Positions 1 through 64,000 of a DNA stretch of 64,000 nt are shown here, piece after piece. The stretch covers positions 124,001 to 188,000 of the forward strand of contig NZ_PXZT01000004.1 in NCBI RefSeq assembly GCF_003008695.1, in the 5' to 3' direction. This stretch comes from Trichococcus alkaliphilus. GTDB taxonomy: Bacteria; Bacillota; Bacilli; Lactobacillales; Aerococcaceae. Numbering within the stretch: the first letter of the stretch is position 1; each line of letters opens with the position of its first letter. A program made the position numbers and the translations under genes. The notes under the pieces are model-generated. The model did not search any database, was not told where the DNA came from, and saw nothing but the letters and a program-made list of their open reading frames with translations.

Positions 1-2
1 CA

Positions 3-248
3 GGCTTCATTCCTCAAGTTTTGGACACGGCTGTATTCGACGGCGTATTCCAGGTTTCAAGTGAAGAAGCTTTCGAAATGACCCGCAGATTGGCCAAAGA
101 AGAAGGCATTCTTGTGGGAATCTCCAGCGGTGCGGCAGTAGCAGGAGCCATCGCTTTGGCTGGTCAACTTGGTGCAGGCAAGTCGGTAGTGACGATTGCA
201 CCGGACAATGGCGAAAGATACCTTTCCACACCAGTATTTCAAAATTAA
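3..248 (+). CDS. cysK: Cysteine synthase, C-terminal part (cut by window edge)
   Basis: The reading frame is open from the left edge to a TAA at 246-248, so only the last 81 or so residues are present. The segment GISSGAAVAGAI followed by VTIAPDNGERYLST is the conserved C-terminal part of PLP-dependent O-acetylserine sulfhydrylase (CysK family), which makes cysteine from O-acetylserine and sulfide in the cytoplasm. The PLP lysine and N-terminal domain lie outside the window. A strong terminator follows at once, so this is the last gene of its transcript. Cystathionine beta-synthase-like members share this tail, so CysK is the likeliest rather than the only reading. Confidence 0.9.
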   Translation, partial: GFIPQVLDTAVFDGVFQVSSEEAFEMTRRLAKEEGILVGISSGAAVAGAIALAGQLGAGKSVVTIAPDNGERYLSTPVFQN

Positions 249-268
249 GCAATATACCGAATAATGAT

Positions 269-318
269 AGTGCCCCAACCACAGCAGGAGCTGTTCCTGT
301 GGTTGGGGCACTTTTTTT
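269..318 (+). terminator. Rho-independent terminator after cysK
   Basis: A 16-bp stem (269-284 with 297-312, core GTGCCCCAACCACAG) is followed by seven or more T. It ends the cysK transcript and separates it from the polysaccharide cluster. Confidence 0.9.
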
Positions 319-485
319 GCGCGCTAGATTTGGTGGCAGCTTATATTTGTGTATGTTTCGCTACTTTTTTTCCGCAATTCTTCGTATGGATTTCGAGGAA
401 ATGAGGGGGTGCGTTCTTTTAAAATGGAATCAGAACAAGAAAAGGAGCAACGGTTGGCCGGACTGAAAAATTAGGAGGCGTCAAT

Positions 486-1544
486 ATGAAACCAGTCGTA
501 ATCATTCCAGCTCTTAACCCTGACGAAAAGTTGGTTTTATTGGTTGAAGAGCTACAGAAACAGGATCTGCACACTATCGTGGTGGACGATGGCAGTGGTG
601 CGGAACATGCAGCAATTTTCGAACTTTTGAAAAGCAAATATGCATGCGATATCTGCACGCATACCGGGAATCTCGGCAAAGGGCGGGCCTTGAAGTCGGG
701 CATACGATTCCTTTTGGACAAGTATCCGGATATCCCAAGTTTTGTGACAGCGGACGCAGATGGTCAACACGCGGCCGGAAACATCTGAGAAATCGCCGGC
801 GCGCTGAGCCAAAATCCTCAGGCACTTGTGTTGGGCGTACGGAATTTCGAAGAAAAGGGCATTCCCTTCCGTAGCCGCTTCGGCAACCGAATGACTTCTT
901 GCGTGTTCCGTGCAGCGACAGGCATCCGTTGCCAAGATACCCAGACCGGATTGCGCGGTATTCCGATTCGGTACGCAGATCTGTGCCTCGCACTGACCGG
1001 GGAAAGATACGAGTATGAGATGAACATGCTTATGTCATTTGCGGAAAACAAAATTCCGTTCAAGCAAGTGCCGATTGAGACCATCTACATCGAGAATAAT
1101 CGAGCTTCACATTTTAATCCAATCAAGGACTCGGTCCGCATCTATTGGAATATCCTGAGATACAGTCTGTCCTCAGCCCTGTCCTCTCTGCTGGACCTCG
1201 CTTTGTTCGGATGGTTCAGCACCTACCTGTTCCCAGCCCTGACAGCGAAAATAGGCCTTGCGACCCTGTTGGCCAGATGCATTTCAGGAGCCATAAATTT
1301 CATGCTGAATAAGCATTGGGTATTCCAAAACGCACGGTCATTTGGAAACCAAGGAATGAAATACGGTGCTCTCTTCATTTCGCAACTGTCTTTGAGTTGG
1401 CTGTTGGTGGAGTTTCTTAGCGGCTTGCCGATCCCTTTGGTGCTGGTAAAGGCACTGGTTGATGGTTTGCTCTTTTTTGCCAGCTACGCAATCCAAAAAA
1501 AATACGTATTCAATACGGTAAAGAAAGGACCAGCCATTCTATGA
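486..1544 (+). pseudogene. GT2 glycosyltransferase fused to GtrA membrane domain, interrupted by one in-frame TGA
   Basis: ATG 486 follows AGGAGG at 473-478. The N-terminal part has GT2 hallmarks (VVDDGSG, GNLGKGRALKSG, TADADGQH). A TGA at 786-788 stops it, but the same frame continues without a frameshift through LVLGVRNF, the RFGNRMTS region and CQDTQTGLRGIP, then into a four-helix GtrA domain from about nt 1150 ending KYVFNTV. Read through, the protein would be about 352 residues, the normal dolichol-phosphate-mannose-synthase-like GT2 plus GtrA layout that loads a sugar onto a polyprenyl phosphate. The TGA sits where an ordinary residue is expected; CGA to TGA is the simplest explanation. 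It is either a recent nonsense mutation or a sequencing error. The 3' end overlaps the next gene by 4 nt. Confidence 0.85.
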
Positions 1545-2488
1545 AGCAATATTTATCAAAACCCTATCGTTGGGCCGTCATCTATGCAATCCTGTTGGGT
1601 GCTGCTGCTGCCTTCGTTCTGCTGGATGCCTTCGTAATCCCAAAGTCGCTGTCTGAGGTAGCAGCTACAGCTACTGCGACTAGCACAGTCGTTGAAGAGG
1701 CAAATTCGGACGCATCCGTAACCATTGATGAACAAACGACCACTGAGGCTATCGTCACCGAAACTTCCTACGAAGATGAAAACATCAAAATAGCCATCGA
1801 GACAGGACGGAGCAACAACACCACCTATTATGCGGTGGATATCCAAGTCTCCGATGCCTCATTTCTGAAAACCGCTTTAGCGCAGGACACATACGGCAGG
1901 AACATCAAAGCTGCCACTTCAAGTATCGCTGCGAGCCATGAAGCGATACTGGCCATCAACGGCGATTTTTATGGCTTCCGGGATGCTGGATATGTCCTCA
2001 GGAATGGAACACTCTACCGCGATACAGCGAGGGAGACCGATGATGCGGAGGCATTAGTCATTGACAATGAGGGCGACTTCTCGATTATTTCCGAAAATGA
2101 AACGAGTTTGTCTTCCTTGGACACAACAAACATTGCGCAAATCATTTCTTTCGGACCTTCCTTGATCGAAGGTGGAGAAATAACCGTGGATGCTTCCAGC
2201 GAAGTATCCCAATCAATGACCAGCAATCCGCGGACTGCCATCGGCCAAATCTCGCCATTGCACTACATCATCATCGTATCGGATGGCCGGACCGACGAAA
2301 GTGAAGGCTTTTCGCTGCTGCAATTGGCGGAAGAAATGAAGAACAGAGGGGCTGTCGCGGCCTATAATTTGGATGGCGGCGGCTCGTCGACACTGTATTT
2401 CAACGGTGAAATCATCAATAATCCGACAAACGGCAACAGTACAGAGGAAAGGGAGGTGAGCGACATTGTCTATTTTGGATATGAATAA
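1541..2488 (+). CDS. Phosphodiester glycosidase (NAGPA-like) family exported protein
   Basis: The 315-residue product has one N-terminal membrane segment (about residues 12-32), a Thr/Ser-rich linker, then a domain resembling NAGPA/DUF2233: AINGDFYGFRDAGYVLRNG, NPRTAIGQ and the closing NLDGGGSSTLYFNGEIINNP. Related domains cleave GlcNAc-1-phosphodiesters from glycans; family members sit in exopolysaccharide clusters and are membrane-tethered outside the cell. It overlaps the GT2-GtrA gene by ATGA, indicating translational coupling. I infer a role in trimming or processing the surface glycan made by that glycosyltransferase; the natural substrate cannot be read from sequence. Confidence 0.85.
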   Translation: MKQYLSKPYRWAVIYAILLGAAAAFVLLDAFVIPKSLSEVAATATATSTVVEEANSDASVTIDEQTTTEAIVTETSYEDENIKIAIETGRSNNTTYYAVDIQVSDASFLKTALAQDTYGRNIKAATSSIAASHEAILAINGDFYGFRDAGYVLRNGTLYRDTARETDDAEALVIDNEGDFSIISENETSLSSLDTTNIAQIISFGPSLIEGGEITVDASSEVSQSMTSNPRTAIGQISPLHYIIIVSDGRTDESEGFSLLQLAEEMKNRGAVAAYNLDGGGSSTLYFNGEIINNPTNGNSTEEREVSDIVYFGYE

Positions 2489-2888
2489 CAAGTTTTTGGT
2501 ATCAAAGAAAACGGGCCTTACCTACCTCATTTTGACGGTTGTCACGGTCATCATCGAAAAGATTTACAGGCTTTTCGGCCACGGTGTCGCATCACCGTCA
2601 ATGACTTGGATGTTCTTGTACCCTTTAGCAGGAGGCCTGCTCATTTATCTCGTGAGCCGAGCAAGGGTTGGAATTGGTACTGATGAGCGATTCCGCAGCT
2701 TTTTCAACCTCTACCATTCGGGGATCGCCACTCTCACAGTCGCCAGTTTCTTGATGGGGGTTCTGGAAATTGCCGGTACTGATTCTGTCTATCTTCCTTA
2801 TTTTTACATTGTTGGCTTCGGTATGGTCCTTTTGGGCAGCCTGACCCTGCTGTCGGGAACATCGAAGGGAGTATCCGAACCAAACTGA
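2466..2888 (+). CDS. Small four-helix membrane protein, unknown function
   Basis: The start is taken as TTG 2466 because a strong ribosome site GGAGGTGAG (2452-2460) lies 5-6 nt upstream inside the preceding gene; the next in-frame ATG at 2481 is too distant. The 140-residue protein has four predicted membrane segments (about residues 17-37, 47-66, 88-108 and 114-135) and no catalytic motif that I recognise. It overlaps the 3' end of the phosphodiester glycosidase gene by 23 nt, so it belongs to the same polysaccharide operon and is probably an accessory membrane component. Confidence 0.75.
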   Translation: MSILDMNNKFLVSKKTGLTYLILTVVTVIIEKIYRLFGHGVASPSMTWMFLYPLAGGLLIYLVSRARVGIGTDERFRSFFNLYHSGIATLTVASFLMGVLEIAGTDSVYLPYFYIVGFGMVLLGSLTLLSGTSKGVSEPN

Positions 2889-2974
2889 TTCTGTCGTTCA
2901 CTCTAAATAGTGGCCTTTCGGGTCCTAGAGAACTATAATAGAGTTAATGGATTCAGTGAGATGAGGTGTAGTGC

Positions 2975-3898
2975 ATGTTTACGGATAAACGACTGACGGA
3001 AGCCTACGAAAAAGCAAGGATTGAATACATCGACGATACATCCAATTATGTTTTTTTGAGTGACTGTCACAGGGGCGATGGGAGCTTATCAGATGAATTC
3101 GCACGGAATAAAAACATTTTTTTGTATGCGATGGAATATTATTATAAGAATGAGTTCATATACGTTGAAAACGGGGATGGCGATGAACTGTGGGAACACC
3201 ACGAATTCAAGCACATCAAAAATGCCCATCCGGAGGTATTCGCTATCCTGAAACGTTTTTATGACGAAAAACGTCTGATCATGATTTACGGGAACCACAA
3301 TATCTTTCTGAAAAACCAATGGTATGTGGAACGAAATTACTTCCGGAACTACGATGAGTATTCCGAGTTCTTCTATGATTTCCTCCCTGGAATCCGACCA
3401 ATCGAAGCATTGGTTTTGAAGGACCGGAAGACGAAACAGGAAATATTCGTCGTTCATGGGATGCAGGGCGATCTGCCGAACGATCAACTGTGGTACCCAA
3501 CCATGCTTTCCCTGAAGTACTTTTGGCGGTTCCTGCACGCATTCGGCGTCAAGAGCCCGACTAGTCCCGTGAAAAATATGAACAAACGGCATAAAATAGA
3601 AAAAAACTACGTGAAGTGGATCCAGAAGCATGAAAAAATGCTGATTTGCGGCCATACGCACCGCTTCAAATATCCGAAGACCAAAGATTTGCCTTACTTC
3701 AATTCGGGTTGCTGCATCTATCCAACAAGCATCACTGCCATCGAGATTACCGGTGGCCAGATCCAATTGGTCAGATGGAAAACACGGGTGAATGAAGATG
3801 GCTTGCTCCAGATCAGACGGGAAATCATGCGCGGACCGGATCCAATCGGGAAATTCGATATCCGGGCGAGTGTCAAAAATGAACCTGCAACTGAATAA
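2975..3898 (+). CDS. Calcineurin-like metallophosphoesterase
   Basis: A 307-residue cytoplasmic protein with the dimetal phosphoesterase signature in order: FLSDCHRGDG (D-x-H, about residue 29), YVENGDGDELWE (GD-x-x-D-like), YGNHN (GNH[D/E] variant, about residue 111), VVHGMQGD, and ICGHTHRF (GHTH, about residue 227). Such enzymes hydrolyse phosphomonoesters or phosphodiesters using Mn or Fe. Some members (LpxH, UDP-diacylglucosamine hydrolases) act on lipid A precursors, but this is a Gram-positive and the substrate is unknown. ATG 2975 follows GAGGTG at 2963-2968. A TATAAT at 2934-2939 suggests its own promoter, and a terminator follows, so it is probably monocistronic. Confidence 0.85.
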   Translation: MFTDKRLTEAYEKARIEYIDDTSNYVFLSDCHRGDGSLSDEFARNKNIFLYAMEYYYKNEFIYVENGDGDELWEHHEFKHIKNAHPEVFAILKRFYDEKRLIMIYGNHNIFLKNQWYVERNYFRNYDEYSEFFYDFLPGIRPIEALVLKDRKTKQEIFVVHGMQGDLPNDQLWYPTMLSLKYFWRFLHAFGVKSPTSPVKNMNKRHKIEKNYVKWIQKHEKMLICGHTHRFKYPKTKDLPYFNSGCCIYPTSITAIEITGGQIQLVRWKTRVNEDGLLQIRREIMRGPDPIGKFDIRASVKNEPATE

Positions 3899-3910
3899 TA
3901 TTGCGCAACC

Positions 3911-3946
3911 GACTCTTCTTGCCATCTAGAAGAGTCTTTTTTTTTT
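3911..3946 (+). terminator. Rho-independent terminator after the phosphoesterase gene
   Basis: Stem GACTCTTCT (3911-3919) pairs with AGAAGAGTC (3928-3936) and is followed by ten T. Confidence 0.9.
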
Positions 3947-4111
3947 CAAAACGAAAGACTGCAAAAGCAAAAGGGATTGCGTTCGCTCGTTGGCGGAAAT
4001 TGGTTTGCACTCCCAAGGGTTGACTGATAGAATGAAGGAATGCGTTCATTGAATGAAGTTATTCTTTATGCAAATGGAACGCTGTTTCAATTCTTAACAG
4101 TGGGGGAAGAA

Positions 4112-4810
4112 ATGGCAAAAAGAAAAACTTCAGGCAAGCACAAACTGTTGCGGCTGCTGTTGCTATTTACATGGTTTCTCATCCTTACCTGGATCGAGAT
4201 ACACGAAGGAGTCGATCCGACTTCAAACCAGGACGGTACAACCACTACTTCAGTAATCCTGTCCACGGATGATGCGCCTCAATATACAGGTGCGGATACC
4301 ATTGAAATAAACGGTGGAAAGAGTACCTTTGCTGATTCAGAAATGCACTTTGAAGGGGAAGGCTGGATCAGTTACGGCGATTTGGATGAGCTGAACCGCG
4401 TCACGACAATGGACGCAATGATCACGCCGGAAATGTACCAGACGGGATCCGATGCAAACAGCAGCATCCTGCCGACTGGCTGGTCGAAAAGCAATCAGAA
4501 TGATGCGAACCCAAAACAGCTGAACCGCGGTCATCTGCTGGCGGATGTGCTCGGCGGGAGCGGTGAGGACTGGCGAAATCTGGTGACGTTGTATCGCAAC
4601 GCGAACTATCCAGCAATGTATTTCGCCTCGGAATTAATTGTCAGTGAAGCGATTCAATCGGGCACCACCGTCCGCTATCGGGTAACGCCCCTCTTCAAGG
4701 GCGATGCATTGATATGCGAAGGGCTGCACATCATGGCAAAGAGTGTCGATGATGATTCGGTCGACCTGAACGTCTATGTCTTCAACGAGCCCAAAGACGC
4801 TGTCGAATAG
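4112..4810 (+). CDS. DNA/RNA non-specific endonuclease, membrane-anchored or secreted
   Basis: I choose ATG 4112 because GGGGGAAG lies 4-5 nt upstream; an in-frame ATG at 4040 has no properly spaced ribosome site. The 232-residue product has an N-terminal basic stretch and one hydrophobic segment (about residues 15-32), so it is exported or tethered outside. The C-terminal half is a beta-beta-alpha-metal (EndA/NucA-type) nuclease: NRGHLLADVLGG around residues 138-149 carries the general-base His, with Asn in place of the usual Asp of DRGH, followed by NLVTLYRNAN, which supplies the metal Asn. Homologues degrade extracellular DNA for nutrition or uptake. No competence genes are adjacent. Confidence 0.88.
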   Translation: MAKRKTSGKHKLLRLLLLFTWFLILTWIEIHEGVDPTSNQDGTTTTSVILSTDDAPQYTGADTIEINGGKSTFADSEMHFEGEGWISYGDLDELNRVTTMDAMITPEMYQTGSDANSSILPTGWSKSNQNDANPKQLNRGHLLADVLGGSGEDWRNLVTLYRNANYPAMYFASELIVSEAIQSGTTVRYRVTPLFKGDALICEGLHIMAKSVDDDSVDLNVYVFNEPKDAVE

Positions 4811-4840
4811 CTATGCGGTATAAAGCTCCTATCATTTTAA

Positions 4841-4877
4841 AACAGGCATCCATCAGAAATGGATGCCTGTTTATTTT
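4841..4877. terminator. Bidirectional terminator between nuclease and vanZ-like genes
   Basis: A 13-bp perfect stem (4841-4853 with 4859-4871) around CAGAA, with A-rich sequence on the left and T-rich sequence on the right, serves two convergent genes. It overlaps the stop codon of the VanZ gene. Confidence 0.85.
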
Positions 4878-5329
4878 TTGCAGTAAATCGGATTTTGACG
4901 CTCCATCATTCTCTGCTTCCATTCATAAAGCGTGATGCCGGTCAGTCCCCCTGCTGTATCGATCAATACATCTGAAAAGGCCGGGCCTCTTCCCGGAACG
5001 AAGGACTGATGGAATTCGTCCGATGAGGCATACAGAAATACGAACAGCAACGCATAGAAAGCTGATTTTCCCGCTGATCCTTGTTCTTTCCGATAACGCA
5101 AAAACAGGATAGCCAAAATTAAGTATTCGCTGAAATGGCCTGCCTTACGGACAAGGTAACTGAGTGCACCCTGAATGGAACTGCCGGGCCCGATCCCAAT
5201 CAATTTCAGCAATTCCAAAAGGATGCCGCTTGTTTCGGATGAATCCTGACCATTTTGGTGCGACAGGAGAAAAATGACGCCCATCCAGAGGCATAAAGCA
5301 GTAAATTTGGTATTAAAAGTAAAACGCAT
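4871..5329 (-). CDS. VanZ family membrane protein
   Basis: A 152-residue protein with about four membrane helices and the VanZ signature: a GHFSEYLILA helix and SSDEFHQSFVPGR followed by SDVLIDTAGG. VanZ-like proteins are common in Gram-positives. Some give low-level teicoplanin or lipoglycopeptide tolerance, while most are uncharacterised envelope proteins. It stands alone on the minus strand, convergent with the nuclease gene and divergent from the Lon-type protease gene, so context adds no further clue. Confidence 0.9.
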   Translation of the reverse strand: MRFTFNTKFTALCLWMGVIFLLSHQNGQDSSETSGILLELLKLIGIGPGSSIQGALSYLVRKAGHFSEYLILAILFLRYRKEQGSAGKSAFYALLFVFLYASSDEFHQSFVPGRGPAFSDVLIDTAGGLTGITLYEWKQRMMERQNPIYCKK

Positions 5330-5570
5330 GCTCGTGGGTCCCTCCGTCCTATTAAATCAGTATAACGCAGCAAGCCATGCCTGAAAAGTGGATAATGATT
5401 TTTGCGAAATAATTACTGGTGTAATAATCAAATCAAAAAGGAAAACATTCCACATCTCAGCAAAATTGTTATACAATAGAGTTGGAGATTGATAGCGCTT
5501 ACGTCCCGGTGTCAGGAGATGACTTTTGCCGGCACAAACAGCGCAATCCAACAGTAAAGGAGTCCTTTGC

Positions 5571-8018
5571 ATGTCGCTTGAAGAAAAATACCGTATTCCG
5601 GTCGAGAAGCTGCGCTGGAGTTATCTCCATACCGGCGAACTGAATTTTTGCGAATCATCCAGGGATGTCCCTCCCTTGCAAGGCATCATCGGTCAGGATC
5701 GGGCCGTGAAATCGATGGACTTCGGTTTGGGAATGACAGTGCCTGGCTACAATATTTTCGTTTCCGGCCCACCAGGAACCGGAAAGAGCACCTACGTCCA
5801 GACGGTAGTATCCAGATTGGCCGAGAAAGGCATTACGCCTGATGATTGGTGCTATATCTATAATTTTGCCGATCGGGACAAACCAATCGCGGTGTCTCTG
5901 CCACCAGGGGAGGGCAAAGTATTCCGCAATGACATGACCGAGTTTGTTGAGGACATGCGCAGCCTCATTCCGAAAACGTTCGAGAGCAGTGATTATGATC
6001 AACAGAAAGGCACCATTATCCAAGTGGTGCAGGAAAAGGTTGATTCTGTTTTTCGGAGCATCGAACAGGAGGCTCTCAAATCGGGATTCGTCGTTCGGCA
6101 AGCACCTGGACGCGTGGCTTTGATACCGATCAAAGATGGCAAGCAGCTTTCCCCGGAAGAATATAAAGCTCTTTCGGCTGAAGAACGCAAAACCATTGAT
6201 GAAAATACCTACAAGCTTGAAAAGAGGCTCGATGAAATTATCCGCGGATCCCGTGCACTCGAAAAAGAGGCCGACAAACAGCTCAAGGAATTGGACAGGC
6301 AGATCACCCGGTTTGCGACGGAACCTCCCATCGCCAGATTAAAAGAAAAATACGCATATTCGGAAAAAATCCAGGATTATCTCGACAAAGTGCAGACTGA
6401 CATCACCGAAAACAACATCATTTTCCGTTTGGCCGATGCACCGCAAGCGCAAAATCCGTTTCAATTGCCGGAAAACGACGGTGACCCCTTCATAAAATAC
6501 AAAGTCAACCTCTTTGTGAACAATGAAAACAGTAAAGGCGCTCCGGCGATCATTGAACCTTTTACGAATTATTACAATATCTTCGGGAAAATCGAATACA
6601 AAAATCAATTCATGTACACGACCACTGATTTCACCATGGTAAAAGCCGGCGCTATCCATCAGGCAAACGGCGGATATCTGGTGCTGCAGGCCAAAGATGT
6701 CCTTTTTGATCCATTCATGTGGGATGCCCTGAAAAAAGTTTTGAAACATCAACAAGCCTTGATCGAGAACATCGGCGAGCAGTACCGCTATGTGCCGACC
6801 GTGACTCTGAAACCAGAGACCATTCCATTGAACGTCAAAATCATTTTGATCGGTAGTCCGATATTCTACAAAGTGCTGACTTATGATGAAGATTTCAGGA
6901 AACTGTTCAAAGTAAAAGTCGATTTCGATATCAGTATGGACCGCAACGGAGAGAATATCAGAAAATATGTCTCATTCATCAGCTCAATCTGTGAGGAAAC
7001 AGGAATCCTCCATTTTGACCGAAGCGGCTTAGGTAAAATCATTGAGTACGGATCACGTCTTGCGGGCAATCAGACCAAATTATCCACTCAATTCAACGAA
7101 ATTACGGAGATTGTCCATGAATCCAGCGCCATCGCCAAACACGAGGGGGCACCGATGGTTTCGGATATTCACGTGAAAAGAGCTCTTGCTGACAGGAAAT
7201 ACAGGGCCAATATGATCGAGGAAAAATTCCAGGAAATGTTATTGAGGGACAAAATCATGATCGATACTCAGGATTCAGTCATCGGTCAAGTGAACGGCCT
7301 CTCAGTGATCCAGACCGAAGAATACGCTTTTGGCCACCCGACGCGGATCACAGCCCGTACCTATATCGGTTCGAACGGAGTGACAAACATTGAGCGCGAA
7401 ACCAAAATGAGCGGCAGTAGCCATTCAAAAGGGGTATTGACGTTGGCAGGCTTTCTCGGCGGGCAGTTTGCACAGGAAAAACCGCTGGCAGTAAGCGCCC
7501 AATTGACTTTTGAACAGAATTACGGAGGTGTCGACGGGGACAGTGCCTCCAGTGCTGAACTTTATGCGCTCCTGTCCAGCCTTGGTGATGCGCCACTGAG
7601 GCAGAATCTTGCTGTCACGGGTTCCATCAATCAGAAAGGTGAAATCCAACCAATCGGCGGTGCCACCGAAAAGATCGAAAGCTTTTTCGATCTTTGTGAG
7701 GCGAAAGGTTTGACTGGAGAGCAAGGGGTCATCATTCCGAATCAAAATGTGGACGATCTGATGCTGAAGGAGGAAATCATCGAGGCAGTGAATGCTGCTA
7801 AATTCCATATCTATTCCGTCAAAACAGTTTCGGAAGGTATCGAGCTGTTGACGGGGCTGAATTGCGGAAAACGCGAATCGGACGGAAATTTCACGGAAGG
7901 CAGCGTCTTCCATAAAGTCCAACAGAAACTGGAAAAATACAACAAGAGCATCGAAGCTGCTCAAGCTGCAAGTGACCGGTACGGCAGCGTCAGTAGCGAC
8001 GAGTACGACTTAGAATGA
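5571..8018 (+). CDS. LonB-type ATP-dependent protease (AAA_32 / S16 family)
   Basis: ATG 5571 is preceded by AAAGGAGT with 7-nt spacing, giving 815 residues; the longer frame from TTG 5526 lacks a ribosome site. The Walker A SGPPGTGKST is near residue 65. A long insertion with helical, charged segments (about residues 170-280) follows, as in the AAA_32 (YcbZ/LonH-like) branch, then GGYLVLQAKDVL in the Walker B region. The C-terminal S16 protease domain has the catalytic Ser in DGDSASSAEL (about residue 658) and Lys in IGGATEKI (about residue 701). It should degrade or process cytoplasmic proteins as a ring. It is not the housekeeping Lon: the N-terminal LAN domain is absent. Monocistronic. 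Confidence 0.92.
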   Translation: MSLEEKYRIPVEKLRWSYLHTGELNFCESSRDVPPLQGIIGQDRAVKSMDFGLGMTVPGYNIFVSGPPGTGKSTYVQTVVSRLAEKGITPDDWCYIYNFADRDKPIAVSLPPGEGKVFRNDMTEFVEDMRSLIPKTFESSDYDQQKGTIIQVVQEKVDSVFRSIEQEALKSGFVVRQAPGRVALIPIKDGKQLSPEEYKALSAEERKTIDENTYKLEKRLDEIIRGSRALEKEADKQLKELDRQITRFATEPPIARLKEKYAYSEKIQDYLDKVQTDITENNIIFRLADAPQAQNPFQLPENDGDPFIKYKVNLFVNNENSKGAPAIIEPFTNYYNIFGKIEYKNQFMYTTTDFTMVKAGAIHQANGGYLVLQAKDVLFDPFMWDALKKVLKHQQALIENIGEQYRYVPTVTLKPETIPLNVKIILIGSPIFYKVLTYDEDFRKLFKVKVDFDISMDRNGENIRKYVSFISSICEETGILHFDRSGLGKIIEYGSRLAGNQTKLSTQFNEITEIVHESSAIAKHEGAPMVSDIHVKRALADRKYRANMIEEKFQEMLLRDKIMIDTQDSVIGQVNGLSVIQTEEYAFGHPTRITARTYIGSNGVTNIERETKMSGSSHSKGVLTLAGFLGGQFAQEKPLAVSAQLTFEQNYGGVDGDSASSAELYALLSSLGDAPLRQNLAVTGSINQKGEIQPIGGATEKIESFFDLCEAKGLTGEQGVIIPNQNVDDLMLKEEIIEAVNAAKFHIYSVKTVSEGIELLTGLNCGKRESDGNFTEGSVFHKVQQKLEKYNKSIEAAQAASDRYGSVSSDEYDLE

Positions 8019-8156
8019 TGTATCCTTGGGAGGATAGTCGCGTGTATTTTAGCTGAAAGGAAGAGTTGAGCAGGGACCCTACCGGTTTCAGCTCGGCTCT
8101 TTTCATATGTCCGGCAGCCAATTTTTCAATAAAAAACAGGTGTTAGATTAAATATA

Positions 8157-8184
8157 TTGAAGATATAAAATATATTGATATAAT
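8157..8184 (+). promoter_or_regulatory. Predicted sigma-A promoter of the GW-module L,D-transpeptidase gene
   Basis: TTGAAG (8157-8162), a 16-nt spacer and TATAAT (8179-8184) with an extended TG (8176-8177) lie in AT-rich DNA. They give a 5' leader of about 90 nt before ATG 8281. A hairpin of uncertain role (8051-8093, arms AGCTGAAA/TTTCAGCT) lies upstream and may end the protease transcript. Confidence 0.6.
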
Positions 8185-8280
8185 AAAAGTATGAAATGGA
8201 TTTAGGAATCGCTATCACCAAATTTTCTGCGTGAACATATGTAAGCCTTTACAATATCGAACAGATTGGTGGGGTAAGTC

Positions 8281-10641
8281 ATGAAAAAATTGCGTAAAGT
8301 CAAATCTCAATGGTGTGCCGTTATGGTTTGCGGTCTGTCCGCAGCCATGCTGACCGCGGCACCGGCACCCTCAGTTTTTGCGGAAACTACCGGAGCGAAT
8401 GCAAGCAGCACCATCGGGAGCGAGTCGTCCCAAACAGAAACACCGGATATGATCGAGCAATCATCCATCCTCTATGAGGATACAGACAAAGCTGCTGATG
8501 TTCCGCCATCGGATAACGCTTCGGAAGCACCTGAAGAAGTGGTGCCTGCAAGCAACGAGGGCATCCCTCCAGTGACCGGATTGATACCAGATGTTACCAA
8601 AGCCGACCCTCAACCAAGCGCTGCCACTCCGCTTGAGCCTGCATCCGCAGTGGAAATGAATGCAGCGGCTGTTACGACACTACCCGAAGTGAAGGACAGT
8701 TCTTCTGACGTTGCCGTTTCCTACACAGCTGTCATTGCAAAAGGGGACTTTACGCTCGACAGTCTGCCTTGGGGCTACTCAGGCTATGCATTCCGCTACA
8801 TGACGAACGATTTTGTAGGTCAAAAAATCGAGGTGATCAGAGAATCGCAGAACAGTCTTTACGCATTGGCAGTGCTGAACGGAGAAAAGTTGGGTTGGGT
8901 CGACAAGCGCGCCTTATCCGATATTGTCATCATCCCTAAGGTACAGGACCTTGCTTCAGCGATTGCCGTTGATTACACTGCACGCATCAGCAGGACAGAT
9001 TTTTCGATTGATAGTCTTCCTTGGGGCTACGCTGGCTATATGTATATGGGAACGAGCACAGCTTATTTGGATCAGAAAATACAGGCTGAAAAAGAAACCG
9101 CAAATGGTCAGTACGTGCTGATTTCCCTCAATGGAGAAAAGTTGGGTTGGATCGACAAGCGCGCTCTGTCGGACATCTACAGTCAGCCTAAAGTGCAGGA
9201 TATTGCCTCAGCGTTGACGGTGGACTATGCTGCCCGAATCGGCGCAGCCGGCTTTTCCATCGACAGTTTACCGTGGGGCTATGCCGGATATGCCCAAATG
9301 ACAACAAGTTCGGCTTACTTGAATCAAAGCGTACAGGCAGTCCAGGAGACCGCCAACGGCCTCTATGCGCTGATCGCTCAGAACGGCAACAGATTGGGGT
9401 GGATCGACAAACGGGCACTGACGGATATCTATGTCGAACCCAAAGTACAGGAGCTGGCGACGGGGATACCAGTGGATTATAAAGCAACGATAGCAGCAGC
9501 CGGATTTTCTATAGACAGCTTGCCTTGGGGCTATGCCGGATATGGGCAAATCGACAACACCAGCAACCATACTGGAGAGCGCATCCAAGCTGTCCAAGAG
9601 TCGCCGAACGGCCTTTATGTTTTGATTTCTTCCAACGGGACCCGATTGGGATGGGTCGATAAGCGAGCCCTTAGCGATGTCGCCATTCCACCAAAAGTCC
9701 AGGATGTAGCTTCTGCGGTCGTAGTTGCCTATACAGCAGCCATCACTTCACCGGGTTATTCGATTGACAGTCTGCCATGGGGTTACGCTGGCTATCAACT
9801 GATGGCCACTTCAACCGATTACCTGGGACAACGGGTTGAGGCTGTGAAAGAGACAGCCAACAGAGCGTATGTGCTGCTTTCGCTGAACGGTAAAAAAATC
9901 GGTTGGATTGACAAGAAAGCTTTAGGGGATTTCAGCTACCGATCACAAGCACAGAATATTTCCGGAGGAACCATCGTGAACTACTCACCGACAATCGCGA
10001 AGGCCGGTTTTTCGGTCGACACGTTACCTTGGGGCTATCCCGGCTACCAGTGGCGGACGAGCACGGACAGCTATGTCGGACAGCAAGTCGATGCGGTAAA
10101 GGAATCAGCTGATGGTCATTACGTCCTGATTTCCCTGAACGGCAACTACATCGGTTGGGTGGACAAAGCGGCACTATCAGGATTGCCGACCTATGCAAAA
10201 GGTCCGGACTGGACAGTGATCAACGGGTATTTCCGCAGCATGTCCGGAGTCAATTACTACATTGGCAACAGCTACATCATCGTCAGCTTGAGCCAACAAA
10301 GCGTCTGGGCCTATAAAGGCGAGACGATGCTCGTTTCCGCTCCGGTCATCACCGGCAAACCATCAGCCAATAACGCTACGCCGCGAGGCTTGTTCTATAT
10401 CCAGCCGTTTAAACAATCGCCATCGGTCCTGATCGGCGAGGACTATGCTTCGCCTGTCAGCTTCTGGATACCATTTGTGGGCAACTCGGTCGGTTTGCAC
10501 GATTCGCCTTGGCAGACGCATGGCTATGGCGGTGATATCTACCTCTACTATGGTTCGCACGGTTGCGTCAACACACCGTATGAAGCGGTCCGGACGTTGT
10601 ATTACAGTTATCCGGTCGGGACACCAGTCGTAGTCTATTAA
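8281..10641 (+). CDS. Secreted L,D-transpeptidase with six GW modules
   Basis: The 786-residue product opens with a signal peptide (MKKLRKVKSQW, hydrophobic run, likely cleavage near SVFA-ETT at residue 35), a Pro/Ser/Glu-rich spacer to about 140, then six modules of about 80 residues, each with DSLPWGY...GY and LGW[IV]DK. The last 135 residues are a YkuD domain with SHGCVNTP: His760 and Cys762 are the catalytic site that forms 3-3 peptidoglycan crosslinks or attaches proteins to peptides. GW modules bind lipoteichoic acid, as in InlB and Ami. This is a wall-bound crosslinking or hydrolytic enzyme held by non-covalent repeats. Monocistronic with its own promoter and terminator. Confidence 0.93.
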   Translation: MKKLRKVKSQWCAVMVCGLSAAMLTAAPAPSVFAETTGANASSTIGSESSQTETPDMIEQSSILYEDTDKAADVPPSDNASEAPEEVVPASNEGIPPVTGLIPDVTKADPQPSAATPLEPASAVEMNAAAVTTLPEVKDSSSDVAVSYTAVIAKGDFTLDSLPWGYSGYAFRYMTNDFVGQKIEVIRESQNSLYALAVLNGEKLGWVDKRALSDIVIIPKVQDLASAIAVDYTARISRTDFSIDSLPWGYAGYMYMGTSTAYLDQKIQAEKETANGQYVLISLNGEKLGWIDKRALSDIYSQPKVQDIASALTVDYAARIGAAGFSIDSLPWGYAGYAQMTTSSAYLNQSVQAVQETANGLYALIAQNGNRLGWIDKRALTDIYVEPKVQELATGIPVDYKATIAAAGFSIDSLPWGYAGYGQIDNTSNHTGERIQAVQESPNGLYVLISSNGTRLGWVDKRALSDVAIPPKVQDVASAVVVAYTAAITSPGYSIDSLPWGYAGYQLMATSTDYLGQRVEAVKETANRAYVLLSLNGKKIGWIDKKALGDFSYRSQAQNISGGTIVNYSPTIAKAGFSVDTLPWGYPGYQWRTSTDSYVGQQVDAVKESADGHYVLISLNGNYIGWVDKAALSGLPTYAKGPDWTVINGYFRSMSGVNYYIGNSYIIVSLSQQSVWAYKGETMLVSAPVITGKPSANNATPRGLFYIQPFKQSPSVLIGEDYASPVSFWIPFVGNSVGLHDSPWQTHGYGGDIYLYYGSHGCVNTPYEAVRTLYYSYPVGTPVVVY
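8700..10190 (+). repeat. Six tandem GW-module coding repeats (about 245 bp each)
   Basis: Units start near 8700, 8940, 9185, 9430, 9695 and 9940. Each encodes an alternating strand pattern with a central SLPWGY motif and a final GW-x-DK. Nucleotide divergence between units is considerable, so this is an old array and not a recent expansion. Confidence 0.85.
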
Positions 10642-10647
10642 AATTGA

Positions 10648-10685
10648 AAAGCAGGGACGGCCACACTCAGGCGTCCCTGCTTTTT
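10648..10685 (+). terminator. Rho-independent terminator after the L,D-transpeptidase gene
   Basis: A 12-bp stem, AAAGCAGGGACG (10648-10659) with CGTCCCTGCTTT (10672-10683), runs into T5. Confidence 0.9.
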
Positions 10686-10742
10686 GTGACACTTCGTCAG
10701 TAAAACGTTATACTGATAAAAACAAACAGGAGGGTGATGGGG

Positions 10743-11537
10743 ATGGAAATAGCCTTACTTCAGATGATGGTCACAGCGGATAAGGAAGCGAACCTAAAAC
10801 GGGCAGAGGAATTGGTCAAGAAAGCAGCACAGGGTGGAGCAGATATGGCGGTGCTCCCGGAAATGTTCAATTGTCCTTATGATAACGCCTATTTCCGAGA
10901 TTACGCTGAACCGAAAGGCGGGGAAACCTACCGAAAGCTCGCGGAGATGGCGAAAGAAAATGCCATCTATGTGGTCGGCGGATCGATTCCCCAGATCAAG
11001 GAAAATAAAATATACAACACAAGCTATACGTTCGATCGGCAAGGCAACGAAATCCACGACTACAGCAAAACCCACTTATTCGATATCCGGGTCGACGGCG
11101 GGCAAGCATTCAGGGAATCCGATACGTTGACTCCCGGAGACGGAATGCGTGTGTTTCAGACCGAATTCGGCCTGTTCGGCTTGGGTATCTGTTTTGATAT
11201 CCGTTTCCAAAGCGACTGGGAGAAGCTTCAAAAACAAGGGGCTCTTGTCTGCGTTGTGCCCGGAGCGTTCAACATGACGACCGGCCCAGCGCATTGGGAA
11301 TTGCTGTTCCGAGCGCGCGCAGTCGACAACCAGCTGTTCATGGTGGGGGTCAGTCCTGCTAGAGATCTCGATTTCAGTTACCATGCCTACGGCCATTCGC
11401 TTGTGGCGGATCCATGGGGAAGCGTTCTGACCCAACTTGGTTTTGAGGAAGAAATGGCGATCGTAACAGTGGATCTCGAACGCGTTGCATCCGTAAGAAG
11501 GCAAATTCCTATCCTCACTCCGCCGGCTTCGGAATGA
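10743..11537 (+). CDS. Carbon-nitrogen hydrolase (nitrilase superfamily, omega-amidase/Nit2-like)
   Basis: ATG 10743 is chosen because AGGAGG (10729-10734) lies 8 nt upstream; the ATG at 10737 is too close. The 264-residue protein has the intact Glu-Lys-Cys triad of the superfamily: Glu40 in LPEMFNCPY, Lys109 in YSKTHLFD and Cys150 in GICFDIRF. The pattern fits Nit2/omega-amidases, which hydrolyse alpha-ketoglutaramate or alpha-ketosuccinamate, more closely than true nitrilases. Cytoplasmic. It stands alone between a terminator and the nifJ promoter, so the pathway is not indicated by neighbours; a metabolite-repair role is an inference from the family. Confidence 0.9.
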   Translation: MEIALLQMMVTADKEANLKRAEELVKKAAQGGADMAVLPEMFNCPYDNAYFRDYAEPKGGETYRKLAEMAKENAIYVVGGSIPQIKENKIYNTSYTFDRQGNEIHDYSKTHLFDIRVDGGQAFRESDTLTPGDGMRVFQTEFGLFGLGICFDIRFQSDWEKLQKQGALVCVVPGAFNMTTGPAHWELLFRARAVDNQLFMVGVSPARDLDFSYHAYGHSLVADPWGSVLTQLGFEEEMAIVTVDLERVASVRRQIPILTPPASE

Positions 11538-11652
11538 AAGATTTTCATGGATTATACCAATCGATAAAGATAATAAATGCATAAAGAATCCTTAAGCTTT
11601 CTGACATTCGGGAATAAATGCCTTTCTTTGTGTACCGGAGCACTTACTATTT

Positions 11653-11661
11653 TGCTATAAT
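11653..11661 (+). promoter_or_regulatory. Extended -10 promoter candidate for nifJ
   Basis: TG-C-TATAAT (11653-11661) lies about 110 nt before ATG 11772. No good -35 hexamer was found at 16-18 nt, as is allowed for extended -10 promoters. No clear Rex operator was recognised in the leader. Confidence 0.45.
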
Positions 11662-11771
11662 GAAGTTATGCAAATGCATCGGTTGATGCCATTCTGCAGG
11701 ATATGGCCGAAAAAACAGTTGTTATTAATCACCTATATGTGAACTATACAATTTGAGAGAAGGAATACTTT

Positions 11772-14700
11772 ATGTCCAACGAGAAAATGTATATGACTGT
11801 CGACGGAAATACGGCCGCAGCCTATACATCTTACGCTTTTACTGAAATTTCAGGGATTTATCCCATTACACCCTCTTCGCCGATGGCCGATGCTGTCGAT
11901 CATTGGGCGCAGGTGGGCCGCAAGAACATCTTTGGTCAAACCGTGAAAGTAACCCAAATGCAATCCGAGGCCGGAGCAGCGGGCACTGTTCATGGAGCGC
12001 TTCAAGCGGGCGCTTTGGCCTGTTCCTATACATCATCGCAAGGATTGTTGCTGATGATACCCGACCTGTACAAAATGGCCGGGCAACTGTTGCCATCCGT
12101 CATCCATGTTGCCGCTCGTGCAGTGGGGGGCCATGCGCTTTCCATCTTCGGCGATCACTCGGACGTGATGGCCTGCAGACAGACGGGCTATGCTTTATTG
12201 GCATCCTCAAGTGTACAGGAAGCGACGGACTTGGCAGCTGTAGCCCATTTGGCGGCTATCAAAGGTCGCGTGCCGTTTCTGCATTTCTTCGACGGCTTCC
12301 GGACTTCGCATGAAATCCAAAAAATCGAGGTTCAATCGTATGACGACCTCGCGGAAATGCTGGATCAGGATGCTTTGAAAGCGTTCCGTGACCGCAGCCT
12401 CAGCCCGAACCATCCGACACTGAGGGGAACGGCTCAGAATCCCGACGTCTTTTTCCAGACCAAGGAAGCCGCAAACAGGTATTATGATGCTGTCCCGGAA
12501 ATTGTCGAAGGTTACATGGAAAAAATGAACCAGTTGACCGGCCGGGACTACCGCCTGTTCAATTATTATGGTGCTGCGGATGCCGAGCGGGTCATCATCT
12601 GCATGGGCTCCGTGTATGAAACTGCCTGCGAGACGGCGGATTACCTGAACCGCTTAGGGGAAAAAGTGGGTGTTCTCAATGTGCATCTTTACCGTCCATT
12701 CAGCGTCGGGCACTTTATGAAGGCTTTACCGGACTCCGTAAAACGGATTGCGGTTCTCGACCGCACGAAAGAAGCCGGCTCCATCGGCGAACCGCTCTTT
12801 TTGGATGTCGTGGCGGCCTTCAACAATCGCCTTGACCGTCCGATGATCATCGGCGGCCGTTATGGCTTGGGTTCGAAGGACACAACGCCGGAGCAATTGT
12901 TCGCAGTCTACAAAAACCTGAAGAAGGAGGAACCGAAGCATCCCTTCACAATCGGCATCAACGATGACGTCACCCACCTTTCGCTTGCGATCGATGAACA
13001 GATCGACGTCCGTCAGGAAGGCACGTTCGAGGCGCAGTTTTGGGGATTCGGTTCCGACGGTACTGTTGGGGCCAACAAAAATTCGATCAAAATCATCGGG
13101 GATCATACCGATATGCATGTACAGGCTTATTTTTCCTACGATTCGAAAAAATCAGGCGGTGTCACAATTTCCGATTTGCGCTTCGGAAAGGAACCCATCC
13201 ATGAGCCCTATCTGATCGAAAAAGCTGATTTCGTGGCTTGCCACAACCATGCCTATGTAAAAAAATACGACATGCTGAAGAACCTGAAACCGGGCGGCGC
13301 TTTCCTGCTGAACACCAATTGGCGGGCCGAGGATCTCGAAACGCGTTTGCCCGCCAAAATGAAACGGTACATCGCAGAAAACGAGATTGCCTTCTATACG
13401 ATCGACGCCATCAATCTTGCCAAGGAAATTGGCCTGGGCGGGCGGATCAACACGATCTGTCAAGCGGCCTTCTTCAAAATACTGCCGGTCATACCTGCTG
13501 AAGAGGCAATGCAGTACATGAAGGAAGCAGCCCGCAAATCATACGGGCACAAAGGCGAAGCGATCATTTCCATGAACGAGAAAGCGATCGACGCCGGCAT
13601 GGAAGGTGTCCAAAAAATCAGCATCCCGGAAAGCTGGAAAGATGCGCAGGATGAGCCGGAAGTCTTGAATGACCACCCGGATTTTGTCCGCAACATCGCC
13701 AGCATGATGGAACGGATGGAAGGCAACCAATTGCCTGTCAGCGCCTTTTTGGACCGGGCTGACGGGACTTTCCCGCAGGGGACGACGCAATACGAGAAAC
13801 GCGAAATCGCCGTCCAGATCCCAATCTGGAATCCCGAGGAATGCATCCAGTGCAATCAATGCTCCTTCGTTTGTCCGCATGCCGCTATCCGACCGTTCCT
13901 GGCCACCGAAGACGAGGCAGCCAATGCCCCTGAAGGTATGGAATTCCTGGACGGGATGCGCCCATACAAAGACTACAAATACCGGATCCAAGTGTCCGCT
14001 GCCGACTGCACGGGCTGCGGCATCTGCGTCTTGACCTGTCCGGCACGCAAAAAAGCGATCGAGATGAAAAACCGCGAGGATCATCTGGAGGAAAACAATA
14101 ACTGGGATTACATGATCCGTCTGCCGCACAAAGAAAATCCTGTCGGCATCAACACGGTGAAAGGCAGCCAATTCGAAAAACCGTTGTTCGAATTTTCGGG
14201 TGCCTGCGCCGGCTGCGGCGAAACGCCATACATCAAACTGGTCACCCAAGTAGTGGGCGATCGTATGCAGATTGCGAACGCGACAGGTTGCTCGTCCATT
14301 TACGGCGGATCGGCTCCTTCGACTCCGTATACGACCAATGAAGCCGGCTGCGGGCCATCATGGGCAAATTCGCTGCTTGAGGATAATGCGGAATTTGGCC
14401 TTGGGATGCACCATGCGACGAAACAACTGCGCCAACGGACATTGGAATTGACAGGGGAGCTCTTGAGCCTGCAGCTCGACGATTCGCTCAGAACAGCTGC
14501 CACAGCATGGACTGAGGGATTCAACGACAAAAACAGTGCCCGCAAATTAGCCGAAGCCTACATCAAGGCTTTGGAAACTGCTGACACAACGGATCAGAAG
14601 GTCCAACAACTGATCAACGATTTAGTCGGCTATAAGGACTATCTGATGAAACGCTCCACTTGGATGATCGGCGGCGATGGCTGGGCCTATGATATCGGCT

Positions 14701-15311
14701 TCGGCGGAATCGACCATGTTCTCGCAAGCGGGGAAGATGTGAATATCCTCGTGCTGGATACCGAAGTCTATTCCAATACAGGCGGACAGGTTTCCAAATC
14801 ATCCAACCTGGGTGCCATCGCTGAGTTCGCTTCCGGCGGCAAACCGGTCCGCAAAAAAGATTTGGGCATGATGATGATGAATTATGGGTACGTATATGTC
14901 GCACAGATCGCGATGGGCGCAAACCCTAGACATACGCTGAAAGTCATCTCCGAGGCGGAAGCCTACGATGGTCCTTCCATCGTCATCGCCTACTCGCCAT
15001 GCATCAGCCACGGCATCAAGTGCGGGTTGACCGTTTCGCAGGAACACGAAAAAGACGCTGTGGATGTCGGCTATTGGCATCTTTACCGCTTCCACCCGGA
15101 AAACAAACTGAAAGGGAAAAACCCGTTCAAGTTGGATTCCAAGGAACCGCAGTTTGAACGTTTCCAGGATTTCCTGATGGAAGAAGTCCGCTATTCTTCA
15201 TTGTATAACCAGTATGATGCTGCGCATGTGCAGGAGATCTTCGATGAAAGTCTCCTGGCTGCAAAAGACCGTTATCAATCCTATGCACGCTTGGATTCTT
15301 ATACTGACTAG
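11772..15311 (+). CDS. nifJ: Pyruvate:flavodoxin/ferredoxin oxidoreductase, single-chain
   Basis: The 1179-residue length matches one-chain PFOR. The TPP/pyruvate-binding N-terminal domain has GIYPITPSSPMAD. A bacterial ferredoxin domain has two 4Fe-4S motifs, CIQCNQCSFVCPH (from about residue 691) and CTGCGICVLTCP (from about 746). The TPP domain includes CAGCGET (about 814) and GGDGWAYDIGFGG with DTEVYSNTGGQ. It converts pyruvate and CoA to acetyl-CoA, CO2 and reduced ferredoxin or flavodoxin in the cytoplasm, pointing to anaerobic mixed fermentation. AGAAGGA precedes ATG 11772. Monocistronic; the enzyme is oxygen-sensitive in most characterised members. Confidence 0.97.
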   Translation: MSNEKMYMTVDGNTAAAYTSYAFTEISGIYPITPSSPMADAVDHWAQVGRKNIFGQTVKVTQMQSEAGAAGTVHGALQAGALACSYTSSQGLLLMIPDLYKMAGQLLPSVIHVAARAVGGHALSIFGDHSDVMACRQTGYALLASSSVQEATDLAAVAHLAAIKGRVPFLHFFDGFRTSHEIQKIEVQSYDDLAEMLDQDALKAFRDRSLSPNHPTLRGTAQNPDVFFQTKEAANRYYDAVPEIVEGYMEKMNQLTGRDYRLFNYYGAADAERVIICMGSVYETACETADYLNRLGEKVGVLNVHLYRPFSVGHFMKALPDSVKRIAVLDRTKEAGSIGEPLFLDVVAAFNNRLDRPMIIGGRYGLGSKDTTPEQLFAVYKNLKKEEPKHPFTIGINDDVTHLSLAIDEQIDVRQEGTFEAQFWGFGSDGTVGANKNSIKIIGDHTDMHVQAYFSYDSKKSGGVTISDLRFGKEPIHEPYLIEKADFVACHNHAYVKKYDMLKNLKPGGAFLLNTNWRAEDLETRLPAKMKRYIAENEIAFYTIDAINLAKEIGLGGRINTICQAAFFKILPVIPAEEAMQYMKEAARKSYGHKGEAIISMNEKAIDAGMEGVQKISIPESWKDAQDEPEVLNDHPDFVRNIASMMERMEGNQLPVSAFLDRADGTFPQGTTQYEKREIAVQIPIWNPEECIQCNQCSFVCPHAAIRPFLATEDEAANAPEGMEFLDGMRPYKDYKYRIQVSAADCTGCGICVLTCPARKKAIEMKNREDHLEENNNWDYMIRLPHKENPVGINTVKGSQFEKPLFEFSGACAGCGETPYIKLVTQVVGDRMQIANATGCSSIYGGSAPSTPYTTNEAGCGPSWANSLLEDNAEFGLGMHHATKQLRQRTLELTGELLSLQLDDSLRTAATAWTEGFNDKNSARKLAEAYIKALETADTTDQKVQQLINDLVGYKDYLMKRSTWMIGGDGWAYDIGFGGIDHVLASGEDVNILVLDTEVYSNTGGQVSKSSNLGAIAEFASGGKPVRKKDLGMMMMNYGYVYVAQIAMGANPRHTLKVISEAEAYDGPSIVIAYSPCISHGIKCGLTVSQEHEKDAVDVGYWHLYRFHPENKLKGKNPFKLDSKEPQFERFQDFLMEEVRYSSLYNQYDAAHVQEIFDESLLAAKDRYQSYARLDSYTD

Positions 15312-15323
15312 CTTCAATCCTGA

Positions 15324-15362
15324 CCAGTCGCCGCCCAATAGTGGTGACTGGTTTTTTTTTCG
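15324..15362 (+). terminator. Rho-independent terminator after nifJ
   Basis: Stem CCAGTCGCC (15324-15332) with GGTGACTGG (15343-15351), then about ten T. Confidence 0.9.
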
Positions 15363-15487
15363 CATTCAGGCAATCATCCAAAGTTGCGACTGCGTCCCTA
15401 ATGTTTTGAGAAAAGCGACCATGAAGGATATAATGGAGGAAAGAAAGCGTTTTTTTAAAAGGTCTTCAAAGGAAGCGAGGATGCGTC

Positions 15488-16744
15488 ATGACGGCAGAAG
15501 TAGGGATATTGAACGCAAACGGATTGGTCCTGGCGGCTGATTCCGCTCTGACGATGGGGAACAGCGAACAAATGAAAATATTCAATTCTGGCAATAAGAT
15601 TTTTTCGCTTGGACCGACCCACTCGATCGGCATCATGATGTTCGGGAATGTACAATTCATGGGGATTCCATGGGAAATTATCGTAACAGGCTTCCATCAG
15701 AAAATCGGGGACCGGCCATTGGATTCGGTCTGGGATTACTGTACGGAATTCTTCAATTATTTAGAAAGTGTGGATGAAATCTACTCCACAATCTTTACCG
15801 AAGTGCTCATCATCGGATATGCGGAGAATGTCAGCAATATTTTGGAGAATACGACTTACATCCCTTCACCCGGGGCATTCACTCTGGCCGATTACCAAAA
15901 AGCTGTCGAGGGAAAGATTCCGGCGTTGTTGAAAGAAAGCGAGAAAATGAAGAGCATCACCAAAAAGGCGCCGATCAAAGTTTTCTCTGACCTTTACGGG
16001 GAGAAGCTGGACGAGGTTTTTAAGGAGCTTTTCGATACCGTGTTCTTGGGCTTGAACCTCTACGATAAATTCAAGACGGATCTGTATAAAATCGTGCGGA
16101 ATTATGTATATAGCGACAGTTATTATCCCGACACGTACTCCGGACTGGTGATTGCCGGCTTCGGCTACAGTGAGCTGTTCCCCAGCATTTACCAGTACGA
16201 CATAGCCGGCGTCGTCGATAGAGTGATCAAAAAACGGCTGACTGTGCGCCAGATCGTGATGAATGATTTCGCCGAAGACAGATGTTCCTCGGCCATTGTC
16301 CCGTTTGCGCAGCAGGATATGGTACATACGGTCATTAACGGCATAGCGCCGGATCTGGAAGCTGACCTCGGGGAATTGCTCCGCGCCACGCTTGAAAAAT
16401 TTGTTTCGGAACTGACGGAGAAAAAGTTATTGAAGGAAAACGACGCTTCGGAAATCAACAAACTGAAGGCGACGCTGATCGAATCGGGCCTTAATGCCTT
16501 CGAAAACATGAAACAGGAACGGCATTTGACCCCCGTATTGATGACGATCGATTCGATGCCGAAGGAGGAACTCGCTCTGATTGCGGAGACGTTGGTCAAC
16601 ATCACTTCCTTCAAAGGGAAAATTTCCTTTTCCATGGAAACGGTCGGCGGACCGATCGATGTGCTCTTGATTACGAAAGGCGACGGCCCGGTCTGGGTCA
16701 AGCGTAAGAACTACTTCAATCCCGATATCAATCGCCTGCGCTGA
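15488..16744 (+). CDS. Large proteasome-fold (Ntn-hydrolase-like) protein, function unknown
   Basis: The 418-residue product starts MTAEVGILNANGLVLAADSA. If the initiator Met is removed, Thr becomes residue 1 and the Asp of AADS becomes residue 17, exactly the proteasome beta/HslV numbering, with NKIF (Lys36 on that count) near the usual Lys33. Further on (about residues 220-240), SGLVIAGFGYSELFPSIYQYD resembles the G-x-x-x-x-x-P-x-[LI]Y-x-x-[DE] strand region of proteasome beta subunits. Between them is an insertion of about 100 residues (helical, Lys/Glu-rich), and a C-terminal extension follows. That makes it nearly twice the usual 200-250 residues. No signal peptide, no regulatory ATPase nearby. 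I infer an N-terminal-nucleophile hydrolase; substrate, oligomer and autoprocessing are unknown. It follows the nifJ terminator and precedes a small HTH gene. Confidence 0.75.
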   Translation: MTAEVGILNANGLVLAADSALTMGNSEQMKIFNSGNKIFSLGPTHSIGIMMFGNVQFMGIPWEIIVTGFHQKIGDRPLDSVWDYCTEFFNYLESVDEIYSTIFTEVLIIGYAENVSNILENTTYIPSPGAFTLADYQKAVEGKIPALLKESEKMKSITKKAPIKVFSDLYGEKLDEVFKELFDTVFLGLNLYDKFKTDLYKIVRNYVYSDSYYPDTYSGLVIAGFGYSELFPSIYQYDIAGVVDRVIKKRLTVRQIVMNDFAEDRCSSAIVPFAQQDMVHTVINGIAPDLEADLGELLRATLEKFVSELTEKKLLKENDASEINKLKATLIESGLNAFENMKQERHLTPVLMTIDSMPKEELALIAETLVNITSFKGKISFSMETVGGPIDVLLITKGDGPVWVKRKNYFNPDINRLR

Positions 16745-16820
16745 TAGGATAGAAAATTTTTCCCGAAATTTCCGGAATTGGTGTAAAATGAATGAAATGA
16801 GCTTTATGAAGGGTGTTATT

Positions 16821-17051
16821 ATGTATTTGAATATTCAAGAAACGGCCGACTATCTGGAAGTGCCGGTCAGTGAAATCCATCGTTTGATCCGCGAGCGCCA
16901 AATCCGCACAATTTGCGTGGATGATGATATACTGCTGAACCGCAATCAGTTCAATTTTTTCATTGAACAAAGGGAAAAGTACAAACACGAATTGGAGGCC
17001 TATTTGAATACGCCGCTTCCGGAAGATCCCGACATCAAGGACGAGGATTGA
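16821..17051 (+). CDS. Excisionase-type helix-turn-helix protein
   Basis: ATG 16821 is chosen for AAGGGTG 5-6 nt upstream; in-frame ATGs at 16788 and 16806 lack ribosome sites. The 76-residue product begins MYLNIQETADYLEVPVSEIH, the winged/MerR-like HTH_17 fold of excisionase-family proteins (IQETADYLxVPxxxIHRLIRERQI), then a charged helix and an acidic tail. Such proteins bind DNA as small regulators or recombination directionality factors. No integrase is adjacent; the nearest recombinase gene is 10.6 kb away. It lies 76 nt after the proteasome-fold gene and may be co-transcribed with it. Confidence 0.75.
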   Translation: MYLNIQETADYLEVPVSEIHRLIRERQIRTICVDDDILLNRNQFNFFIEQREKYKHELEAYLNTPLPEDPDIKDED

Positions 17052-17096
17052 AAAAAGCAGCGAACTCTCTTATTGATGAGAGTCCGCTGCTTTTTT
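17051..17096. terminator. Bidirectional terminator, HTH gene / membrane protein gene
   Basis: Outer stem AAAAAAGCAGCG (17051-17062) with CGCTGCTTTTTT (17085-17096) and an inner stem ACTCTC/GAGAGT. It serves the convergent genes on both sides. Confidence 0.85.
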
Positions 17097-17123
17097 CGTT
17101 TAGGAAGGTAATTATTTGGGAGT

Positions 17124-18092
17124 TTACGGGTTTTGTTTCCGTCTGTATTCACTCCGCGAAAGGCCGTTTGTTTCCGCATTTTCAATAGCCGGTTGATCCG
17201 GGGTGAAGACAGGTTTCGTTTGTTTGACAGTCTGCTTGGAGGCCTTTTTTTTGCTTTGAAATTTGCCGGATTTGAACAGATCCAGCGCCAGAAAGATTGC
17301 GGCTGCGATGAAGAGACCGAACGAAAGGGTGCCCATCCAACCGGAAACGCCCAACAGGTCATCCACCGTTGTCCGGAGATGGATGTATCTTAACAGTGCT
17401 CCCAAACCTGCGCACAGGATTGCGCGTTTGCGGTTGCCGCTAGTCACTTTCAAGCGTTTGTTGCCCTCCATAAGAATGCTGAAGATGGCAATCGCATAAC
17501 TGACGAGTGCGGCATACAAAAGCAGGCTGTTCTGCCCGGTGGTGTTCGCCAAAAAGTCGCCTGCTACCGTTTGCGTATCCAGAAAAAGGAAAAATGTGCC
17601 GAACAGCGCACCGAGTACGCCGTTTCTTAGATGAGTGCCTTGCTTCTTCAGGAGTTTGTTCAGATTGGCTGAAAAGGACAAGGCCGCCAGAGTGTAGCAA
17701 CCGATAGCCAAATAGAGTGTCAAATCGGAAATGCCTGTTCTGGCAGCTATGAGTTGATCGCTCGCTGTTTGGGTGTGCAGATAGAGGAAGCCGGATCCCA
17801 GGATCAAGCCGGATAGGCCGCTGCGGAATCGTGCATTCGCTTCGCGTTTCTGCTTGCTTTTTCCGAATAGGACCTGCAGCGTCGCGAGAATGAAAAATCC
17901 CAATGAAATGTATAGGCCGAGATCCGGAATGCCGATGATGCTGCCGATAGCAGTGGCTTGCTGCAGGTATCCAAAAAGCACGCCGAGAATCACTGATGTG
18001 AACGGAAATCTGGATTCCTTGCCATTGCGTTTTTTCATGATATGGATGAACGTCAGGAAAAGAAGAAAAACAATGATGATCGGGTAAGTCAT
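17124..18092 (-). CDS. Polytopic membrane protein with four internal repeats, unknown function
   Basis: ATG at 18092 is chosen because AAGGAGG lies 7 nt upstream; the frame remains open further upstream. The 322-residue product contains four copies of a helix-pair unit of about 62 residues. Copies start near FTSVILGVLFGYL, FRSGLSGLILGSGFLYLHTQTA, LRNGVLGALFGTFFLFLDTQTV and KRAILCAGLGALLRYIHLRTT; each is followed by a D-[LQ]L/I...L-x-L-Y/F helix. Copies 2-4 share [HD]-x-[QR]T-[AVT] just after the first helix. The Lys/Thr/Pro-rich tail (about residues 275-322) is probably cytoplasmic. The start and end are well supported; no known family was recognised. Confidence 0.75.
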   Translation of the reverse strand: MTYPIIIVFLLFLTFIHIMKKRNGKESRFPFTSVILGVLFGYLQQATAIGSIIGIPDLGLYISLGFFILATLQVLFGKSKQKREANARFRSGLSGLILGSGFLYLHTQTASDQLIAARTGISDLTLYLAIGCYTLAALSFSANLNKLLKKQGTHLRNGVLGALFGTFFLFLDTQTVAGDFLANTTGQNSLLLYAALVSYAIAIFSILMEGNKRLKVTSGNRKRAILCAGLGALLRYIHLRTTVDDLLGVSGWMGTLSFGLFIAAAIFLALDLFKSGKFQSKKKASKQTVKQTKPVFTPDQPAIENAETNGLSRSEYRRKQNP

Positions 18093-18263
18093 ACCTAAGC
18101 CTCCTTGTATGTCAATTTGCTCTAAAAACAGAAGCATCAAAAACTGATTCCACTGTTCAGGAACATTCAAAGGACATCATAACACAGATTTATGATGCAT
18201 TTGTTGCGGAATGACGATTCTTTTGTTAAGAAAGTATGACCAGCCGAATGGCGGAATGGACAC

Positions 18264-18306
18264 AAAAAAACAGCAGCCCACTTTTTTCAGGGTGGACTGC
18301 TGTTTA
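18264..18306 (-). terminator. Rho-independent terminator after the pRiA4b ORF-3-like gene
   Basis: A 13-bp stem (18268-18280 with 18293-18305), T-rich on the minus strand at 18264-18270. Confidence 0.85.
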
Positions 18307-18315
18307 TCAGAACAT

Positions 18316-19035
18316 TCAATAATTGGGAGGCGAATCTTCCGCATCATCAGACGGAAAATCGTCCCAACTTGTATCGATTGCATATTCTGACCCAAAGTCT
18401 TCGTATTCCGCATCGAAAATATCCGAGTCGCCCAACTGGGATAACGCGAAATTGATCAAGCGGATCAAATCCTGTGTGTCCGTCAGTTTCAATATATTCC
18501 GATTTTGCAGAATCGTGCTGCGGTCTTCCATTTCGTCCGGACTGGCATTTTCGGCAGCTACACAAATCGGATAGCGGCCACCTTCTTGAGGCGCAACCAT
18601 CTCAGTGAGTTGGATATCCACTTCTATGACGGCATCCGTGAAATAGATGTAGGTCGCTGCATCATCGATATCGGTGAAAAATTTCTGCAGCGTTTGGTCT
18701 TCATTTTCCGCGTTGTCGTTTTCATCGTGATAGTCGTAGTCATTTTCCTCGATTTCATCCACATCTTCACGTTCCTCATTGGAATATTCCCTGAGGTCGC
18801 TCTCGTCCGTATAATCTTCCAAGGTGTCTAATGGTGTCTCCTCGATTATGATGGGAAGGAGGTCTGTGCCGCCGGAGCGCGTGATTTCAAAACGATGCTC
18901 GAAAAACCCGCTCCAACTGAATGCCGCTTGGATGATGCTGTTGAAATCGTAGAAAGTCTCATCGCTGCTCACCTGGATATCCCGCCATATAGGCACGCCG
19001 ATGTCACGGACAGCAACCCTGAATTCATAAATCAT
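18316..19035 (-). CDS. pRiA4b ORF-3-like domain protein with acidic insert
   Basis: ATG 19035 follows AGGGG with 8-nt spacing, giving 239 residues. The N-terminus (IYEFRVAVRDIGVPIWRDIQV, then FYDFNSIIQAAFSWSGFFEHRFEI) is the pRiA4b ORF-3-like domain, named from an Agrobacterium plasmid and often mislabelled as an IS1096 passenger protein. A very acidic Asp/Glu/Asn/Tyr-rich stretch (about residues 68-115) interrupts it; the C-terminal part resumes FFTDIDDAATYIYFTD and a PICVAAENASPDEM segment typical of the family. Function is not established for any member. Soluble. No transposase lies nearby, so a transposon link is not supported. Confidence 0.8.
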   Translation of the reverse strand: MIYEFRVAVRDIGVPIWRDIQVSSDETFYDFNSIIQAAFSWSGFFEHRFEITRSGGTDLLPIIIEETPLDTLEDYTDESDLREYSNEEREDVDEIEENDYDYHDENDNAENEDQTLQKFFTDIDDAATYIYFTDAVIEVDIQLTEMVAPQEGGRYPICVAAENASPDEMEDRSTILQNRNILKLTDTQDLIRLINFALSQLGDSDIFDAEYEDFGSEYAIDTSWDDFPSDDAEDSPPNY

Positions 19036-19222
19036 CTTGACCACCCCTGTTCTCTGCTTTACTCAAGTATAACCCTTTCTTAAGGATGCGAGCAAAGATT
19101 AACACACGGCTTTTTTATTGGAAATGCAAGGTTTTGAAATGCAGTTTACAAATCTATTTCGTTATAATGGTACTGACAAAGGTTTTTCAGGGAGAGAATG
19201 TGATAATGGAGGAGGAAGTTGT

Positions 19223-19783
19223 ATGTTGGACAGTAGATACATCAGCGCTTATGGATTGACGAGTGAGGAAATCGACTATTTACGCAAATGCAGCGAAGGG
19301 ATAGAGTGCGAGCTGTTGACTGTAGGGGATTATCGCGATTTGATGTCAACAGGCCATTTCCTGTCCATCATTACCACGGAGAGGCTGGATAAGGAAGCCG
19401 TTGTCGCACTGTCGGAATATTTCCGGGAGGTCGACGGCAATTTGACAAAAGTGATATTGGTTGGCCCGGTGGTGGACGGATTGACGGAAGCCGCACATGC
19501 AGAAGCTTTTGAAAACTTTGCCGAACTGAAGGACAAGTTGCCTGGGCTCTTGTCGAAGGCAAGCCAGAAAGCGAAAAGTGACGAAGCCACGATCCATACA
19601 CTTTCCAATATTATCCAGATCCGGGATCTCATCGAAAAAAATCCGGAAACCACGACACAGGAATTGGCGAAAGCCATCGACAAAAACGAAGCCGCCATCA
19701 GAAGGTATATTGAGATTTTGAGGATCATGGGAAATCAGATAGATTACGATCCCAACAGGAAGACATGGTCTTGTAGGCAATAA
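19223..19783 (+). CDS. Uncharacterised protein with C-terminal helix-turn-helix
   Basis: ATG 19223 is preceded by GGAGGAGG with 7-nt spacing, and a TATAAT sits at 19163-19168. The N-terminal about 115 residues (SAYGLTSEEIDYLRKCSEG, FLSIITTERLDKEAVVALSEYFREV, KVILVGPV) look like a small alpha/beta sensor domain I cannot name. The C-terminal part (ETTTQELAKAIDKNEAAIRRYIEILR) is a clear winged-helix/HTH_11-like DNA-binding motif. It is therefore a candidate regulator of 186 residues. It lies just before the toroid-fold gene (57-nt gap) and may share a transcript with it. Confidence 0.7.
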   Translation: MLDSRYISAYGLTSEEIDYLRKCSEGIECELLTVGDYRDLMSTGHFLSIITTERLDKEAVVALSEYFREVDGNLTKVILVGPVVDGLTEAAHAEAFENFAELKDKLPGLLSKASQKAKSDEATIHTLSNIIQIRDLIEKNPETTTQELAKAIDKNEAAIRRYIEILRIMGNQIDYDPNRKTWSCRQ

Positions 19784-19839
19784 CCCGGATTAGGTCAAAC
19801 TGTATCAGCCGAACTAAGGCCAAGAGCGGAGCCTGTGTC

Positions 19840-20817
19840 ATGTATCCAGTCGTTGCAAAGTTATTACAATCTCCAGAGCCATCCATCCGGTATGCAGCCA
19901 GGGTCCGGTTATCGGGAGGAAATCCTGATTCATCCGAAATCGGCGAGCTGCTGTCGGAAATAAAACATTCAGATCGGGTCAATAAAATCCTGAGCAAAAA
20001 AGACGCTTCCGGACTGTTGCTGCCGTTGGACAATCCATACAAAAAATGGGATGGCGCGCATTGGGCTCTAACGCTTTTGGCTGACCTCGGCTATCCAAAA
20101 AACGATCCCACTATCTTGCCGATAATCGACCAAGTCTGTAAGCAGTGGCTGAAACCGGAATTCTGGGAAAATGATCCTGTCAACGGAAGGTTCCGAAGGC
20201 ATGCCTCTCAACAAGGGAATGCCTTGTATTCCCTGTTAAGCTTAACCGATCAGTCCAGGATGGAGTCGGCAGAGTTGTTGGTGGATTTGCTTTTGAAATG
20301 GCAGTGGCCGGATGGCGGATGGAACTGTGATCCGAATCCGCAGGCTGACGATTCGTCTTTCACTGAATCTTTGATCCCATTGCGGGCATTGGCTCTCTAC
20401 GGAAGGAAGACTGGTGATAAAGAGGTTATGGAGGCATGTGGAAAAGCAGCCGAGGTCTTCCTGTGCCGCCACCTTTTCCGCAGGCGTTCGAATAACAGGA
20501 TCATCAAGAGCGATTTCATATTATTGCATTATCCTTGTTATTGGCACTATGATATCCTCTTCGCCTTGAAGGTCATGGCAGAGATGGGGATCGTTACAGA
20601 TAGTCGTTGCGATGATGCGTTGGAGCTTTTGGAATCCAAACGGCTCCCGGATGGCAGCTGGCCGATGGAAGCAAAATATGGCCGAACGCTTGATGAAAAA
20701 ACTGCAGATAGACCATCAAACAGTACTTATCTGGTTTGGGGGGAAGTGGACGGCAAGAACGGCAATGAGTGGGTAACATCAGATGCCTTGTACGTATTGC
20801 GCGCAGCAGGAAGATAA
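19840..20817 (+). CDS. Prenyltransferase/squalene-cyclase-like alpha/alpha-toroid protein
   Basis: A 325-residue cytoplasmic protein from ATG 19840 with only a weak ribosome site (GGAG, 8 nt). Several repeats of the QW-like toroid pattern are visible: WALTLLADLGYP, QWPDGGWNCDPNPQADDSSFTESLIPLRAL, LLESKRLPDGSWPMEAKYGRT and WVTSDALYVLRA. These resemble terpenoid-cyclase/prenyltransferase toroids, but the DxDD protonation motif of squalene-hopene cyclases and the zinc ligands of protein prenyltransferases were not recognised. No isoprenoid genes are adjacent, so catalytic function is doubtful; many bacterial members are annotated only as nitrogen-starvation or hypothetical proteins. Confidence 0.75.
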   Translation: MYPVVAKLLQSPEPSIRYAARVRLSGGNPDSSEIGELLSEIKHSDRVNKILSKKDASGLLLPLDNPYKKWDGAHWALTLLADLGYPKNDPTILPIIDQVCKQWLKPEFWENDPVNGRFRRHASQQGNALYSLLSLTDQSRMESAELLVDLLLKWQWPDGGWNCDPNPQADDSSFTESLIPLRALALYGRKTGDKEVMEACGKAAEVFLCRHLFRRRSNNRIIKSDFILLHYPCYWHYDILFALKVMAEMGIVTDSRCDDALELLESKRLPDGSWPMEAKYGRTLDEKTADRPSNSTYLVWGEVDGKNGNEWVTSDALYVLRAAGR

Positions 20818-20998
20818 AGGGTACTCTGCTATTGATCAGCACCCTGACAAGGATCCATTCAAATTATCCCTGCCTCCTGCAATCAGTGTCCCTTCAACGA
20901 AAATCTATGGTACACTGATATTGTCGCTTGATTCAGCCTTTTACTACGCAGAAAGGCTATGTATTATTAATTATACTTCCAAAAAAGGAGATGATTTA

Positions 20999-21937
20999 TT
21001 GGGGAATTTTTCCATTGCGGTGAATGCAGTAATGCCTTTATTGTTGTACATGTTGATCGGGCAGGGGTTATTGCGGGCCAAACTGTTGGATGGCACGACT
21101 TATCAAAAATTGAATAATGCCATTTTTCGGTTCTTTTTGCCGATCAATCTCCTTATGAATGTTTACGAAGCGGATGTCAGAAGCACCTTCAGAGTCGATG
21201 TGCTCTTTTTCGCTGTCGGACTTACTTTAAGTTTCTTCTTGCTTTTTGCTTTATTCATTCCGTGGATCGAAAAGGACAATTCCAAACGCGGTGTGATGCT
21301 GCAAGGGACATTCCGTTCCAATTTTGTCCTGTTCGGGTTGCCGATCGCTACATCGCTGTTGTCGGAAAGCCAATTGGGGATGACCTCGATACTGATTGCG
21401 GTCATCGTTCCTTTGAATAATGTTCTGTCCGTCGTAGCGCTTTCCATCTATTCGGATCATAAAATCCAACCCGTTCGCATCCTCTTGGATATCCTTAAGA
21501 ATCCGATGTTCATCGGTACGATAGTAGGCATCCTGATCAGCCTTTCCGGATTGAAATTCCCTCTGTTCCTCGACGATACGCTGAGCGGCATCAAAGGGCT
21601 GGTCACACCGTTAGCACTGATTGTCATGGGCGGTACTTTCCGCTTTGATGCCTTGAATAATGCGCGGATCCAATTGGCAATGACGGTATTCTTTAAGTTG
21701 GTTTTGATCCCAATAATCGGTCTGACGCTGGCTGTCCTCTACGGATTGACCAGAGAAAATTTGGTGCCGATGATGACGCTGTTGGGCGGTCCAACAGCCG
21801 TATCCAGTTACACGATGGCGCAACAGATGGGCGGGGACCCGGATTTGGCGAGTCAAATCGTCGTTTTCACTACCATCTTCTCGATGTTCAGTTTGGTTGT
21901 GTTCATAACGGTCCTGAAATCATTATTCTTGATTTGA
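20999..21937 (+). CDS. AEC family (auxin efflux carrier-type) transporter
   Basis: The start is taken as TTG 20999 because AAAAGGAG (20983-20990) lies 8 nt upstream; the frame is open further back to 20783 but that part reads as non-coding. The 312-residue product has about ten membrane helices in the 5+5 AEC layout: SIAVNAVMPLLLYMLIGQGLL at the start, conserved LPINLLMNVY and FRSNFVLFGLPI (N-x-x-x-xGxPI), and LGGPTAVSSYTMAQQMGGD near the end. Members export or import organic acids such as malate or malonate; the substrate here is unknown. It ends at a strong terminator. Confidence 0.88.
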   Translation: MGNFSIAVNAVMPLLLYMLIGQGLLRAKLLDGTTYQKLNNAIFRFFLPINLLMNVYEADVRSTFRVDVLFFAVGLTLSFFLLFALFIPWIEKDNSKRGVMLQGTFRSNFVLFGLPIATSLLSESQLGMTSILIAVIVPLNNVLSVVALSIYSDHKIQPVRILLDILKNPMFIGTIVGILISLSGLKFPLFLDDTLSGIKGLVTPLALIVMGGTFRFDALNNARIQLAMTVFFKLVLIPIIGLTLAVLYGLTRENLVPMMTLLGGPTAVSSYTMAQQMGGDPDLASQIVVFTTIFSMFSLVVFITVLKSLFLI

Positions 21938-21946
21938 ATACAATGT

Positions 21947-21993
21947 AAGGAAACAAGAGCCTGCTGCAGAAGCAGATTCTTGTTTCCTTTTTT
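21947..21993 (+). terminator. Rho-independent terminator after the AEC transporter gene
   Basis: A 12-bp stem AAGGAAACAAGA (21947-21958) with TCTTGTTTCCTT (21978-21989), followed by T. Confidence 0.88.
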
Positions 21994-22079
21994 GTCCATT
22001 CGCGTTCGCCTATGGCCCGGTGAAAGCTTATAATGGATGTATAAGGAACACAACCATCTTATGACAGGGGACGATAAAG

Positions 22080-22697
22080 ATGATCATCATCGGGATTACC
22101 GGAGGATCGGGAGCCGGCAAAACAACCGTTGCGAAAACAATCGCGAAAAGACTGGGCAAGGGCAATGTCGTCTATGTATCGCAGGATTGGTACTACAAGG
22201 ATCAAACGCATCTGAGCGCAATTGAGCGCGAAAACCTGAATCTCGATCACCCAAACGCCTTCGATAACGAACTCTTGATTTCAGATTTGGCCAAACTCCG
22301 TTCCGGACAAGACATTGAGGCGCCAATCTACGATTTCAGTCTGCAAGCACGTTCGAAAAAGACGACCCCGATCGAGTCCAAGCCGGTCGTCATACTGGAA
22401 GGGATTCTGATTTTGGCCATACCCAAGTTGGTATCCATGATCGACATCAAAATATTTGTCGATGCGGAACCGGACATTCGCCTGATCAGAAGAATCGAAA
22501 GGGATATCCGCGAACGGAACAGCACGTATGAGAGTACGATTGCCCGCTATCTGACGACCGTCAAACCGATGCATGATGCCTTCATCGAGCCCTCCAAAAT
22601 CCAGGCCGACATCATCGTGCCGCGCGGAGGCCAGAACGACATCGCCACCGATATGCTCGGGGACTTGGTTGAGCACTACAGCCACCATCATGTCTAA
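22080..22697 (+). CDS. udk: Uridine kinase
   Basis: A 205-residue cytoplasmic P-loop kinase: Walker A GGSGAGKTT at residues 8-16, SQDWYYKDQTH at the substrate side, the NLDHPNAFDNELL motif, PIYDFSLQAR, a hydrophobic VVILEGILIL strand, and the RRIERDIRERN lid. This is the Udk layout (phosphorylates uridine/cytidine with GTP or ATP in pyrimidine salvage); it also resembles phosphoribulokinase-like members, but size and motifs favour Udk. AGGGGA lies about 9 nt before ATG 22080. It is separate from the de novo pyr operons, with no PyrR site in front. Confidence 0.92.
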   Translation: MIIIGITGGSGAGKTTVAKTIAKRLGKGNVVYVSQDWYYKDQTHLSAIERENLNLDHPNAFDNELLISDLAKLRSGQDIEAPIYDFSLQARSKKTTPIESKPVVILEGILILAIPKLVSMIDIKIFVDAEPDIRLIRRIERDIRERNSTYESTIARYLTTVKPMHDAFIEPSKIQADIIVPRGGQNDIATDMLGDLVEHYSHHHV

Positions 22698-22759
22698 AGA
22701 GCTATACGTTCCCAATAGATAAATCCCAAAAAAACATTACATGAAAAAAGCATTAGAAA

Positions 22760-22788
22760 TAGACAAGAAAACGGAAATAGTATATAGT
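22760..22788 (+). promoter_or_regulatory. Predicted promoter of the trmB-like/lysA operon
   Basis: TAGACA (22760-22765), a 17-nt spacer and TATAGT (22783-22788) stand 65 nt before GTG 22853. Confidence 0.5.
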
Positions 22789-22852
22789 GTTCCTATGCAG
22801 TAATACTACTGACAAAAAGCAGAACACGCATTGAAATGGGAGGATTTATTCA

Positions 22853-23557
22853 GTGGATAACACAGAATTGTTGACGCGATTTAATCTGACCAGACATGAA
22901 GCGACCATCTACCTGACCTTGCTTTCGGACGGGGACCTGAACGGTTATGAAGTATCAAAAATAACCGGTATTTCGCGCTCGAACGCCTATGCATCATTGG
23001 CTTCGTTGGTTGAAAAAGGAGCGGCCTTCATCATCGAAGGGGAGACGACCCGCTACACGCCAGTACCGGTGGAGGAATTCTGCGGGAACAAAATCCGATC
23101 CCTTCAGGAATCCAAGCAGGAATTGATTAAGAATATCCCCCAAAGAAGAGAAGATGCGGAGGGGTACATAACCATCACAGGCGAACACCGCATAATGGAC
23201 AAAATGCGCAATATGATTTCAGAATCGAAGTCACGCGTCTACTTGTCCGTTTCCGGGAATATCCTGCCGGAACTTTTGACGGAAATGCAAGCAGCACATC
23301 AGCGCGGCATAAAAATGGTTGTCATAACCGATACGCCATTCCCGCAGGATGGGATGACTGTCCATGTTTTGGAGAAGCCGAAGAAGCAAGTAAGGATCAT
23401 CGTGGATTCCACGACCGTTCTGACTGGTGATATCGATGAGGGCGAGTTTTCCACTTGTCTGTATTCCGGGAAGAAAAATGTAGTTGATTTATTGAAAGAA
23501 TCGTTGCAGAACGAAATCAAAGTAGTCGAAATGATGAGAGGATTTGAAGCGAAATGA
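22853..23557 (+). CDS. TrmB family transcriptional regulator
   Basis: GTG 22853 follows GGGAGGA. The 234-residue protein begins with the TrmB wHTH: MDNTELLTRFNLTRHEATIYLTLL, then LNGYEVSKITGISRSNAYASLASLVEKGA. The C-terminal half looks like a PLD-type TrmB sensor with YLSVSGNILPELL and GDIDEGEFSTCLYSGKKNVV. TrmB regulators often sense sugars or metabolites; ligand unknown. The stop overlaps the decarboxylase start (ATGA at 23554), so the two are translationally coupled, and I infer it regulates that gene or is controlled with it. Confidence 0.88.
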   Translation: MDNTELLTRFNLTRHEATIYLTLLSDGDLNGYEVSKITGISRSNAYASLASLVEKGAAFIIEGETTRYTPVPVEEFCGNKIRSLQESKQELIKNIPQRREDAEGYITITGEHRIMDKMRNMISESKSRVYLSVSGNILPELLTEMQAAHQRGIKMVVITDTPFPQDGMTVHVLEKPKKQVRIIVDSTTVLTGDIDEGEFSTCLYSGKKNVVDLLKESLQNEIKVVEMMRGFEAK

Positions 23558-24819
23558 CAAAAAAAGTATTTGTTGAAAAAGAGCAATTGGAAGAAATCGT
23601 ACAACAGTATCCGACACCCTTCCATTTATATGATGAAAAAGGTATCCGTGAGAATGCGCGCAAATTGAATGCGGCTTTCTCCTGGAACAAAGGCTTCAAA
23701 GAATACTTCGCTGTGAAGGCAACACCGACACCGGCCATTCTGCAGATTCTCAAGGAAGAAGGCTGCGGCGTCGATTGTTCGACTTATACAGAGCTGATGA
23801 TGGCCGATGCACTCGGCTTCAAAGGCGATGAAATCATGTTCTCATCGAACGTGACGCCTAAGGAGGATTTCCAATTCGCTCGCAAATTGAATGCGACCAT
23901 CAATTTGGACGACATTACCCACATCGATTTTCTGGAAGAAGCAGCTGGATTGCCGGAAACAGTCAGCTGCCGATTCAATCCGGGCGGCGAGTTCACGATC
24001 AATAATGAAATCATGGACAAACCCGAAGACGCAAAATACGGCTTCACACGTCCGCAATTGACGGAAGGCTTCAAGAAATTGATGGCAAAAGGCGTGAAAC
24101 ACTTTGGCCTGCATTCATTCTTGGCCAGTAACAACGTAGCGGATGAGTACTATCCGATCCTTGCAGGCATCCTGTTCCAGACTGCCGTTGAACTGAAGGA
24201 AGAAACCGGCGCGGATATCACTTTCATTAACCTTTCAGGCGGAATCGGCATCCCTTACCTTCCGGAACAAAAAGCTGCAGATGTAGCAAAAATCGGCGAA
24301 GGTGTCCGCAAGGCATTTGAAGAAATTTTGGTGCCGGCCGGCCTGGGAGATGTTGCGATCTATACAGAGCTAGGCAGATACATGCTTGGGCCATACGGTT
24401 GTTTGGTGGCAACGGCCATCCACGAAAAGCACATCTACAAAGATTACATCGGTCTGGATGCCAGCGCAGTCAATTTGTTGCGTCCGGCGATGTATGGGGC
24501 TTATCACCACATCACTGTGATGGGCAAAGAAGATCAACCAGAAGATCACATGTATGATGTGACCGGCGGCTTATGCGAAAACAACGACAAATTCGCCATC
24601 AACCGCATGCTGCCTAAAATCGACATCGGTGACTTGGTCGTGATCCATGACACAGGCGCGCACGGCTTCTCGATGGGTTACAACTACAACGGTAAATTGC
24701 GCTCGGCCGAAATCCTCCTGAAAGAAGACGGCGGCACGGAAATGATCCGTCGCGCGGAAACACCAGCGGATTACTTTGCAACGTTCGACTTCACGGGCTT
24801 GTTCAAAGACGTAAAATAA
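23554..24819 (+). CDS. lysA: PLP-dependent diaminopimelate decarboxylase-type enzyme
   Basis: A 421-residue alanine-racemase-fold decarboxylase. EYFAVKATPTP holds the PLP lysine (Lys55); the phosphate-binding NLSGGIGIPY, ELGRYMLGPYGCLVATAI, and the C-terminal GGLCENNDKFA with Cys341 from the partner subunit give the group IV decarboxylase signature. The closest usual activity is meso-diaminopimelate to lysine. The unusual length and the CENNDKFA variant (typical is CESGD) mark a divergent LysA-like subgroup, so carboxynorspermidine or another diamino-acid substrate is possible. It is coupled to a TrmB regulator and ends at a terminator. Confidence 0.85.
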   Translation: MTKKVFVEKEQLEEIVQQYPTPFHLYDEKGIRENARKLNAAFSWNKGFKEYFAVKATPTPAILQILKEEGCGVDCSTYTELMMADALGFKGDEIMFSSNVTPKEDFQFARKLNATINLDDITHIDFLEEAAGLPETVSCRFNPGGEFTINNEIMDKPEDAKYGFTRPQLTEGFKKLMAKGVKHFGLHSFLASNNVADEYYPILAGILFQTAVELKEETGADITFINLSGGIGIPYLPEQKAADVAKIGEGVRKAFEEILVPAGLGDVAIYTELGRYMLGPYGCLVATAIHEKHIYKDYIGLDASAVNLLRPAMYGAYHHITVMGKEDQPEDHMYDVTGGLCENNDKFAINRMLPKIDIGDLVVIHDTGAHGFSMGYNYNGKLRSAEILLKEDGGTEMIRRAETPADYFATFDFTGLFKDVK

Positions 24820-24836
24820 ACGGAAACAAATGTTAG

Positions 24837-24881
24837 GCGGGCCAACGAGCGCAGAAAATGTTCGTTGGTCCGTCTTTTTTT
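24837..24881 (+). terminator. Rho-independent terminator after the lysA-like gene
   Basis: A stem formed by 24837-24848 and 24862-24874, interrupted by one G:U, followed by seven T. Confidence 0.85.
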
Positions 24882-24911
24882 GCTTCGCTTCAATAAATTG
24901 ATCTGACTGCA

Positions 24912-24920
24912 TGATATAAT
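24912..24920 (+). promoter_or_regulatory. Extended -10 promoter candidate before the small nucleotidyltransferase-like gene
   Basis: TG-A-TATAAT at 24912-24920, 33 nt before ATG 24954. Confidence 0.5.
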
Positions 24921-24953
24921 GTTCCCTGGATGAACAAACGAGGGGTGAGATAC

Positions 24954-25334
24954 ATGTTCCGAAAAGAAACGATCAAGGAAAGCGTATCAGCGCTTCCGTT
25001 GAAGCCTGGCGATTATTGCGTCATCACCGGGACGGCACTGGTTATGCATGGCATTAAAGAGGAAACAAAGGATATCGACATCAGCTGCACCAAGGAAGCG
25101 TTCCGAAATTTAGCGGCTCAGGGATACCCGATCAAACAAGGCGCCTTCGCCCGCAAAGTGATCTTCAGCGAGGATGTGGAAATTTTCGAGGATTGGCATA
25201 GAGGGGATATCACGATGATCGACGAGGTTCCGGTCGCGAGCCTGGAATCAGTCATCGTTATGAAGAAACAGCTGGACAGGGAAAAAGATCTGGCAGACAT
25301 CGCTAAGATTGAAGCGCATCTGGCCCAACAATAA
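24954..25334 (+). CDS. Small nucleotidyltransferase-like protein (possible DUF6036 type)
   Basis: ATG 24954 is preferred over 24930 because GAGGGGTGA sits 5 nt upstream. The 126-residue protein contains CVITGTALVMHGIKEETKDIDIS, which matches the G-[ST]-[AG]-x-x-x-HG... [DE]-h-[DE] pattern of minimal nucleotidyltransferases, then DITMIDEVPVASLESVIVMKKQLDREKDLADI, the helical C-terminal region common in AbiEii/DUF6036-type proteins. The first part lacks a canonical GS dipeptide, so catalytic activity is uncertain. It stands alone, with no toxin or antitoxin partner detected. Confidence 0.7.
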   Translation: MFRKETIKESVSALPLKPGDYCVITGTALVMHGIKEETKDIDISCTKEAFRNLAAQGYPIKQGAFARKVIFSEDVEIFEDWHRGDITMIDEVPVASLESVIVMKKQLDREKDLADIAKIEAHLAQQ

Positions 25335-25342
25335 AACCAACC

Positions 25343-25391
25343 AAAAAGCTGACGAACCGCCCTTATGCAGGCGGTTCGTCAGCTTTTTTTG
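25343..25391. terminator. Long bidirectional terminator
   Basis: A 19-bp perfect stem (25343-25361 with 25370-25388) with A-run and T-run, between convergent genes. Confidence 0.92.
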
Positions 25392-25408
25392 ATTGTCTGG
25401 TTCCAAAT

Positions 25409-26119
25409 TTAAAACCACTGCAGCCAAAAGGGAGCGAAATAGGCTCCACCCATGGCAAGGAGAAAGAAGCCTTTCCAGATTACGGTAGGGATATACGTCT
25501 TCGTCGCCAAGGCTGTTCCGTCCCAATGGCTGTCAGTTTTCAAAAGCAAAACAATGAAAAATTGATGCGCCAAGCCAAGCATATACCAGATGACGAAACC
25601 AATTGTGATGACGTCCACTGACTGATAAATCCGCAACAGGAAGCTGTAGTTGTTACGGTAAAGCATAATGGAAGCTCCGATCACAATCAGGATGATCAGA
25701 TTCTGCCAAAAGCTCTTTTCTTTAGCCAGCAAATTCGTTAGCAAATAGATGCATAAGAAAAGCGGAATGATCCACAGCAACAGTCCTTGTAAATAGAGAT
25801 AGGACACTACAACGAAGAACAATGCTTGCGAAACATAACCGCCGAGCAGGCTAAAAAATATCCCCAGTCCGCTGCGGTTTCCGATTTCGGCTAAACCGAG
25901 GATTCCGCCGCTTTTGACGATCGAGGGGAGAATATGAAATTTTACTGATTGGATGCTCCCACCCCATAAACGCGCTGTTAGAGCATGTCCGCATTCATGG
26001 ATGATGACGTTGGGGAGGTCCAGATAAATGCCGAACGTATAAGCAATCATGCCGCGGCTGGAAAAGGTGAAATAAGCTACCGCAAAAAAGAGGGCAATCA
26101 ATACGGGAAGGTCCATCAT
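25409..26119 (-). CDS. M50-type membrane metallopeptidase homologue
   Basis: A 236-residue membrane protein with five or six helices. The first long segment leads into NVIIHECGHALTARLWGG, a zinc HExxH site (HECGH) of M50B-like intramembrane peptidases. A second metal Asp could lie in later segments but is not recognised with certainty. ATG 26119 follows AAAGGAGGA. M50 members act in regulated intramembrane proteolysis; the substrate here cannot be inferred. Neighbours do not form an operon. Confidence 0.82.
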   Translation of the reverse strand: MMDLPVLIALFFAVAYFTFSSRGMIAYTFGIYLDLPNVIIHECGHALTARLWGGSIQSVKFHILPSIVKSGGILGLAEIGNRSGLGIFFSLLGGYVSQALFFVVVSYLYLQGLLLWIIPLFLCIYLLTNLLAKEKSFWQNLIILIVIGASIMLYRNNYSFLLRIYQSVDVITIGFVIWYMLGLAHQFFIVLLLKTDSHWDGTALATKTYIPTVIWKGFFLLAMGGAYFAPFWLQWF

Positions 26120-26242
26120 ACGAGTATCCTCCTTTCGATAAATGCATCAGTACTCATTCAAGAGGATAACATGCAAATTTTATTTTTTTATGAAGATGAT
26201 AGGGAATTATCATGATTAATTCCAAATGAATCCCTAAATAGC

Positions 26243-26284
26243 AAGAAGCCCTCCTTTCGATAAAATCAGAAAGGGAGGCTTCTT
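26243..26284 (-). terminator. Rho-independent terminator after the DUF1002 gene
   Basis: A 16-bp stem with one bulge, 26243-26258 with 26269-26284; T-rich on the minus strand. Confidence 0.85.
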
Positions 26285-26309
26285 TATTATGCAGCTGGTA
26301 AATCTTCAG

Positions 26310-27278
26310 TTATTCGGTTTCAGTCGTAGTGCTGTCGTTCCCACCGAAAAGGTTGGTAAAGAATTGGACGATGGATTCCCAAATGCCCATGCTGTCTTCC
26401 TTCAGTTGTTCCTGATCGACATTGCTCCAGGCTGTTTTTGCCTGCTCGAACAATTCTCCGCCCGTCGCTTGCAACTCTTCACCGAAAGCGGCAATCTGTT
26501 CTTTTTGCTCAGCTGTCAGATTTATGTCGCCGAAATTGATCATCAGGTTCTGGATGTTCGTGATGTTGTCCGCCGAAAGGATGTTGTCGAGATTATAGTT
26601 CTTCAGCACATCCTCAACTATTTGACGGATGTCGTCAGCACTGATGTTACCGTTGTTCGCATCCTTGGCTTCTTGGATGTCCTGTTTCATTTCCACGATT
26701 GCAGCGTTCATCAATTCATCCGAATAGCCGCTGTCGGCTTGGTTTTCCTCGGTTACTGCAGAAGTGACCGCCAACTCTTCCTGGGCGACTTCCACAGCGG
26801 CTGCGTCCAGTGTATTTCCTGAATCAGCAAAAGCTTTGTAAACACCGGCCAATGCACCAGATCCGTCAACTGTGACAGCGGATGCTACCTTGATGTCCAC
26901 ATCCACTGCGCCGGCTGTGATGGCTGCATTCTTATATTGCGCCTCTGTGATCGCAGTGATGGTTTCAGGAGTCAGGATTTCCACCGAAACAGCACCATCG
27001 CTGTCGGCAGGCGTGATGTACGTGCTGGAATAGACTTGGCTATAAGGGTAATCATCCTGCAGCAAGCCGTTCAATTCATTGACTGCCACGACCAACTCGT
27101 TCGTTCCCTCGGCTACTCCCAGTGTTTCTCTGGTTTTCTCCAGTTGGGCGGCATTCAGACTTTCGCCGTAAGTGAAGATCGGTTCGATTGCGACTTTATC
27201 GGCGAACGCTGCCGGAGCGGTGATTCCCAATAAGGTCAACGAAGCAAGGCCTGTTGTCATAATTTTTTTCAGTTTCAT
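26310..27278 (-). CDS. DUF1002 (YpuA-like) secreted protein
   Basis: Start at ATG 27278 (AAGAAGG about 8 nt upstream), giving 322 residues with a signal peptide MKLKKIMTTGLASLTLL...AFA-DK. The sequence (LNAAQLEKTRETLGV, then NAAITAGAVDVDIKVASAVTVDGSGALAGVYKAF) is the DUF1002 domain known from B. subtilis YpuA. Acidic, Asn/Asp-rich C-terminus with a last short amphipathic segment (SIVQFFTNLFGG). The biochemical role of the family is unknown. A TACAAT with an upstream TG on the minus strand (about 27312-27320) may be its extended -10. Monocistronic. Confidence 0.88.
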   Translation of the reverse strand: MKLKKIMTTGLASLTLLGITAPAAFADKVAIEPIFTYGESLNAAQLEKTRETLGVAEGTNELVVAVNELNGLLQDDYPYSQVYSSTYITPADSDGAVSVEILTPETITAITEAQYKNAAITAGAVDVDIKVASAVTVDGSGALAGVYKAFADSGNTLDAAAVEVAQEELAVTSAVTEENQADSGYSDELMNAAIVEMKQDIQEAKDANNGNISADDIRQIVEDVLKNYNLDNILSADNITNIQNLMINFGDINLTAEQKEQIAAFGEELQATGGELFEQAKTAWSNVDQEQLKEDSMGIWESIVQFFTNLFGGNDSTTTETE

Positions 27279-27446
27279 TTTTAAACCTTCTTTCTTTCGT
27301 AGCATGCTTGCATTGTACCAAAGATAACCTGGGAAATGTATTATCATTTCTTTAAATAATTATGAAGCTTCCGCGACGCAAAGTCAAAGTATTCCCCAAA
27401 AGAGCCTGTCGTGCTGTTTCGCGGACAGTTGGCGGCAGTCATGCGC

Positions 27447-27474
27447 GAAATCGCCTGAAAAGTCGTTTCTGCAA
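27447..27474 (+). repeat. Direct repeat copy 1 flanking the solo recombinase gene
   Basis: This 28-bp segment (starting GAAATCGCCT, ending CGTTTCTGCAA) recurs at 28258-28285 with 25 of 28 identical bases. Both are preceded by GTTTCG at the same distance (27416 and 28227). This copy is also preceded by a TTTCGCG/CGCGAAA inverted pair (27417-27423, 27444-27450). Confidence 0.75.
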
Positions 27475-27506
27475 CTGAATAATTGGTGAGTTTCGACGCC
27501 AAATGA

Positions 27507-27532
27507 GGGAACACATGTATAATTGTGTTCCC
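27507..27532. promoter_or_regulatory. Perfect inverted repeat upstream of the recombinase gene
   Basis: Arms GGGAACACA (27507-27515) and TGTGTTCCC (27524-27532) are separated by 8 nt. The geometry fits an operator or a Xer-like recombination core (two 9-bp arms around a 6-8-bp spacer), with no T-run for a terminator. Confidence 0.55.
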
Positions 27533-27643
27533 CGTAAAACGTTGATTTATCAACACCAAAATGGTATGCTTTTTTTATCGAAATCAACCGAAAAACCCCG
27601 GATATCGGAGGGCATAAAATAAAGAAAACAAGAGGACATTTCA

Positions 27644-28195
27644 GTGAATACCACCCATGCAATCAAAGACATCAGCCAAATCCAAATATTGATGGACGTT
27701 TATCCGCCTCACTCGAAAAATCGCCTGCTACTGGAGTATGCCATCCGGACAGGTCTGCGCATCAGCGACATCCTGAACGTGAAGGTAGGGCAAGTACTGG
27801 GGAAAGAGTCGTATCAGATCGTCGAGATGAAAACGGGCAAGAAGAAAGAACTGGCCATCCATGACCGCTTGAAGCAATCCATTTCGGATTATGTCGAAAG
27901 GGAGGGGCTGGCTGCTGCTGATTATTTGTTCTATTCCAACGCCGACAAGAGCAGTCATATCAAGCGTACGCAGGCACACCGCATCATCGCGCATGCAGGG
28001 GATATGATCGGCATCACTTTGAGCGCCCATTCGCTGCGCAAGAGTTTCGGCTACCATTCCTACAAGCAGGGCGTCGACATTTCCCTGCTCCAAACAATTT
28101 TTCAGCACTCTTCACAAGCGGTCACACTCCGGTATATCGACATCACCCAGGAGAACATCAACAACGTTTACAAACGGGTCGATTTCGGATTTTAA
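27644..28195 (+). CDS. Catalytic-domain-only tyrosine recombinase
   Basis: GTG 27644 follows AGAGGA; 183 residues. It holds the whole tyrosine-recombinase active site: Arg39 (TGLRIS), a Lys in KTGKKK (63-68), His129-x-x-Arg132 (HSLRKS), His155 (FQHSS) and nucleophile Tyr164 (LRYIDI). The usual N-terminal core-binding/SAM-like domain is missing, as in other short Firmicutes integrases. It could act on local repeats or together with another protein. Directly repeated and inverted-repeat sequences on both sides fit a small mobile or site-specific inversion/deletion unit. Substrate sites are inferred only. Confidence 0.88.
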   Translation: MNTTHAIKDISQIQILMDVYPPHSKNRLLLEYAIRTGLRISDILNVKVGQVLGKESYQIVEMKTGKKKELAIHDRLKQSISDYVEREGLAAADYLFYSNADKSSHIKRTQAHRIIAHAGDMIGITLSAHSLRKSFGYHSYKQGVDISLLQTIFQHSSQAVTLRYIDITQENINNVYKRVDFGF

Positions 28196-28211
28196 CCACA
28201 ATAAAAAAATA

Positions 28212-28277
28212 ACGCGTTTTGAGAGAGTTTCGTGATGGTGGATACATCATTCCATTTGAAATCGCCTCAAAATGCGT
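28212..28277. repeat. Imperfect inverted repeat downstream of the recombinase gene
   Basis: Outer arms ACGCGTTTTGAG (28212-28223) and CTCAAAATGCGT (28266-28277) match at 11 of 12 positions; an inner GATG/CATC pair lies between. The right arm overlaps direct-repeat copy 2. It could fold as a cruciform or RNA hairpin at the repeat boundary. Confidence 0.6.
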
Positions 28278-28285
28278 TTCTGCAA
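28258..28285 (+). repeat. Direct repeat copy 2 flanking the solo recombinase gene
   Basis: Partner of 27447-27474, 811 bp downstream; three mismatches of 28. It lies 62 nt after the recombinase stop. Confidence 0.75.
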
Positions 28286-28292
28286 AATCAGC

Positions 28293-28332
28293 AAAAAGTG
28301 CACCTTGCCAAAATGGGCAGGGTGCACTTTTT
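28293..28332. terminator. Bidirectional terminator between recombinase and pspA-like genes
   Basis: Stem AAAAAGTGCACC (28293-28304) with GGTGCACTTTTT (28321-28332) and an inner TTGCC/GGGCA pair. Confidence 0.88.
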
Positions 28333-28349
28333 GTGAATATGAGATAGGT

Positions 28350-29027
28350 TTATAAACCCAAATCTTTCTTCATTTTCTCAAGCTCATCTTCGACAGATGC
28401 CGATCCTTGGCTGGCGTATTTTTCTTCCAGCGCTTTCGCTTCATCGATCGGTTTCATGTTCAATTCGGACATCGCATTCGCCTGATCCAACATTTTGTCG
28501 GCTTTTTCTTCCATCCGTTCAAAAGAACTCATGGCACCTTTCGTGCTGGCGATGGAATCCGTCGCTTTGTTCAGGGTTTCCTGGGTTTTGGCGACCGCTA
28601 TCTTGGATTTGATCATTTCGCGGCGGGATTTGAGAGTTTCGATGTCGGTTGCCAGTTTATCATGCATCTGGCGCATCTTGACGGCATTTTCATGAGCCGA
28701 AGCGTACGAAGTAGCCAATCCTGCACCGACATTTTCCAATTCCTGCTTTTTGGTCAGGAAGATGCGGGCATCGTTCTCATTGCCGGCTTCCAAGGCTTTT
28801 TTGGCATAATCGGTGTATTTGATGACCTCTGCCTGGTTTTCATCGACTAAACGCTTGGTCCGGGTCTCTTCTGCCATGACCCCGGCTGTGCTTCTTTTGA
28901 CTTCAGCCAAATCTTCCATCATGTCGCGCAAGTATTGGTCGATCATTTTTGCCGGATTTTCCATTTTGTCGATCAAAGCATTTATGTTCGCGCTGATGAT
29001 ATCCGAAAATCTCTCTAGTATTGCCAT
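28350..29027 (-). CDS. PspA/IM30 family membrane-stress protein
   Basis: Start at ATG 29027 (AGGAGG just upstream), 225 residues. The opening MAILERFSDIISANINALIDKMENPAKMIDQYLRDM is the PspA/IM30 amphipathic and coiled-coil start, and the protein is almost entirely predicted helical coiled coil. PspA proteins form rings or spirals on the inner face of the membrane and support it under envelope stress. It is the second gene of an operon, 13 nt after the glycine-rich membrane protein gene, which is the usual kind of partner in the phage-shock response. Confidence 0.92.
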   Translation of the reverse strand: MAILERFSDIISANINALIDKMENPAKMIDQYLRDMMEDLAEVKRSTAGVMAEETRTKRLVDENQAEVIKYTDYAKKALEAGNENDARIFLTKKQELENVGAGLATSYASAHENAVKMRQMHDKLATDIETLKSRREMIKSKIAVAKTQETLNKATDSIASTKGAMSSFERMEEKADKMLDQANAMSELNMKPIDEAKALEEKYASQGSASVEDELEKMKKDLGL

Positions 29028-29040
29028 TTCTGTTTCCTCC

Positions 29041-30186
29041 TTATGGGTTCGTGTCTTCCTGGGTTTCGTCTTCTGCCTGCGGAGTAGGGCTGGTATCGAC
29101 TTGCTGCGGGACATCGGTATCATATTTTTTCGTCAGTTCTTCCGCCTCGGTGTTGCCGAATGTATCCAACGGAGTCTTCAAAATGTCTTCGGTTTGCTGC
29201 GCTTCCAGATTCTTTTGTTTTTTGGCATGACGCCACCATAAGAACAGAAGGGCGAGCAGGATGGTGACGCCGAACACGATCAGAACAGCGATCCATGGGG
29301 AACGTGTGACTTTCATGATGCGATCAGCAGAATCCCGGAACGCATCGCTGAAAAACTCTTCGTCCGTTTTGTTGTCATCATAATAGTAGGAATCGATGTA
29401 ATCAAGCAAGACATCGCCAGCCTCTGTGTCGATGACGGTGGCCGCCTGCGTGCCGACCACATAATAATCCATGTACATGCTGGGCTGATATTCGAAGAAT
29501 ACCAACAGCAGATGGGCTTCGTCCGCAAAAAGCTCGTTATATTTTTCATTTGCGAAGTTTTCCAAATCCTCCATCGAAGGATTTGTCGAACCATTGATGT
29601 CATCAGTCAAATACAGATAGGGTTGCACACCGGTTTTCTCGTAGAAATGCTTCAATCCCGAGGTCAATTCAGAACGGTTTCCGATCCAACCGATCGTGTC
29701 TGTGTAATAATCCGTTTCCGTGACCGACCCATCCGGAAGGGGCTCCCGTTCCACTGTAGAAAGGGTGATTTCGTTGTTGCCGCCCGAACCGGAAAGTGAA
29801 GATCCAGTATTGAAAGAGAAAATCAAACCGAAAACAACAACCAGAATGATCACGACCAATGCAATCATACCGCAACCTAAACCGCAGCCTGGAGCACCTC
29901 TGGGACTTCCACCGGAATAATTGGGACCGCCGGAAGATGGCCCTCTGATAATGGGGCCGCTCCGGAAAATCGGACCGCTTGAACCGGAAGAACGGGGGAT
30001 ATTAAACCCGCCGCCTCCAAAAGATCCGCTTCCTCCTTTGCTTCCACCACGACCGCCTTTACTGCCGCCGAAGGAACCGCCTCCAAAAGAACTGCCGCGA
30101 CCACCGCTGCTGCGGCCTCCGCCACCACGACTCCCGCCGAAAGAACCACCACCTCCCCGTGATCCGCCACCGCCTCCTCTTGCCAT
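29041..30186 (-). CDS. Glycine/arginine/serine-rich membrane protein with TPM-like domain
   Basis: Start at ATG 30186 (MARGGGGGSRGG; GGGGGT upstream), 381 residues. The first about 100 residues are low-complexity Gly/Ser/Arg with repeated SFGG and RGG units. A PGCGLGCGM motif then precedes a membrane helix (about residues 105-127). The external middle part (ELTSGLKHFYEKTGVQPYLYLTDD, VFFEYQPSMYMDYYVVGT) resembles the TPM (TLP18.3/Psb32/MOLO-1) fold, and a second helix lies near residues 300-320, followed by an acidic Thr/Pro tail. It is first in an operon with pspA. The upstream DNA has TTGACA (30250-30255, minus strand) overlapping a cre-like AAGCGCT sequence at 30241-30254. Confidence 0.8.
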   Translation of the reverse strand: MARGGGGGSRGGGGSFGGSRGGGGRSSGGRGSSFGGGSFGGSKGGRGGSKGGSGSFGGGGFNIPRSSGSSGPIFRSGPIIRGPSSGGPNYSGGSPRGAPGCGLGCGMIALVVIILVVVFGLIFSFNTGSSLSGSGGNNEITLSTVEREPLPDGSVTETDYYTDTIGWIGNRSELTSGLKHFYEKTGVQPYLYLTDDINGSTNPSMEDLENFANEKYNELFADEAHLLLVFFEYQPSMYMDYYVVGTQAATVIDTEAGDVLLDYIDSYYYDDNKTDEEFFSDAFRDSADRIMKVTRSPWIAVLIVFGVTILLALLFLWWRHAKKQKNLEAQQTEDILKTPLDTFGNTEAEELTKKYDTDVPQQVDTSPTPQAEDETQEDTNP

Positions 30187-30464
30187 ACACACACCCCCTT
30201 GAGTACTTGTTTTCCTCATCAAAGTCAATCTATCACAGTGCGTAAGCGCTGTCAATTTAAAGCCATTGGATAAATATGCCAACACTTACAGCCCTCAGAA
30301 AAATGCATGTCAGATTTTCTGACGAATAATGTAACAATATCATCGACAAAATCAGAAAGAAACGGTAAGATATTCTTACATAGAGTCAACAAATTGTGTT
30401 AATTGAACGGAAATCTGCAGCAGAAACAAAATGTTGTGGGGAAAATGCGGAAGGGGTGGGCCAA

Positions 30465-31019
30465 GTGAAGTTGACCGAAGGAACAGAAATAGACGATTTT
30501 TTATTTTTGACGAAGAATGGAAGTTGTAAAAGTTTCCGATCTCAGCTGAAACGCGATTTCACTGCGGTGATTTTCCTGAGACATCTGGGCTGCGGTATGA
30601 GTCAACTGGACATGCTGAAATACCGGGATGCCTATCATTTCCTCAAAGATCAGGGGATCGAGATCATGATGGTGATACAAGGGGCAGAAGCCGCTGTTTC
30701 CGAGAGAACAGCAAAAATGAAAATCCCATATACCGTCATAGCGGACCCTGAGCAATCCTTGTATGAACACTTTGATATCCCTTCAGCGGATTCAATGCGC
30801 AATCTTGTTTACGGCGTTTCCGAAGAAAAACTGCTGGAATTCGAATACTATGGGATCGAATGTCAACGTTTTGAGGGAAATGAACTGCAACTGCAAGCGA
30901 CAATCGTCGTCGATAGAAAAGGGCAAGTTGTTTTGAGCCATTACTCAGTAAACATAAGCGACGTGCCATCTCCATCAGAATTGTACCAAATGTTGCAGGC
31001 TGTGCCTGTAAGAAGCTGA
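30465..31019 (+). CDS. AhpC/TSA-like (peroxiredoxin-fold) protein
   Basis: GTG 30465 is used: AAGGGG lies 8 nt upstream; the frame is open to 30396 but without a ribosome site. The 184-residue product has a thioredoxin-fold peroxiredoxin core: TAVIFLRHLGCGMSQLDML, DPEQSLYEHFDI and LQATIVVDRKGQVVLSHYS. The peroxidatic-type Cys is in LGCGMS, while the second Cys of the usual GCPFC-type loop is replaced by Ser, giving a 1-Cys-like or PRXL2-type (AhpC/TSA_2) protein. It may reduce peroxides or act as a redox sensor. Monocistronic, ending at a terminator. Confidence 0.8.
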   Translation: MKLTEGTEIDDFLFLTKNGSCKSFRSQLKRDFTAVIFLRHLGCGMSQLDMLKYRDAYHFLKDQGIEIMMVIQGAEAAVSERTAKMKIPYTVIADPEQSLYEHFDIPSADSMRNLVYGVSEEKLLEFEYYGIECQRFEGNELQLQATIVVDRKGQVVLSHYSVNISDVPSPSELYQMLQAVPVRS

Positions 31020-31034
31020 AAATAAAAAATCAGA

Positions 31035-31084
31035 AGCGAATGCGACCATTTTCCGACAGAAGGAAAGGGCGCATCCGCTTTTTT
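31035..31084 (+). terminator. Rho-independent terminator after the peroxiredoxin-like gene
   Basis: Stem AGCGAATGCG (31035-31044) with CGCATCCGCT (31070-31079), one mismatch, long loop, then T6. Confidence 0.75.
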
Positions 31085-31192
31085 GTTGTCTTTCCTCCAA
31101 ACGCTATCATTCGTCCAATCAGCTCCCATGGTGGTAATATATAGTTGTAAACGAAACTGTTAGCCTGTCTGGAGCGAGGAGTGAATGGTACT

Positions 31193-31576
31193 ATGAAAAA
31201 CGTAACAGTCAACAGATTGAAATTGGAGCAGTTTTTGCTGGTTCTGAAAGAAAGGGTGGCTCCGGAATACAAGAGTCAAACGGAACAAGATATCCTTGCC
31301 TTCATGGAAGAAATCGTGACTGAGCAAAGAAAAAACGTGAATTATGATGATTTGATCAGGAAGGTTCAGTCCTGTTCAGGTTGCAATCGTGCTTATCTGG
31401 AAGCTGGGCTCGACATCCGTATGAATAAATTTCCCCATGGCTCTTTAGCCGAACTGGTCGTCAACAGCGTGGATACGGATGATTATCTCACATTGCTGGA
31501 AATCGAAAATCCTACTGCATCAGATTTGGAATTTCTTGAGGAAGTCAAAGAAAAGCTTTTTGCGTACTTCGACTGA
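31193..31576 (+). CDS. Hypothetical protein
   Basis: ATG 31193 is chosen for AGGAGTG 9 nt upstream. The 127-residue product is not recognised. It is mostly helical, charged, and contains one CSGC motif (QSCSGCNRAYLEAG) that could form a disulfide or bind metal. The acidic tail resembles no known family. Gene structure is convincing; it stands alone at the edge of a long AT-rich non-coding stretch. Confidence 0.7.
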   Translation: MKNVTVNRLKLEQFLLVLKERVAPEYKSQTEQDILAFMEEIVTEQRKNVNYDDLIRKVQSCSGCNRAYLEAGLDIRMNKFPHGSLAELVVNSVDTDDYLTLLEIENPTASDLEFLEEVKEKLFAYFD

Positions 31577-32248
31577 CAACTAAGATACTTGATCAGGCTT
31601 ATCTGTGATTCGGGCAGGATTTTATCCAGCTCAATCAGCTCGGATAAGCCGATTTGCATTTCAGGCTTATACTAAGACCTGTTATATAGAAACTCCTTTA
31701 ATTCAAACCAAGTGACCCAAATACCAATGCAAACCTTCCTGTGCCTTAAGATTCCTTCAATCGCGGCTCAATAACTTTAATCAGCTGGCCCTTCAACAAT
31801 AATTATCTGCAGCGACCTGATTATGTCAATCCATGTCAATCTAATCCATAAATGCTTGCAATCGTTGATCGTCCAGCTAATTATTTTGTTGGATTGCCAG
31901 CATTTATAATTTGATTAACCCTAAAGCAACGAATCCAACGGATAAACATGAAAAATAATGCCTTTGCTGCCCATATTTATCAATAGATAACCTTAGATAA
32001 CCTTAGTCGATTTTTTTGGACCTACAAAAACGTGAAAAACGGGGGATTCAGGCCGCATCAAATCGTATCTGGTAAAATTCTATATTCTAGTTTACATAAT
32101 ATATATTATACAAAGATAAGTATAAAAGTTATGAGTAACCGCAATAATCAAATTCATCCTGATCGCACCACCTAAAAATAGCAAAATTGCGAAATAACCA
32201 CTGTTATCGCAATTTTGCTACATTATGTTATTTATTTGTTATTTTAAC
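31577..32248. other. Long AT-rich intergenic region without a gene
   Basis: No ORF with a credible ribosome site exists in 672 bp between convergent genes. Seen inside: GGCTTATC/GATAAGCC arms (31596-31603, 31643-31650) with a third GGCTTAT near 31664; a tandem ATGTCAATC (31823 and 31833); a tandem AGATAACCTT (31985 and 31995); and the inverted repeat at 32179-32220. The base composition is lower in GC than the flanking genes. Confidence 0.7.
32179..32220 (-). terminator. Inverted repeat after coaBC, probable terminator
   Basis: Perfect 14-bp arms TAGCAAAATTGCGA (32179-32192) and TCGCAATTTTGCTA (32207-32220), 28 nt past the coaBC stop; the following T-run is weak. Confidence 0.6.
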
Positions 32249-33469
32249 TTATTCCGTGCCAACTTCATCATGCATCGAATCAATCGCTGCGTATAATATT
32301 TCTTCCGCAATCAAATCTTTTGATCTCACCGAAATTTGGATCGGTTCTTTATCCGCTTGGTAAATGATCACTTCGTTTGTATCTTTGTTGAATCCTGCAT
32401 ATTCTTTTGAAACGTCATTTGCTACGATCATGTCCGCATTTTTGCGTTTCAGCTTGTCCAACGCATAATGTTCGACTTCATGCGTTTCTGCCGCAAAACC
32501 GATCAAAAATTGACCCGTTTTTCTTTTTCCGAGTTCGGCCAGGATATCCATCGTTTTCTCCAAAACCAACGTCAAATCCTCGTTCGTTTTCTTGATTTTT
32601 ACTGACGCTTGCGTTTTGGGCCTGTAATCTGATACAGCAGCAGCCATGATGACCATATCGAGATTGTGAAATTTATCTAAAACTGCCGTCGCCATTTCTT
32701 CGGACGATTGTACGTATATTGGTTCGACCCCAAAAGGAATCGGCAACAGATTCGTTGCGGTTACCAATGTCACTTCAGCGCCTAAGTCACGAGCGGCTTT
32801 CGCCAAACTGTAGCCCATTTTGCCGGAAGAATCATTGGTGATGAATCTGACCGGGTCTATGCGCTCTTTTGTTCCACCTGCCGTGATGAGCACCTTTTTG
32901 CCTTTCAAAGGCAGTTCTTTGGCGTTATTCAGAACGACCAGCTGCGCTGCTTCAACAATATTTTCCGGTTCAGGCATGCGCCCTTTGCCTTCGTATCCTT
33001 CAGCCAAAAAGCCCGTGTCAGGTTCCATGATTTCATAACCATAACTTTTCAGAGCTTCCATATTCCTTACTGTAGCCGGATTCTCCAGCATATGCTGGTT
33101 CATGGCAGGCACGATCAGCCTTGGAGCCGTCGTCGCCAATAGCGCTGTCGACACAAAATCATCGGCAATGCCGTTTGCCATTTTGGCGATGATGTTGGCT
33201 GTTGCCGGCGCTACGACGGCAAGTTCCGTCCAATCTGCCAAATGGATATGGCTGACGAATTGTGCATCTTTTTCATCGAAGGTGTCTGTGTAGACATCGT
33301 GCTTGCTCAAAACCTGAAAAGTCAACGGCGTGACGAATTCCTGAGCGGAAGCAGTCATCGCAACTTTGACTTCTGCTCCGGCTTTGATGAATTTTCTGAC
33401 GAGATCGGCTGCTTTATAGACTGCAATGCCGCCCGTTACATATATGGTTACTTTCTTGTTTGTTAACAA
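32249..33469 (-). CDS. coaBC: Bifunctional phosphopantothenoylcysteine decarboxylase / phosphopantothenate-cysteine ligase
   Basis: A 406-residue fusion (start TTG 33469, MLTNKKVTIYVTGGIAVYKA; no other in-frame start gives the conserved N-terminus). The CoaC flavin half shows VAPATANIIAKMANGIADDF and PAMNQHMLENPA (catalytic Cys-containing segment nearby). The CoaB half shows VLITAGGTKERIDPVRFITNDSSGKMG, the phosphopantothenate-cysteine ligase motif. It catalyses two CoA-synthesis steps. It follows the PPK2 gene by 24 nt and is probably co-transcribed with it. Confidence 0.95.
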   Translation of the reverse strand: MLTNKKVTIYVTGGIAVYKAADLVRKFIKAGAEVKVAMTASAQEFVTPLTFQVLSKHDVYTDTFDEKDAQFVSHIHLADWTELAVVAPATANIIAKMANGIADDFVSTALLATTAPRLIVPAMNQHMLENPATVRNMEALKSYGYEIMEPDTGFLAEGYEGKGRMPEPENIVEAAQLVVLNNAKELPLKGKKVLITAGGTKERIDPVRFITNDSSGKMGYSLAKAARDLGAEVTLVTATNLLPIPFGVEPIYVQSSEEMATAVLDKFHNLDMVIMAAAVSDYRPKTQASVKIKKTNEDLTLVLEKTMDILAELGKRKTGQFLIGFAAETHEVEHYALDKLKRKNADMIVANDVSKEYAGFNKDTNEVIIYQADKEPIQISVRSKDLIAEEILYAAIDSMHDEVGTE

Positions 33470-33493
33470 ATTATACGCCCCGCTTACATTCGA

Positions 33494-34972
33494 CTATTTT
33501 TTTTGCTGTTTGCCCTCGTGGCTAGCGATGAAGGCTCTTGCCCGGCTGATGAATTCTTTTAGCACTTTGATCCGGGCATATTCTTTTTGGTTCCCTTCGA
33601 CAATGATCCACGGAGCATCTTTCGTGTCCGTCCTGGCCACCATTTCGTTCATGGCTTCTTCGTATTGCTCGAATTTTTCATGGTTTCGCCAATCTTCGTC
33701 GGTCAGTTTGTGATTCTTCTCTGGATCATTTTCCCGGTCTTTGAAGCGTCTTTTTTGCTCTTCCTTGTCTATCACAATCAGGAATTTAAGGATCAACAAG
33801 CCATCGTCGACCAAATTATGTTCCATTTCATTGATTTCTTCGTACGCTGCGGCCCACCGGTGCTCTGGCGTGAAGCCTTCTACACGTTCCACCAGCACGC
33901 GCCCGTACCAGCTTCTGTCATAGATGGTCATTTTTCCTTTGATCGGGAAAGTTTGATAGAAGCGCCAAAGATAGTTATAGCGACTTTCGTTTTCGGTGGG
34001 CGCGGCTGTCGTGGCGACGTCATAACTGCGGGGATCGATCAACCTAGTCAAACGGCTGATTGCACCTCCCTTTCCTGCTGCATCCGTACCTTCAAACACA
34101 AGGATGCAAGGAATCTTTTTCAGCCACATTTCATAGACCAATTCGCCCGCTTCTTCCTGTAGTTTCTCCAGTTGCGCTTCGTATTCTTCTTCTGTTATGG
34201 CCGCTTTCAAATTGATATGATCCAGTGGCTTTTCCTTCAGGCCAGGACGAATCGGCACACCGGGTTCTTTTTCAGCTTGTTCCAGGTGGGTCTTCAAAGT
34301 GCTGCTCACGATGCTTATCGCTTCCCGGGAAGCGGCTTTCAGATCCTCTGTGGAAATCACGTGCCATGGCGACTCCTCGAAATTTGTCGCTTCCATTATT
34401 TTGTCGAAGTGATTCAAATATTTAGTGTATTTTTTGAGTTGTTTTTCGTCATCTTTCGTGATCAAGAATTTTCTGTACGGATCTTCTTTCAATTTCTCAA
34501 TCCGTTTTTCCATCGTTTTTTCCGAGTGATGCAGAAATAATTTCAGGACGATTGTGTTGTCGGCAACCAGCATGCGCTCCAGAAAACTGATGTAGCCAAG
34601 GTGATGTTCCAGGCGTTCATCCTTCACTTTCAAATCGTTCATGAGCTCAGAATAGAAACTGCGATCAAAAAAAGCAATCCGGCCTTTTCCGGGCAAATCC
34701 CTCGCAAAGCGCCATAAAAACGGATGATCTGCATTATCGTCCATTGCATCATCGAAGACGCTTACTTCGAAATAACGCGGGTCCAATTCCCTAGTCAGTT
34801 CTTTCAATATATACCCTTTACCTGATGATTCCCAGCCATCGACGATGATTAGCATGGAAGAGTCGCTGTTTACCAGTTTTCTTTGCAAAGCGGCCAATCC
34901 GTTGCCAAGTTCGGATCTTTTTGTGCCGGATAATGTCGTGTCCTTTTTGTCAAAATCGAAATCTGTTAACAT
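33494..34972 (-). CDS. Two-domain polyphosphate kinase 2 (polyphosphate:AMP phosphotransferase type)
   Basis: A 492-residue protein from ATG 34972 (AAAAGGTGG upstream). Two PPK2 domains lie in tandem: the first has GWESSGKG with FFDRSFYSELM (residues about 47-110); the second has GTDAAGKGGAISRLTRLIDPRSYDV and YDRSWYGRVLVERVEG (residues about 295-380). Tandem PPK2 proteins make up class II, which uses polyphosphate to phosphorylate AMP to ADP. The first domain deviates from the usual Walker motif and may be structural. Cytoplasmic, probably in nucleotide balancing. Upstream of coaBC. Confidence 0.92.
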   Translation of the reverse strand: MLTDFDFDKKDTTLSGTKRSELGNGLAALQRKLVNSDSSMLIIVDGWESSGKGYILKELTRELDPRYFEVSVFDDAMDDNADHPFLWRFARDLPGKGRIAFFDRSFYSELMNDLKVKDERLEHHLGYISFLERMLVADNTIVLKLFLHHSEKTMEKRIEKLKEDPYRKFLITKDDEKQLKKYTKYLNHFDKIMEATNFEESPWHVISTEDLKAASREAISIVSSTLKTHLEQAEKEPGVPIRPGLKEKPLDHINLKAAITEEEYEAQLEKLQEEAGELVYEMWLKKIPCILVFEGTDAAGKGGAISRLTRLIDPRSYDVATTAAPTENESRYNYLWRFYQTFPIKGKMTIYDRSWYGRVLVERVEGFTPEHRWAAAYEEINEMEHNLVDDGLLILKFLIVIDKEEQKRRFKDRENDPEKNHKLTDEDWRNHEKFEQYEEAMNEMVARTDTKDAPWIIVEGNQKEYARIKVLKEFISRARAFIASHEGKQQKK

Positions 34973-35074
34973 ATGCTACGCCACCTTTTCTGCTTTTTAC
35001 TATTTTATCATAAAACAGATTGAAACAAAGTGATACGGATTAGCTGTTAATTGAAGCAACCGATTTGGAGGTAG

Positions 35075-35491
35075 TTACTCCGCGTAAGGGACAACTTCCA
35101 ATGTGATGTGATTGTAGTCGCCGATAATTTTTGAAACAGGACAGCGTTTGTGGGCGGATTGCGCAAGTTTCTCGACGGCTTCCATCTCCATGCCTTCGAC
35201 CGAAATAAAGGCCTTTAAATCGAAATAAAATCCTTTTCCGTCTTCTTCCCTGCAGAAATCGACATGCACTTCCGCTTTGCTTCGTGCCTCAGCTCCCCTT
35301 GCCTTAAGCAAAGCCTCAATTGTAGCATTCAAGCAAGTCGCCCATGACAAGCCAAATAACTGTTCCGGATTGAAGCCGGCTAAATCCTTCAGTGGGTCTG
35401 AAGTTTGCAAGGATTCCCCATCCGAAACAGATACGGTCCCATTCAATCCCTCATCATTGATGACTTCTGTGTGGTATAACGATTTACTCAT
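35075..35491 (-). CDS. OsmC/Ohr family organic hydroperoxide resistance protein
   Basis: Start ATG 35491 (GGGG box), 138 residues. The two reactive cysteines are present: SWATCLNATIEALL and HKRCPVSKII. The overall pattern LAGFNPEQLFGLSWATCL is that of Ohr/OsmC thiol peroxidases that reduce organic hydroperoxides with lipoyl or dithiol partners. It is a likely partner of the adjacent glutaredoxin-like gene in redox defence, although a terminator separates them. No OhrR binding site was recognised. Confidence 0.92.
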   Translation of the reverse strand: MSKSLYHTEVINDEGLNGTVSVSDGESLQTSDPLKDLAGFNPEQLFGLSWATCLNATIEALLKARGAEARSKAEVHVDFCREEDGKGFYFDLKAFISVEGMEMEAVEKLAQSAHKRCPVSKIIGDYNHITLEVVPYAE

Positions 35492-35566
35492 TTTAAATAG
35501 CCCCTTTCCAGTCATGAAATTTGTTGCTGCTTTCATCTATCTTAACATGATTCACCGCATTTGGCT

Positions 35567-35613
35567 GAAAAAAAACAGCACCGGATATCCCCCAATGGGA
35601 AATCTGGTGCTGT
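35567..35613 (-). terminator. Rho-independent terminator after the nrdH-like gene
   Basis: Stem 35575-35586 with 35602-35613 (ACAGCACC core) and eight A on the plus strand, T-rich on the minus. Confidence 0.9.
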
Positions 35614-35627
35614 CGGATGTTGCGCGA

Positions 35628-35867
35628 TTACGCCGTGATCAACTGTTCAAGCAAATCAGGTCTGAAACCGAAAAACGGCTCCACGCCATCAAAAACGACT
35701 ACAGGCAAAGATTGGAAACCCAACTCTTTGACTTCGGCCAAGGCCGCTTCGGATTCCTGGATGTCTTTGATCTCATAACGGATGCTGTTATCATCCAAAA
35801 ATTTCTTTGTGAAATTGCACTGCATGCAATTCGGTTTCGTATATACTGTGACGTTCTTGTTCGACAT
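35628..35867 (-). CDS. nrdH: Glutaredoxin-like NrdH-redoxin
   Basis: Start ATG 35867, GGAGGG 7 nt upstream, 79 residues. VTVYTKPNCMQCNFTKKFLDDNSIRY is the NrdH pattern with active site C-M-Q-C, and SLPVVVFDGVEPFFGFRPD carries the cis-Pro and FxGFRPD helix start. NrdH accepts electrons from thioredoxin reductase and feeds class Ib ribonucleotide reductase (nrdEF); those genes are not in this window. A promoter precedes it. Confidence 0.9.
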   Translation of the reverse strand: MSNKNVTVYTKPNCMQCNFTKKFLDDNSIRYEIKDIQESEAALAEVKELGFQSLPVVVFDGVEPFFGFRPDLLEQLITA

Positions 35868-35928
35868 AATGGTTCCCTCCATTGATTATCCGATAAAAAA
35901 TTTCTTTTCGAATAAAGCTTATGGATAC

Positions 35929-35957
35929 ATCATACAGTATTATTGATTAAAAAACAA
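35929..35957 (-). promoter_or_regulatory. Predicted promoter of the nrdH-like gene
   Basis: On the minus strand TTGTTT (35957-35952), 17-nt spacer, TATGAT (35934-35929). Confidence 0.45.
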
Positions 35958-35988
35958 ACCATATCTAGTGGTTTGCAACAAAAATGAA

Positions 35989-36642
35989 TCAATCCAGATC
36001 GATGGAAAGTTCCTGCGCAGCGGCCGAAAATCTGATTTTTTCATAGACGAAATTCATGCTCGGCGGGAAGAAAAGCATGCTGATGATGGTCCCTTCGCGC
36101 ACAGTGATGGCCGTGTCGGTAGAAAATGCGATCAGCAATGCGGCTGCGATCAACAGCACGTCGACCATTTGGCGCACTTTCCCAAAGTTGAAGCCAAAAC
36201 GGTTACTGAAGGCCATACAAGCGCCCTCCAAAGGCATATTGATGTAATTCAAAGCCATCATCGATCCGACCCCGATTGCGGCTATAATGCCCCCTAAAAT
36301 GACCATCGCGATCTTCACCCAGTACTGGTCGATCGCCAAACCGGAAAATACCGTATAAAGCATCAGGTTCATCACTTGTCCAAGGATCAATGTGACAGGA
36401 ATTTGAAATAATTGTCTGAGCGAGAAATCTTTTTTCATTAATAGCCATTGGATCGCTACACAAGTGATATTCAGTATGATTGCCAACGTTCCGATTTTGA
36501 TGCCGGAAAGTTGGTTGATGCTCATGTTAAGGGCTTCGTAGGCACCCACGCCGACGTTGGCTTTTACTGTTATGCTAGCTCCGATAGCAGTTATGATGAC
36601 CGCCACGATGACCAGTAACATGTTCTTTAAATGTTTCGTCAT
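35989..36642 (-). CDS. YczE/YitT-family membrane protein
   Basis: A 217-residue protein with about five or six helices: MLLVIVAVIITAIGASITVKANVGVGAYEALNMSIN, then GTLAIILNITCVAIQWLLMKK, and NYINMPLEGACMAFSNRFG. The motif GVGAYEALNMSI is characteristic of the YczE/YyaS/YitT (COG2364) group. Function unknown. ATG 36642 follows AGGTGA. It is placed after pyrC on the same strand but has its own promoter and probably a weak terminator (AAACCA/TGGTTT at 35956-35974). Confidence 0.85.
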   Translation of the reverse strand: MTKHLKNMLLVIVAVIITAIGASITVKANVGVGAYEALNMSINQLSGIKIGTLAIILNITCVAIQWLLMKKDFSLRQLFQIPVTLILGQVMNLMLYTVFSGLAIDQYWVKIAMVILGGIIAAIGVGSMMALNYINMPLEGACMAFSNRFGFNFGKVRQMVDVLLIAAALLIAFSTDTAITVREGTIISMLFFPPSMNFVYEKIRFSAAAQELSIDLD

Positions 36643-36676
36643 TTTTTCACCTATCCATTCATTATTCTGCTAAGTC

Positions 36677-36705
36677 ATTATAAAGAAATAAGCAACGAAT
36701 TGCAA
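36677..36705 (-). promoter_or_regulatory. Predicted promoter of the yczE-like gene and palindrome after pyrC
   Basis: On the minus strand TTGCAA (36705-36700), 17-nt spacer, TATAAT (36682-36677). The -35 sits inside a perfect 22-bp palindrome (36692-36713, GCAACGAATT and its complement) just past the pyrC stop, which may act as a weak terminator. Confidence 0.5.
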
Positions 36706-36731
36706 TTCGTTGCCTACTTCGGATCTTCTAT

Positions 36732-38009
36732 TTATTTTGAGTAGACGACCTTGCCGTCCACTAGTGTATAAAGCGTTTCGCCTTTGACTTTCCAGCCGGT
36801 GAACGGCGTATTTGTCGCTTTCGAAAGGAAGTCTTCGCTGCGGATTTCGTATTCGTTGGCCAAGTCGAAGATGGCGATATCCGCTTGGGAACCGATATCC
36901 AGTGTTCCGGATTCCATACCGAACAATGTTGCTGGCTTGACTGTCATCCAATCAACCAGTTGTTTCAAGGTGAAGACGCCGCCCAAAACGAAGTTGGAAT
37001 ACATCAGTTGGAAAGCTGTCTCGATGCCGACGATGCCGAATGGAGCACCGACCATGCCGCCTTGCTTTTCTTCTTCGCCGTGCGGTGCATGATCGGTTGC
37101 GATGCAGTCGATTGTGCCATCCAACAAACCTTCGATCAAGGCTGCACGGTCCTCAGCGCCGCGCAATGGCGGATTCATTTTGTAGATGGCAGTATCCGTT
37201 GGAATGGAACCATCTATCAGGATCAAATGATGCGGAGCTACTTCGGCAGTGACATGGATCCCTGCACGTTTGGCATCACGGATGACGCGTACGCTTTCTT
37301 TCGTGGAAACATGGCAGACATGGTAATGACAGCCTGTCGCTTCCGCCAAAAGAACGTCGCGCGCGATTTGGGTCGATTCCGTAACACTCAAGATGCCGGG
37401 AAGATCCAATTCGTCGGAACGGGTGCCCTTATGCATCACGCCTCCGAACAAAAGCGAGTCGTCTTCTGTATGCGCAACAAGCGCGACGTTATTCTTTGCG
37501 GCTTCCTTCATTGCCAAATACATCGTTCCGGCTGTTTGGACACCGACACCGTCGTTGGTGAAGGCGAAAGCGCCGGCTTCCAATAATTGCTTCTGATCGG
37601 TCAGCACGTCACTGCGCAAGTTCTCGGTGATGGGCGCGTACTGTTTGACTTTGATGATGGCTGTGTCTTTGATCAGCTGTTGGATCCCAGAGAATTTTTC
37701 GGCTGTGTCCGGAACTGGATTCAGGTTCGGCATTGCACAGACTGTCGTGAAGCCTCCGCGAGCGGCTGCCTGTGTTCCCGTTTCAATCGTCTCTTTATAA
37801 GTGAAACCTGGTTCACGCAAATGCACGTGCACGTCGATCAATCCGGGAGTTACCAGACCGCCCTTGGCATCGATGACTGTGGCATCCTCAGCCGTTCCTT
37901 GCAGATCCTGGCCGATCGCGGCAATTTTATCGTCTTTCACATATATCTCTACAGGAATAAGTTCCTCTTTTTGACCCAACATTTTCGCATTTTTTATCCA
38001 AACTGACAT
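36732..38009 (-). CDS. pyrC: Dihydroorotase
   Basis: A 425-residue class I dihydroorotase with the zinc motif DVHVHLREPG, the conserved PNLNPVPDT and IATDHAPHG. It closes carbamoyl aspartate to dihydroorotate in pyrimidine synthesis. ATG 38009 follows GGAGGG. It is the second gene of the pyrBC operon, 29 nt after pyrB, and is under the same two PyrR attenuators. Confidence 0.97.
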   Translation of the reverse strand: MSVWIKNAKMLGQKEELIPVEIYVKDDKIAAIGQDLQGTAEDATVIDAKGGLVTPGLIDVHVHLREPGFTYKETIETGTQAAARGGFTTVCAMPNLNPVPDTAEKFSGIQQLIKDTAIIKVKQYAPITENLRSDVLTDQKQLLEAGAFAFTNDGVGVQTAGTMYLAMKEAAKNNVALVAHTEDDSLLFGGVMHKGTRSDELDLPGILSVTESTQIARDVLLAEATGCHYHVCHVSTKESVRVIRDAKRAGIHVTAEVAPHHLILIDGSIPTDTAIYKMNPPLRGAEDRAALIEGLLDGTIDCIATDHAPHGEEEKQGGMVGAPFGIVGIETAFQLMYSNFVLGGVFTLKQLVDWMTVKPATLFGMESGTLDIGSQADIAIFDLANEYEIRSEDFLSKATNTPFTGWKVKGETLYTLVDGKVVYSK

Positions 38010-38038
38010 GTTATCCCTCCACTGGTGAATTGTAATGG

Positions 38039-38980
38039 TTATACGTTTGTTGTTCTACCGTGCACGATGGCTTCCAATATGGCCATTCTCGCAAAGACGC
38101 CATTCCTCATCTGCGTCACTATCCGCGAACGGCGGCATTCCACTAGGCTGTCCGCTAATTCCACGTCGCGGTTGACAGGAGCGGGATGCATGATGATGGC
38201 TGTTTCTTTCATGCGTGCTTCGCGTGCGACTGTCAATCCGAATTGGTCGAGATACTCTGCTTTAGTATAGCGCATTGCTTTTCCGCCATGACGTTCCGTC
38301 TGGACGCGGAGCAGCATCATGACATCGACTTCTCCGATGATGTCATCAATGTCCATGTGAGTGCCGTATTGGTCGAAAGTAGGATCATACCATTCTTCAG
38401 GACCCGTGAAATAGACGGTCGCTCCAAGTCTTTGCAGCATCTGCATGTTTGTTTTGGCGACGCGCGAGTGGGATAAGTCGCCGCAAATGGCCACCTTCAC
38501 TCCGCTGAATGTATGGAACTCTTCATAGATCGTCAACAGGTCAAGCAAGCACTGGCTCGGATGCTGACCGGCGCCGTCTCCGCCGTTCACGATGGACGCG
38601 GTAACGCCCGGGCTTTCAATCAACTCTTTGTAGTAGGCTTCTGCGCTGTGGCGGATAACGACCACATCCACGCCGATAGCCGACAAGGTCAGGACCGTGT
38701 CATACAGTGTTTCGCCTTTGCTGACGCTGCTTGTCGAAGTGTCGAAGTTGATGACTTGCATCCCCAGTTTGTGTTCCGCCATTTCGAAACTTTTGTGTGT
38801 GCGTGTGCTGTTCTCGAAAAACAAGTTCGAAGCGTAGGTTCCCGCAGTCAAATTCCTGTCAGGTTGGGCGCCGTTTTTGAATTCGGATGCACGCAGGATC
38901 AGGGACATGATTTCCAGATTCGTGAGTTCCTCGACACTTACAAAGTTTTTTAATGCGATCTGATTTGTTGTCTGCATCAT
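38039..38980 (-). CDS. pyrB: Aspartate carbamoyltransferase catalytic chain
   Basis: Start ATG 38980 (GGAGGG upstream; the extension to TTG 38995 covers that site). The 313-residue protein has [18 protein letters not shown], the carbamoyl-phosphate site (STRT), [19 protein letters not shown] and [11 protein letters not shown]. It condenses carbamoyl phosphate and aspartate. No PyrI regulatory chain gene is present, as usual in Firmicutes; control is by PyrR attenuation in the leader. Confidence 0.97.
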
Positions 38981-39017
38981 TTTAAAGCCCTCCAATTAGT
39001 TTTTTTGTGAATGGAGG

Positions 39018-39056
39018 CAAAAAGAACCCGAAGAATTTGTAAGCTCTTCAGGTTCT
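39018..39056 (-). terminator. PyrR-dependent terminator 2 in the pyrB leader
   Basis: Stem 39023-39034 with 39045-39056 (AGAACC...) and T-rich minus strand just before pyrB's ribosome site. Confidence 0.7.
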
Positions 39057-39107
39057 AGGCCAGCCGCTCCTGGATTTGGATACAGAGCGGCCATCTAGTG
39101 ACCTTGC

Positions 39108-39121
39108 GGGCCTCACAGGAC
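39108..39121 (-). promoter_or_regulatory. PyrR-binding loop 2 in the pyrB leader
   Basis: On the minus strand GTCCTGTGAGGCC matches the conserved UCCNGNGAGG core of PyrR anti-antiterminator loops. It lies between terminator 1 and terminator 2. Confidence 0.65.
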
Positions 39122-39173
39122 CCCCTTAAAGTCTCACATTCGCTATTAAATTGTGCGATAGGATAAATCTCCA

Positions 39174-39206
39174 GAAAAAAAGCCCATGGTCAAAGAGACA
39201 ATGGGC
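39174..39206 (-). terminator. PyrR-dependent terminator 1 in the pyrB leader
   Basis: Stem GCCCAT/ATGGGC (39182-39187, 39201-39206) with inner pairing and eight A on the plus strand. Confidence 0.7.
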
Positions 39207-39251
39207 ATAAAGTCATGATGAAGGCGCAGTACGCCTGATATGCTCCTTAGT

Positions 39252-39265
39252 AGTCTCTCTGGACT
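39252..39265 (-). promoter_or_regulatory. PyrR-binding loop 1 in the pyrB leader
   Basis: The minus strand reads AGTCCAGAGAGACT, the classic PyrR-binding RNA loop, just after the promoter. Confidence 0.85.
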
Positions 39266-39296
39266 CTCGTTAAAGGAAATTCATTCTGTTGCTAAA

Positions 39297-39325
39297 ATAA
39301 TAACGCGCACAGGCGCTTTTGTCAA
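39297..39325 (-). promoter_or_regulatory. Sigma-A promoter of the pyrBC operon
   Basis: Perfect TTGACA (39325-39320), 17-nt spacer and TATTAT (39302-39297) on the minus strand. The leader of about 300 nt holds two tandem PyrR attenuators. Confidence 0.8.
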
Positions 39326-39377
39326 TGCTGGCCAGGCGGATGCTGTGTTTTTTCTCGATCAAACATGAAACAGCCCC

Positions 39378-40232
39378 TTAGCCGATGCGCACCGGCTTGG
39401 AACGGTCATCATGTCCGATGAAGGCCGTTTCCCATACCCGGAACCCGTACCGCGAAGCGTAGTTGCGGCATACAGCCAGAAAAGAAGCCGTTTTTCCGTC
39501 CAAAGCCAGTTGGGTGAATTGCCCGATGAGCAGACCATCGATTTTTTCGAACGCGCCCAACTGTTCAAGTTGCGCCAACCCGCTGCACATCGCTTCGTAT
39601 CTGCCGCCTGCCGATTCAAGGACCAGCACTTTGTTTTCCAATTCCGGCCAATAAGGGGTCCCTGCCAGCTTCAGGAAGCAACGCAGATTCCCGCCTGCAA
39701 AAACTGCCGAAGATTGCTGATAGGCACTGTTTCTGCCTATTTCAAACGTTTCAGTCCAGTCTGCATCGATTTGGCTGACCAAATCACGAAGGGCTTGTGT
39801 TTGGAATGCTTCCTCCCGGCTTACTAGCACTTTGGGATTATAGAGGATATTCTGGATGCCGGTTTTGGCTTGGATGGCATTCACGATCACGGAATTATCG
39901 CTGTAGCCGAAATAAGGCTTGGGATTCCTTTTGATGACCCCGAAATCGAGATAAGGCAATATCTCGTTGGCCAAATCCCCGCCGGAGAGGTCAAATATCG
40001 CTTTTACGCTCGCATCGGAATAAAGGGACAATAAAGCCCCTGCACGGGATGCAGGGGCCTCGGTTTGCTGTGTCTCTTTATCCAGGAAAAGGACGTCACT
40101 CATTACCGTCTCAATGCCAAAATCATGCTTGAGTTTCCGGCTGAGCGACGAAAAGATTTCCTGCGAGCGATCATTATTCGTTAATCCGTTCGAACAGCTG
40201 ATGAAGCCGATCGTATCTCCCGGATTCCACAT
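39378..40232 (-). CDS. S66 family muramyl L,D-carboxypeptidase-like protein
   Basis: Start ATG 40232 is the better of two (AAAGG upstream; GTG 40241 is too close), 284 residues. Family motifs: FGYSDNSVI holds the Ser nucleophile, VLESAGGRYE the Glu and FIGHDDRS the His. S66 peptidases cut the terminal D-Ala of muramyl tetrapeptides (LdcA) or act on related substrates such as microcin C7 (MccF). It ends the ABC operon (20-nt gap after the ATPase), so it may process the imported or exported molecule. Confidence 0.88.
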   Translation of the reverse strand: MWNPGDTIGFISCSNGLTNNDRSQEIFSSLSRKLKHDFGIETVMSDVLFLDKETQQTEAPASRAGALLSLYSDASVKAIFDLSGGDLANEILPYLDFGVIKRNPKPYFGYSDNSVIVNAIQAKTGIQNILYNPKVLVSREEAFQTQALRDLVSQIDADWTETFEIGRNSAYQQSSAVFAGGNLRCFLKLAGTPYWPELENKVLVLESAGGRYEAMCSGLAQLEQLGAFEKIDGLLIGQFTQLALDGKTASFLAVCRNYASRYGFRVWETAFIGHDDRSKPVRIG

Positions 40233-40251
40233 AAAGATCACTACCTTTCTG

Positions 40252-41046
40252 TCAGACTAAGATGTCTTGGATGGATAATTCCTGAAGTTCAGCAAATACT
40301 TTTTCGGGAGTCAATGTTTTCTTCGTTTCAGCGTCATAATCATTCATGATTTGACCATGATGCAGCACTAGCATGCGGTTACCGTACTGGATCGCGTCCT
40401 GCAGATTGTGGGTGATCATGATGCTGGTGAGGTTATTGTCGAGTACTTGTTGATTCGTCAATTCCAGAACCAATTTAGCTGTTTTCGGATCCAACGCTGC
40501 CGTATGTTCATCCAGCAGCAGGATGTCCGGTCTTTTCATCGTTGCCATCAGTAAAGCGATAGCTTGTCTCTGACCGCCAGACAACAGCCCGATATCAGAG
40601 CCCATCCGGTTCTCCAGGCCTAAGCCCAATTTTTTAAGTTCCTCTTTGAAGAATGCTTTTTCTTCATGCGAAGTACCGAATCGCAGCGTCCGTTTTTGGC
40701 CTCTGCGGTATGCCAGAGATAAGTTTTCCTGCACAGTCATCCGTGGAGCGGTACCCATTTTTGGATCCTGGAAGACCCGGCTGATGTAAGGCGCACGCTT
40801 ATCCTCTTTCAGGAACGTGACATTTTGTCCGTTTACGATGATGTCGCCTGTGTCAGGCAGGAAGTTTCCGGAAATGGCATTCAACAAGGTTGATTTGCCG
40901 GCTCCGTTCCCTCCGACCAAAGTGATGAAATCGCCTTGTCTGACCGTCAGATTGACGTTCTGCAGTGCGTTGACCTGATTGGGTGAACCAGGGTAGAACG
41001 TTTTGGAGACATGTGACATCGTCAAAATCGCTTCCTGATTAGTCAT
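40252..41046 (-). CDS. ABC transporter ATP-binding protein
   Basis: A 264-residue ABC ATPase: Walker A GGNGAGKST, LSGGQRQAIALLMATMK signature, Walker B ILLLDEHTAALD and H-loop MITHNL. The ATG at 41046 overlaps the permease stop by 8 nt. The operon is in the order substrate-binding lipoprotein, permease, ATPase, S66 peptidase. It powers transport by that system. Confidence 0.95.
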   Translation of the reverse strand: MTNQEAILTMSHVSKTFYPGSPNQVNALQNVNLTVRQGDFITLVGGNGAGKSTLLNAISGNFLPDTGDIIVNGQNVTFLKEDKRAPYISRVFQDPKMGTAPRMTVQENLSLAYRRGQKRTLRFGTSHEEKAFFKEELKKLGLGLENRMGSDIGLLSGGQRQAIALLMATMKRPDILLLDEHTAALDPKTAKLVLELTNQQVLDNNLTSIMITHNLQDAIQYGNRMLVLHHGQIMNDYDAETKKTLTPEKVFAELQELSIQDILV

Positions 41047-41935
41047 TTCGCTTCACCTTCTTTCGCAATGAGTACATATAATAAGTTTCCTTGATTTTCG
41101 GCAACGCCAAGAAGAAGGTCAACAATACAGCTGAAATCAACTTGAAGTCATTCGGGTTCATGCCGGCTTCCAATACCATGACCATGATCAAGCGGTACAG
41201 GACCGAACCGAGCATCAGGCAAACCAAACGCATTTTGAAAGAGACGTTCGTGAACAATACTTCTCCGATGATGATTGAAGCAAGACCGATGACGATCGTT
41301 CCGATACCCATGCTGATGTCGGCGTAGCCATTGTCCTGGGCGATGATGGATCCCGCCAAAGCGACGATCCCGTTCGAAATCATCAGGCCGACGATTTTCA
41401 TCGTGTTCGTGGAAATACCCAATGAGCGGGCCATTGCTTCGTTGTCACCCGTTGCGATGACAGCTTGACCGAATTCCGTTTTGAAAAAGATGACGTAGAG
41501 CCCGATGATCAGGACGACTACCAACAAGCCCAAGGTAATGGTGTCGAAATGTCTGGGAAGATTCATATTTTCGAAAACCGTGAAAATCGTATTTTTGCCC
41601 AACAGACTGATATTTGCTCTTCCCATCACGCGCAGGTTGATCGAATAGAGGCCGGTCATCGTCAGAATACCTGCCAAAAGGCTGGGAATCTGCAATTTTG
41701 TGATCAAAAAGCCAGTGATCAGTCCGGCTGAGCTGCCGGCAATGATGGCAAATATAATAGCGATATAAGGATTTGCTCCTAATGTGATGGCTTGAACAGC
41801 CACAGCCGCACCGAGGGGAAACGCACCCTCGGTTGTCATGTCGGCCAAATCCAAAATGCGGAAACTTACAAATAAACCCAGTGCCAGAATACTCCAAAGC
41901 AACCCTTGGGAGACGGCGGAAATAATCATGTTCAT
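41039..41935 (-). CDS. ABC transporter permease
   Basis: A 298-residue membrane protein with eight or nine helices, of the LivH/RbsC-like BPD_transp_2 type (MIISAVSQGLLWSILALGLFVSFRILDLADMTTEG; ATGDNEAMARSLGISTNTMK, the cytoplasmic loop that docks the ATPase). Among substrate-binding-dependent systems this pairs with PF04392-type lipoproteins, such as TrpXYZ of streptococci. Overlaps the ATPase gene. Confidence 0.92.
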   Translation of the reverse strand: MNMIISAVSQGLLWSILALGLFVSFRILDLADMTTEGAFPLGAAVAVQAITLGANPYIAIIFAIIAGSSAGLITGFLITKLQIPSLLAGILTMTGLYSINLRVMGRANISLLGKNTIFTVFENMNLPRHFDTITLGLLVVVLIIGLYVIFFKTEFGQAVIATGDNEAMARSLGISTNTMKIVGLMISNGIVALAGSIIAQDNGYADISMGIGTIVIGLASIIIGEVLFTNVSFKMRLVCLMLGSVLYRLIMVMVLEAGMNPNDFKLISAVLLTFFLALPKIKETYYMYSLRKKVKRND

Positions 41936-41940
41936 TAAAT

Positions 41941-42984
41941 CTACTCTCCTTCTCCTACAAAGATGGCATTTTGTGCGACATCATCGGGAATCGTGATGCC
42001 CAATTGGTCGGCTTTCGCTCGATTGATGACCAGTTGAATGCCAGTCGCGTATTGTACAGGATAAGTTGCGGGATCGGCTCCTGCCAGGATATCAGCTGCC
42101 ACAGCACCAGTCTGGGTACCCAACGCATATTGATTCAAACCAATCGTCGCCAACCCGCCTTCTTCAACCATCGTGTCCACAGCGGGGAATACCGGGATGT
42201 TGTAAGAATCCGCAACCGGGATCAATGTCGCTAAGCCGCTTGCGATGGTGTTGTCTGTCGGTACGTAGATGGCATCCACTTCGGAAGCAAGGCTTTCAGC
42301 GACTTGCGCGATATCGTTCGTGGAAGTGACTGTTTTCGTGACTGTCTTCAAGCCTAGTGAAGCAGCAATTTCCTCAGCCTCTTTAGCGGAGCTGATTGAA
42401 TTGTCCTCTGCGGATGAATAAAGGATACCTATCGTTTTGGCTTCAGGAAGCAACTGTTGAATCAAAACAAATTGATCGCGGGCAGGAGTCTTGTCGCTGA
42501 CACCGGTGATGTTGCCGCCTGGTTTTTCCATTGACTCCACGAGACTAGCAGCTACCGGATCCGTGATGGCTCCCAAAATGATCGGAATATCGCTGGATGC
42601 GTTCGCCAAAGCTTGTGCTGCAGGGGTAGCGATGCCGATCATGATATCCGCGTCATTCGAAACGAACCGCTCCGCAATCGACTGCATATTTGACTGGTCG
42701 CCTTGCGCATTCTGGAAATCGATTGTTGCCGTTTCGCCGTCCACATAGCCGGCTTCTTCCAATTGGTCGATGATGCCTTCCCCGATCTGATCGAGTGCCG
42801 GGTGGGTCGTCAATTGCATGATGCCAATGTAAGGCAAATCCGGATTGATGCTGTCGGTGGAGCTTGCAGCGGAACCGTCCGAAGAGGTGTCCGAATTATT
42901 GGCATCCGAATTACCGCATGCCATCAATACTGTCGCTGCCATTAGGGTCAAGATACTTGCGCGTGCTCTGAATAATTTTTTCAT
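41941..42984 (-). CDS. ABC transporter substrate-binding lipoprotein (PF04392, TrpX-like)
   Basis: Start ATG 42984 (GGAGGAA upstream), 347 residues. Signal peptide and lipobox LMAC (MKKLFRARASILTLMAATVLMACGN). The mature part (YIGIMQLTTHPALDQIGEGIIDQLEEAGY, IPIILGAITDPVAASLVES and GNITGVSD) is the ABC_sub_bind family. Known members in streptococci bind tryptophan or other aromatic/peptide ligands; substrate here unproven. It is the first gene of the operon, preceded by a long structured leader. Confidence 0.93.
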   Translation of the reverse strand: MKKLFRARASILTLMAATVLMACGNSDANNSDTSSDGSAASSTDSINPDLPYIGIMQLTTHPALDQIGEGIIDQLEEAGYVDGETATIDFQNAQGDQSNMQSIAERFVSNDADIMIGIATPAAQALANASSDIPIILGAITDPVAASLVESMEKPGGNITGVSDKTPARDQFVLIQQLLPEAKTIGILYSSAEDNSISSAKEAEEIAASLGLKTVTKTVTSTNDIAQVAESLASEVDAIYVPTDNTIASGLATLIPVADSYNIPVFPAVDTMVEEGGLATIGLNQYALGTQTGAVAADILAGADPATYPVQYATGIQLVINRAKADQLGITIPDDVAQNAIFVGEGE

Positions 42985-43031
42985 TTCTGATTCCTCCAAT
43001 TTTTATGCTTCTTATTTTGTAAAAAGGTGAT

Positions 43032-43065
43032 AAAAAAAGCCGCCATCTGAACCAAGTATGGCGGC
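43032..43065 (-). terminator. Intrinsic terminator in the ABC-operon leader
   Basis: Stem GCCGCCAT/ATGGCGGC (43039-43046, 43058-43065) and seven A on the plus strand (T-run on the minus), 48 nt before the lipoprotein ATG. Confidence 0.85.
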
Positions 43066-43078
43066 TGAATACAGAAAA

Positions 43079-43172
43079 CGCCACACAGACCGATATTGTC
43101 TATGTGGCGGCTTAAATATCTTTAGTAATCCACATAGATACTGTTCAGATGCTTCATCTGAGGCTGTATCTA
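43079..43172 (-). promoter_or_regulatory. Structured leader RNA with competing helices (candidate riboswitch/attenuator)
   Basis: In RNA order: P1 TAGATAC/GTATCTA (43172-43166 with 43141-43135) closes around P2 TCAGATG/CATCTGA (43145-43151, 43155-43161). A second hairpin uses 43109-43098 with 43090-43079, 12 bp. A 9-bp rival pairing, 43138-43130 with 43107-43099, would break both. The terminator follows. This is the logic of an attenuator, but it matches no class I know. It lies before the ABC operon. Confidence 0.6.
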
Positions 43173-43201
43173 CGGACAATCAATACGTCACAAAGAACAA
43201 C

Positions 43202-43264
43202 CTACTCCACGTGGCTTTGCCAATCGAAAAAATTCAATTTGGAAACGCGAGTATATGCAGACAT
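43202..43264 (-). CDS. Short leader ORF (20 codons) before the ABC operon
   Basis: ATG 43264 is preceded by AAAGGAG with 9-nt spacing and encodes MSAYTRVSKLNFFDWQSHVE, ending at TAG. It has one Trp and two Phe codons. It lies between the probable start of transcription and the structured leader. Its Trp codon is about 48 nt from the first helix, farther than in classic attenuation, so a stall there would not directly block the helix. It may be a regulatory leader peptide or chance. Confidence 0.4.
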   Translation of the reverse strand: MSAYTRVSKLNFFDWQSHVE

Positions 43265-43385
43265 GATTGATTGCTCCTTTTTGATTGATAATTTAATAGT
43301 AACCAATGGGAAAAACAAAGTCAAGAGTAGGATTAGAAAAAGATGAGGTATTCTCATATTACTTACCTTTTCCATTCCGCAAAAC

Positions 43386-43425
43386 AAAAAGCATGATCAA
43401 GGAACCACCCTGTGATCATGCTTTT
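43386..43425. terminator. Bidirectional terminator or hairpin upstream of the leader
   Basis: Stem AAGCATGATCA/TGATCATGCTT (43389-43399, 43413-43423) with A-run and T-run. It seals off the leader region from the gene-poor DNA to the right. Confidence 0.7.
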
Positions 43426-44345
43426 TCCTTTGATTGACCCAAAAAAACTTCGGGGGGAAGTTCAAGTTGGCTTTCAAAATGATTTCACCTATTCTGCGTA
43501 TACATGTAACCGAAGGGTGCTGAATAAAGGATGGATATGCATTGAATAATGGCAGTATAAGTTTGCTGATTTAGCTTATGAAAAAATGAGCAAAAAACCA
43601 TACCCTGCAACCTTGTTGATTCATCCATTACGTACTCCATCCCCCCAAGGTTATCCTCATCACCATGCCCAGCAATGAGATTTTTAATAAGCGACAAGCC
43701 CCAAGTTTAGTTGTCGCGATGGATTCAGTTTGGATATCGCAATCCTTTTCTTCTGCAACACCGCATGAAGTAAAGTTGATGACTTTCTGTTAGTGGTCAT
43801 GAAGGAACAGCAGGCCCCCATTATGATGGGCTCCAATCACAGTGGTGCTGATATTCAAAACACACGATGACAAGTGAGTTGCAACCGCTTCCATGTTTCG
43901 ATTACTTCCTTAGTATAAGTCACCATCGTTTTAAAAGCAACATTTTTATGTAAAATTGTTATTTTATTTATTTTTGAGTGCAATGATCCCTGTGACCTCC
44001 ATCCTGAATTAATTTCCAGTCGTGTAAATTGATGGAATGAACTTCCAAAATCGTTCACCAAGGATCCCGGGGTAAAACACTAAAAATACCTATGTATAAG
44101 CATTTCATCATACTATCTTTACACTCTGTTCACGAAAACTTTACATTTGTTGAATGAGATATCCGACACAACTTGCATTGTTGTTTATTAAAAATTGGCA
44201 AACTCTGAAAATCAAATATAATGTCACTATGTTGATTGTTCACTTGGGAAACTAACAGTATTTTGTTTTCATCCACCCCTCCCGAATTTTGAATGTCCAA
44301 AAAACGAATAACTCCCCTTGCCTTTCAGGACATCGGAACGTCTGC
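43426..44345. other. Gene-poor decayed region
   Basis: No supported gene. Short open frames (about 43485-43697 on the minus strand, 43855-44061 minus) have no good ribosome sites. Composition shifts to low GC and the sequence looks like eroded coding DNA of unknown origin. It leads into an rqcH relic at 44346. Confidence 0.6.
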
Positions 44346-44486
44346 ATGGTGCTCCGAAAGAAACTTGAAGGAGCAATCATCGAAGAGATTCACTAATTAG
44401 GCAATGACCGGATCGTCATTTTCTCTTTTCGGAACTTCGATGAACTTGGCGACCAGCAGCAACCGGAGCCCCTCGCCGAATTGATA
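44346..44486 (+). pseudogene. Relic fragment of an rqcH-like gene
   Basis: 47 codons read in one frame (MVLRKKLEGAIIEEIH, stop, LGNDRIVIFSFRNFDELGD, then QQQPEPLAELI). They align without gaps to residues 77-123 of the intact RqcH encoded downstream (45100-45240): 35 of 47 residues identical, with one CAA-to-TAA type stop. It has no start, no other parts of the gene, and is too divergent for a fresh duplication. It is a remnant of a second or former rqcH-type locus. Confidence 0.85.
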
Positions 44487-44825
44487 CTATTCTTGTTTAA
44501 ATACACTTTATAGTTGTCGCATTTTTTAACAACCACTCGTATGGAACATGTGTTTATTTATAAATCTACTTCTTTTAGAAAAATAAAAGTAAAAACCCGA
44601 ATATTTTCGCATGTTTCTTCTTTCTTCTGATATTATCCGAATTACCAAAACTTATGTTTGTGTATTTTGTTCGTTGTTAGGTTTGAATATTACCTTCTTG
44701 CATGCCGTTTTGGATATCTGTCATCCGGTGAATGACAATATAGGTACATACCAAGTGCGCCTTCCCTTATGGTTTGCACCAAAATATGACACAAAGAAGA
44801 AACACGCCAGACGCCGGAGATGATA
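44487..44825. other. Intergenic region between relic and rqcH promoter
   Basis: No supported gene in 339 bp. An open frame at 44611-44823 (plus strand) is hydrophobic at first but lacks a ribosome site and reads as AT-rich noise. The DNA is low in GC up to the rqcH promoter. Confidence 0.55.
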
Positions 44826-44834
44826 TGGTATAAT
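44826..44834 (+). promoter_or_regulatory. Extended -10 promoter candidate for rqcH
   Basis: TG-G-TATAAT at 44826-44834, 37 nt before ATG 44872. Confidence 0.55.
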
Positions 44835-44871
44835 GAAAGGCGTATATTGACATGTACTAGGAGGTGTTCTC

Positions 44872-46575
44872 ATGTCTTTTGATGGTGTATTTACACGTGC
44901 CATGGTCAAGGAATTGAACCGCGACCTGGAAAACGGCAGGATCAGTAAGGTCTATCAGCCGTTTCAGCACGAAATTATTCTTACCATACGAGCCAATCGG
45001 AAAAATAAACGGGTATTGCTGTCAGCTCACCCATCCTACGCTCGGATACAAGTAATCAATGATAACTTATCCAACCCCGATTCAGCGCCCAATTTCTGTA
45101 TGGTGCTGCGCAAAAATCTGGAGGGTGCCTACATCGAAGACATCCAACAATTGGGCAACGACCGGATCATCATTTTCTCGTTTCGGAATTTCGATGAACT
45201 CGGCGACCAACGCCAGATGGAATTGATCATCGAATTGATGGGTCGCCACAGCAACATCTTCCTGATCGATAAGCAAACCAGGATGATCATCGATTGCCTG
45301 AAGCATGTGCCGTTTTACCAAAACAGTTTCCGGCCGCTGCATCCAGGCGTCGCCTATCAGTTGCCGCCCCATCAGGACAAAGCGAACCCTTTTGAGATGG
45401 AAAAAGAGGAACTGGCATCTGTCGCAGCTACATTCAGCGATGAATTACCGCTGTTCAAATCATTGCAAGGAGCTTTTCAGGGCTTGGGCAGCGATTCCGC
45501 AATGGAAATCAGCTACTATACGGAGCAGGATGGATTGTCTGCAGCGGATGCGATTCTCGCATTTAAACAACAACTGGACACGGCTATCCCTACATTGACC
45601 GAGGAATCCGCAAAGAAACAACATTTTACCCCCTTCCCATTCCGGAGTCTTCCGGGAGAGAAAAGGCATTACGACAGCCTCAGCGAATTGTTGGACGCCT
45701 ACTACGATGAAAAAGCATCCCGGGACCGCATCAACCAAGTGGCTTCCGAGCTACTACATATCGTCAATACGGAACGCAAGAAGAATCAGCTGAAGCTGAA
45801 GAAGCTGGACCAGACGCTGTTGGAGACGGAAAAAGCTGATGTCTACCGGATCAAGGGAGAGATCTTGACGGCCTATCTGCATCAAATGAAAAAAGGCGAT
45901 ATGGAAGTGACGCTCAACAACTTCTACGATGATGAGAATCCGATCACGATTGCTTTGAATCCAGCGCTGACCCCTTCCCAGAATGCCCAAAAATACTTTT
46001 CCAAATATCAGAAACTCACCACTGCCGTCGCATACGTGAATGAGCAGGTCGAACATACCCATGCGGAGAACGAATATTTGGAATCCATCGAAACGCTGAT
46101 CCAACTCTCCGACCCGCAGGACTTGGAGGACATAAAGGACGAGCTGCGCGAATCTGGATATTTGAAGAAAAAGTACAAAGGTAAACAGAAAAAACACAAA
46201 ACCAGCAAGCCCCACAAATTCCTGTCATCGGACGGCACGACCATACTGATCGGAAAGAACAATGTGCAGAACGACCAGCTGACGCTGAAGACGGCAAAAA
46301 AATCGGATATTTGGCTGCATACGAAAAACATACCCGGTTCGCATGTAATCATCGAAAGCAATCACCCTTCCGAGGAGACGCTCTTTGAAGCGGCGACCTT
46401 GGCCGCTTATTATTCCAAGTTCCAGAATTCTTCGAACGTCCCTGTCGACTACGTTGCGGTCAAGAACATCCGCAAACCAAACGGCGCGAAACCCGGCTTC
46501 GTCATCTACGAAGGGCAAAAAACCCTTTATGTAACGCCGGATAAGGAACTGGTCCGGACGCTGAAGGCCGATTGA
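44872..46575 (+). CDS. rqcH: Ribosome-associated quality control factor RqcH (NFACT family)
   Basis: A 567-residue protein with NFACT-N (MSFDGVFTRAMVKELNRDLENGRISKVYQP; LIIELMGRHSNIFLID), a coiled coil (about residues 285-440, TERKKNQLKLKKLDQTLLETEKA) and the NFACT-R region with KSDIWLHTKNIPGSHVII near residue 480. RqcH binds stalled 50S subunits and adds poly-Ala tails to incomplete chains, marking them for ClpXP. It was earlier named fibronectin-binding protein FbpA. AGGAGGTG precedes ATG 44872. Monocistronic. Confidence 0.95.
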   Translation: MSFDGVFTRAMVKELNRDLENGRISKVYQPFQHEIILTIRANRKNKRVLLSAHPSYARIQVINDNLSNPDSAPNFCMVLRKNLEGAYIEDIQQLGNDRIIIFSFRNFDELGDQRQMELIIELMGRHSNIFLIDKQTRMIIDCLKHVPFYQNSFRPLHPGVAYQLPPHQDKANPFEMEKEELASVAATFSDELPLFKSLQGAFQGLGSDSAMEISYYTEQDGLSAADAILAFKQQLDTAIPTLTEESAKKQHFTPFPFRSLPGEKRHYDSLSELLDAYYDEKASRDRINQVASELLHIVNTERKKNQLKLKKLDQTLLETEKADVYRIKGEILTAYLHQMKKGDMEVTLNNFYDDENPITIALNPALTPSQNAQKYFSKYQKLTTAVAYVNEQVEHTHAENEYLESIETLIQLSDPQDLEDIKDELRESGYLKKKYKGKQKKHKTSKPHKFLSSDGTTILIGKNNVQNDQLTLKTAKKSDIWLHTKNIPGSHVIIESNHPSEETLFEAATLAAYYSKFQNSSNVPVDYVAVKNIRKPNGAKPGFVIYEGQKTLYVTPDKELVRTLKAD

Positions 46576-46637
46576 GAGCAGGTTACCGTTGCATCGCAAT
46601 ATCGATAATACAAAGTCCGCTTCTCCTAAAGCGTGCA

Positions 46638-46669
46638 AAGAGGCCCGAGAAATATTTCTCGGGCCTCTT
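46638..46669. terminator. Terminator between rqcH and rpoN
   Basis: A perfect 15-bp inverted repeat (46638-46652 with 46655-46669), GC-rich, flanked by T/A-rich sequence. Confidence 0.85.
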
Positions 46670-46772
46670 CTTATGCCTGCACGATTTTCGTATTTGTGCT
46701 GTGCGGAATGTATGGTCCCATCATCCCTACTTTCACCCATTGATCGTCTCATTAACCACTCACCGATCGACA

Positions 46773-48101
46773 TCAGAATGTCCTTTTTCTTTTTGAACTT
46801 GAGGGTATGCCCAAACCCATGCGGTATTTCGCCACCGTCCTGCGGGAGATGTCGATTCCCTGCGCGGTGAAATGATCGGCAATCACCTGGTCGGAAACCG
46901 GCTTTGCCTTTTCTTCGCGGCCGATCATTTCCTTTATTTCGGTTTCAATCACGATGGATGAGATGGCTACCTGATCCCCGTCATCCTCTTTCATAAAACC
47001 GCTCCGGAAGAAAAAACGCAATTCAAAGATACCTTTCGGAGTCGCCATGTATTTGTCGTTCACGACTCGGCTCACCGTCGAAATACTCAGGTCCGTTAGT
47101 TTGGCGATGTTTTTCATCGTCATAGGCTTCATCGATGAGGCTTTTTCCAAGAAATAATCCGTCTGCAGCTGCAGGATTGCTTCTGTTATTTTTATGACGT
47201 TCTGCGTCCTTTGGAGGACACACTGCTGGATCCAGGAAATTTCTTTCTTTTTTTCTTCCAGATAACGTTTCATATCTTTATCCGCCAACGCCAACAATTC
47301 GCTGTAATAGTCTTCGTTGAACGCGACCGATGGCAGGCCCCTTTGATTGAACGAAACATCCAGTGTATTGTCCTCGGCTATGGCTACAAAGATGTCCGGT
47401 TCGATGAAGACCGTCTCCTCGAATGTGGTCTCCCACTGCAGCTTCGTCTTCAGCTTGCTCATGTAGGTGATGATTTCAATCAGTTCGTCATGGTCGATCT
47501 CCTCGGCGTCCATAATCGACTCCAAGCGATAGGTAGAAAGTTCCTTGAAATAGTTTTCCAGTATGTAGTAGGCCAGCGGGGGCGACTGTTCGTCCCTTTC
47601 GGTCTGCAGCATCAGAAACTCCTGCAGGTCGCGGGCACCGACACCGGGAGGATCCAATTGCTGCAGCAGCGTCAAGGCATCCAACACTTCCGTTTCCTCG
47701 GCTGCAGTTGCCTCCGCAGCCTCTTCCAGCTTGATATCCAAATAGCCGTCATCGGTCACATATCGGATGAGGAACAGCACCAGCTGCCTGAGCGGCGTGT
47801 TTTTCATATTCAGATAGATCTGTTCATGCAAAAAATCATAGAGCGACTGATTCTTGCTTTCCATTCGTTCATACCAAGGCGTCTGATTGTCCGCCGTGTA
47901 AACATTGGAGACGGCCACCGCACCTGTGTCCGATGCCCGCTTTTTGATGTCCATCAACGGATTCCCCAATGCCTTGTCCTCAATGTAGGCGGAAAGTTCC
48001 GACATGGGCATCTGCAAAATGTGCAAAGCCTGCCGCAACTGCTGCGTCATCCGGATCGATTGTTGCTGCGTTTGTTTCAGTTGGAACTCCTGCTTCGCCA
48101 T
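46773..48101 (-). CDS. rpoN: RNA polymerase sigma-54 factor
   Basis: The start is taken at ATG 48101 (AGGTG 6 nt upstream; ATG 48104 and GTG 48110 are alternatives). The roughly 442-residue protein has the Gln/Leu-rich activator-interaction region (MAKQEFQLKQTQQQSIRMTQQLRQALHILQMP), a core-binding region, and the HTH plus RpoN box SRRTVAKYR near the C-terminus (ISRRTVAKYRMGLGIP). It reads -24/-12 promoters and needs an ATPase activator. Its probable client, the ManR-controlled mannose PTS, is 13 kb to the right. It is convergent with rqcH. Confidence 0.95.
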   Translation of the reverse strand: MAKQEFQLKQTQQQSIRMTQQLRQALHILQMPMSELSAYIEDKALGNPLMDIKKRASDTGAVAVSNVYTADNQTPWYERMESKNQSLYDFLHEQIYLNMKNTPLRQLVLFLIRYVTDDGYLDIKLEEAAEATAAEETEVLDALTLLQQLDPPGVGARDLQEFLMLQTERDEQSPPLAYYILENYFKELSTYRLESIMDAEEIDHDELIEIITYMSKLKTKLQWETTFEETVFIEPDIFVAIAEDNTLDVSFNQRGLPSVAFNEDYYSELLALADKDMKRYLEEKKKEISWIQQCVLQRTQNVIKITEAILQLQTDYFLEKASSMKPMTMKNIAKLTDLSISTVSRVVNDKYMATPKGIFELRFFFRSGFMKEDDGDQVAISSIVIETEIKEMIGREEKAKPVSDQVIADHFTAQGIDISRRTVAKYRMGLGIPSSSKRKRTF

Positions 48102-48182
48102 CATTTTCACCTCGTTTCGTCCTTGTCAAAAAACATATGCAAACAGTATACCACCATTAGAGCGCTTACTTGCAAAAAATTA

Positions 48183-48235
48183 ATGAGAACCCCCCGCAAA
48201 CAAGATTCAAGCTCTTGTTTACGGGGGGTTCTCAT
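48183..48235 (-). terminator. Terminator after the pyrE gene
   Basis: A long hairpin, arms 48183-48196 and 48222-48235 (GAGAACCCCCCG) plus an inner AAACAAGA/TCTTGTTT pair. It ends the pyrR-pyrKDFE operon; the minus strand continues into T-rich DNA. Confidence 0.85.
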
Positions 48236-48256
48236 TATATTCATTTTAACGTGAGT

Positions 48257-48889
48257 TTAGCCCTTGAACCAGTTCTCAGGGTCTTTGCTCCAGTCTTTCA
48301 ACAAATCCAGTTCAGCTTCGGAGATGTAGTTTGTTTCATGGGCAACTTCCAGTAGTGTGCTGTAGTTGGATAAAGTGTCGATCGCTAAACCGGCATCGGC
48401 GAAGTTTTTCGTTCCTTTAGCCAATTCATAAGTGAAGATGGCGACGCAGCCTAATACGTTTGCGCCTTCCAGTTCAGCTGCTTTGGAAGCTTCGATGACG
48501 CTGCCGCCTGTGGAGATCAAGTCCTCGACTACGACCATTTTTTGGCCTTCGGTGATTTTGCCTTCGATTTTGCGGCCTGTTCCGTGGTCTTTCGCTTTGC
48601 TGCGGATATAGACCATCGGCAAGTCCAAAATGTCAGCGATCCAGGCTGCGTGCGGAATGCCTGCAGTCGCAGTTCCAGCAATCACTTCTGCATCCGGGTA
48701 TTTTTCTTTGATCAGATCAGCCAATCCTTGCGCGATCTGTTTGCGCACAGCCGGGAAGCTCATAGTCACACGGTTGTCGCAGTAGATCGGGCTTCTCAAG
48801 CCAGATGCCCAAGTAAAAGGGTCTTGGGGGCTTAAACTCACTGCTTTGATGTCCAATAATGATTTTGCTACTTCTTTTGCTATCGTCAT
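48257..48889 (-). CDS. pyrE: Orotate phosphoribosyltransferase
   Basis: Start ATG 48889 (the frame upstream overlaps pyrF and lacks a site), 210 residues. The PRPP motif VVVEDLISTGGSVIEA (about residues 120-135) and TATAGIPHAAWIADIL are conserved. It joins orotate to PRPP to form OMP. Only one base separates it from the pyrF stop (TAA A ATG), so translation is coupled. Last gene of the operon. Confidence 0.97.
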   Translation of the reverse strand: MTIAKEVAKSLLDIKAVSLSPQDPFTWASGLRSPIYCDNRVTMSFPAVRKQIAQGLADLIKEKYPDAEVIAGTATAGIPHAAWIADILDLPMVYIRSKAKDHGTGRKIEGKITEGQKMVVVEDLISTGGSVIEASKAAELEGANVLGCVAIFTYELAKGTKNFADAGLAIDTLSNYSTLLEVAHETNYISEAELDLLKDWSKDPENWFKG

Positions 48890-48890
48890 T

Positions 48891-51296
<2,406 letters not shown>

Positions 51297-51376
51297 AATT
51301 ATTTTCCTCCTTAATTTTTACAAAAAAGGTGATCTAAAAAAATGCGATGGAGCAAGCTTCAAAGCAAATTCTTCTG

Positions 51377-51390
51377 TGTCTCTCTGGACA
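51377..51390 (-). promoter_or_regulatory. PyrR-binding loop between pyrR and pyrK
   Basis: The minus strand reads TGTCCAGAGAGACA, a PyrR loop. A following T-run (plus strand 51336-51342) is present, but a convincing terminator stem is not, so control here may be partly translational. Confidence 0.75.
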
Positions 51391-51416
51391 CAGTTAAAGA
51401 ATCACCGACCTATTGT

Positions 51417-52022
<606 letters not shown>

Positions 52023-52057
52023 TCACGTGACGCTATACAAAATGTGATGCACCTTTT

Positions 52058-52071
52058 AGCCTCTCTGGACT
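52058..52071 (-). promoter_or_regulatory. PyrR-binding loop in the pyrR leader
   Basis: The minus strand reads AGTCCAGAGAGGCT, matching the PyrR consensus exactly at the core, upstream of the attenuator terminator. Confidence 0.85.
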
Positions 52072-52100
52072 ATTTTAAAGGTTCCTTCAATATTACTGTA

Positions 52101-52129
52101 ATGATAACGAATAGAGGCGTTGCTGTCAA
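52101..52129 (-). promoter_or_regulatory. Sigma-A promoter of the pyrR-pyrKDFE operon
   Basis: TTGACA (52129-52124), 17-nt spacer, TATCAT (52106-52101) on the minus strand, immediately after the rluD stop. Confidence 0.75.
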
Positions 52130-53035
52130 TCAGTTTTTGCGCAGTTCCGCCAGTTTTTCGCTGTAGAAATCAGGCAAAGGTGCTTCGAAGCGCATTTCCT
52201 TGCCCGTCGTCGGGTGGATGAAGCCCAAAGTGGACGCATGCAAATATTGGCCATGGCCGCTGAGCGTTTCAGCCGGTCCGTACATAGGATCGCCGGCTAC
52301 TGGATGGCCGATGTATTTCATGTGGACGCGGATTTGGTGTGTACGGCCAGTTTCAAGGTGCAATTTCAGCAAAGTGAAGTCACGGAAACGCTCGATGACA
52401 TCAAAATGCGTCACTGCCTTTTTGCCGCCGTCAGCCACTGTGCGTTTTTTGCGGTCGATCAACATCCGGGCGATCGGCGCATCGATTGTGCCGTCATCAT
52501 GCGGGATCACGCCATGGACCAAAGCAAGATAGGCCCGTTCCATCGTGTGGTTCTCAAGCTGCTCCGCCAATTTCTGGTGCGCTTCGTTCGTCTTCGCAAC
52601 AACCAATAAACCGGATGTATCCATATCGATGCGGTGAACGATTCCCGGACGGATATTCGCCGTGCCATCGGATAGCGAATTTACGTGGAACAACAAGCCG
52701 TTGACCAGAGTGCCTGAAAGGTGCCCTTTGGATGGATGAACAACCATCCCGGATGGCTTATTGACGACCAACAGCGCATCGTCTTCGTAGATGACATCCA
52801 ATGCAATGTCCTCGGGCGTTACGTTGATTTGTTCTGGTTCCGGAATCGTCAATTCCAGCAGATCCCCTTCTTGGACCTTATAATTCGATTTGACGGCTTT
52901 GTCGTTCACCATCAGATTGCCGTCTTTTACCCATGCCTGAATTTGCGAACGGCTCGTACCGGTCATGAAATCCGCCAAGATCTTATCAATCCTGCCGGTT
53001 TGACCATCAATATTAAAAACGATTTTTTCTGTCAT
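52130..53035 (-). CDS. rluD: RluD-type 23S rRNA pseudouridine synthase
   Basis: A 301-residue RluA-family enzyme: N-terminal S4-like RNA-binding region (RIDKILADFMTGTSRSQIQAWVKDGNLMVN) and catalytic Asp in HRIDMDTSGLLVVAK. It modifies U to pseudouridine in 23S rRNA (RluD) or tRNA; the name follows the S4 domain. It starts 12 nt after the lspA stop, the common Firmicutes arrangement lspA-rluD-pyrR. Confidence 0.92.
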   Translation of the reverse strand: MTEKIVFNIDGQTGRIDKILADFMTGTSRSQIQAWVKDGNLMVNDKAVKSNYKVQEGDLLELTIPEPEQINVTPEDIALDVIYEDDALLVVNKPSGMVVHPSKGHLSGTLVNGLLFHVNSLSDGTANIRPGIVHRIDMDTSGLLVVAKTNEAHQKLAEQLENHTMERAYLALVHGVIPHDDGTIDAPIARMLIDRKKRTVADGGKKAVTHFDVIERFRDFTLLKLHLETGRTHQIRVHMKYIGHPVAGDPMYGPAETLSGHGQYLHASTLGFIHPTTGKEMRFEAPLPDFYSEKLAELRKN

Positions 53036-53047
53036 TTGAATCCCACT

Positions 53048-53527
53048 TTACTTTAGCTTATTTTTTGAACTTATTTTTTCTTCTTCCTCTTCCATGAAAA
53101 GGATATAGATCGTCATCAGGATGACGCCTACAGTCAAACAGACATCCGCCACATTAAAAATCGGAAAATCGATGAAGTCCAGGCGGAACATATCCACCAC
53201 GTATCCCAAACGCATCCGATCGATGAAATTGCCGAGCGCACCGCTCAAAAGAAAAGCATAACTGATGCCCACGATTTTTTTGTCGAATCCTTGCTTGTGC
53301 GCATTATAAACCATCGCGCCCACGACAACTACGGTAATGATGAAGAAAAAGAACATTCTTCCTTCAAAAATTCCCCAGGCAGCGCCCTCGTTCTGGATGT
53401 AGAACAGGGACAAAATACCCGGTAAGACTTCCTTTACTTCGTGCAATGCAAAATTATTTACGATGGCAAGTTTGCTCCACTGGTCCAGGACCAACAGCAA
53501 GATGGCCAATATATAATAGATAATCAT
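53048..53527 (-). CDS. lspA: Lipoprotein signal peptidase II
   Basis: A 159-residue membrane protein with four helices. Catalytic Asp residues are in GNFIDRMRLGYVVDM and FPIFNVADVCL. It cleaves prolipoproteins at the lipobox; several lipoproteins in this window are potential substrates. First gene of lspA-rluD. Confidence 0.97.
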   Translation of the reverse strand: MIIYYILAILLLVLDQWSKLAIVNNFALHEVKEVLPGILSLFYIQNEGAAWGIFEGRMFFFFIITVVVVGAMVYNAHKQGFDKKIVGISYAFLLSGALGNFIDRMRLGYVVDMFRLDFIDFPIFNVADVCLTVGVILMTIYILFMEEEEEKISSKNKLK

Positions 53528-53715
53528 CCGATAGCCTCACTTATTCTGAAATTAACGTTTTTCCGTATCTTTTGCCTCTATCTATTGTAAACTAATTTTC
53601 AAAATTGTATAGTCATTGATTCCGGTATTTCCGCTTGCGGGCGTATTCATCATGTTTGTTGCGACTATACTTTTAATGAATTTTTAACAAATTTCCGAAG
53701 ATATCGCAAACAACC

Positions 53716-53745
53716 TTGATAAAGAATCGTCATTTTCGGTATAAT
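53716..53745 (+). promoter_or_regulatory. Predicted promoter of the deacetylase operon
   Basis: TTGATA (53716-53721), 18-nt spacer and TATAAT (53740-53745), 43 nt before ATG 53789. Confidence 0.65.
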
Positions 53746-53788
53746 GAAGATTGTATTGTTATATATCACGTAATAAAGGAGCTTGTTT

Positions 53789-55168
53789 ATGTTGAGAGGT
53801 AAGAAGATTGCATTAGTTTTTGCCGGTGCTCTGGTATTGTCAGCCTGCGCGGACCAAGTGAAAGAAGCGTCAGAAACAATCACCAAGATCAAAACCGAGG
53901 AAACCGAAATTGTTTCCCAATTGAATGAGCTGCAACAATTGGAGACCGCGTTACAGAAAACATTCGATGAATCGCTGGCCAGCGATGAAGAATTGAAGAC
54001 TTTCAAAGATGGCTCGGCAGCTGTGTTCAGCAACCTTGAAGAACGCCGCACTTTAGCCGATTCAATTGAAAGCGCTTTGGAAGGTTTGGCCGAGACTAAA
54101 ACCGAATTCGTTGCATTCGACGAAGAAACCTTGCCGCTGGATCAGATGCAGGCAATCGGTGAAACGCTGGATTTGTTCAGCGAAAATTCATTGGCTTACC
54201 TAGCTGCCTATCGAGACAGCTTGGATAAGGAAGAAGAACTGTTGACCGGGTTCGGAGCTGATGATGCCACTTTTGAGACCTTCTTTGCGGGCATCGAAGC
54301 AATCAACCTGACTGCCGAAACAAACCAGACCAACCTCGCCCCCGTCGCTGAGAATTTGACGACACTGGATGCGCAATTGGTTGAATTGGAAGCAGCCATC
54401 GCGGCAATCGGCACGGAAGGAAGCACAGCAAGCGATTCTTCTGCCGGAGCTGAGGAATCCTCTGAGGCCGCCGCTGCGGAAACGCCAGCAAAAAAAGCTG
54501 AACCTGTCAGCTATGAATACCGCATCAATCCGGAGATTTCCACTGTCCAACCGATCGCTGAGGACGGCAACACGCAAGTCGCTTTGCTGACTTTCGATGA
54601 TGCGCCGCAGCAACCGAACAGCTATACCGTGGAAATTGCCGAAACTGTCAAATCGAAGGATGCCAATGCCATTTTCTTCGTGATGGGACAATTCCTTACG
54701 AATGAACAAGCGCGCGAAGACATCAAGACCGTCTATGACATGGGCTTCGAAATCGGGAACCATTCCTATTCGCATCCCGATTTCCAATCCTTGACCTACG
54801 ATGAGCAACTGGAAGAAATCAAATCAACGAACGACCTGATCGAAGAAATCACCGGCGAGCGTCCGCGCTTCCTGCGTGCCCCTTACGGACAGTACAATGA
54901 CGACACCATGGCGATTGCAGCCGCGGAAGGCATGACGATCATGAACTGGACCTACGGCTATGACTGGGTGGAGGAATTCATGGAAGGCACTGCTTTAGCC
55001 GATGTCATGGTGAACTCGCAGTACCTAGGTGACGGTGCAAACTTGCTGATGCATGATCGCCCATGGACAAACGACGCGATCGGCGCCATCATCGATGGCT
55101 TGCGCGCGAAAGATATCACAATCGTGGACCCGAACGTAATCGAATCGCCTGAACGGGAGGAAATGTAA
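53789..55168 (+). CDS. Lipoprotein: YkyA-like coiled-coil domain fused to NodB polysaccharide deacetylase
   Basis: ATG 53789 (AAAGGAG upstream; TTG 53783 is too close), 459 residues. Signal peptide and lipobox LSAC. Residues 20-210 form a long Glu/Leu/Lys-rich helical domain resembling YkyA lipoproteins; an Ala/Ser/Glu linker follows, then a NodB domain from about residue 260. Motifs: TFDDAP (metal/base Asp), HSYSHPDF (metal His), RAPYGQYN and a late LMHDRPW. It should deacetylate a wall or surface glycan (peptidoglycan GlcNAc most likely) outside the membrane. Its stop overlaps the next ATG (TAATG). Confidence 0.88.
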   Translation: MLRGKKIALVFAGALVLSACADQVKEASETITKIKTEETEIVSQLNELQQLETALQKTFDESLASDEELKTFKDGSAAVFSNLEERRTLADSIESALEGLAETKTEFVAFDEETLPLDQMQAIGETLDLFSENSLAYLAAYRDSLDKEEELLTGFGADDATFETFFAGIEAINLTAETNQTNLAPVAENLTTLDAQLVELEAAIAAIGTEGSTASDSSAGAEESSEAAAAETPAKKAEPVSYEYRINPEISTVQPIAEDGNTQVALLTFDDAPQQPNSYTVEIAETVKSKDANAIFFVMGQFLTNEQAREDIKTVYDMGFEIGNHSYSHPDFQSLTYDEQLEEIKSTNDLIEEITGERPRFLRAPYGQYNDDTMAIAAAEGMTIMNWTYGYDWVEEFMEGTALADVMVNSQYLGDGANLLMHDRPWTNDAIGAIIDGLRAKDITIVDPNVIESPEREEM

Positions 55169-56388
55169 TGATGACATATTTTAAACAGACACTCGCTGCC
55201 GCTAGTTTATTGTTTTTCCTATCAGGCACGACAGTTGCATCGGCCAGCGAAACCGAAAGCTCAGCCGAAACTACAGCAGCCACCAGCACGCTTACGCTGC
55301 GCCAAGGTGCCCTTTTGAAGACACCTACTGCCAAGGAACTGCCGAAGAAATTCTTCTACGACAGCGGCGTCGAAATCGCCTATCCTGCTGACGGCGTAAA
55401 AGGGATCTATGTGACGGCCTATTCGGTCGGCTATGAAGAAAAATTCAACAAATTAGTCGATTACGTCGATTCGAACGATCTGAACGCCATGGTCATCGAC
55501 ATCAAGGATGATATGGGCGTCGTGACGGCGGATTTCAACTCCGCTGATTCGCATATTCAAGAAAACACGGAAGAGTATATCCCGGATATCAAGGAACTGA
55601 TGGATGTGATGGAAGAGAAACAGATCTATCCGATCGCCCGCATCGTTACCTTCAAGGACACCTTGTTGGCAAATGAACAACCCGAAATGTCCTTCACCAA
55701 CAGTGATGGCTCCGTCTGGGTCGCTTCCAACGGTGAATCATTCATCAATCCGTTCCTGAAGCAGACTTGGGATTACGCAGTCAATGTCGGGATTGAAGCC
55801 GCTAAAGTCGGATTCAAGGAAGTTCAGTTCGACTATGTCCGCTTCCCGGAAGGTTTCGAAGTTTGGGGCGATGACTTAAATTACGACATGGGCGACTACG
55901 CAGACTTGGAAATGACCGACGACCAAAAACGTGTGCAGGCCATCACCGACTTTACCGCTTATGCGAAAGAAAAACTGATGCCTTACGGCGTGGATGTATC
56001 CGTTGATATCTTCGGCTATACCGCTTCTGTCGTCGAAGCATCAGGCATCGGCCAGAACTTCCCGCAGATTTCCGAAAACGTCGATGTCATCTCGTCGATG
56101 ATCTACCCAAGTCACTGGGGCACCGATTACTTCGGTATCTACAAGCCGGATCTGTACCCGTATGAACTGGTCGCCGAATACATAAAGGTCGAAAATGAGT
56201 TGCTTGCAACCCTTGAGACACCGCCTACCAGCCGACCATGGCTGCAGGACTTCACCGCTTCTTATCTGGGTTCTGGGTTCTACCAAACCTACGGCAAAGC
56301 GCAAGTCGATGCGCAGGTTCAAGCGTTAGCCGATGCCGGCGTCAACGAGTTCCTGTTGTGGAACGCACTGAATAACTACACTTATTAA
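55168..56388 (+). CDS. Secreted putative glycoside hydrolase (DUF4015)
   Basis: A 406-residue protein with a signal peptide (MMTYFKQTLAAASLLFFLSG...SASE), then a TIM-barrel-like DUF4015 domain: VKGIYVTAYSVGYEEKFN, LNAMVIDIKDDMGVV, EVQFDYVRFPEGF, DVSVDIFGY and SSMIYPSHW. Acidic residues in the DIKDD and FDYVRFPE segments are candidates for catalysis. Substrate unknown, but coupling to a deacetylase suggests joint action on the same glycan. A strong terminator follows. Confidence 0.85.
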   Translation: MMTYFKQTLAAASLLFFLSGTTVASASETESSAETTAATSTLTLRQGALLKTPTAKELPKKFFYDSGVEIAYPADGVKGIYVTAYSVGYEEKFNKLVDYVDSNDLNAMVIDIKDDMGVVTADFNSADSHIQENTEEYIPDIKELMDVMEEKQIYPIARIVTFKDTLLANEQPEMSFTNSDGSVWVASNGESFINPFLKQTWDYAVNVGIEAAKVGFKEVQFDYVRFPEGFEVWGDDLNYDMGDYADLEMTDDQKRVQAITDFTAYAKEKLMPYGVDVSVDIFGYTASVVEASGIGQNFPQISENVDVISSMIYPSHWGTDYFGIYKPDLYPYELVAEYIKVENELLATLETPPTSRPWLQDFTASYLGSGFYQTYGKAQVDAQVQALADAGVNEFLLWNALNNYTY

Positions 56389-56399
56389 AAATGCCTAAC

Positions 56400-56438
56400 A
56401 AAAAGCTCGGCCGGGAAAATTTCCCGGCCGAGCTTTTT
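56400..56438 (+). terminator. Strong terminator after the deacetylase operon
   Basis: A perfect inverted repeat of about 18-bp arms around position 56419 (AAGCTCGGCCGGGAAA core) with A-run and T-run. Confidence 0.92.
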
Positions 56439-56500
56439 TGTCGCCATTATCGGCTATTCCACTGAAATGATCAAAGAAGTCTATTCAGTAATAGAGATTC

Positions 56501-57133
56501 CTACACAATTCGTGTCCCGTGTACTTCGGTGAATTCCAAAACCTTTTCAAGGTCTGCAAGATTTTCTTTCGTAATGCCGCCACCCGGCATGATCGTCATG
56601 TCGGGACTGATTTTCGCAAGTTTGGCAATGTGCGCTGCGTTATCGAAAATCGTATTTTCTGCTGGACCGCCATGCGTCAAAATCCGTGTAAAACCAATTT
56701 TTTCCAACCATAATAATGCATCTCTTTGCTTATCTTCCGGAATTTGATCAAATGCCATATGGAAAGCAAGCTCGGTTCCATTATCGCAGGGCAGCTTGGC
56801 GATTTCTTCCAAAAAGGGTTTATCCAATTCGTTGGCTGCGGTTAAAGCACCTACTGCTATACCATTGGCATGCAAGGCAATTATTTCTTCTAAATCCCGC
56901 ATCATGATGGCTTTTTCCATAATAGAATAAACAAAATCCCCGCCTCGTGGTCGCAGTATCACGATGATGGACACATCTTTGTCGGAGCAATACTCCGTTG
57001 CAATTTTAATGACGCCAATGCTGGGTGTTGTTCCCCCTACTGCCAAGTTGTCACACAATTCAATCCGTTTAGCCCCGCGCTCGATTACTCCTGGGATGTT
57101 CGTAAAATTTTCTACACATGCTTCTTTTAGCAT
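56501..57133 (-). CDS. cutC: CutC family protein
   Basis: A 210-residue TIM-barrel protein with the CutC opening MLKEACVENFTNI and GAKRIELCDNLAVGGTTPS, and RPRGGDFVYS and ILTHGGPAENT motifs. CutC was named for copper tolerance in E. coli, but the direct role is doubtful; it is probably an enzyme of unknown substrate. It shares a terminator region with the PTS IIB gene to its right. Confidence 0.93.
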   Translation of the reverse strand: MLKEACVENFTNIPGVIERGAKRIELCDNLAVGGTTPSIGVIKIATEYCSDKDVSIIVILRPRGGDFVYSIMEKAIMMRDLEEIIALHANGIAVGALTAANELDKPFLEEIAKLPCDNGTELAFHMAFDQIPEDKQRDALLWLEKIGFTRILTHGGPAENTIFDNAAHIAKLAKISPDMTIMPGGGITKENLADLEKVLEFTEVHGTRIV

Positions 57134-57174
57134 TCTGTCACCTCATGGATAGTATACCGTTCCGTCTAAAAATA

Positions 57175-57216
57175 AAGAAGGCACAAGGCGCTGTTCCATT
57201 CGCTTTGTGTCTTCTT
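57175..57216 (-). terminator. Terminator after the PTS IIB gene
   Basis: Arms 57175-57190 and 57201-57216 (AAGAAGGCACAAGGCG against its near complement, two G:U pairs), T-rich on the minus strand. Confidence 0.8.
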
Positions 57217-57227
57217 TTAATATGCCC

Positions 57228-57725
57228 TCAAACTAATCCTTCTTTTTTCAGCACTTGCATGAGATCTACTTTATTGTCAGCGACGACCTTCCGGATATCC
57301 AAGTGGATGCCTTTATAGTTCAAATACTCAAAAGCCTGAATATCGCGTTTATCAACCGCTACTGCGTTTGTGATCATCTTCTTGCCATCTGAATAGCTCA
57401 TACTGCCGATGTTCACGGAATCAATTTGAACGCCACTTTGTACGATTCGTGCGACATCTGTAGGATTCGTAAACAAGAGCATCGCGCGGAATTTATTGTG
57501 TGTGTCATCAAAGTAAATTTCGATAAACTTTTCTACCGGAATCACATTGACCTTTACACCTGGTGGAGCGACCTGACGCAAGAGCGTCTTACGCAGATGA
57601 TCCTTCGCCACCTCATCACTGATGACAATAATCCGCTCTGCTTTGCTTAGCTTTGTCCACACGGTTGCCACCTGTCCATGAATCAAACGATCGTCGATTC
57701 GTACTAATCGAATATCCATTACCAC
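57228..57725 (-). CDS. PTS mannose/fructose/sorbose-type IIB component (separate gene)
   Basis: A 165-residue protein (GTG 57725 with AAGGAGG at 7 nt; ATG 57719 is an alternative). The IIB-man motif RIDDRLIHGQVATVWTK holds the phospho-His (LIHGQV). It is an additional IIB, since manX already carries a IIB domain. It could serve another man-family permease or a regulatory role. It follows the DUF956 gene and lies behind a terminator and a new promoter, so it is a separate unit from manXYZ. Confidence 0.9.
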   Translation of the reverse strand: MVMDIRLVRIDDRLIHGQVATVWTKLSKAERIIVISDEVAKDHLRKTLLRQVAPPGVKVNVIPVEKFIEIYFDDTHNKFRAMLLFTNPTDVARIVQSGVQIDSVNIGSMSYSDGKKMITNAVAVDKRDIQAFEYLNYKGIHLDIRKVVADNKVDLMQVLKKEGLV

Positions 57726-57793
57726 CTTAGAACCTCCTTAAATCGCTCATCCAGCAACCGCCAACCGCATGCATCTAAATTTCCCGCCGCAAT

Positions 57794-58174
57794 TCAGGAT
57801 GCTTTCTTTTTGAACAAGTGCTTGAAGGCATTCTTCATAACATCGAAGAAACCCAATGATTGAACCATGTGATCTGGACTAACATAGATGCGGATTGCAC
57901 GTAACACGTCCTTGGGGTTTTTGGCTGAAAAAGTATACGTACCATCTTTCTTTGTTTGAAGCGCAAAACGTGGAATCCATTTTCCTTTGAACATCACGGA
58001 TGCCAAGACATAATCGACCTCTTCCCAAGGAATTTGAATGAACTTTCGCGGATCACGATGATGATAAAATTCAAACGCTTTATCTCCGATCATAATTTTC
58101 CCATAGTCCGTCAACCCCATATAAGAAGTACCATCCACTGCCATATCAACCTTTGCATTCAGGGATTCAACCAT
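57794..58174 (-). CDS. manO: DUF956 protein (ManO-like)
   Basis: A 126-residue protein (MVESLNAKVDMAVDGTSYMGLTDYGKIMIGDKAFEFYHHRD; PRFALQTKKDGTYTFSAKNPKDVLRAIR), the DUF956 family almost always next to the mannose PTS. Its role, perhaps in PTS regulation or class II bacteriocin interaction, is unproven. It has its own promoter. Confidence 0.88.
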   Translation of the reverse strand: MVESLNAKVDMAVDGTSYMGLTDYGKIMIGDKAFEFYHHRDPRKFIQIPWEEVDYVLASVMFKGKWIPRFALQTKKDGTYTFSAKNPKDVLRAIRIYVSPDHMVQSLGFFDVMKNAFKHLFKKKAS

Positions 58175-58207
58175 TGCATATGCCCCTCTCTCTTTTCGTC
58201 TGGTTTG

Positions 58208-58237
58208 AGTATAATATACACTCTTTACTTTTTACAA
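58208..58237 (-). promoter_or_regulatory. Predicted promoter of the manO-IIB unit
   Basis: TTGTAA (58237-58232), 18-nt spacer, TATACT (58213-58208) on the minus strand, after the manZ terminator. Confidence 0.5.
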
Positions 58238-58240
58238 GAA

Positions 58241-58270
58241 AAACAAGGCTCAGGCAGGTTTGCCTGAGCC
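58241..58270 (-). terminator. Terminator after the PTS IID gene
   Basis: Stem GGCTCAGGCA/TGCCTGAGCC (58248-58257, 58261-58270), then TTGTTTTT on the minus strand. Confidence 0.8.
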
Positions 58271-58301
58271 TCATAATCGTCATTTTTGATGCATCCGAAA
58301 A

Positions 58302-59228
58302 TTATAGCAATCCGATCAAGCGTCCGCCGATACCAACAACGAACAGTCCAAGAATGATCACGATTGGAGAAACTTTCTTCTTCAACAACCACATGCAAAG
58401 GAATGTCAACAGCAACGCTGCCAAGCCAGGAATCAATTGATCCAAGTTATTTTGCAAGGTTGTAACTTTTGTGTCGGTCAGTGACAAGCCTGAAGTGTAT
58501 TGGCTCAGCGCTTGCTGGATGCCGGCAGTGCCACTTGGCAGGTTTTCCCAATCGATAAATGCACCTTCTGAAAGTTTCACTGAAGAAACGATTGGAGCAA
58601 ACGAGATGGATACCCAACGTTGCACCAAGGCAGCCAATACGAACATCCCAAGAATGGAAGCTCCTTTTGTCAAATCTTGAAGTATTCCGCCAGACAAATC
58701 CTCAGTGATTTTTGATCCAGCCTTATAACCGAATTCTTGGGTATACCACATGAATCCCCAACGGATAACGTTCCATGCAACAAAGAATAGGATAGGTCCT
58801 AAGATGTTTCCTGTTAAGGCCAATGATGCACCTAAAGCCCCAAGAATTGGACGGACTGTAAACCAGAACACAGGGTCACCAACACCGGCAAGAGGTCCCA
58901 TCATTCCGACCTTCACACCTTGAATCGTAACATCATCTACTGGAGCTCCGTTTGCGCGTTCTTCTTCCAGAGCCAGCGTTACTCCTAATACTGGAGATGC
59001 CACATATGGATGTGTATTGAAGAATTCCAAGTGGCGTTTCAATGCTAGGACGCGATCTTCTTTTTCTGGATAAAGTTTCTTGATTGCTGGAATCATTGCG
59101 AAAGCCCAGCCACCGTTTTGCATCCGCTCATAGTTCCATGATCCTTGAATGAAGGTGGAACGCCAAGCAACCGCTAATCGATCTTTTTTAGTTAATACGA
59201 ATTTTTTATCTACCGTATTTTGTGCCAT
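58302..59228 (-). CDS. PTS mannose-family IID component
   Basis: A 308-residue protein: FIQGSWNYERMQNGGWAFAMIPAIKKLY near the start, FFNTHPYVASPVLGVTLALEE, and MMGPLAGVGDPVFWFTVRPILGALGASLA (the IID signature), with C-terminal membrane helices. It forms the membrane complex with IIC and moves mannose/glucose or related hexoses while IIAB phosphorylates them. Confidence 0.97.
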   Translation of the reverse strand: MAQNTVDKKFVLTKKDRLAVAWRSTFIQGSWNYERMQNGGWAFAMIPAIKKLYPEKEDRVLALKRHLEFFNTHPYVASPVLGVTLALEEERANGAPVDDVTIQGVKVGMMGPLAGVGDPVFWFTVRPILGALGASLALTGNILGPILFFVAWNVIRWGFMWYTQEFGYKAGSKITEDLSGGILQDLTKGASILGMFVLAALVQRWVSISFAPIVSSVKLSEGAFIDWENLPSGTAGIQQALSQYTSGLSLTDTKVTTLQNNLDQLIPGLAALLLTFLCMWLLKKKVSPIVIILGLFVVGIGGRLIGLL

Positions 59229-59245
59229 GTTTGCAGTCTCCTTTC

Positions 59246-60046
59246 CTAATAGTCGTTGAGTATTGAATCAAGTGGATCGCCAGTATTGCCAGAACCGCCA
59301 TTACCGGAACCGCCCATTTTAGAAAGGTTCAAGTAGATCAAGGCCATTGCAACACCTAGGGCTCCTAATGCGATCAACGTCAATTGAGATACAGCGGCAA
59401 CAACGAAACCAATGATGAAGAATGGCCATACTTCTTTGGTGGCCATCATATTGATTACCATTGCATAACCAACAGCTACGACCATACCGCCACCGATTGC
59501 CATTCCATCAGTCAACCAACCTGGCATTGCTTCCAACCCAGAACGGACAGCGTCTGCAGGGATGAACAGAAGCAATGCAGCAGGAATTGCGATACGCAAA
59601 CCTTGCATAGCAATAGCCCCAATTTGAAGCCATTCAATCTTGCGATAGTCGCCTTGTTCTGCAGCTGCGTCCATCAAATGAACGATAGGAACAGCGAGTG
59701 TACGAACGAACATCGTCAAGACTAATCCAGCTACAGCCAGAGGAATCGCAATGGCGATAGCGGAAGATACACCATTTACGCCTTGACCACCCAAAACTAA
59801 AATAATTGCCGATGCAACAGAAGCAAGTGCTGCGTCAGGTGCAACAGCGGCTCCGATATTTGCCCAACCTAATGCGATCATTTGTAATGATCCGCCAAGA
59901 ATAATACCAGCTTCAAGATTACCTGTGACAAGTCCGATAAGTGTACATGCAACGAGCGGTTGATGGAATTGGAATTCATCTAAAATGCCTTCCATCCCGG
60001 CAAAGAATGCCACGATGATGACAAGAATAATTGAAACGACTGACAT
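59246..60046 (-). CDS. PTS mannose-family IIC component
   Basis: A 266-residue membrane protein with about eight helices (GLVTGNLEAGIILGGSLQMIALGWANIGAAVAPDAALASVASAI), the IIC-man hallmark. It lies 21 nt after the IIAB gene in the operon IIAB-IIC-IID. Confidence 0.97.
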   Translation of the reverse strand: MSVVSIILVIIVAFFAGMEGILDEFQFHQPLVACTLIGLVTGNLEAGIILGGSLQMIALGWANIGAAVAPDAALASVASAIILVLGGQGVNGVSSAIAIAIPLAVAGLVLTMFVRTLAVPIVHLMDAAAEQGDYRKIEWLQIGAIAMQGLRIAIPAALLLFIPADAVRSGLEAMPGWLTDGMAIGGGMVVAVGYAMVINMMATKEVWPFFIIGFVVAAVSQLTLIALGALGVAMALIYLNLSKMGGSGNGGSGNTGDPLDSILNDY

Positions 60047-60067
60047 AATATACCTCCTCTTTTCTTG

Positions 60068-61054
60068 TTATGCCTTAGCTAATTCTTCCTTAGCTTTTTT
60101 CAGCAACGCATCCATTTTTTCCGATGAATCATTCGGAACTTTCCGGACATCAAATTTAACGCCTTTTGCTTTCAATGTTTCGAATGCTTCCACATCTTTA
60201 GGCCCCATTGACAAGACCTTATTCACAACAACCTTGCCGACTGAGTGAGCCATTGATCCGACATTCAATTCTTTAATCTCCACGCCGCCTTCAATTGCCC
60301 GAACGACATCTTGCACGTTTTCAAAAAGCAAGAGCGCATGCGTGTTCCCAAAACGAGGATCCTTGGCAATTTCGATCATTTTTTTGATTGGAATCACGTT
60401 GGCTTTGACTCCTGGAGGAGCCGCCTGCACGATGAGGTTTTTCCGCAATTCATCTCTTGAGACATCATCCGAAACCACGATGATCCGATCTGTTCCGGTT
60501 GTTTTCGCCCATGTTGTTGCCACTTGACCATGAAGCAACCGTGAATCCAAACGAACTAGAGATAACTTGATTTTGCCATCGCCCACGACTGTCCCTGCGG
60601 GAAGGCTACCTTTTAGCTGTTGCCCCTTAGAAGCCGCTTCCACTTTCTTTGGCTCTAAACTTTCAGGCTTAGCTCTTACGCCATCCTTCGCTGCTGGAAG
60701 AATTTGAGCGGCAATCTTTTGTGCCGATTCACTGCTCAGACGTGCAGCATACGCTTCGATGACCATTGGAAGGTTCATTCCGGCGATGATTGCCCATGTG
60801 TCTTTATGCGCTTCGAAAAGGCTGTTGGCTTGATTGAACGGTGTTCCGCCCCATAAGTCGACTAAAAACAACACTTCCTCTGGGTTGTCAAAAGATGCGA
60901 TGGCCTCTTGCATCTTTGCTTTGACATCGTCAGGTCCTTCGCTAGGTGCCAAGGTCACTGCTTTGACGTTTTCTTGTTCGCCGAAAATCATCGAAGCAGA
61001 TTGCAGAATGCCTTCAGCGAAATCCCCATGACTTGCTAGGATAATTCCTACCAT
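60068..61054 (-). CDS. PTS mannose-family IIAB component
   Basis: A 328-residue fusion. The IIA part begins MVGIILASHGDFAEGIL with the phospho-His in ASHGDF; after a linker (about residues 130-160) the IIB part has RLDSRLLHGQVATTW with its phospho-His. It relays phosphate from HPr to the sugar. It is the first gene of the operon under the sigma-54 promoter at 61135-61150; SD GGAGGT precedes its ATG. Confidence 0.97.
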   Translation of the reverse strand: MVGIILASHGDFAEGILQSASMIFGEQENVKAVTLAPSEGPDDVKAKMQEAIASFDNPEEVLFLVDLWGGTPFNQANSLFEAHKDTWAIIAGMNLPMVIEAYAARLSSESAQKIAAQILPAAKDGVRAKPESLEPKKVEAASKGQQLKGSLPAGTVVGDGKIKLSLVRLDSRLLHGQVATTWAKTTGTDRIIVVSDDVSRDELRKNLIVQAAPPGVKANVIPIKKMIEIAKDPRFGNTHALLLFENVQDVVRAIEGGVEIKELNVGSMAHSVGKVVVNKVLSMGPKDVEAFETLKAKGVKFDVRKVPNDSSEKMDALLKKAKEELAKA

Positions 61055-61134
61055 TTGTATACCTCCTATTGAATAAATTTTGTGACTGTTTGGATAAATA
61101 GCTTGGTAGGCTATTTCCCAGACACTTAACTATA

Positions 61135-61150
61135 TGCAAAAAGCGTGCCA
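61135..61150 (-). promoter_or_regulatory. Sigma-54 (-24/-12) promoter of the mannose PTS operon
   Basis: On the minus strand TGGCACGCTTTTTGCA, a perfect match to TGGCAC-N5-TTGCA. It lies 80 nt before the IIAB ATG and needs RpoN (encoded at 46773-48101) and an activator. Confidence 0.92.
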
Positions 61151-61151
61151 A

Positions 61152-61260
61152 CTTAGTGTATGGCTCATTCTCTTGGAGAAAAAAACAATAAAAATACACT
61201 AAAACCCACAGTGTTTTAGTGTATCGTTTCTATTCATTGTTAGTGTATGAGACAGTGTAT
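61152..61260 (-). promoter_or_regulatory. ManR upstream activating sites
   Basis: Half-sites TTAGTGTAT (or its complement ATACACTAA) occur near 61153-61161, 61194-61202, 61216-61224, 61239-61247 and 61253-61260 (the last as CAGTGTAT). The middle pair forms a perfect 12-bp inverted repeat ATACACTAAAAC/GTTTTAGTGTAT. This fits the LevR/ManR UAS placed 40-130 bp upstream of a -24/-12 promoter. Confidence 0.75.
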
Positions 61261-61262
61261 CG

Positions 61263-64000
61263 TTATTCTTGATAGGCCAACAATTGCTGCAGATAATATA
61301 CTTCATCTTTCGGCATTTCAATTTGAAAGGTGCCGCTCAGTAGATTTAAGGACTGTTCCAGCTGCTTAAATGTTTCTGTCTGTTCGGTCGTTTCCAGCTC
61401 TTCTTGCGGCGCGATCAATGTATCTTGGCGCAGTGACCGCTCAAACATTCCCGCGATGTGCATTAAAAGATTGATTGCTTGGGAATAATTTTCTTCATTC
61501 TTCAATAAGGAAAGACTAAACTTCCACAAAGGTTCGATCAGCTTTTGCGGATTCAAAAAAGTAAAGCTTTGCGTCATGTATTCCACGCATATCTGCTTTG
61601 CCTTTTCCAATGTCAACTCACTATCATCATAGGATTCTGACTCTTCCACTAAATAGTCCAATACTTTTTCGGCATCTCCGTTGAAGAAATGTTCCATTGG
61701 AATGTAAACGGCATCGATTTTTGGTTTGACGATTCCTGTTGTTGCAAGGATTTCATACTCCTGTTGCAAGTTGACCAGCTGCTCATCCATTTCGATCACC
61801 GAAATCGGCAGTACCTCGATTTCCACATCAAAATATTTCTCTAAATGCTTGTCGATGAGCTCTTTCATCTTTTGCGCGGTTCCTTCACCCGAAGCGCAGA
61901 TTGCAATGATTGCCTTTTTGCGCTCTAGAGTGTGCCCGTTCTCTTCTCTCGTGGTCACGGTGGTGCCTGCATAACCACGAAAAGATTTGAGCGATCGATA
62001 AATTTCATCAAGTGTCGTTTCAACAAGATTCGTCTTGCGCACCGTTTCCAAAACGATCGGGGTCGTAACCATGTCGATCGTTTTGACCTCAATTCCGGTT
62101 TTTTCTGTGATTTTTTCCGAAAATGTCGTCAGCGAGCCCATATCGACCAACAAAATGACGCCGCTTCCACGATCGATTTCTTGGACACAATGAATAATTT
62201 TTTCGAGGGCCACTTGGGGCTTCATCTCAAGAGGCATATCTACAGCGCGAATATTGTCGACCCCCAACAATGTCGTCACAACCTCCGCCATGCTCGTTGC
62301 TGTACTCTTGCCATGGGCTGCAATCACAACACCCACTCGTCCGGTGACCTTGTCTTGCTTTAATGAAACCAGCAACAAAGTCAGATAATAGGTCTCCACC
62401 TCAGGGATGTTGATACTGTATTCTTTTTGCAGTTCTTGTTTCATCCATTTAGCGACCGTAAACTCTTGAGGATAATCTTCCACCATATTTTTGATGCTTG
62501 CATGGAGTGTCCGGCTGCTTTCCCCTAATTGAATCCGCTTTAAGAACGAACTGATATGAAGACTCATCGCATAGACGAAATTCCGTTGGATGTGATAATC
62601 CAAATGATCTTGCGCATACTCAAACATATCTTTTGCAAAGCGAATAATTCGCTGATCAATGATTTCGGAAAGCTTTTTCTCTGTGTCAAAGGTCAAACCT
62701 GTATCACGATAAAAAGACTTCAGATGGACATTGATGTCGGTCGTAATGTAATGATTGATGGATTCCTTATCAAGGCCCTCTTCCCGCAGCAGCGCAGCCT
62801 TATTCCCGATAATTTCATACAGATTATAAGGAAGCTCATAGGAATCGCCTTTCAGCGGGCTTTCCGCTCCTTCATTCGGCACCAACGTCAGCACGGGTTC
62901 CAGCATCCGAGTGAGTTCATTCAAGCGCTCGCGATGATTATTCGCCAGATTGAGCAGGCCGTTTTGGATCTCTGGTGTAAGCTCATCCAACGTAATCGAT
63001 ATTTCACTTGAATTCATATAATTCAAAAAGGCCCGCGCACAAACAAGCTGGACATTCGATTTCAGCTGCCCGACATTTCCGTAGGTTACGCTGCCTATCA
63101 AAGCTTTCACTGCATCCTGTTTCACATGGATACTTTTTTGGATTCGATTAGCTTCGATTGAGACCATCCGCTTCAACAAATCCACTTGTTCAGCAATCGG
63201 GCGCTCCGAAAATTGCGGTAATTTAATGACTATCGGGATACGTCGCACAAAGGTCTGGAGCAAACTGGAAGCGGGATCTTCCGTCGTTGCACAAACAAGA
63301 CGGACATTGACTTTATTGGCTTTATCGGTTTCGCCTAATCGATTATAGGTGCCGTGATCCAGCAGATAAAAAATCATTTCTTGCCCTTCAGGCGGCAGTC
63401 GGTGCACTTCGTCCATAAAGAGCATGCCGCCGTCTGCCCGTTGGATCAACCCGTCCGTCGTTTCCGTCGCTCCTGTAAAAGCACCTTTGCGATATCCGAA
63501 CAAATGAGCCATCAATAATTCGGGATTGTGCGCATAGTCGGCACAATTGAACACAACCAGCTCCTTATCAGCTGCAAAAACTTGATTTGCTTGCGCGAAA
63601 CGAAACATCGCATGAACAAAAAAGGTTTTCCCGCTTCCTGTCGGTCCAGTGATCAAGCAGCTTAACCCCTTAGGAGGATAGAGGATCGCCGCCTTTGCCT
63701 GATCAACTTGAGTCCGCATACTGTCATTTGAACCGATTACATTCGCAAACACCTCATTATTTGTTTCTCGGCTGCCCGCATTATTTCCTTCACGGGTTGC
63801 GGGAACACGAGAAATTCCAGAAACTGCGCCGCGTGTTTCGCTTTTTGGCCTTGCTGTTGGCTTGGGTTGGTCTTCTTTATATGAGTGCATCTTTTTTTGT
63901 GGTCGCTCAGGCCATTTCAAAGAGTGATCCGCATATCTGACCGGTCGTCCAGAGGATTTAATCAGTTTTCCCTGACGCACGAGCTCATTTAAGTCGCTGC
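61263..64000 (-). CDS. manR: LevR/ManR-type sigma-54 activator, 5' end outside the window
   Basis: The frame is open to the right edge, so the N-terminus (wHTH, seen as ...SDLNELVRQGKLIKSSGRPVRY) is cut. In order: AAA+ domain with Walker A GPTGSGKT, GAFTGA sigma-54 contact loop and GGMLFMDEVHRL; PRD1; EIIA-man-like VGVVIAAHGKSTATSM with His; EIIB-like IAICASGEGTAQKM; PRD2 near MHIAGMFERSLRQD. PTS phosphorylation of the PRD and EIIA/EIIB domains sets activity. It lies directly upstream of the UAS and the mannose PTS operon. Confidence 0.95.
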   Translation of the reverse strand, partial: SDLNELVRQGKLIKSSGRPVRYADHSLKWPERPQKKMHSYKEDQPKPTARPKSETRGAVSGISRVPATREGNNAGSRETNNEVFANVIGSNDSMRTQVDQAKAAILYPPKGLSCLITGPTGSGKTFFVHAMFRFAQANQVFAADKELVVFNCADYAHNPELLMAHLFGYRKGAFTGATETTDGLIQRADGGMLFMDEVHRLPPEGQEMIFYLLDHGTYNRLGETDKANKVNVRLVCATTEDPASSLLQTFVRRIPIVIKLPQFSERPIAEQVDLLKRMVSIEANRIQKSIHVKQDAVKALIGSVTYGNVGQLKSNVQLVCARAFLNYMNSSEISITLDELTPEIQNGLLNLANNHRERLNELTRMLEPVLTLVPNEGAESPLKGDSYELPYNLYEIIGNKAALLREEGLDKESINHYITTDINVHLKSFYRDTGLTFDTEKKLSEIIDQRIIRFAKDMFEYAQDHLDYHIQRNFVYAMSLHISSFLKRIQLGESSRTLHASIKNMVEDYPQEFTVAKWMKQELQKEYSINIPEVETYYLTLLLVSLKQDKVTGRVGVVIAAHGKSTATSMAEVVTTLLGVDNIRAVDMPLEMKPQVALEKIIHCVQEIDRGSGVILLVDMGSLTTFSEKITEKTGIEVKTIDMVTTPIVLETVRKTNLVETTLDEIYRSLKSFRGYAGTTVTTREENGHTLERKKAIIAICASGEGTAQKMKELIDKHLEKYFDVEIEVLPISVIEMDEQLVNLQQEYEILATTGIVKPKIDAVYIPMEHFFNGDAEKVLDYLVEESESYDDSELTLEKAKQICVEYMTQSFTFLNPQKLIEPLWKFSLSLLKNEENYSQAINLLMHIAGMFERSLRQDTLIAPQEELETTEQTETFKQLEQSLNLLSGTFQIEMPKDEVYYLQQLLAYQE

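Follow-up and report, generated by a model that had tools for sequence, protein, structure and literature searches.

The open reading frame at positions 15488-16744 (plus strand) of the window, i.e., the whole 64,000 nt stretch of Trichococcus alkaliphilus DNA analyzed here, was confirmed as a real gene that encodes a proteasome-like Ntn hydrolase of 418 aa. The translated aa sequence begins MTAEVGILNANGLVLAADSAL, and a GAGGA stretch is found 5′ of the start codon. A promoter-like sequence, TTGAGA-17-TATAAT, is present at 15406-15434 (+) and matches 11 of 12 consensus positions; two such sites occur in the stretch, with 2.5 expected by chance. A terminator-like stem loop of 13 base pairs lies 3′ of the upstream gene at 15322-15353 (+), one of four sites in the stretch where 2.0 are expected. 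The neighboring genes encode a 1179 aa oxidoreductase, which we take to be of the pyruvate:ferredoxin type, a 76 aa HTH_17/excisionase-like protein at 16821-17051 (+) that is below the cut-offs of both libraries, Pfam included, and a hydrophobic protein that matches no family. No HslU, ClpX or Anbu gene is present among these neighbors, as the initial annotation had also stated. A separate PF00227 match above cut-off is found elsewhere in the same genome, in a 175 aa frame. At 8281-10641 the window also encodes a 786 aa protein with a signal-like start and six similar repeats of ~80 residues; its C-terminal motif is presumably an L,D-transpeptidase-like end.

The phrog_5990 profile matches residues 1-416 of the 418 (E 1.8e-92), and PHROG gives no function for it. 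The enzyme family is thus already known but uncharacterized, and the proposal that the protein may represent an undescribed group does not hold; proteasome homologs with multiple insertions (PMI) are described in Fuchs et al. 2021 (PMC8665760). A PDB search with the single sequence of the window protein returned no match. Profile comparison with the proteasome beta families, by which the initial annotation had proposed to check the protein, linked it weakly to the proteasome: PF00227 scored 16.7 bits over residues 5-53, under its cut-off of 22.4, and the top PDB matches of a profile of ten relatives were beta chains of archaeal proteasomes, at a weak E of 0.005. In the latter alignment Thr2 falls on Thr1, Asp18 on position 17 (Glu in that chain) and Lys37 on Lys33, and VGGPIDV is aligned to SGGMIDV. 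The family signature ETVGGPIDV..G.VW..RK.YF (residues 384-410; 16637-16717, +), which matches SGGMIDVAVI of the archaeal proteasome beta, forms the last core strands.

A total of 91 relatives (11 from genome contigs and the best 80 of 149 viral relatives) were clustered together with the window protein at 80% identity, which gave 56 representatives. Thr2 (15491-15493, +), Asp18 (15539-15541, +) and Lys37 (15596-15598, +), which become Thr1, Asp17 and Lys33 in proteasome numbering after Met removal, are invariant in 56/56. The Thr1/Asp17/Lys pattern noted earlier is therefore intact, and the Lys that had been placed only in the right region is Lys37. Asn9, Ser19, Val386, Gly387, Asp391 and Trp403 are likewise found in all 56. 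A Thr codon directly follows the start codon in 91 of the 91 genes, and in 12 of these a stop codon lies immediately upstream; thus this is an Ntn family without a propeptide. Removal of Met would expose Thr1 as the putative nucleophile, and the invariance of the triad, together with the fold, suggests that Asp17 and Lys33 would activate it.

Asp166 and Ser169 of the proteasome are second-shell catalytic helpers. The position of Ser169 is occupied by Val386 in all 56 representatives, and residue 383, at the Asp166 position, is variable among them. Thus the chemistry may differ from that of the proteasome. Gly53, which closes strand 47-53 and is Gly in 47/56, is the putative oxyanion Gly (proteasome Gly47), an equivalence made by strand position only.

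An AlphaFold2 model of the window protein as a monomer, built from the 56 representative sequences, has a mean pLDDT of 90.8 and a pTM of 0.88. A Foldseek search with the model found proteasome subunits, the best at E 1e-4 (rmsd 15.9 for the gapped alignment, TM 0.57 by target length). With VIA-align applied to the Foldseek matches, yeast beta5 aligned with a Z of 17.9 and an rmsd of 3.2 over 185 residues, and Anbu with a Z of 17.5. Thr2 of the model superposes on Thr1 of yeast beta5. In a viral structure library there was one match at E <= 0.001, a 219 aa phage protein named ‘proteasome beta type-2’. Since residues 1..192 of yeast beta5 align across 2..408 of the model, the window protein is predicted to be a single proteasome-beta domain with the alpha-beta-beta-alpha fold. 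The proteasome-fold Ntn hydrolase of the initial annotation is upheld in this respect, with both the predicted fold and the conserved triad found. A double size in the sense of two proteasome units was not confirmed; two fused proteasome domains are ruled out, as the model and the structural alignment show one domain.

In the model, the extra length is made up of two helical insertions. The first, at residues ~95-217 (15770-16138, +), extends from H1/H2 to strand 218-224, contains helices at 101-207 and measures 108-142 aa in the 56 representatives. The second, at residues ~286-360 (16343-16567, +), joins H3 to H4, has helices at 288-356 and measures 52-84 aa. The second strand motif previously pointed out near residue 220 does exist as strand 218-224, but it belongs to the core of the same domain and is pushed along by a helical insertion of ~125 residues. 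With its 418 aa the protein does differ in length from HslV, Anbu and BPH.

Relatives are found on both genome contigs and mobile elements. Nine of 11 related genome-contig loci match at 94-96%, eight from Trichococcus and one labelled Sedimentibacter. The phrog_5990 profile detects the family in 13/13 Trichococcus genomes and in 0/63 other genomes of the family group. Across the class (presumably Bacilli), eight genomes out of 398 carry a match, one of the eight being the window's own genome; in the phylum to which the Anaerolineae locus belongs the count is 14 of 301, with weak fragments among the matches. The viral scans covered the best 80 of 149, the best 80 of 178 and the best 80 of 96 relatives. 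Relatives are present in 13 phage records (nine Streptococcus satellites or prophages, two Stenotrophomonas, one Providencia and one Porphyromonas), and in 10 plasmid records. Among 5426 E. coli genomes, 22 show a partial match at the DNA level.

Several members depart from the usual form. Three 320 aa relatives from the phylum of the Anaerolineae locus (L123, L124 and L131) are without the first insertion and keep the small downstream gene described below; one genome with a 320 aa relative (G444) also carries the long form. In L122/L130 (G416:C1:601726-604071) an additional, very long insertion divides the family match within an open frame of 897 aa. An in-frame TAG occurs near the C-terminus of the family member L120 (G653:C41:69420-70667), and the small ORF still follows.

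Two of the 22 E. coli regions were examined and both are prophages. In one the enzyme gene is located between a methyltransferase and an antiterminator, and in the other it adjoins an HTH gene near a repressor. The enzyme gene is near the end of a satellite and is 3′ of the endolysin in a Streptococcus prophage. In the Porphyromonas phage it is inside the portal-to-tail run and on the same strand, which is not a cargo position. The neighbor scan comprised 99 of 102 proteins, the three excluded (L066, L073 and L086) overlying the small ORF itself. Among the matches listed, repressors, regulators, Q-like antiterminators and endolysins are the most frequent, and the largest family accounts for 7/99. 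A comparison of the enzyme with PADLOC gave nothing convincing (best E 0.016). For the 99 neighbor proteins the PADLOC matches listed include RmrA (3), capH (3), HTH_VI (2), capP (1) and one methyltransferase. RmrA is an HTH-peptidase, and its matches may therefore be plain repressors. Thus no consistent defense signal is present among these 99 proteins. No AAA+ gene is annotated beside the enzyme gene in the window or in the phage and prophage regions examined.

Outside of Trichococcus, the enzyme gene is nearly always followed by a small ORF. Of the 55 representatives from outside the genus, 53 could be counted, as the contig ends at the gene in L057 and L068. In 52 of these 53, a frame of 34-81 aa starts between -35 and +60 nt from the enzyme stop codon. 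As a control, stop-to-stop frames of at least 250 aa on both strands of the same loci were scored, and 117/334 (35%) have such a small ORF (Fisher p 4e-20); because these are stop-to-stop frames from both strands, some may not be genes. In shuffled sequence, an ORF of at least 30 aa with no upper limit was found for 21.6/53, with a maximum of 29 in 100 rounds, compared with the 52 observed; it should be noted that the 34-81 aa limits were chosen after this count. L044, the only one of the 53 without the small ORF, itself ends in a basic C-terminal tail and is 465 aa long.

The small ORF is also found after enzyme members on genome contigs and after the three 320 aa relatives. In clusters fetched later, from which the shortened L330 was dropped, it is present by the same rule in 25/25. 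The careful figure is 22/25, because L278, L311 and L339 are doubtful (the L339 ORF is a frameshifted enzyme tail). Nine annotated records were examined, one of which is cut at the gene, and the other 8/8 have the small gene; five of the 8 list it as a hypothetical protein, and the two E. coli records leave it unannotated. In 17/17 overlapping pairs pS (0.42-1.07) exceeds pN (0.15-0.50), although the pairs share members and are not independent. These values show purifying selection on the small partner gene.

A profile of 14 partners gave five matches in the 398 genomes of the class. Two belong to the training set, two lie beside family genes that were not used in training (G392 and G383, the latter ~400 nt downstream), and the fifth, in a 280 aa frame, is probably due to chance. 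Seven further genomes of the class carry the enzyme, and the profile hit four of them and missed G092, G102 and G390; G092 and G102 have a small ORF by position, and the enzyme match in G390 is a fragment. In G383 the enzyme and the small partner gene are parted by ~400 nt without long ORFs (L179:10694-11095; G383:C23:54693-55094), part of which resembles Bacillaceae-1 RNA on the minus strand at 34.7 bits (cut-off 35).

The 61 partners examined are Lys-rich (14% K), have a median length of 58 aa and vary widely in sequence. In 11/12 pairs the enzyme is the better conserved of the two, e.g., 78% vs 48% for the partner, although in two of the 11 the difference is at most 3 points. An aromatic/Pro motif, defined by a regular expression picked after viewing the data, is found in 27/61 partners compared with 2.9 in shuffles. 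A model of one partner, built from 9 sequences, has a mean pLDDT of 68.2. It shows a helix at 34-54, in which the best block of ten residues reaches 92; the rest is modeled with low confidence. By this model the small protein is probably mostly disordered, with a C-terminal helix. Scans of 14 partners produced a best E of 0.049 with Pfam and of 0.0083 with PHROGs, each for one member only. No publication on the small partner or on the function of the enzyme was found in the open-access literature searched. Within that scope, both the partner gene and the core version without a partner, described next, are new.

Trichococcus differs from the mobile members. The enzyme gene is present in all 13 Trichococcus genomes, with a dN/dS of 0.040-0.066 in nine comparisons (the tenth, with G005, is saturated), and these ratios indicate strong purifying selection on the enzyme. 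In the window, as in the further Trichococcus members examined, the HTH gene is the only small ORF found 3′ of the enzyme. The initial annotation could not have seen the partner gene, since it is not found in this genus. A partner encoded in trans was sought with the profile in the 13 genomes, and no match was convincing: the four at E <= 5 (E 0.08-0.7) are inside frames of 156-622 aa, and a partner that has diverged too far may be missed by the profile.

The HTH gene at 16821-17051 was also considered as the partner. It occurs in 17 of the 63 other genomes of the family group, all 63 of which are without the Ntn gene, and in G005 the HTH and Ntn genes are ~88 kb apart on one contig. The HTH gene is an unrelated bystander. 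The G005 enzyme is 66% identical. Its gene precedes that of the oxidoreductase, and a transporter-like gene separates the two, whereas in the window the enzyme gene is downstream. Trichococcus retains a conserved chromosomal enzyme gene without a recognizable partner. Because the partner is missing there, the enzyme can work without it, or with something else.

On balance we lean towards a Thr-dependent specific protease or transpeptidase, single-domain and PMI-4-like, that on mobile elements would form a two-gene cassette with the small Lys-rich protein and that in Trichococcus would act without a recognizable partner. The enzyme would probably be a monomer or small oligomer of narrow specificity and not a general degradation barrel. 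Rings are probably not formed, because both insertions sit where beta subunits would pack in rings. The pairing of the two genes is observed, and the small protein would most likely be a dedicated regulator, adaptor or substrate of the enzyme. Prophages and satellites bear the cassette mostly at cargo positions, perhaps for a benefit such as defense or superinfection control. More tentatively, prophages, satellites, plasmids and genome contigs may carry an unrecognized system of two genes, in which the enzyme would be activated by, cleave or ligate the small companion (Pup-like or tag-like, or an inhibitor) for phage-host conflict; in Trichococcus the enzyme would have been domesticated without the companion.

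The enzyme might instead be a connectase-like protein ligase, in which Thr1 and a dedicated motif would form an acyl intermediate; the substrate that is ligated or processed would be the small Lys-rich protein, i.e., a tag. Connectase is described in PMC8665760 as a proteasome homolog that is monomeric, has a helical insertion and acts as a ligase, and the Lys content of the partners, their aromatic/Pro motif and the one helix with a well-scored core in the partner model are in keeping with such a role. However the insertion of connectase is at a different site according to the same source, the motif is found in less than half of the partners, and the Trichococcus enzyme has no recognizable partner. 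We regard a ligase of this kind as unlikely. A toxin-antitoxin-like pair should also be considered, in which the small protein would inhibit a harmful protease, the enzyme, and the two would act jointly in phage exclusion. A two-gene cassette, the lower conservation of the partner and the occurrence on prophages, satellites and plasmids would all suit such a pair. Neither the intact enzyme without a recognizable partner in 13/13 Trichococcus genomes nor the small number of defense neighbors would be expected of it, and we regard such a pair as unlikely too.

The proteasome fold, the full triad and the lack of an annotated adjacent AAA+ gene would also be consistent with an ordinary protease that forms rings and relies on a housekeeping unfoldase, in which case the small ORF would have no part in its work. 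This is quite unlikely, as Fuchs et al. (PMC8665760) argue that insertions at both sites could prevent rings or double rings, although they allow that the first could also point outwards, and the small ORF follows 52/53 enzyme genes, compared with 35% of controls, and is under purifying selection. The small ORF might also be no partner and simply result from the dense packing of phage genes, as the 35% of other long ORFs with such a neighbor and the widely varying sequences might suggest. This is very improbable given the 52/53, its presence behind genome-contig members, the purifying selection, and the profile matches next to two family genes not used in training, in one case at a distance of ~400 nt and with no long ORF in between.

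Returning to the paired protease or transpeptidase, PMI-type homologs were without known function in 2021, and PMC8665760 reports no informative gene context for them; a near-universal small partner is thus a first handle. Binding, cleavage, ligation or inhibition becomes directly testable with two proteins. The pairing also separates the mobile, partnered enzymes from the Trichococcus core version, which is solo. Should the pair have a role in phage-host conflict, a proteasome-derived enzyme would be added to that field.

Comparison with known systems places the window protein as follows. It has in common with the 20S proteasome beta subunit (PF00227) the fold, Thr1/Asp17/Lys33 and the GGxIDV strand, but is about twice as long, has no propeptide, gives a weak sequence match and has Val in place of Ser169. 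HslV of HslVU is a compact subunit encoded beside HslU, whereas the window protein has 418 aa and no adjacent AAA+ gene. The fold is also common to Anbu, and neither protein has a propeptide (for Anbu, as given in PMC8665760); however the solved Anbu chains have 231-236 residues, a C-terminal coiled-coil helix is described for Anbu in the same source, and no Anbu gene cluster is found at the window locus. Connectase has a proteasome-like fold and a helical insertion in common with the window protein, which may be a monomer too, but connectase is archaeal and carries the insertion elsewhere (PMC8665760).

PMC8665760 gives the positions after H1/H2 and between H3 and H4 as the joint insertion sites of PMI-3 and PMI-4, and its text and Table 1 present PMI-4 as a large group that is also found in phages and Firmicutes. 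PMI-4, and PMI-3, have the same beta core, the Thr1/Asp17/Lys33 triad and both insertion sites, and occur in bacteria and some archaea; PMI-4 occurs in phages, as is the case here, a comparison made by architecture and distribution and not by sequence. By these two features the modeled window protein appears to be PMI-4-like. With respect to that published account, the small partner gene is described here only.
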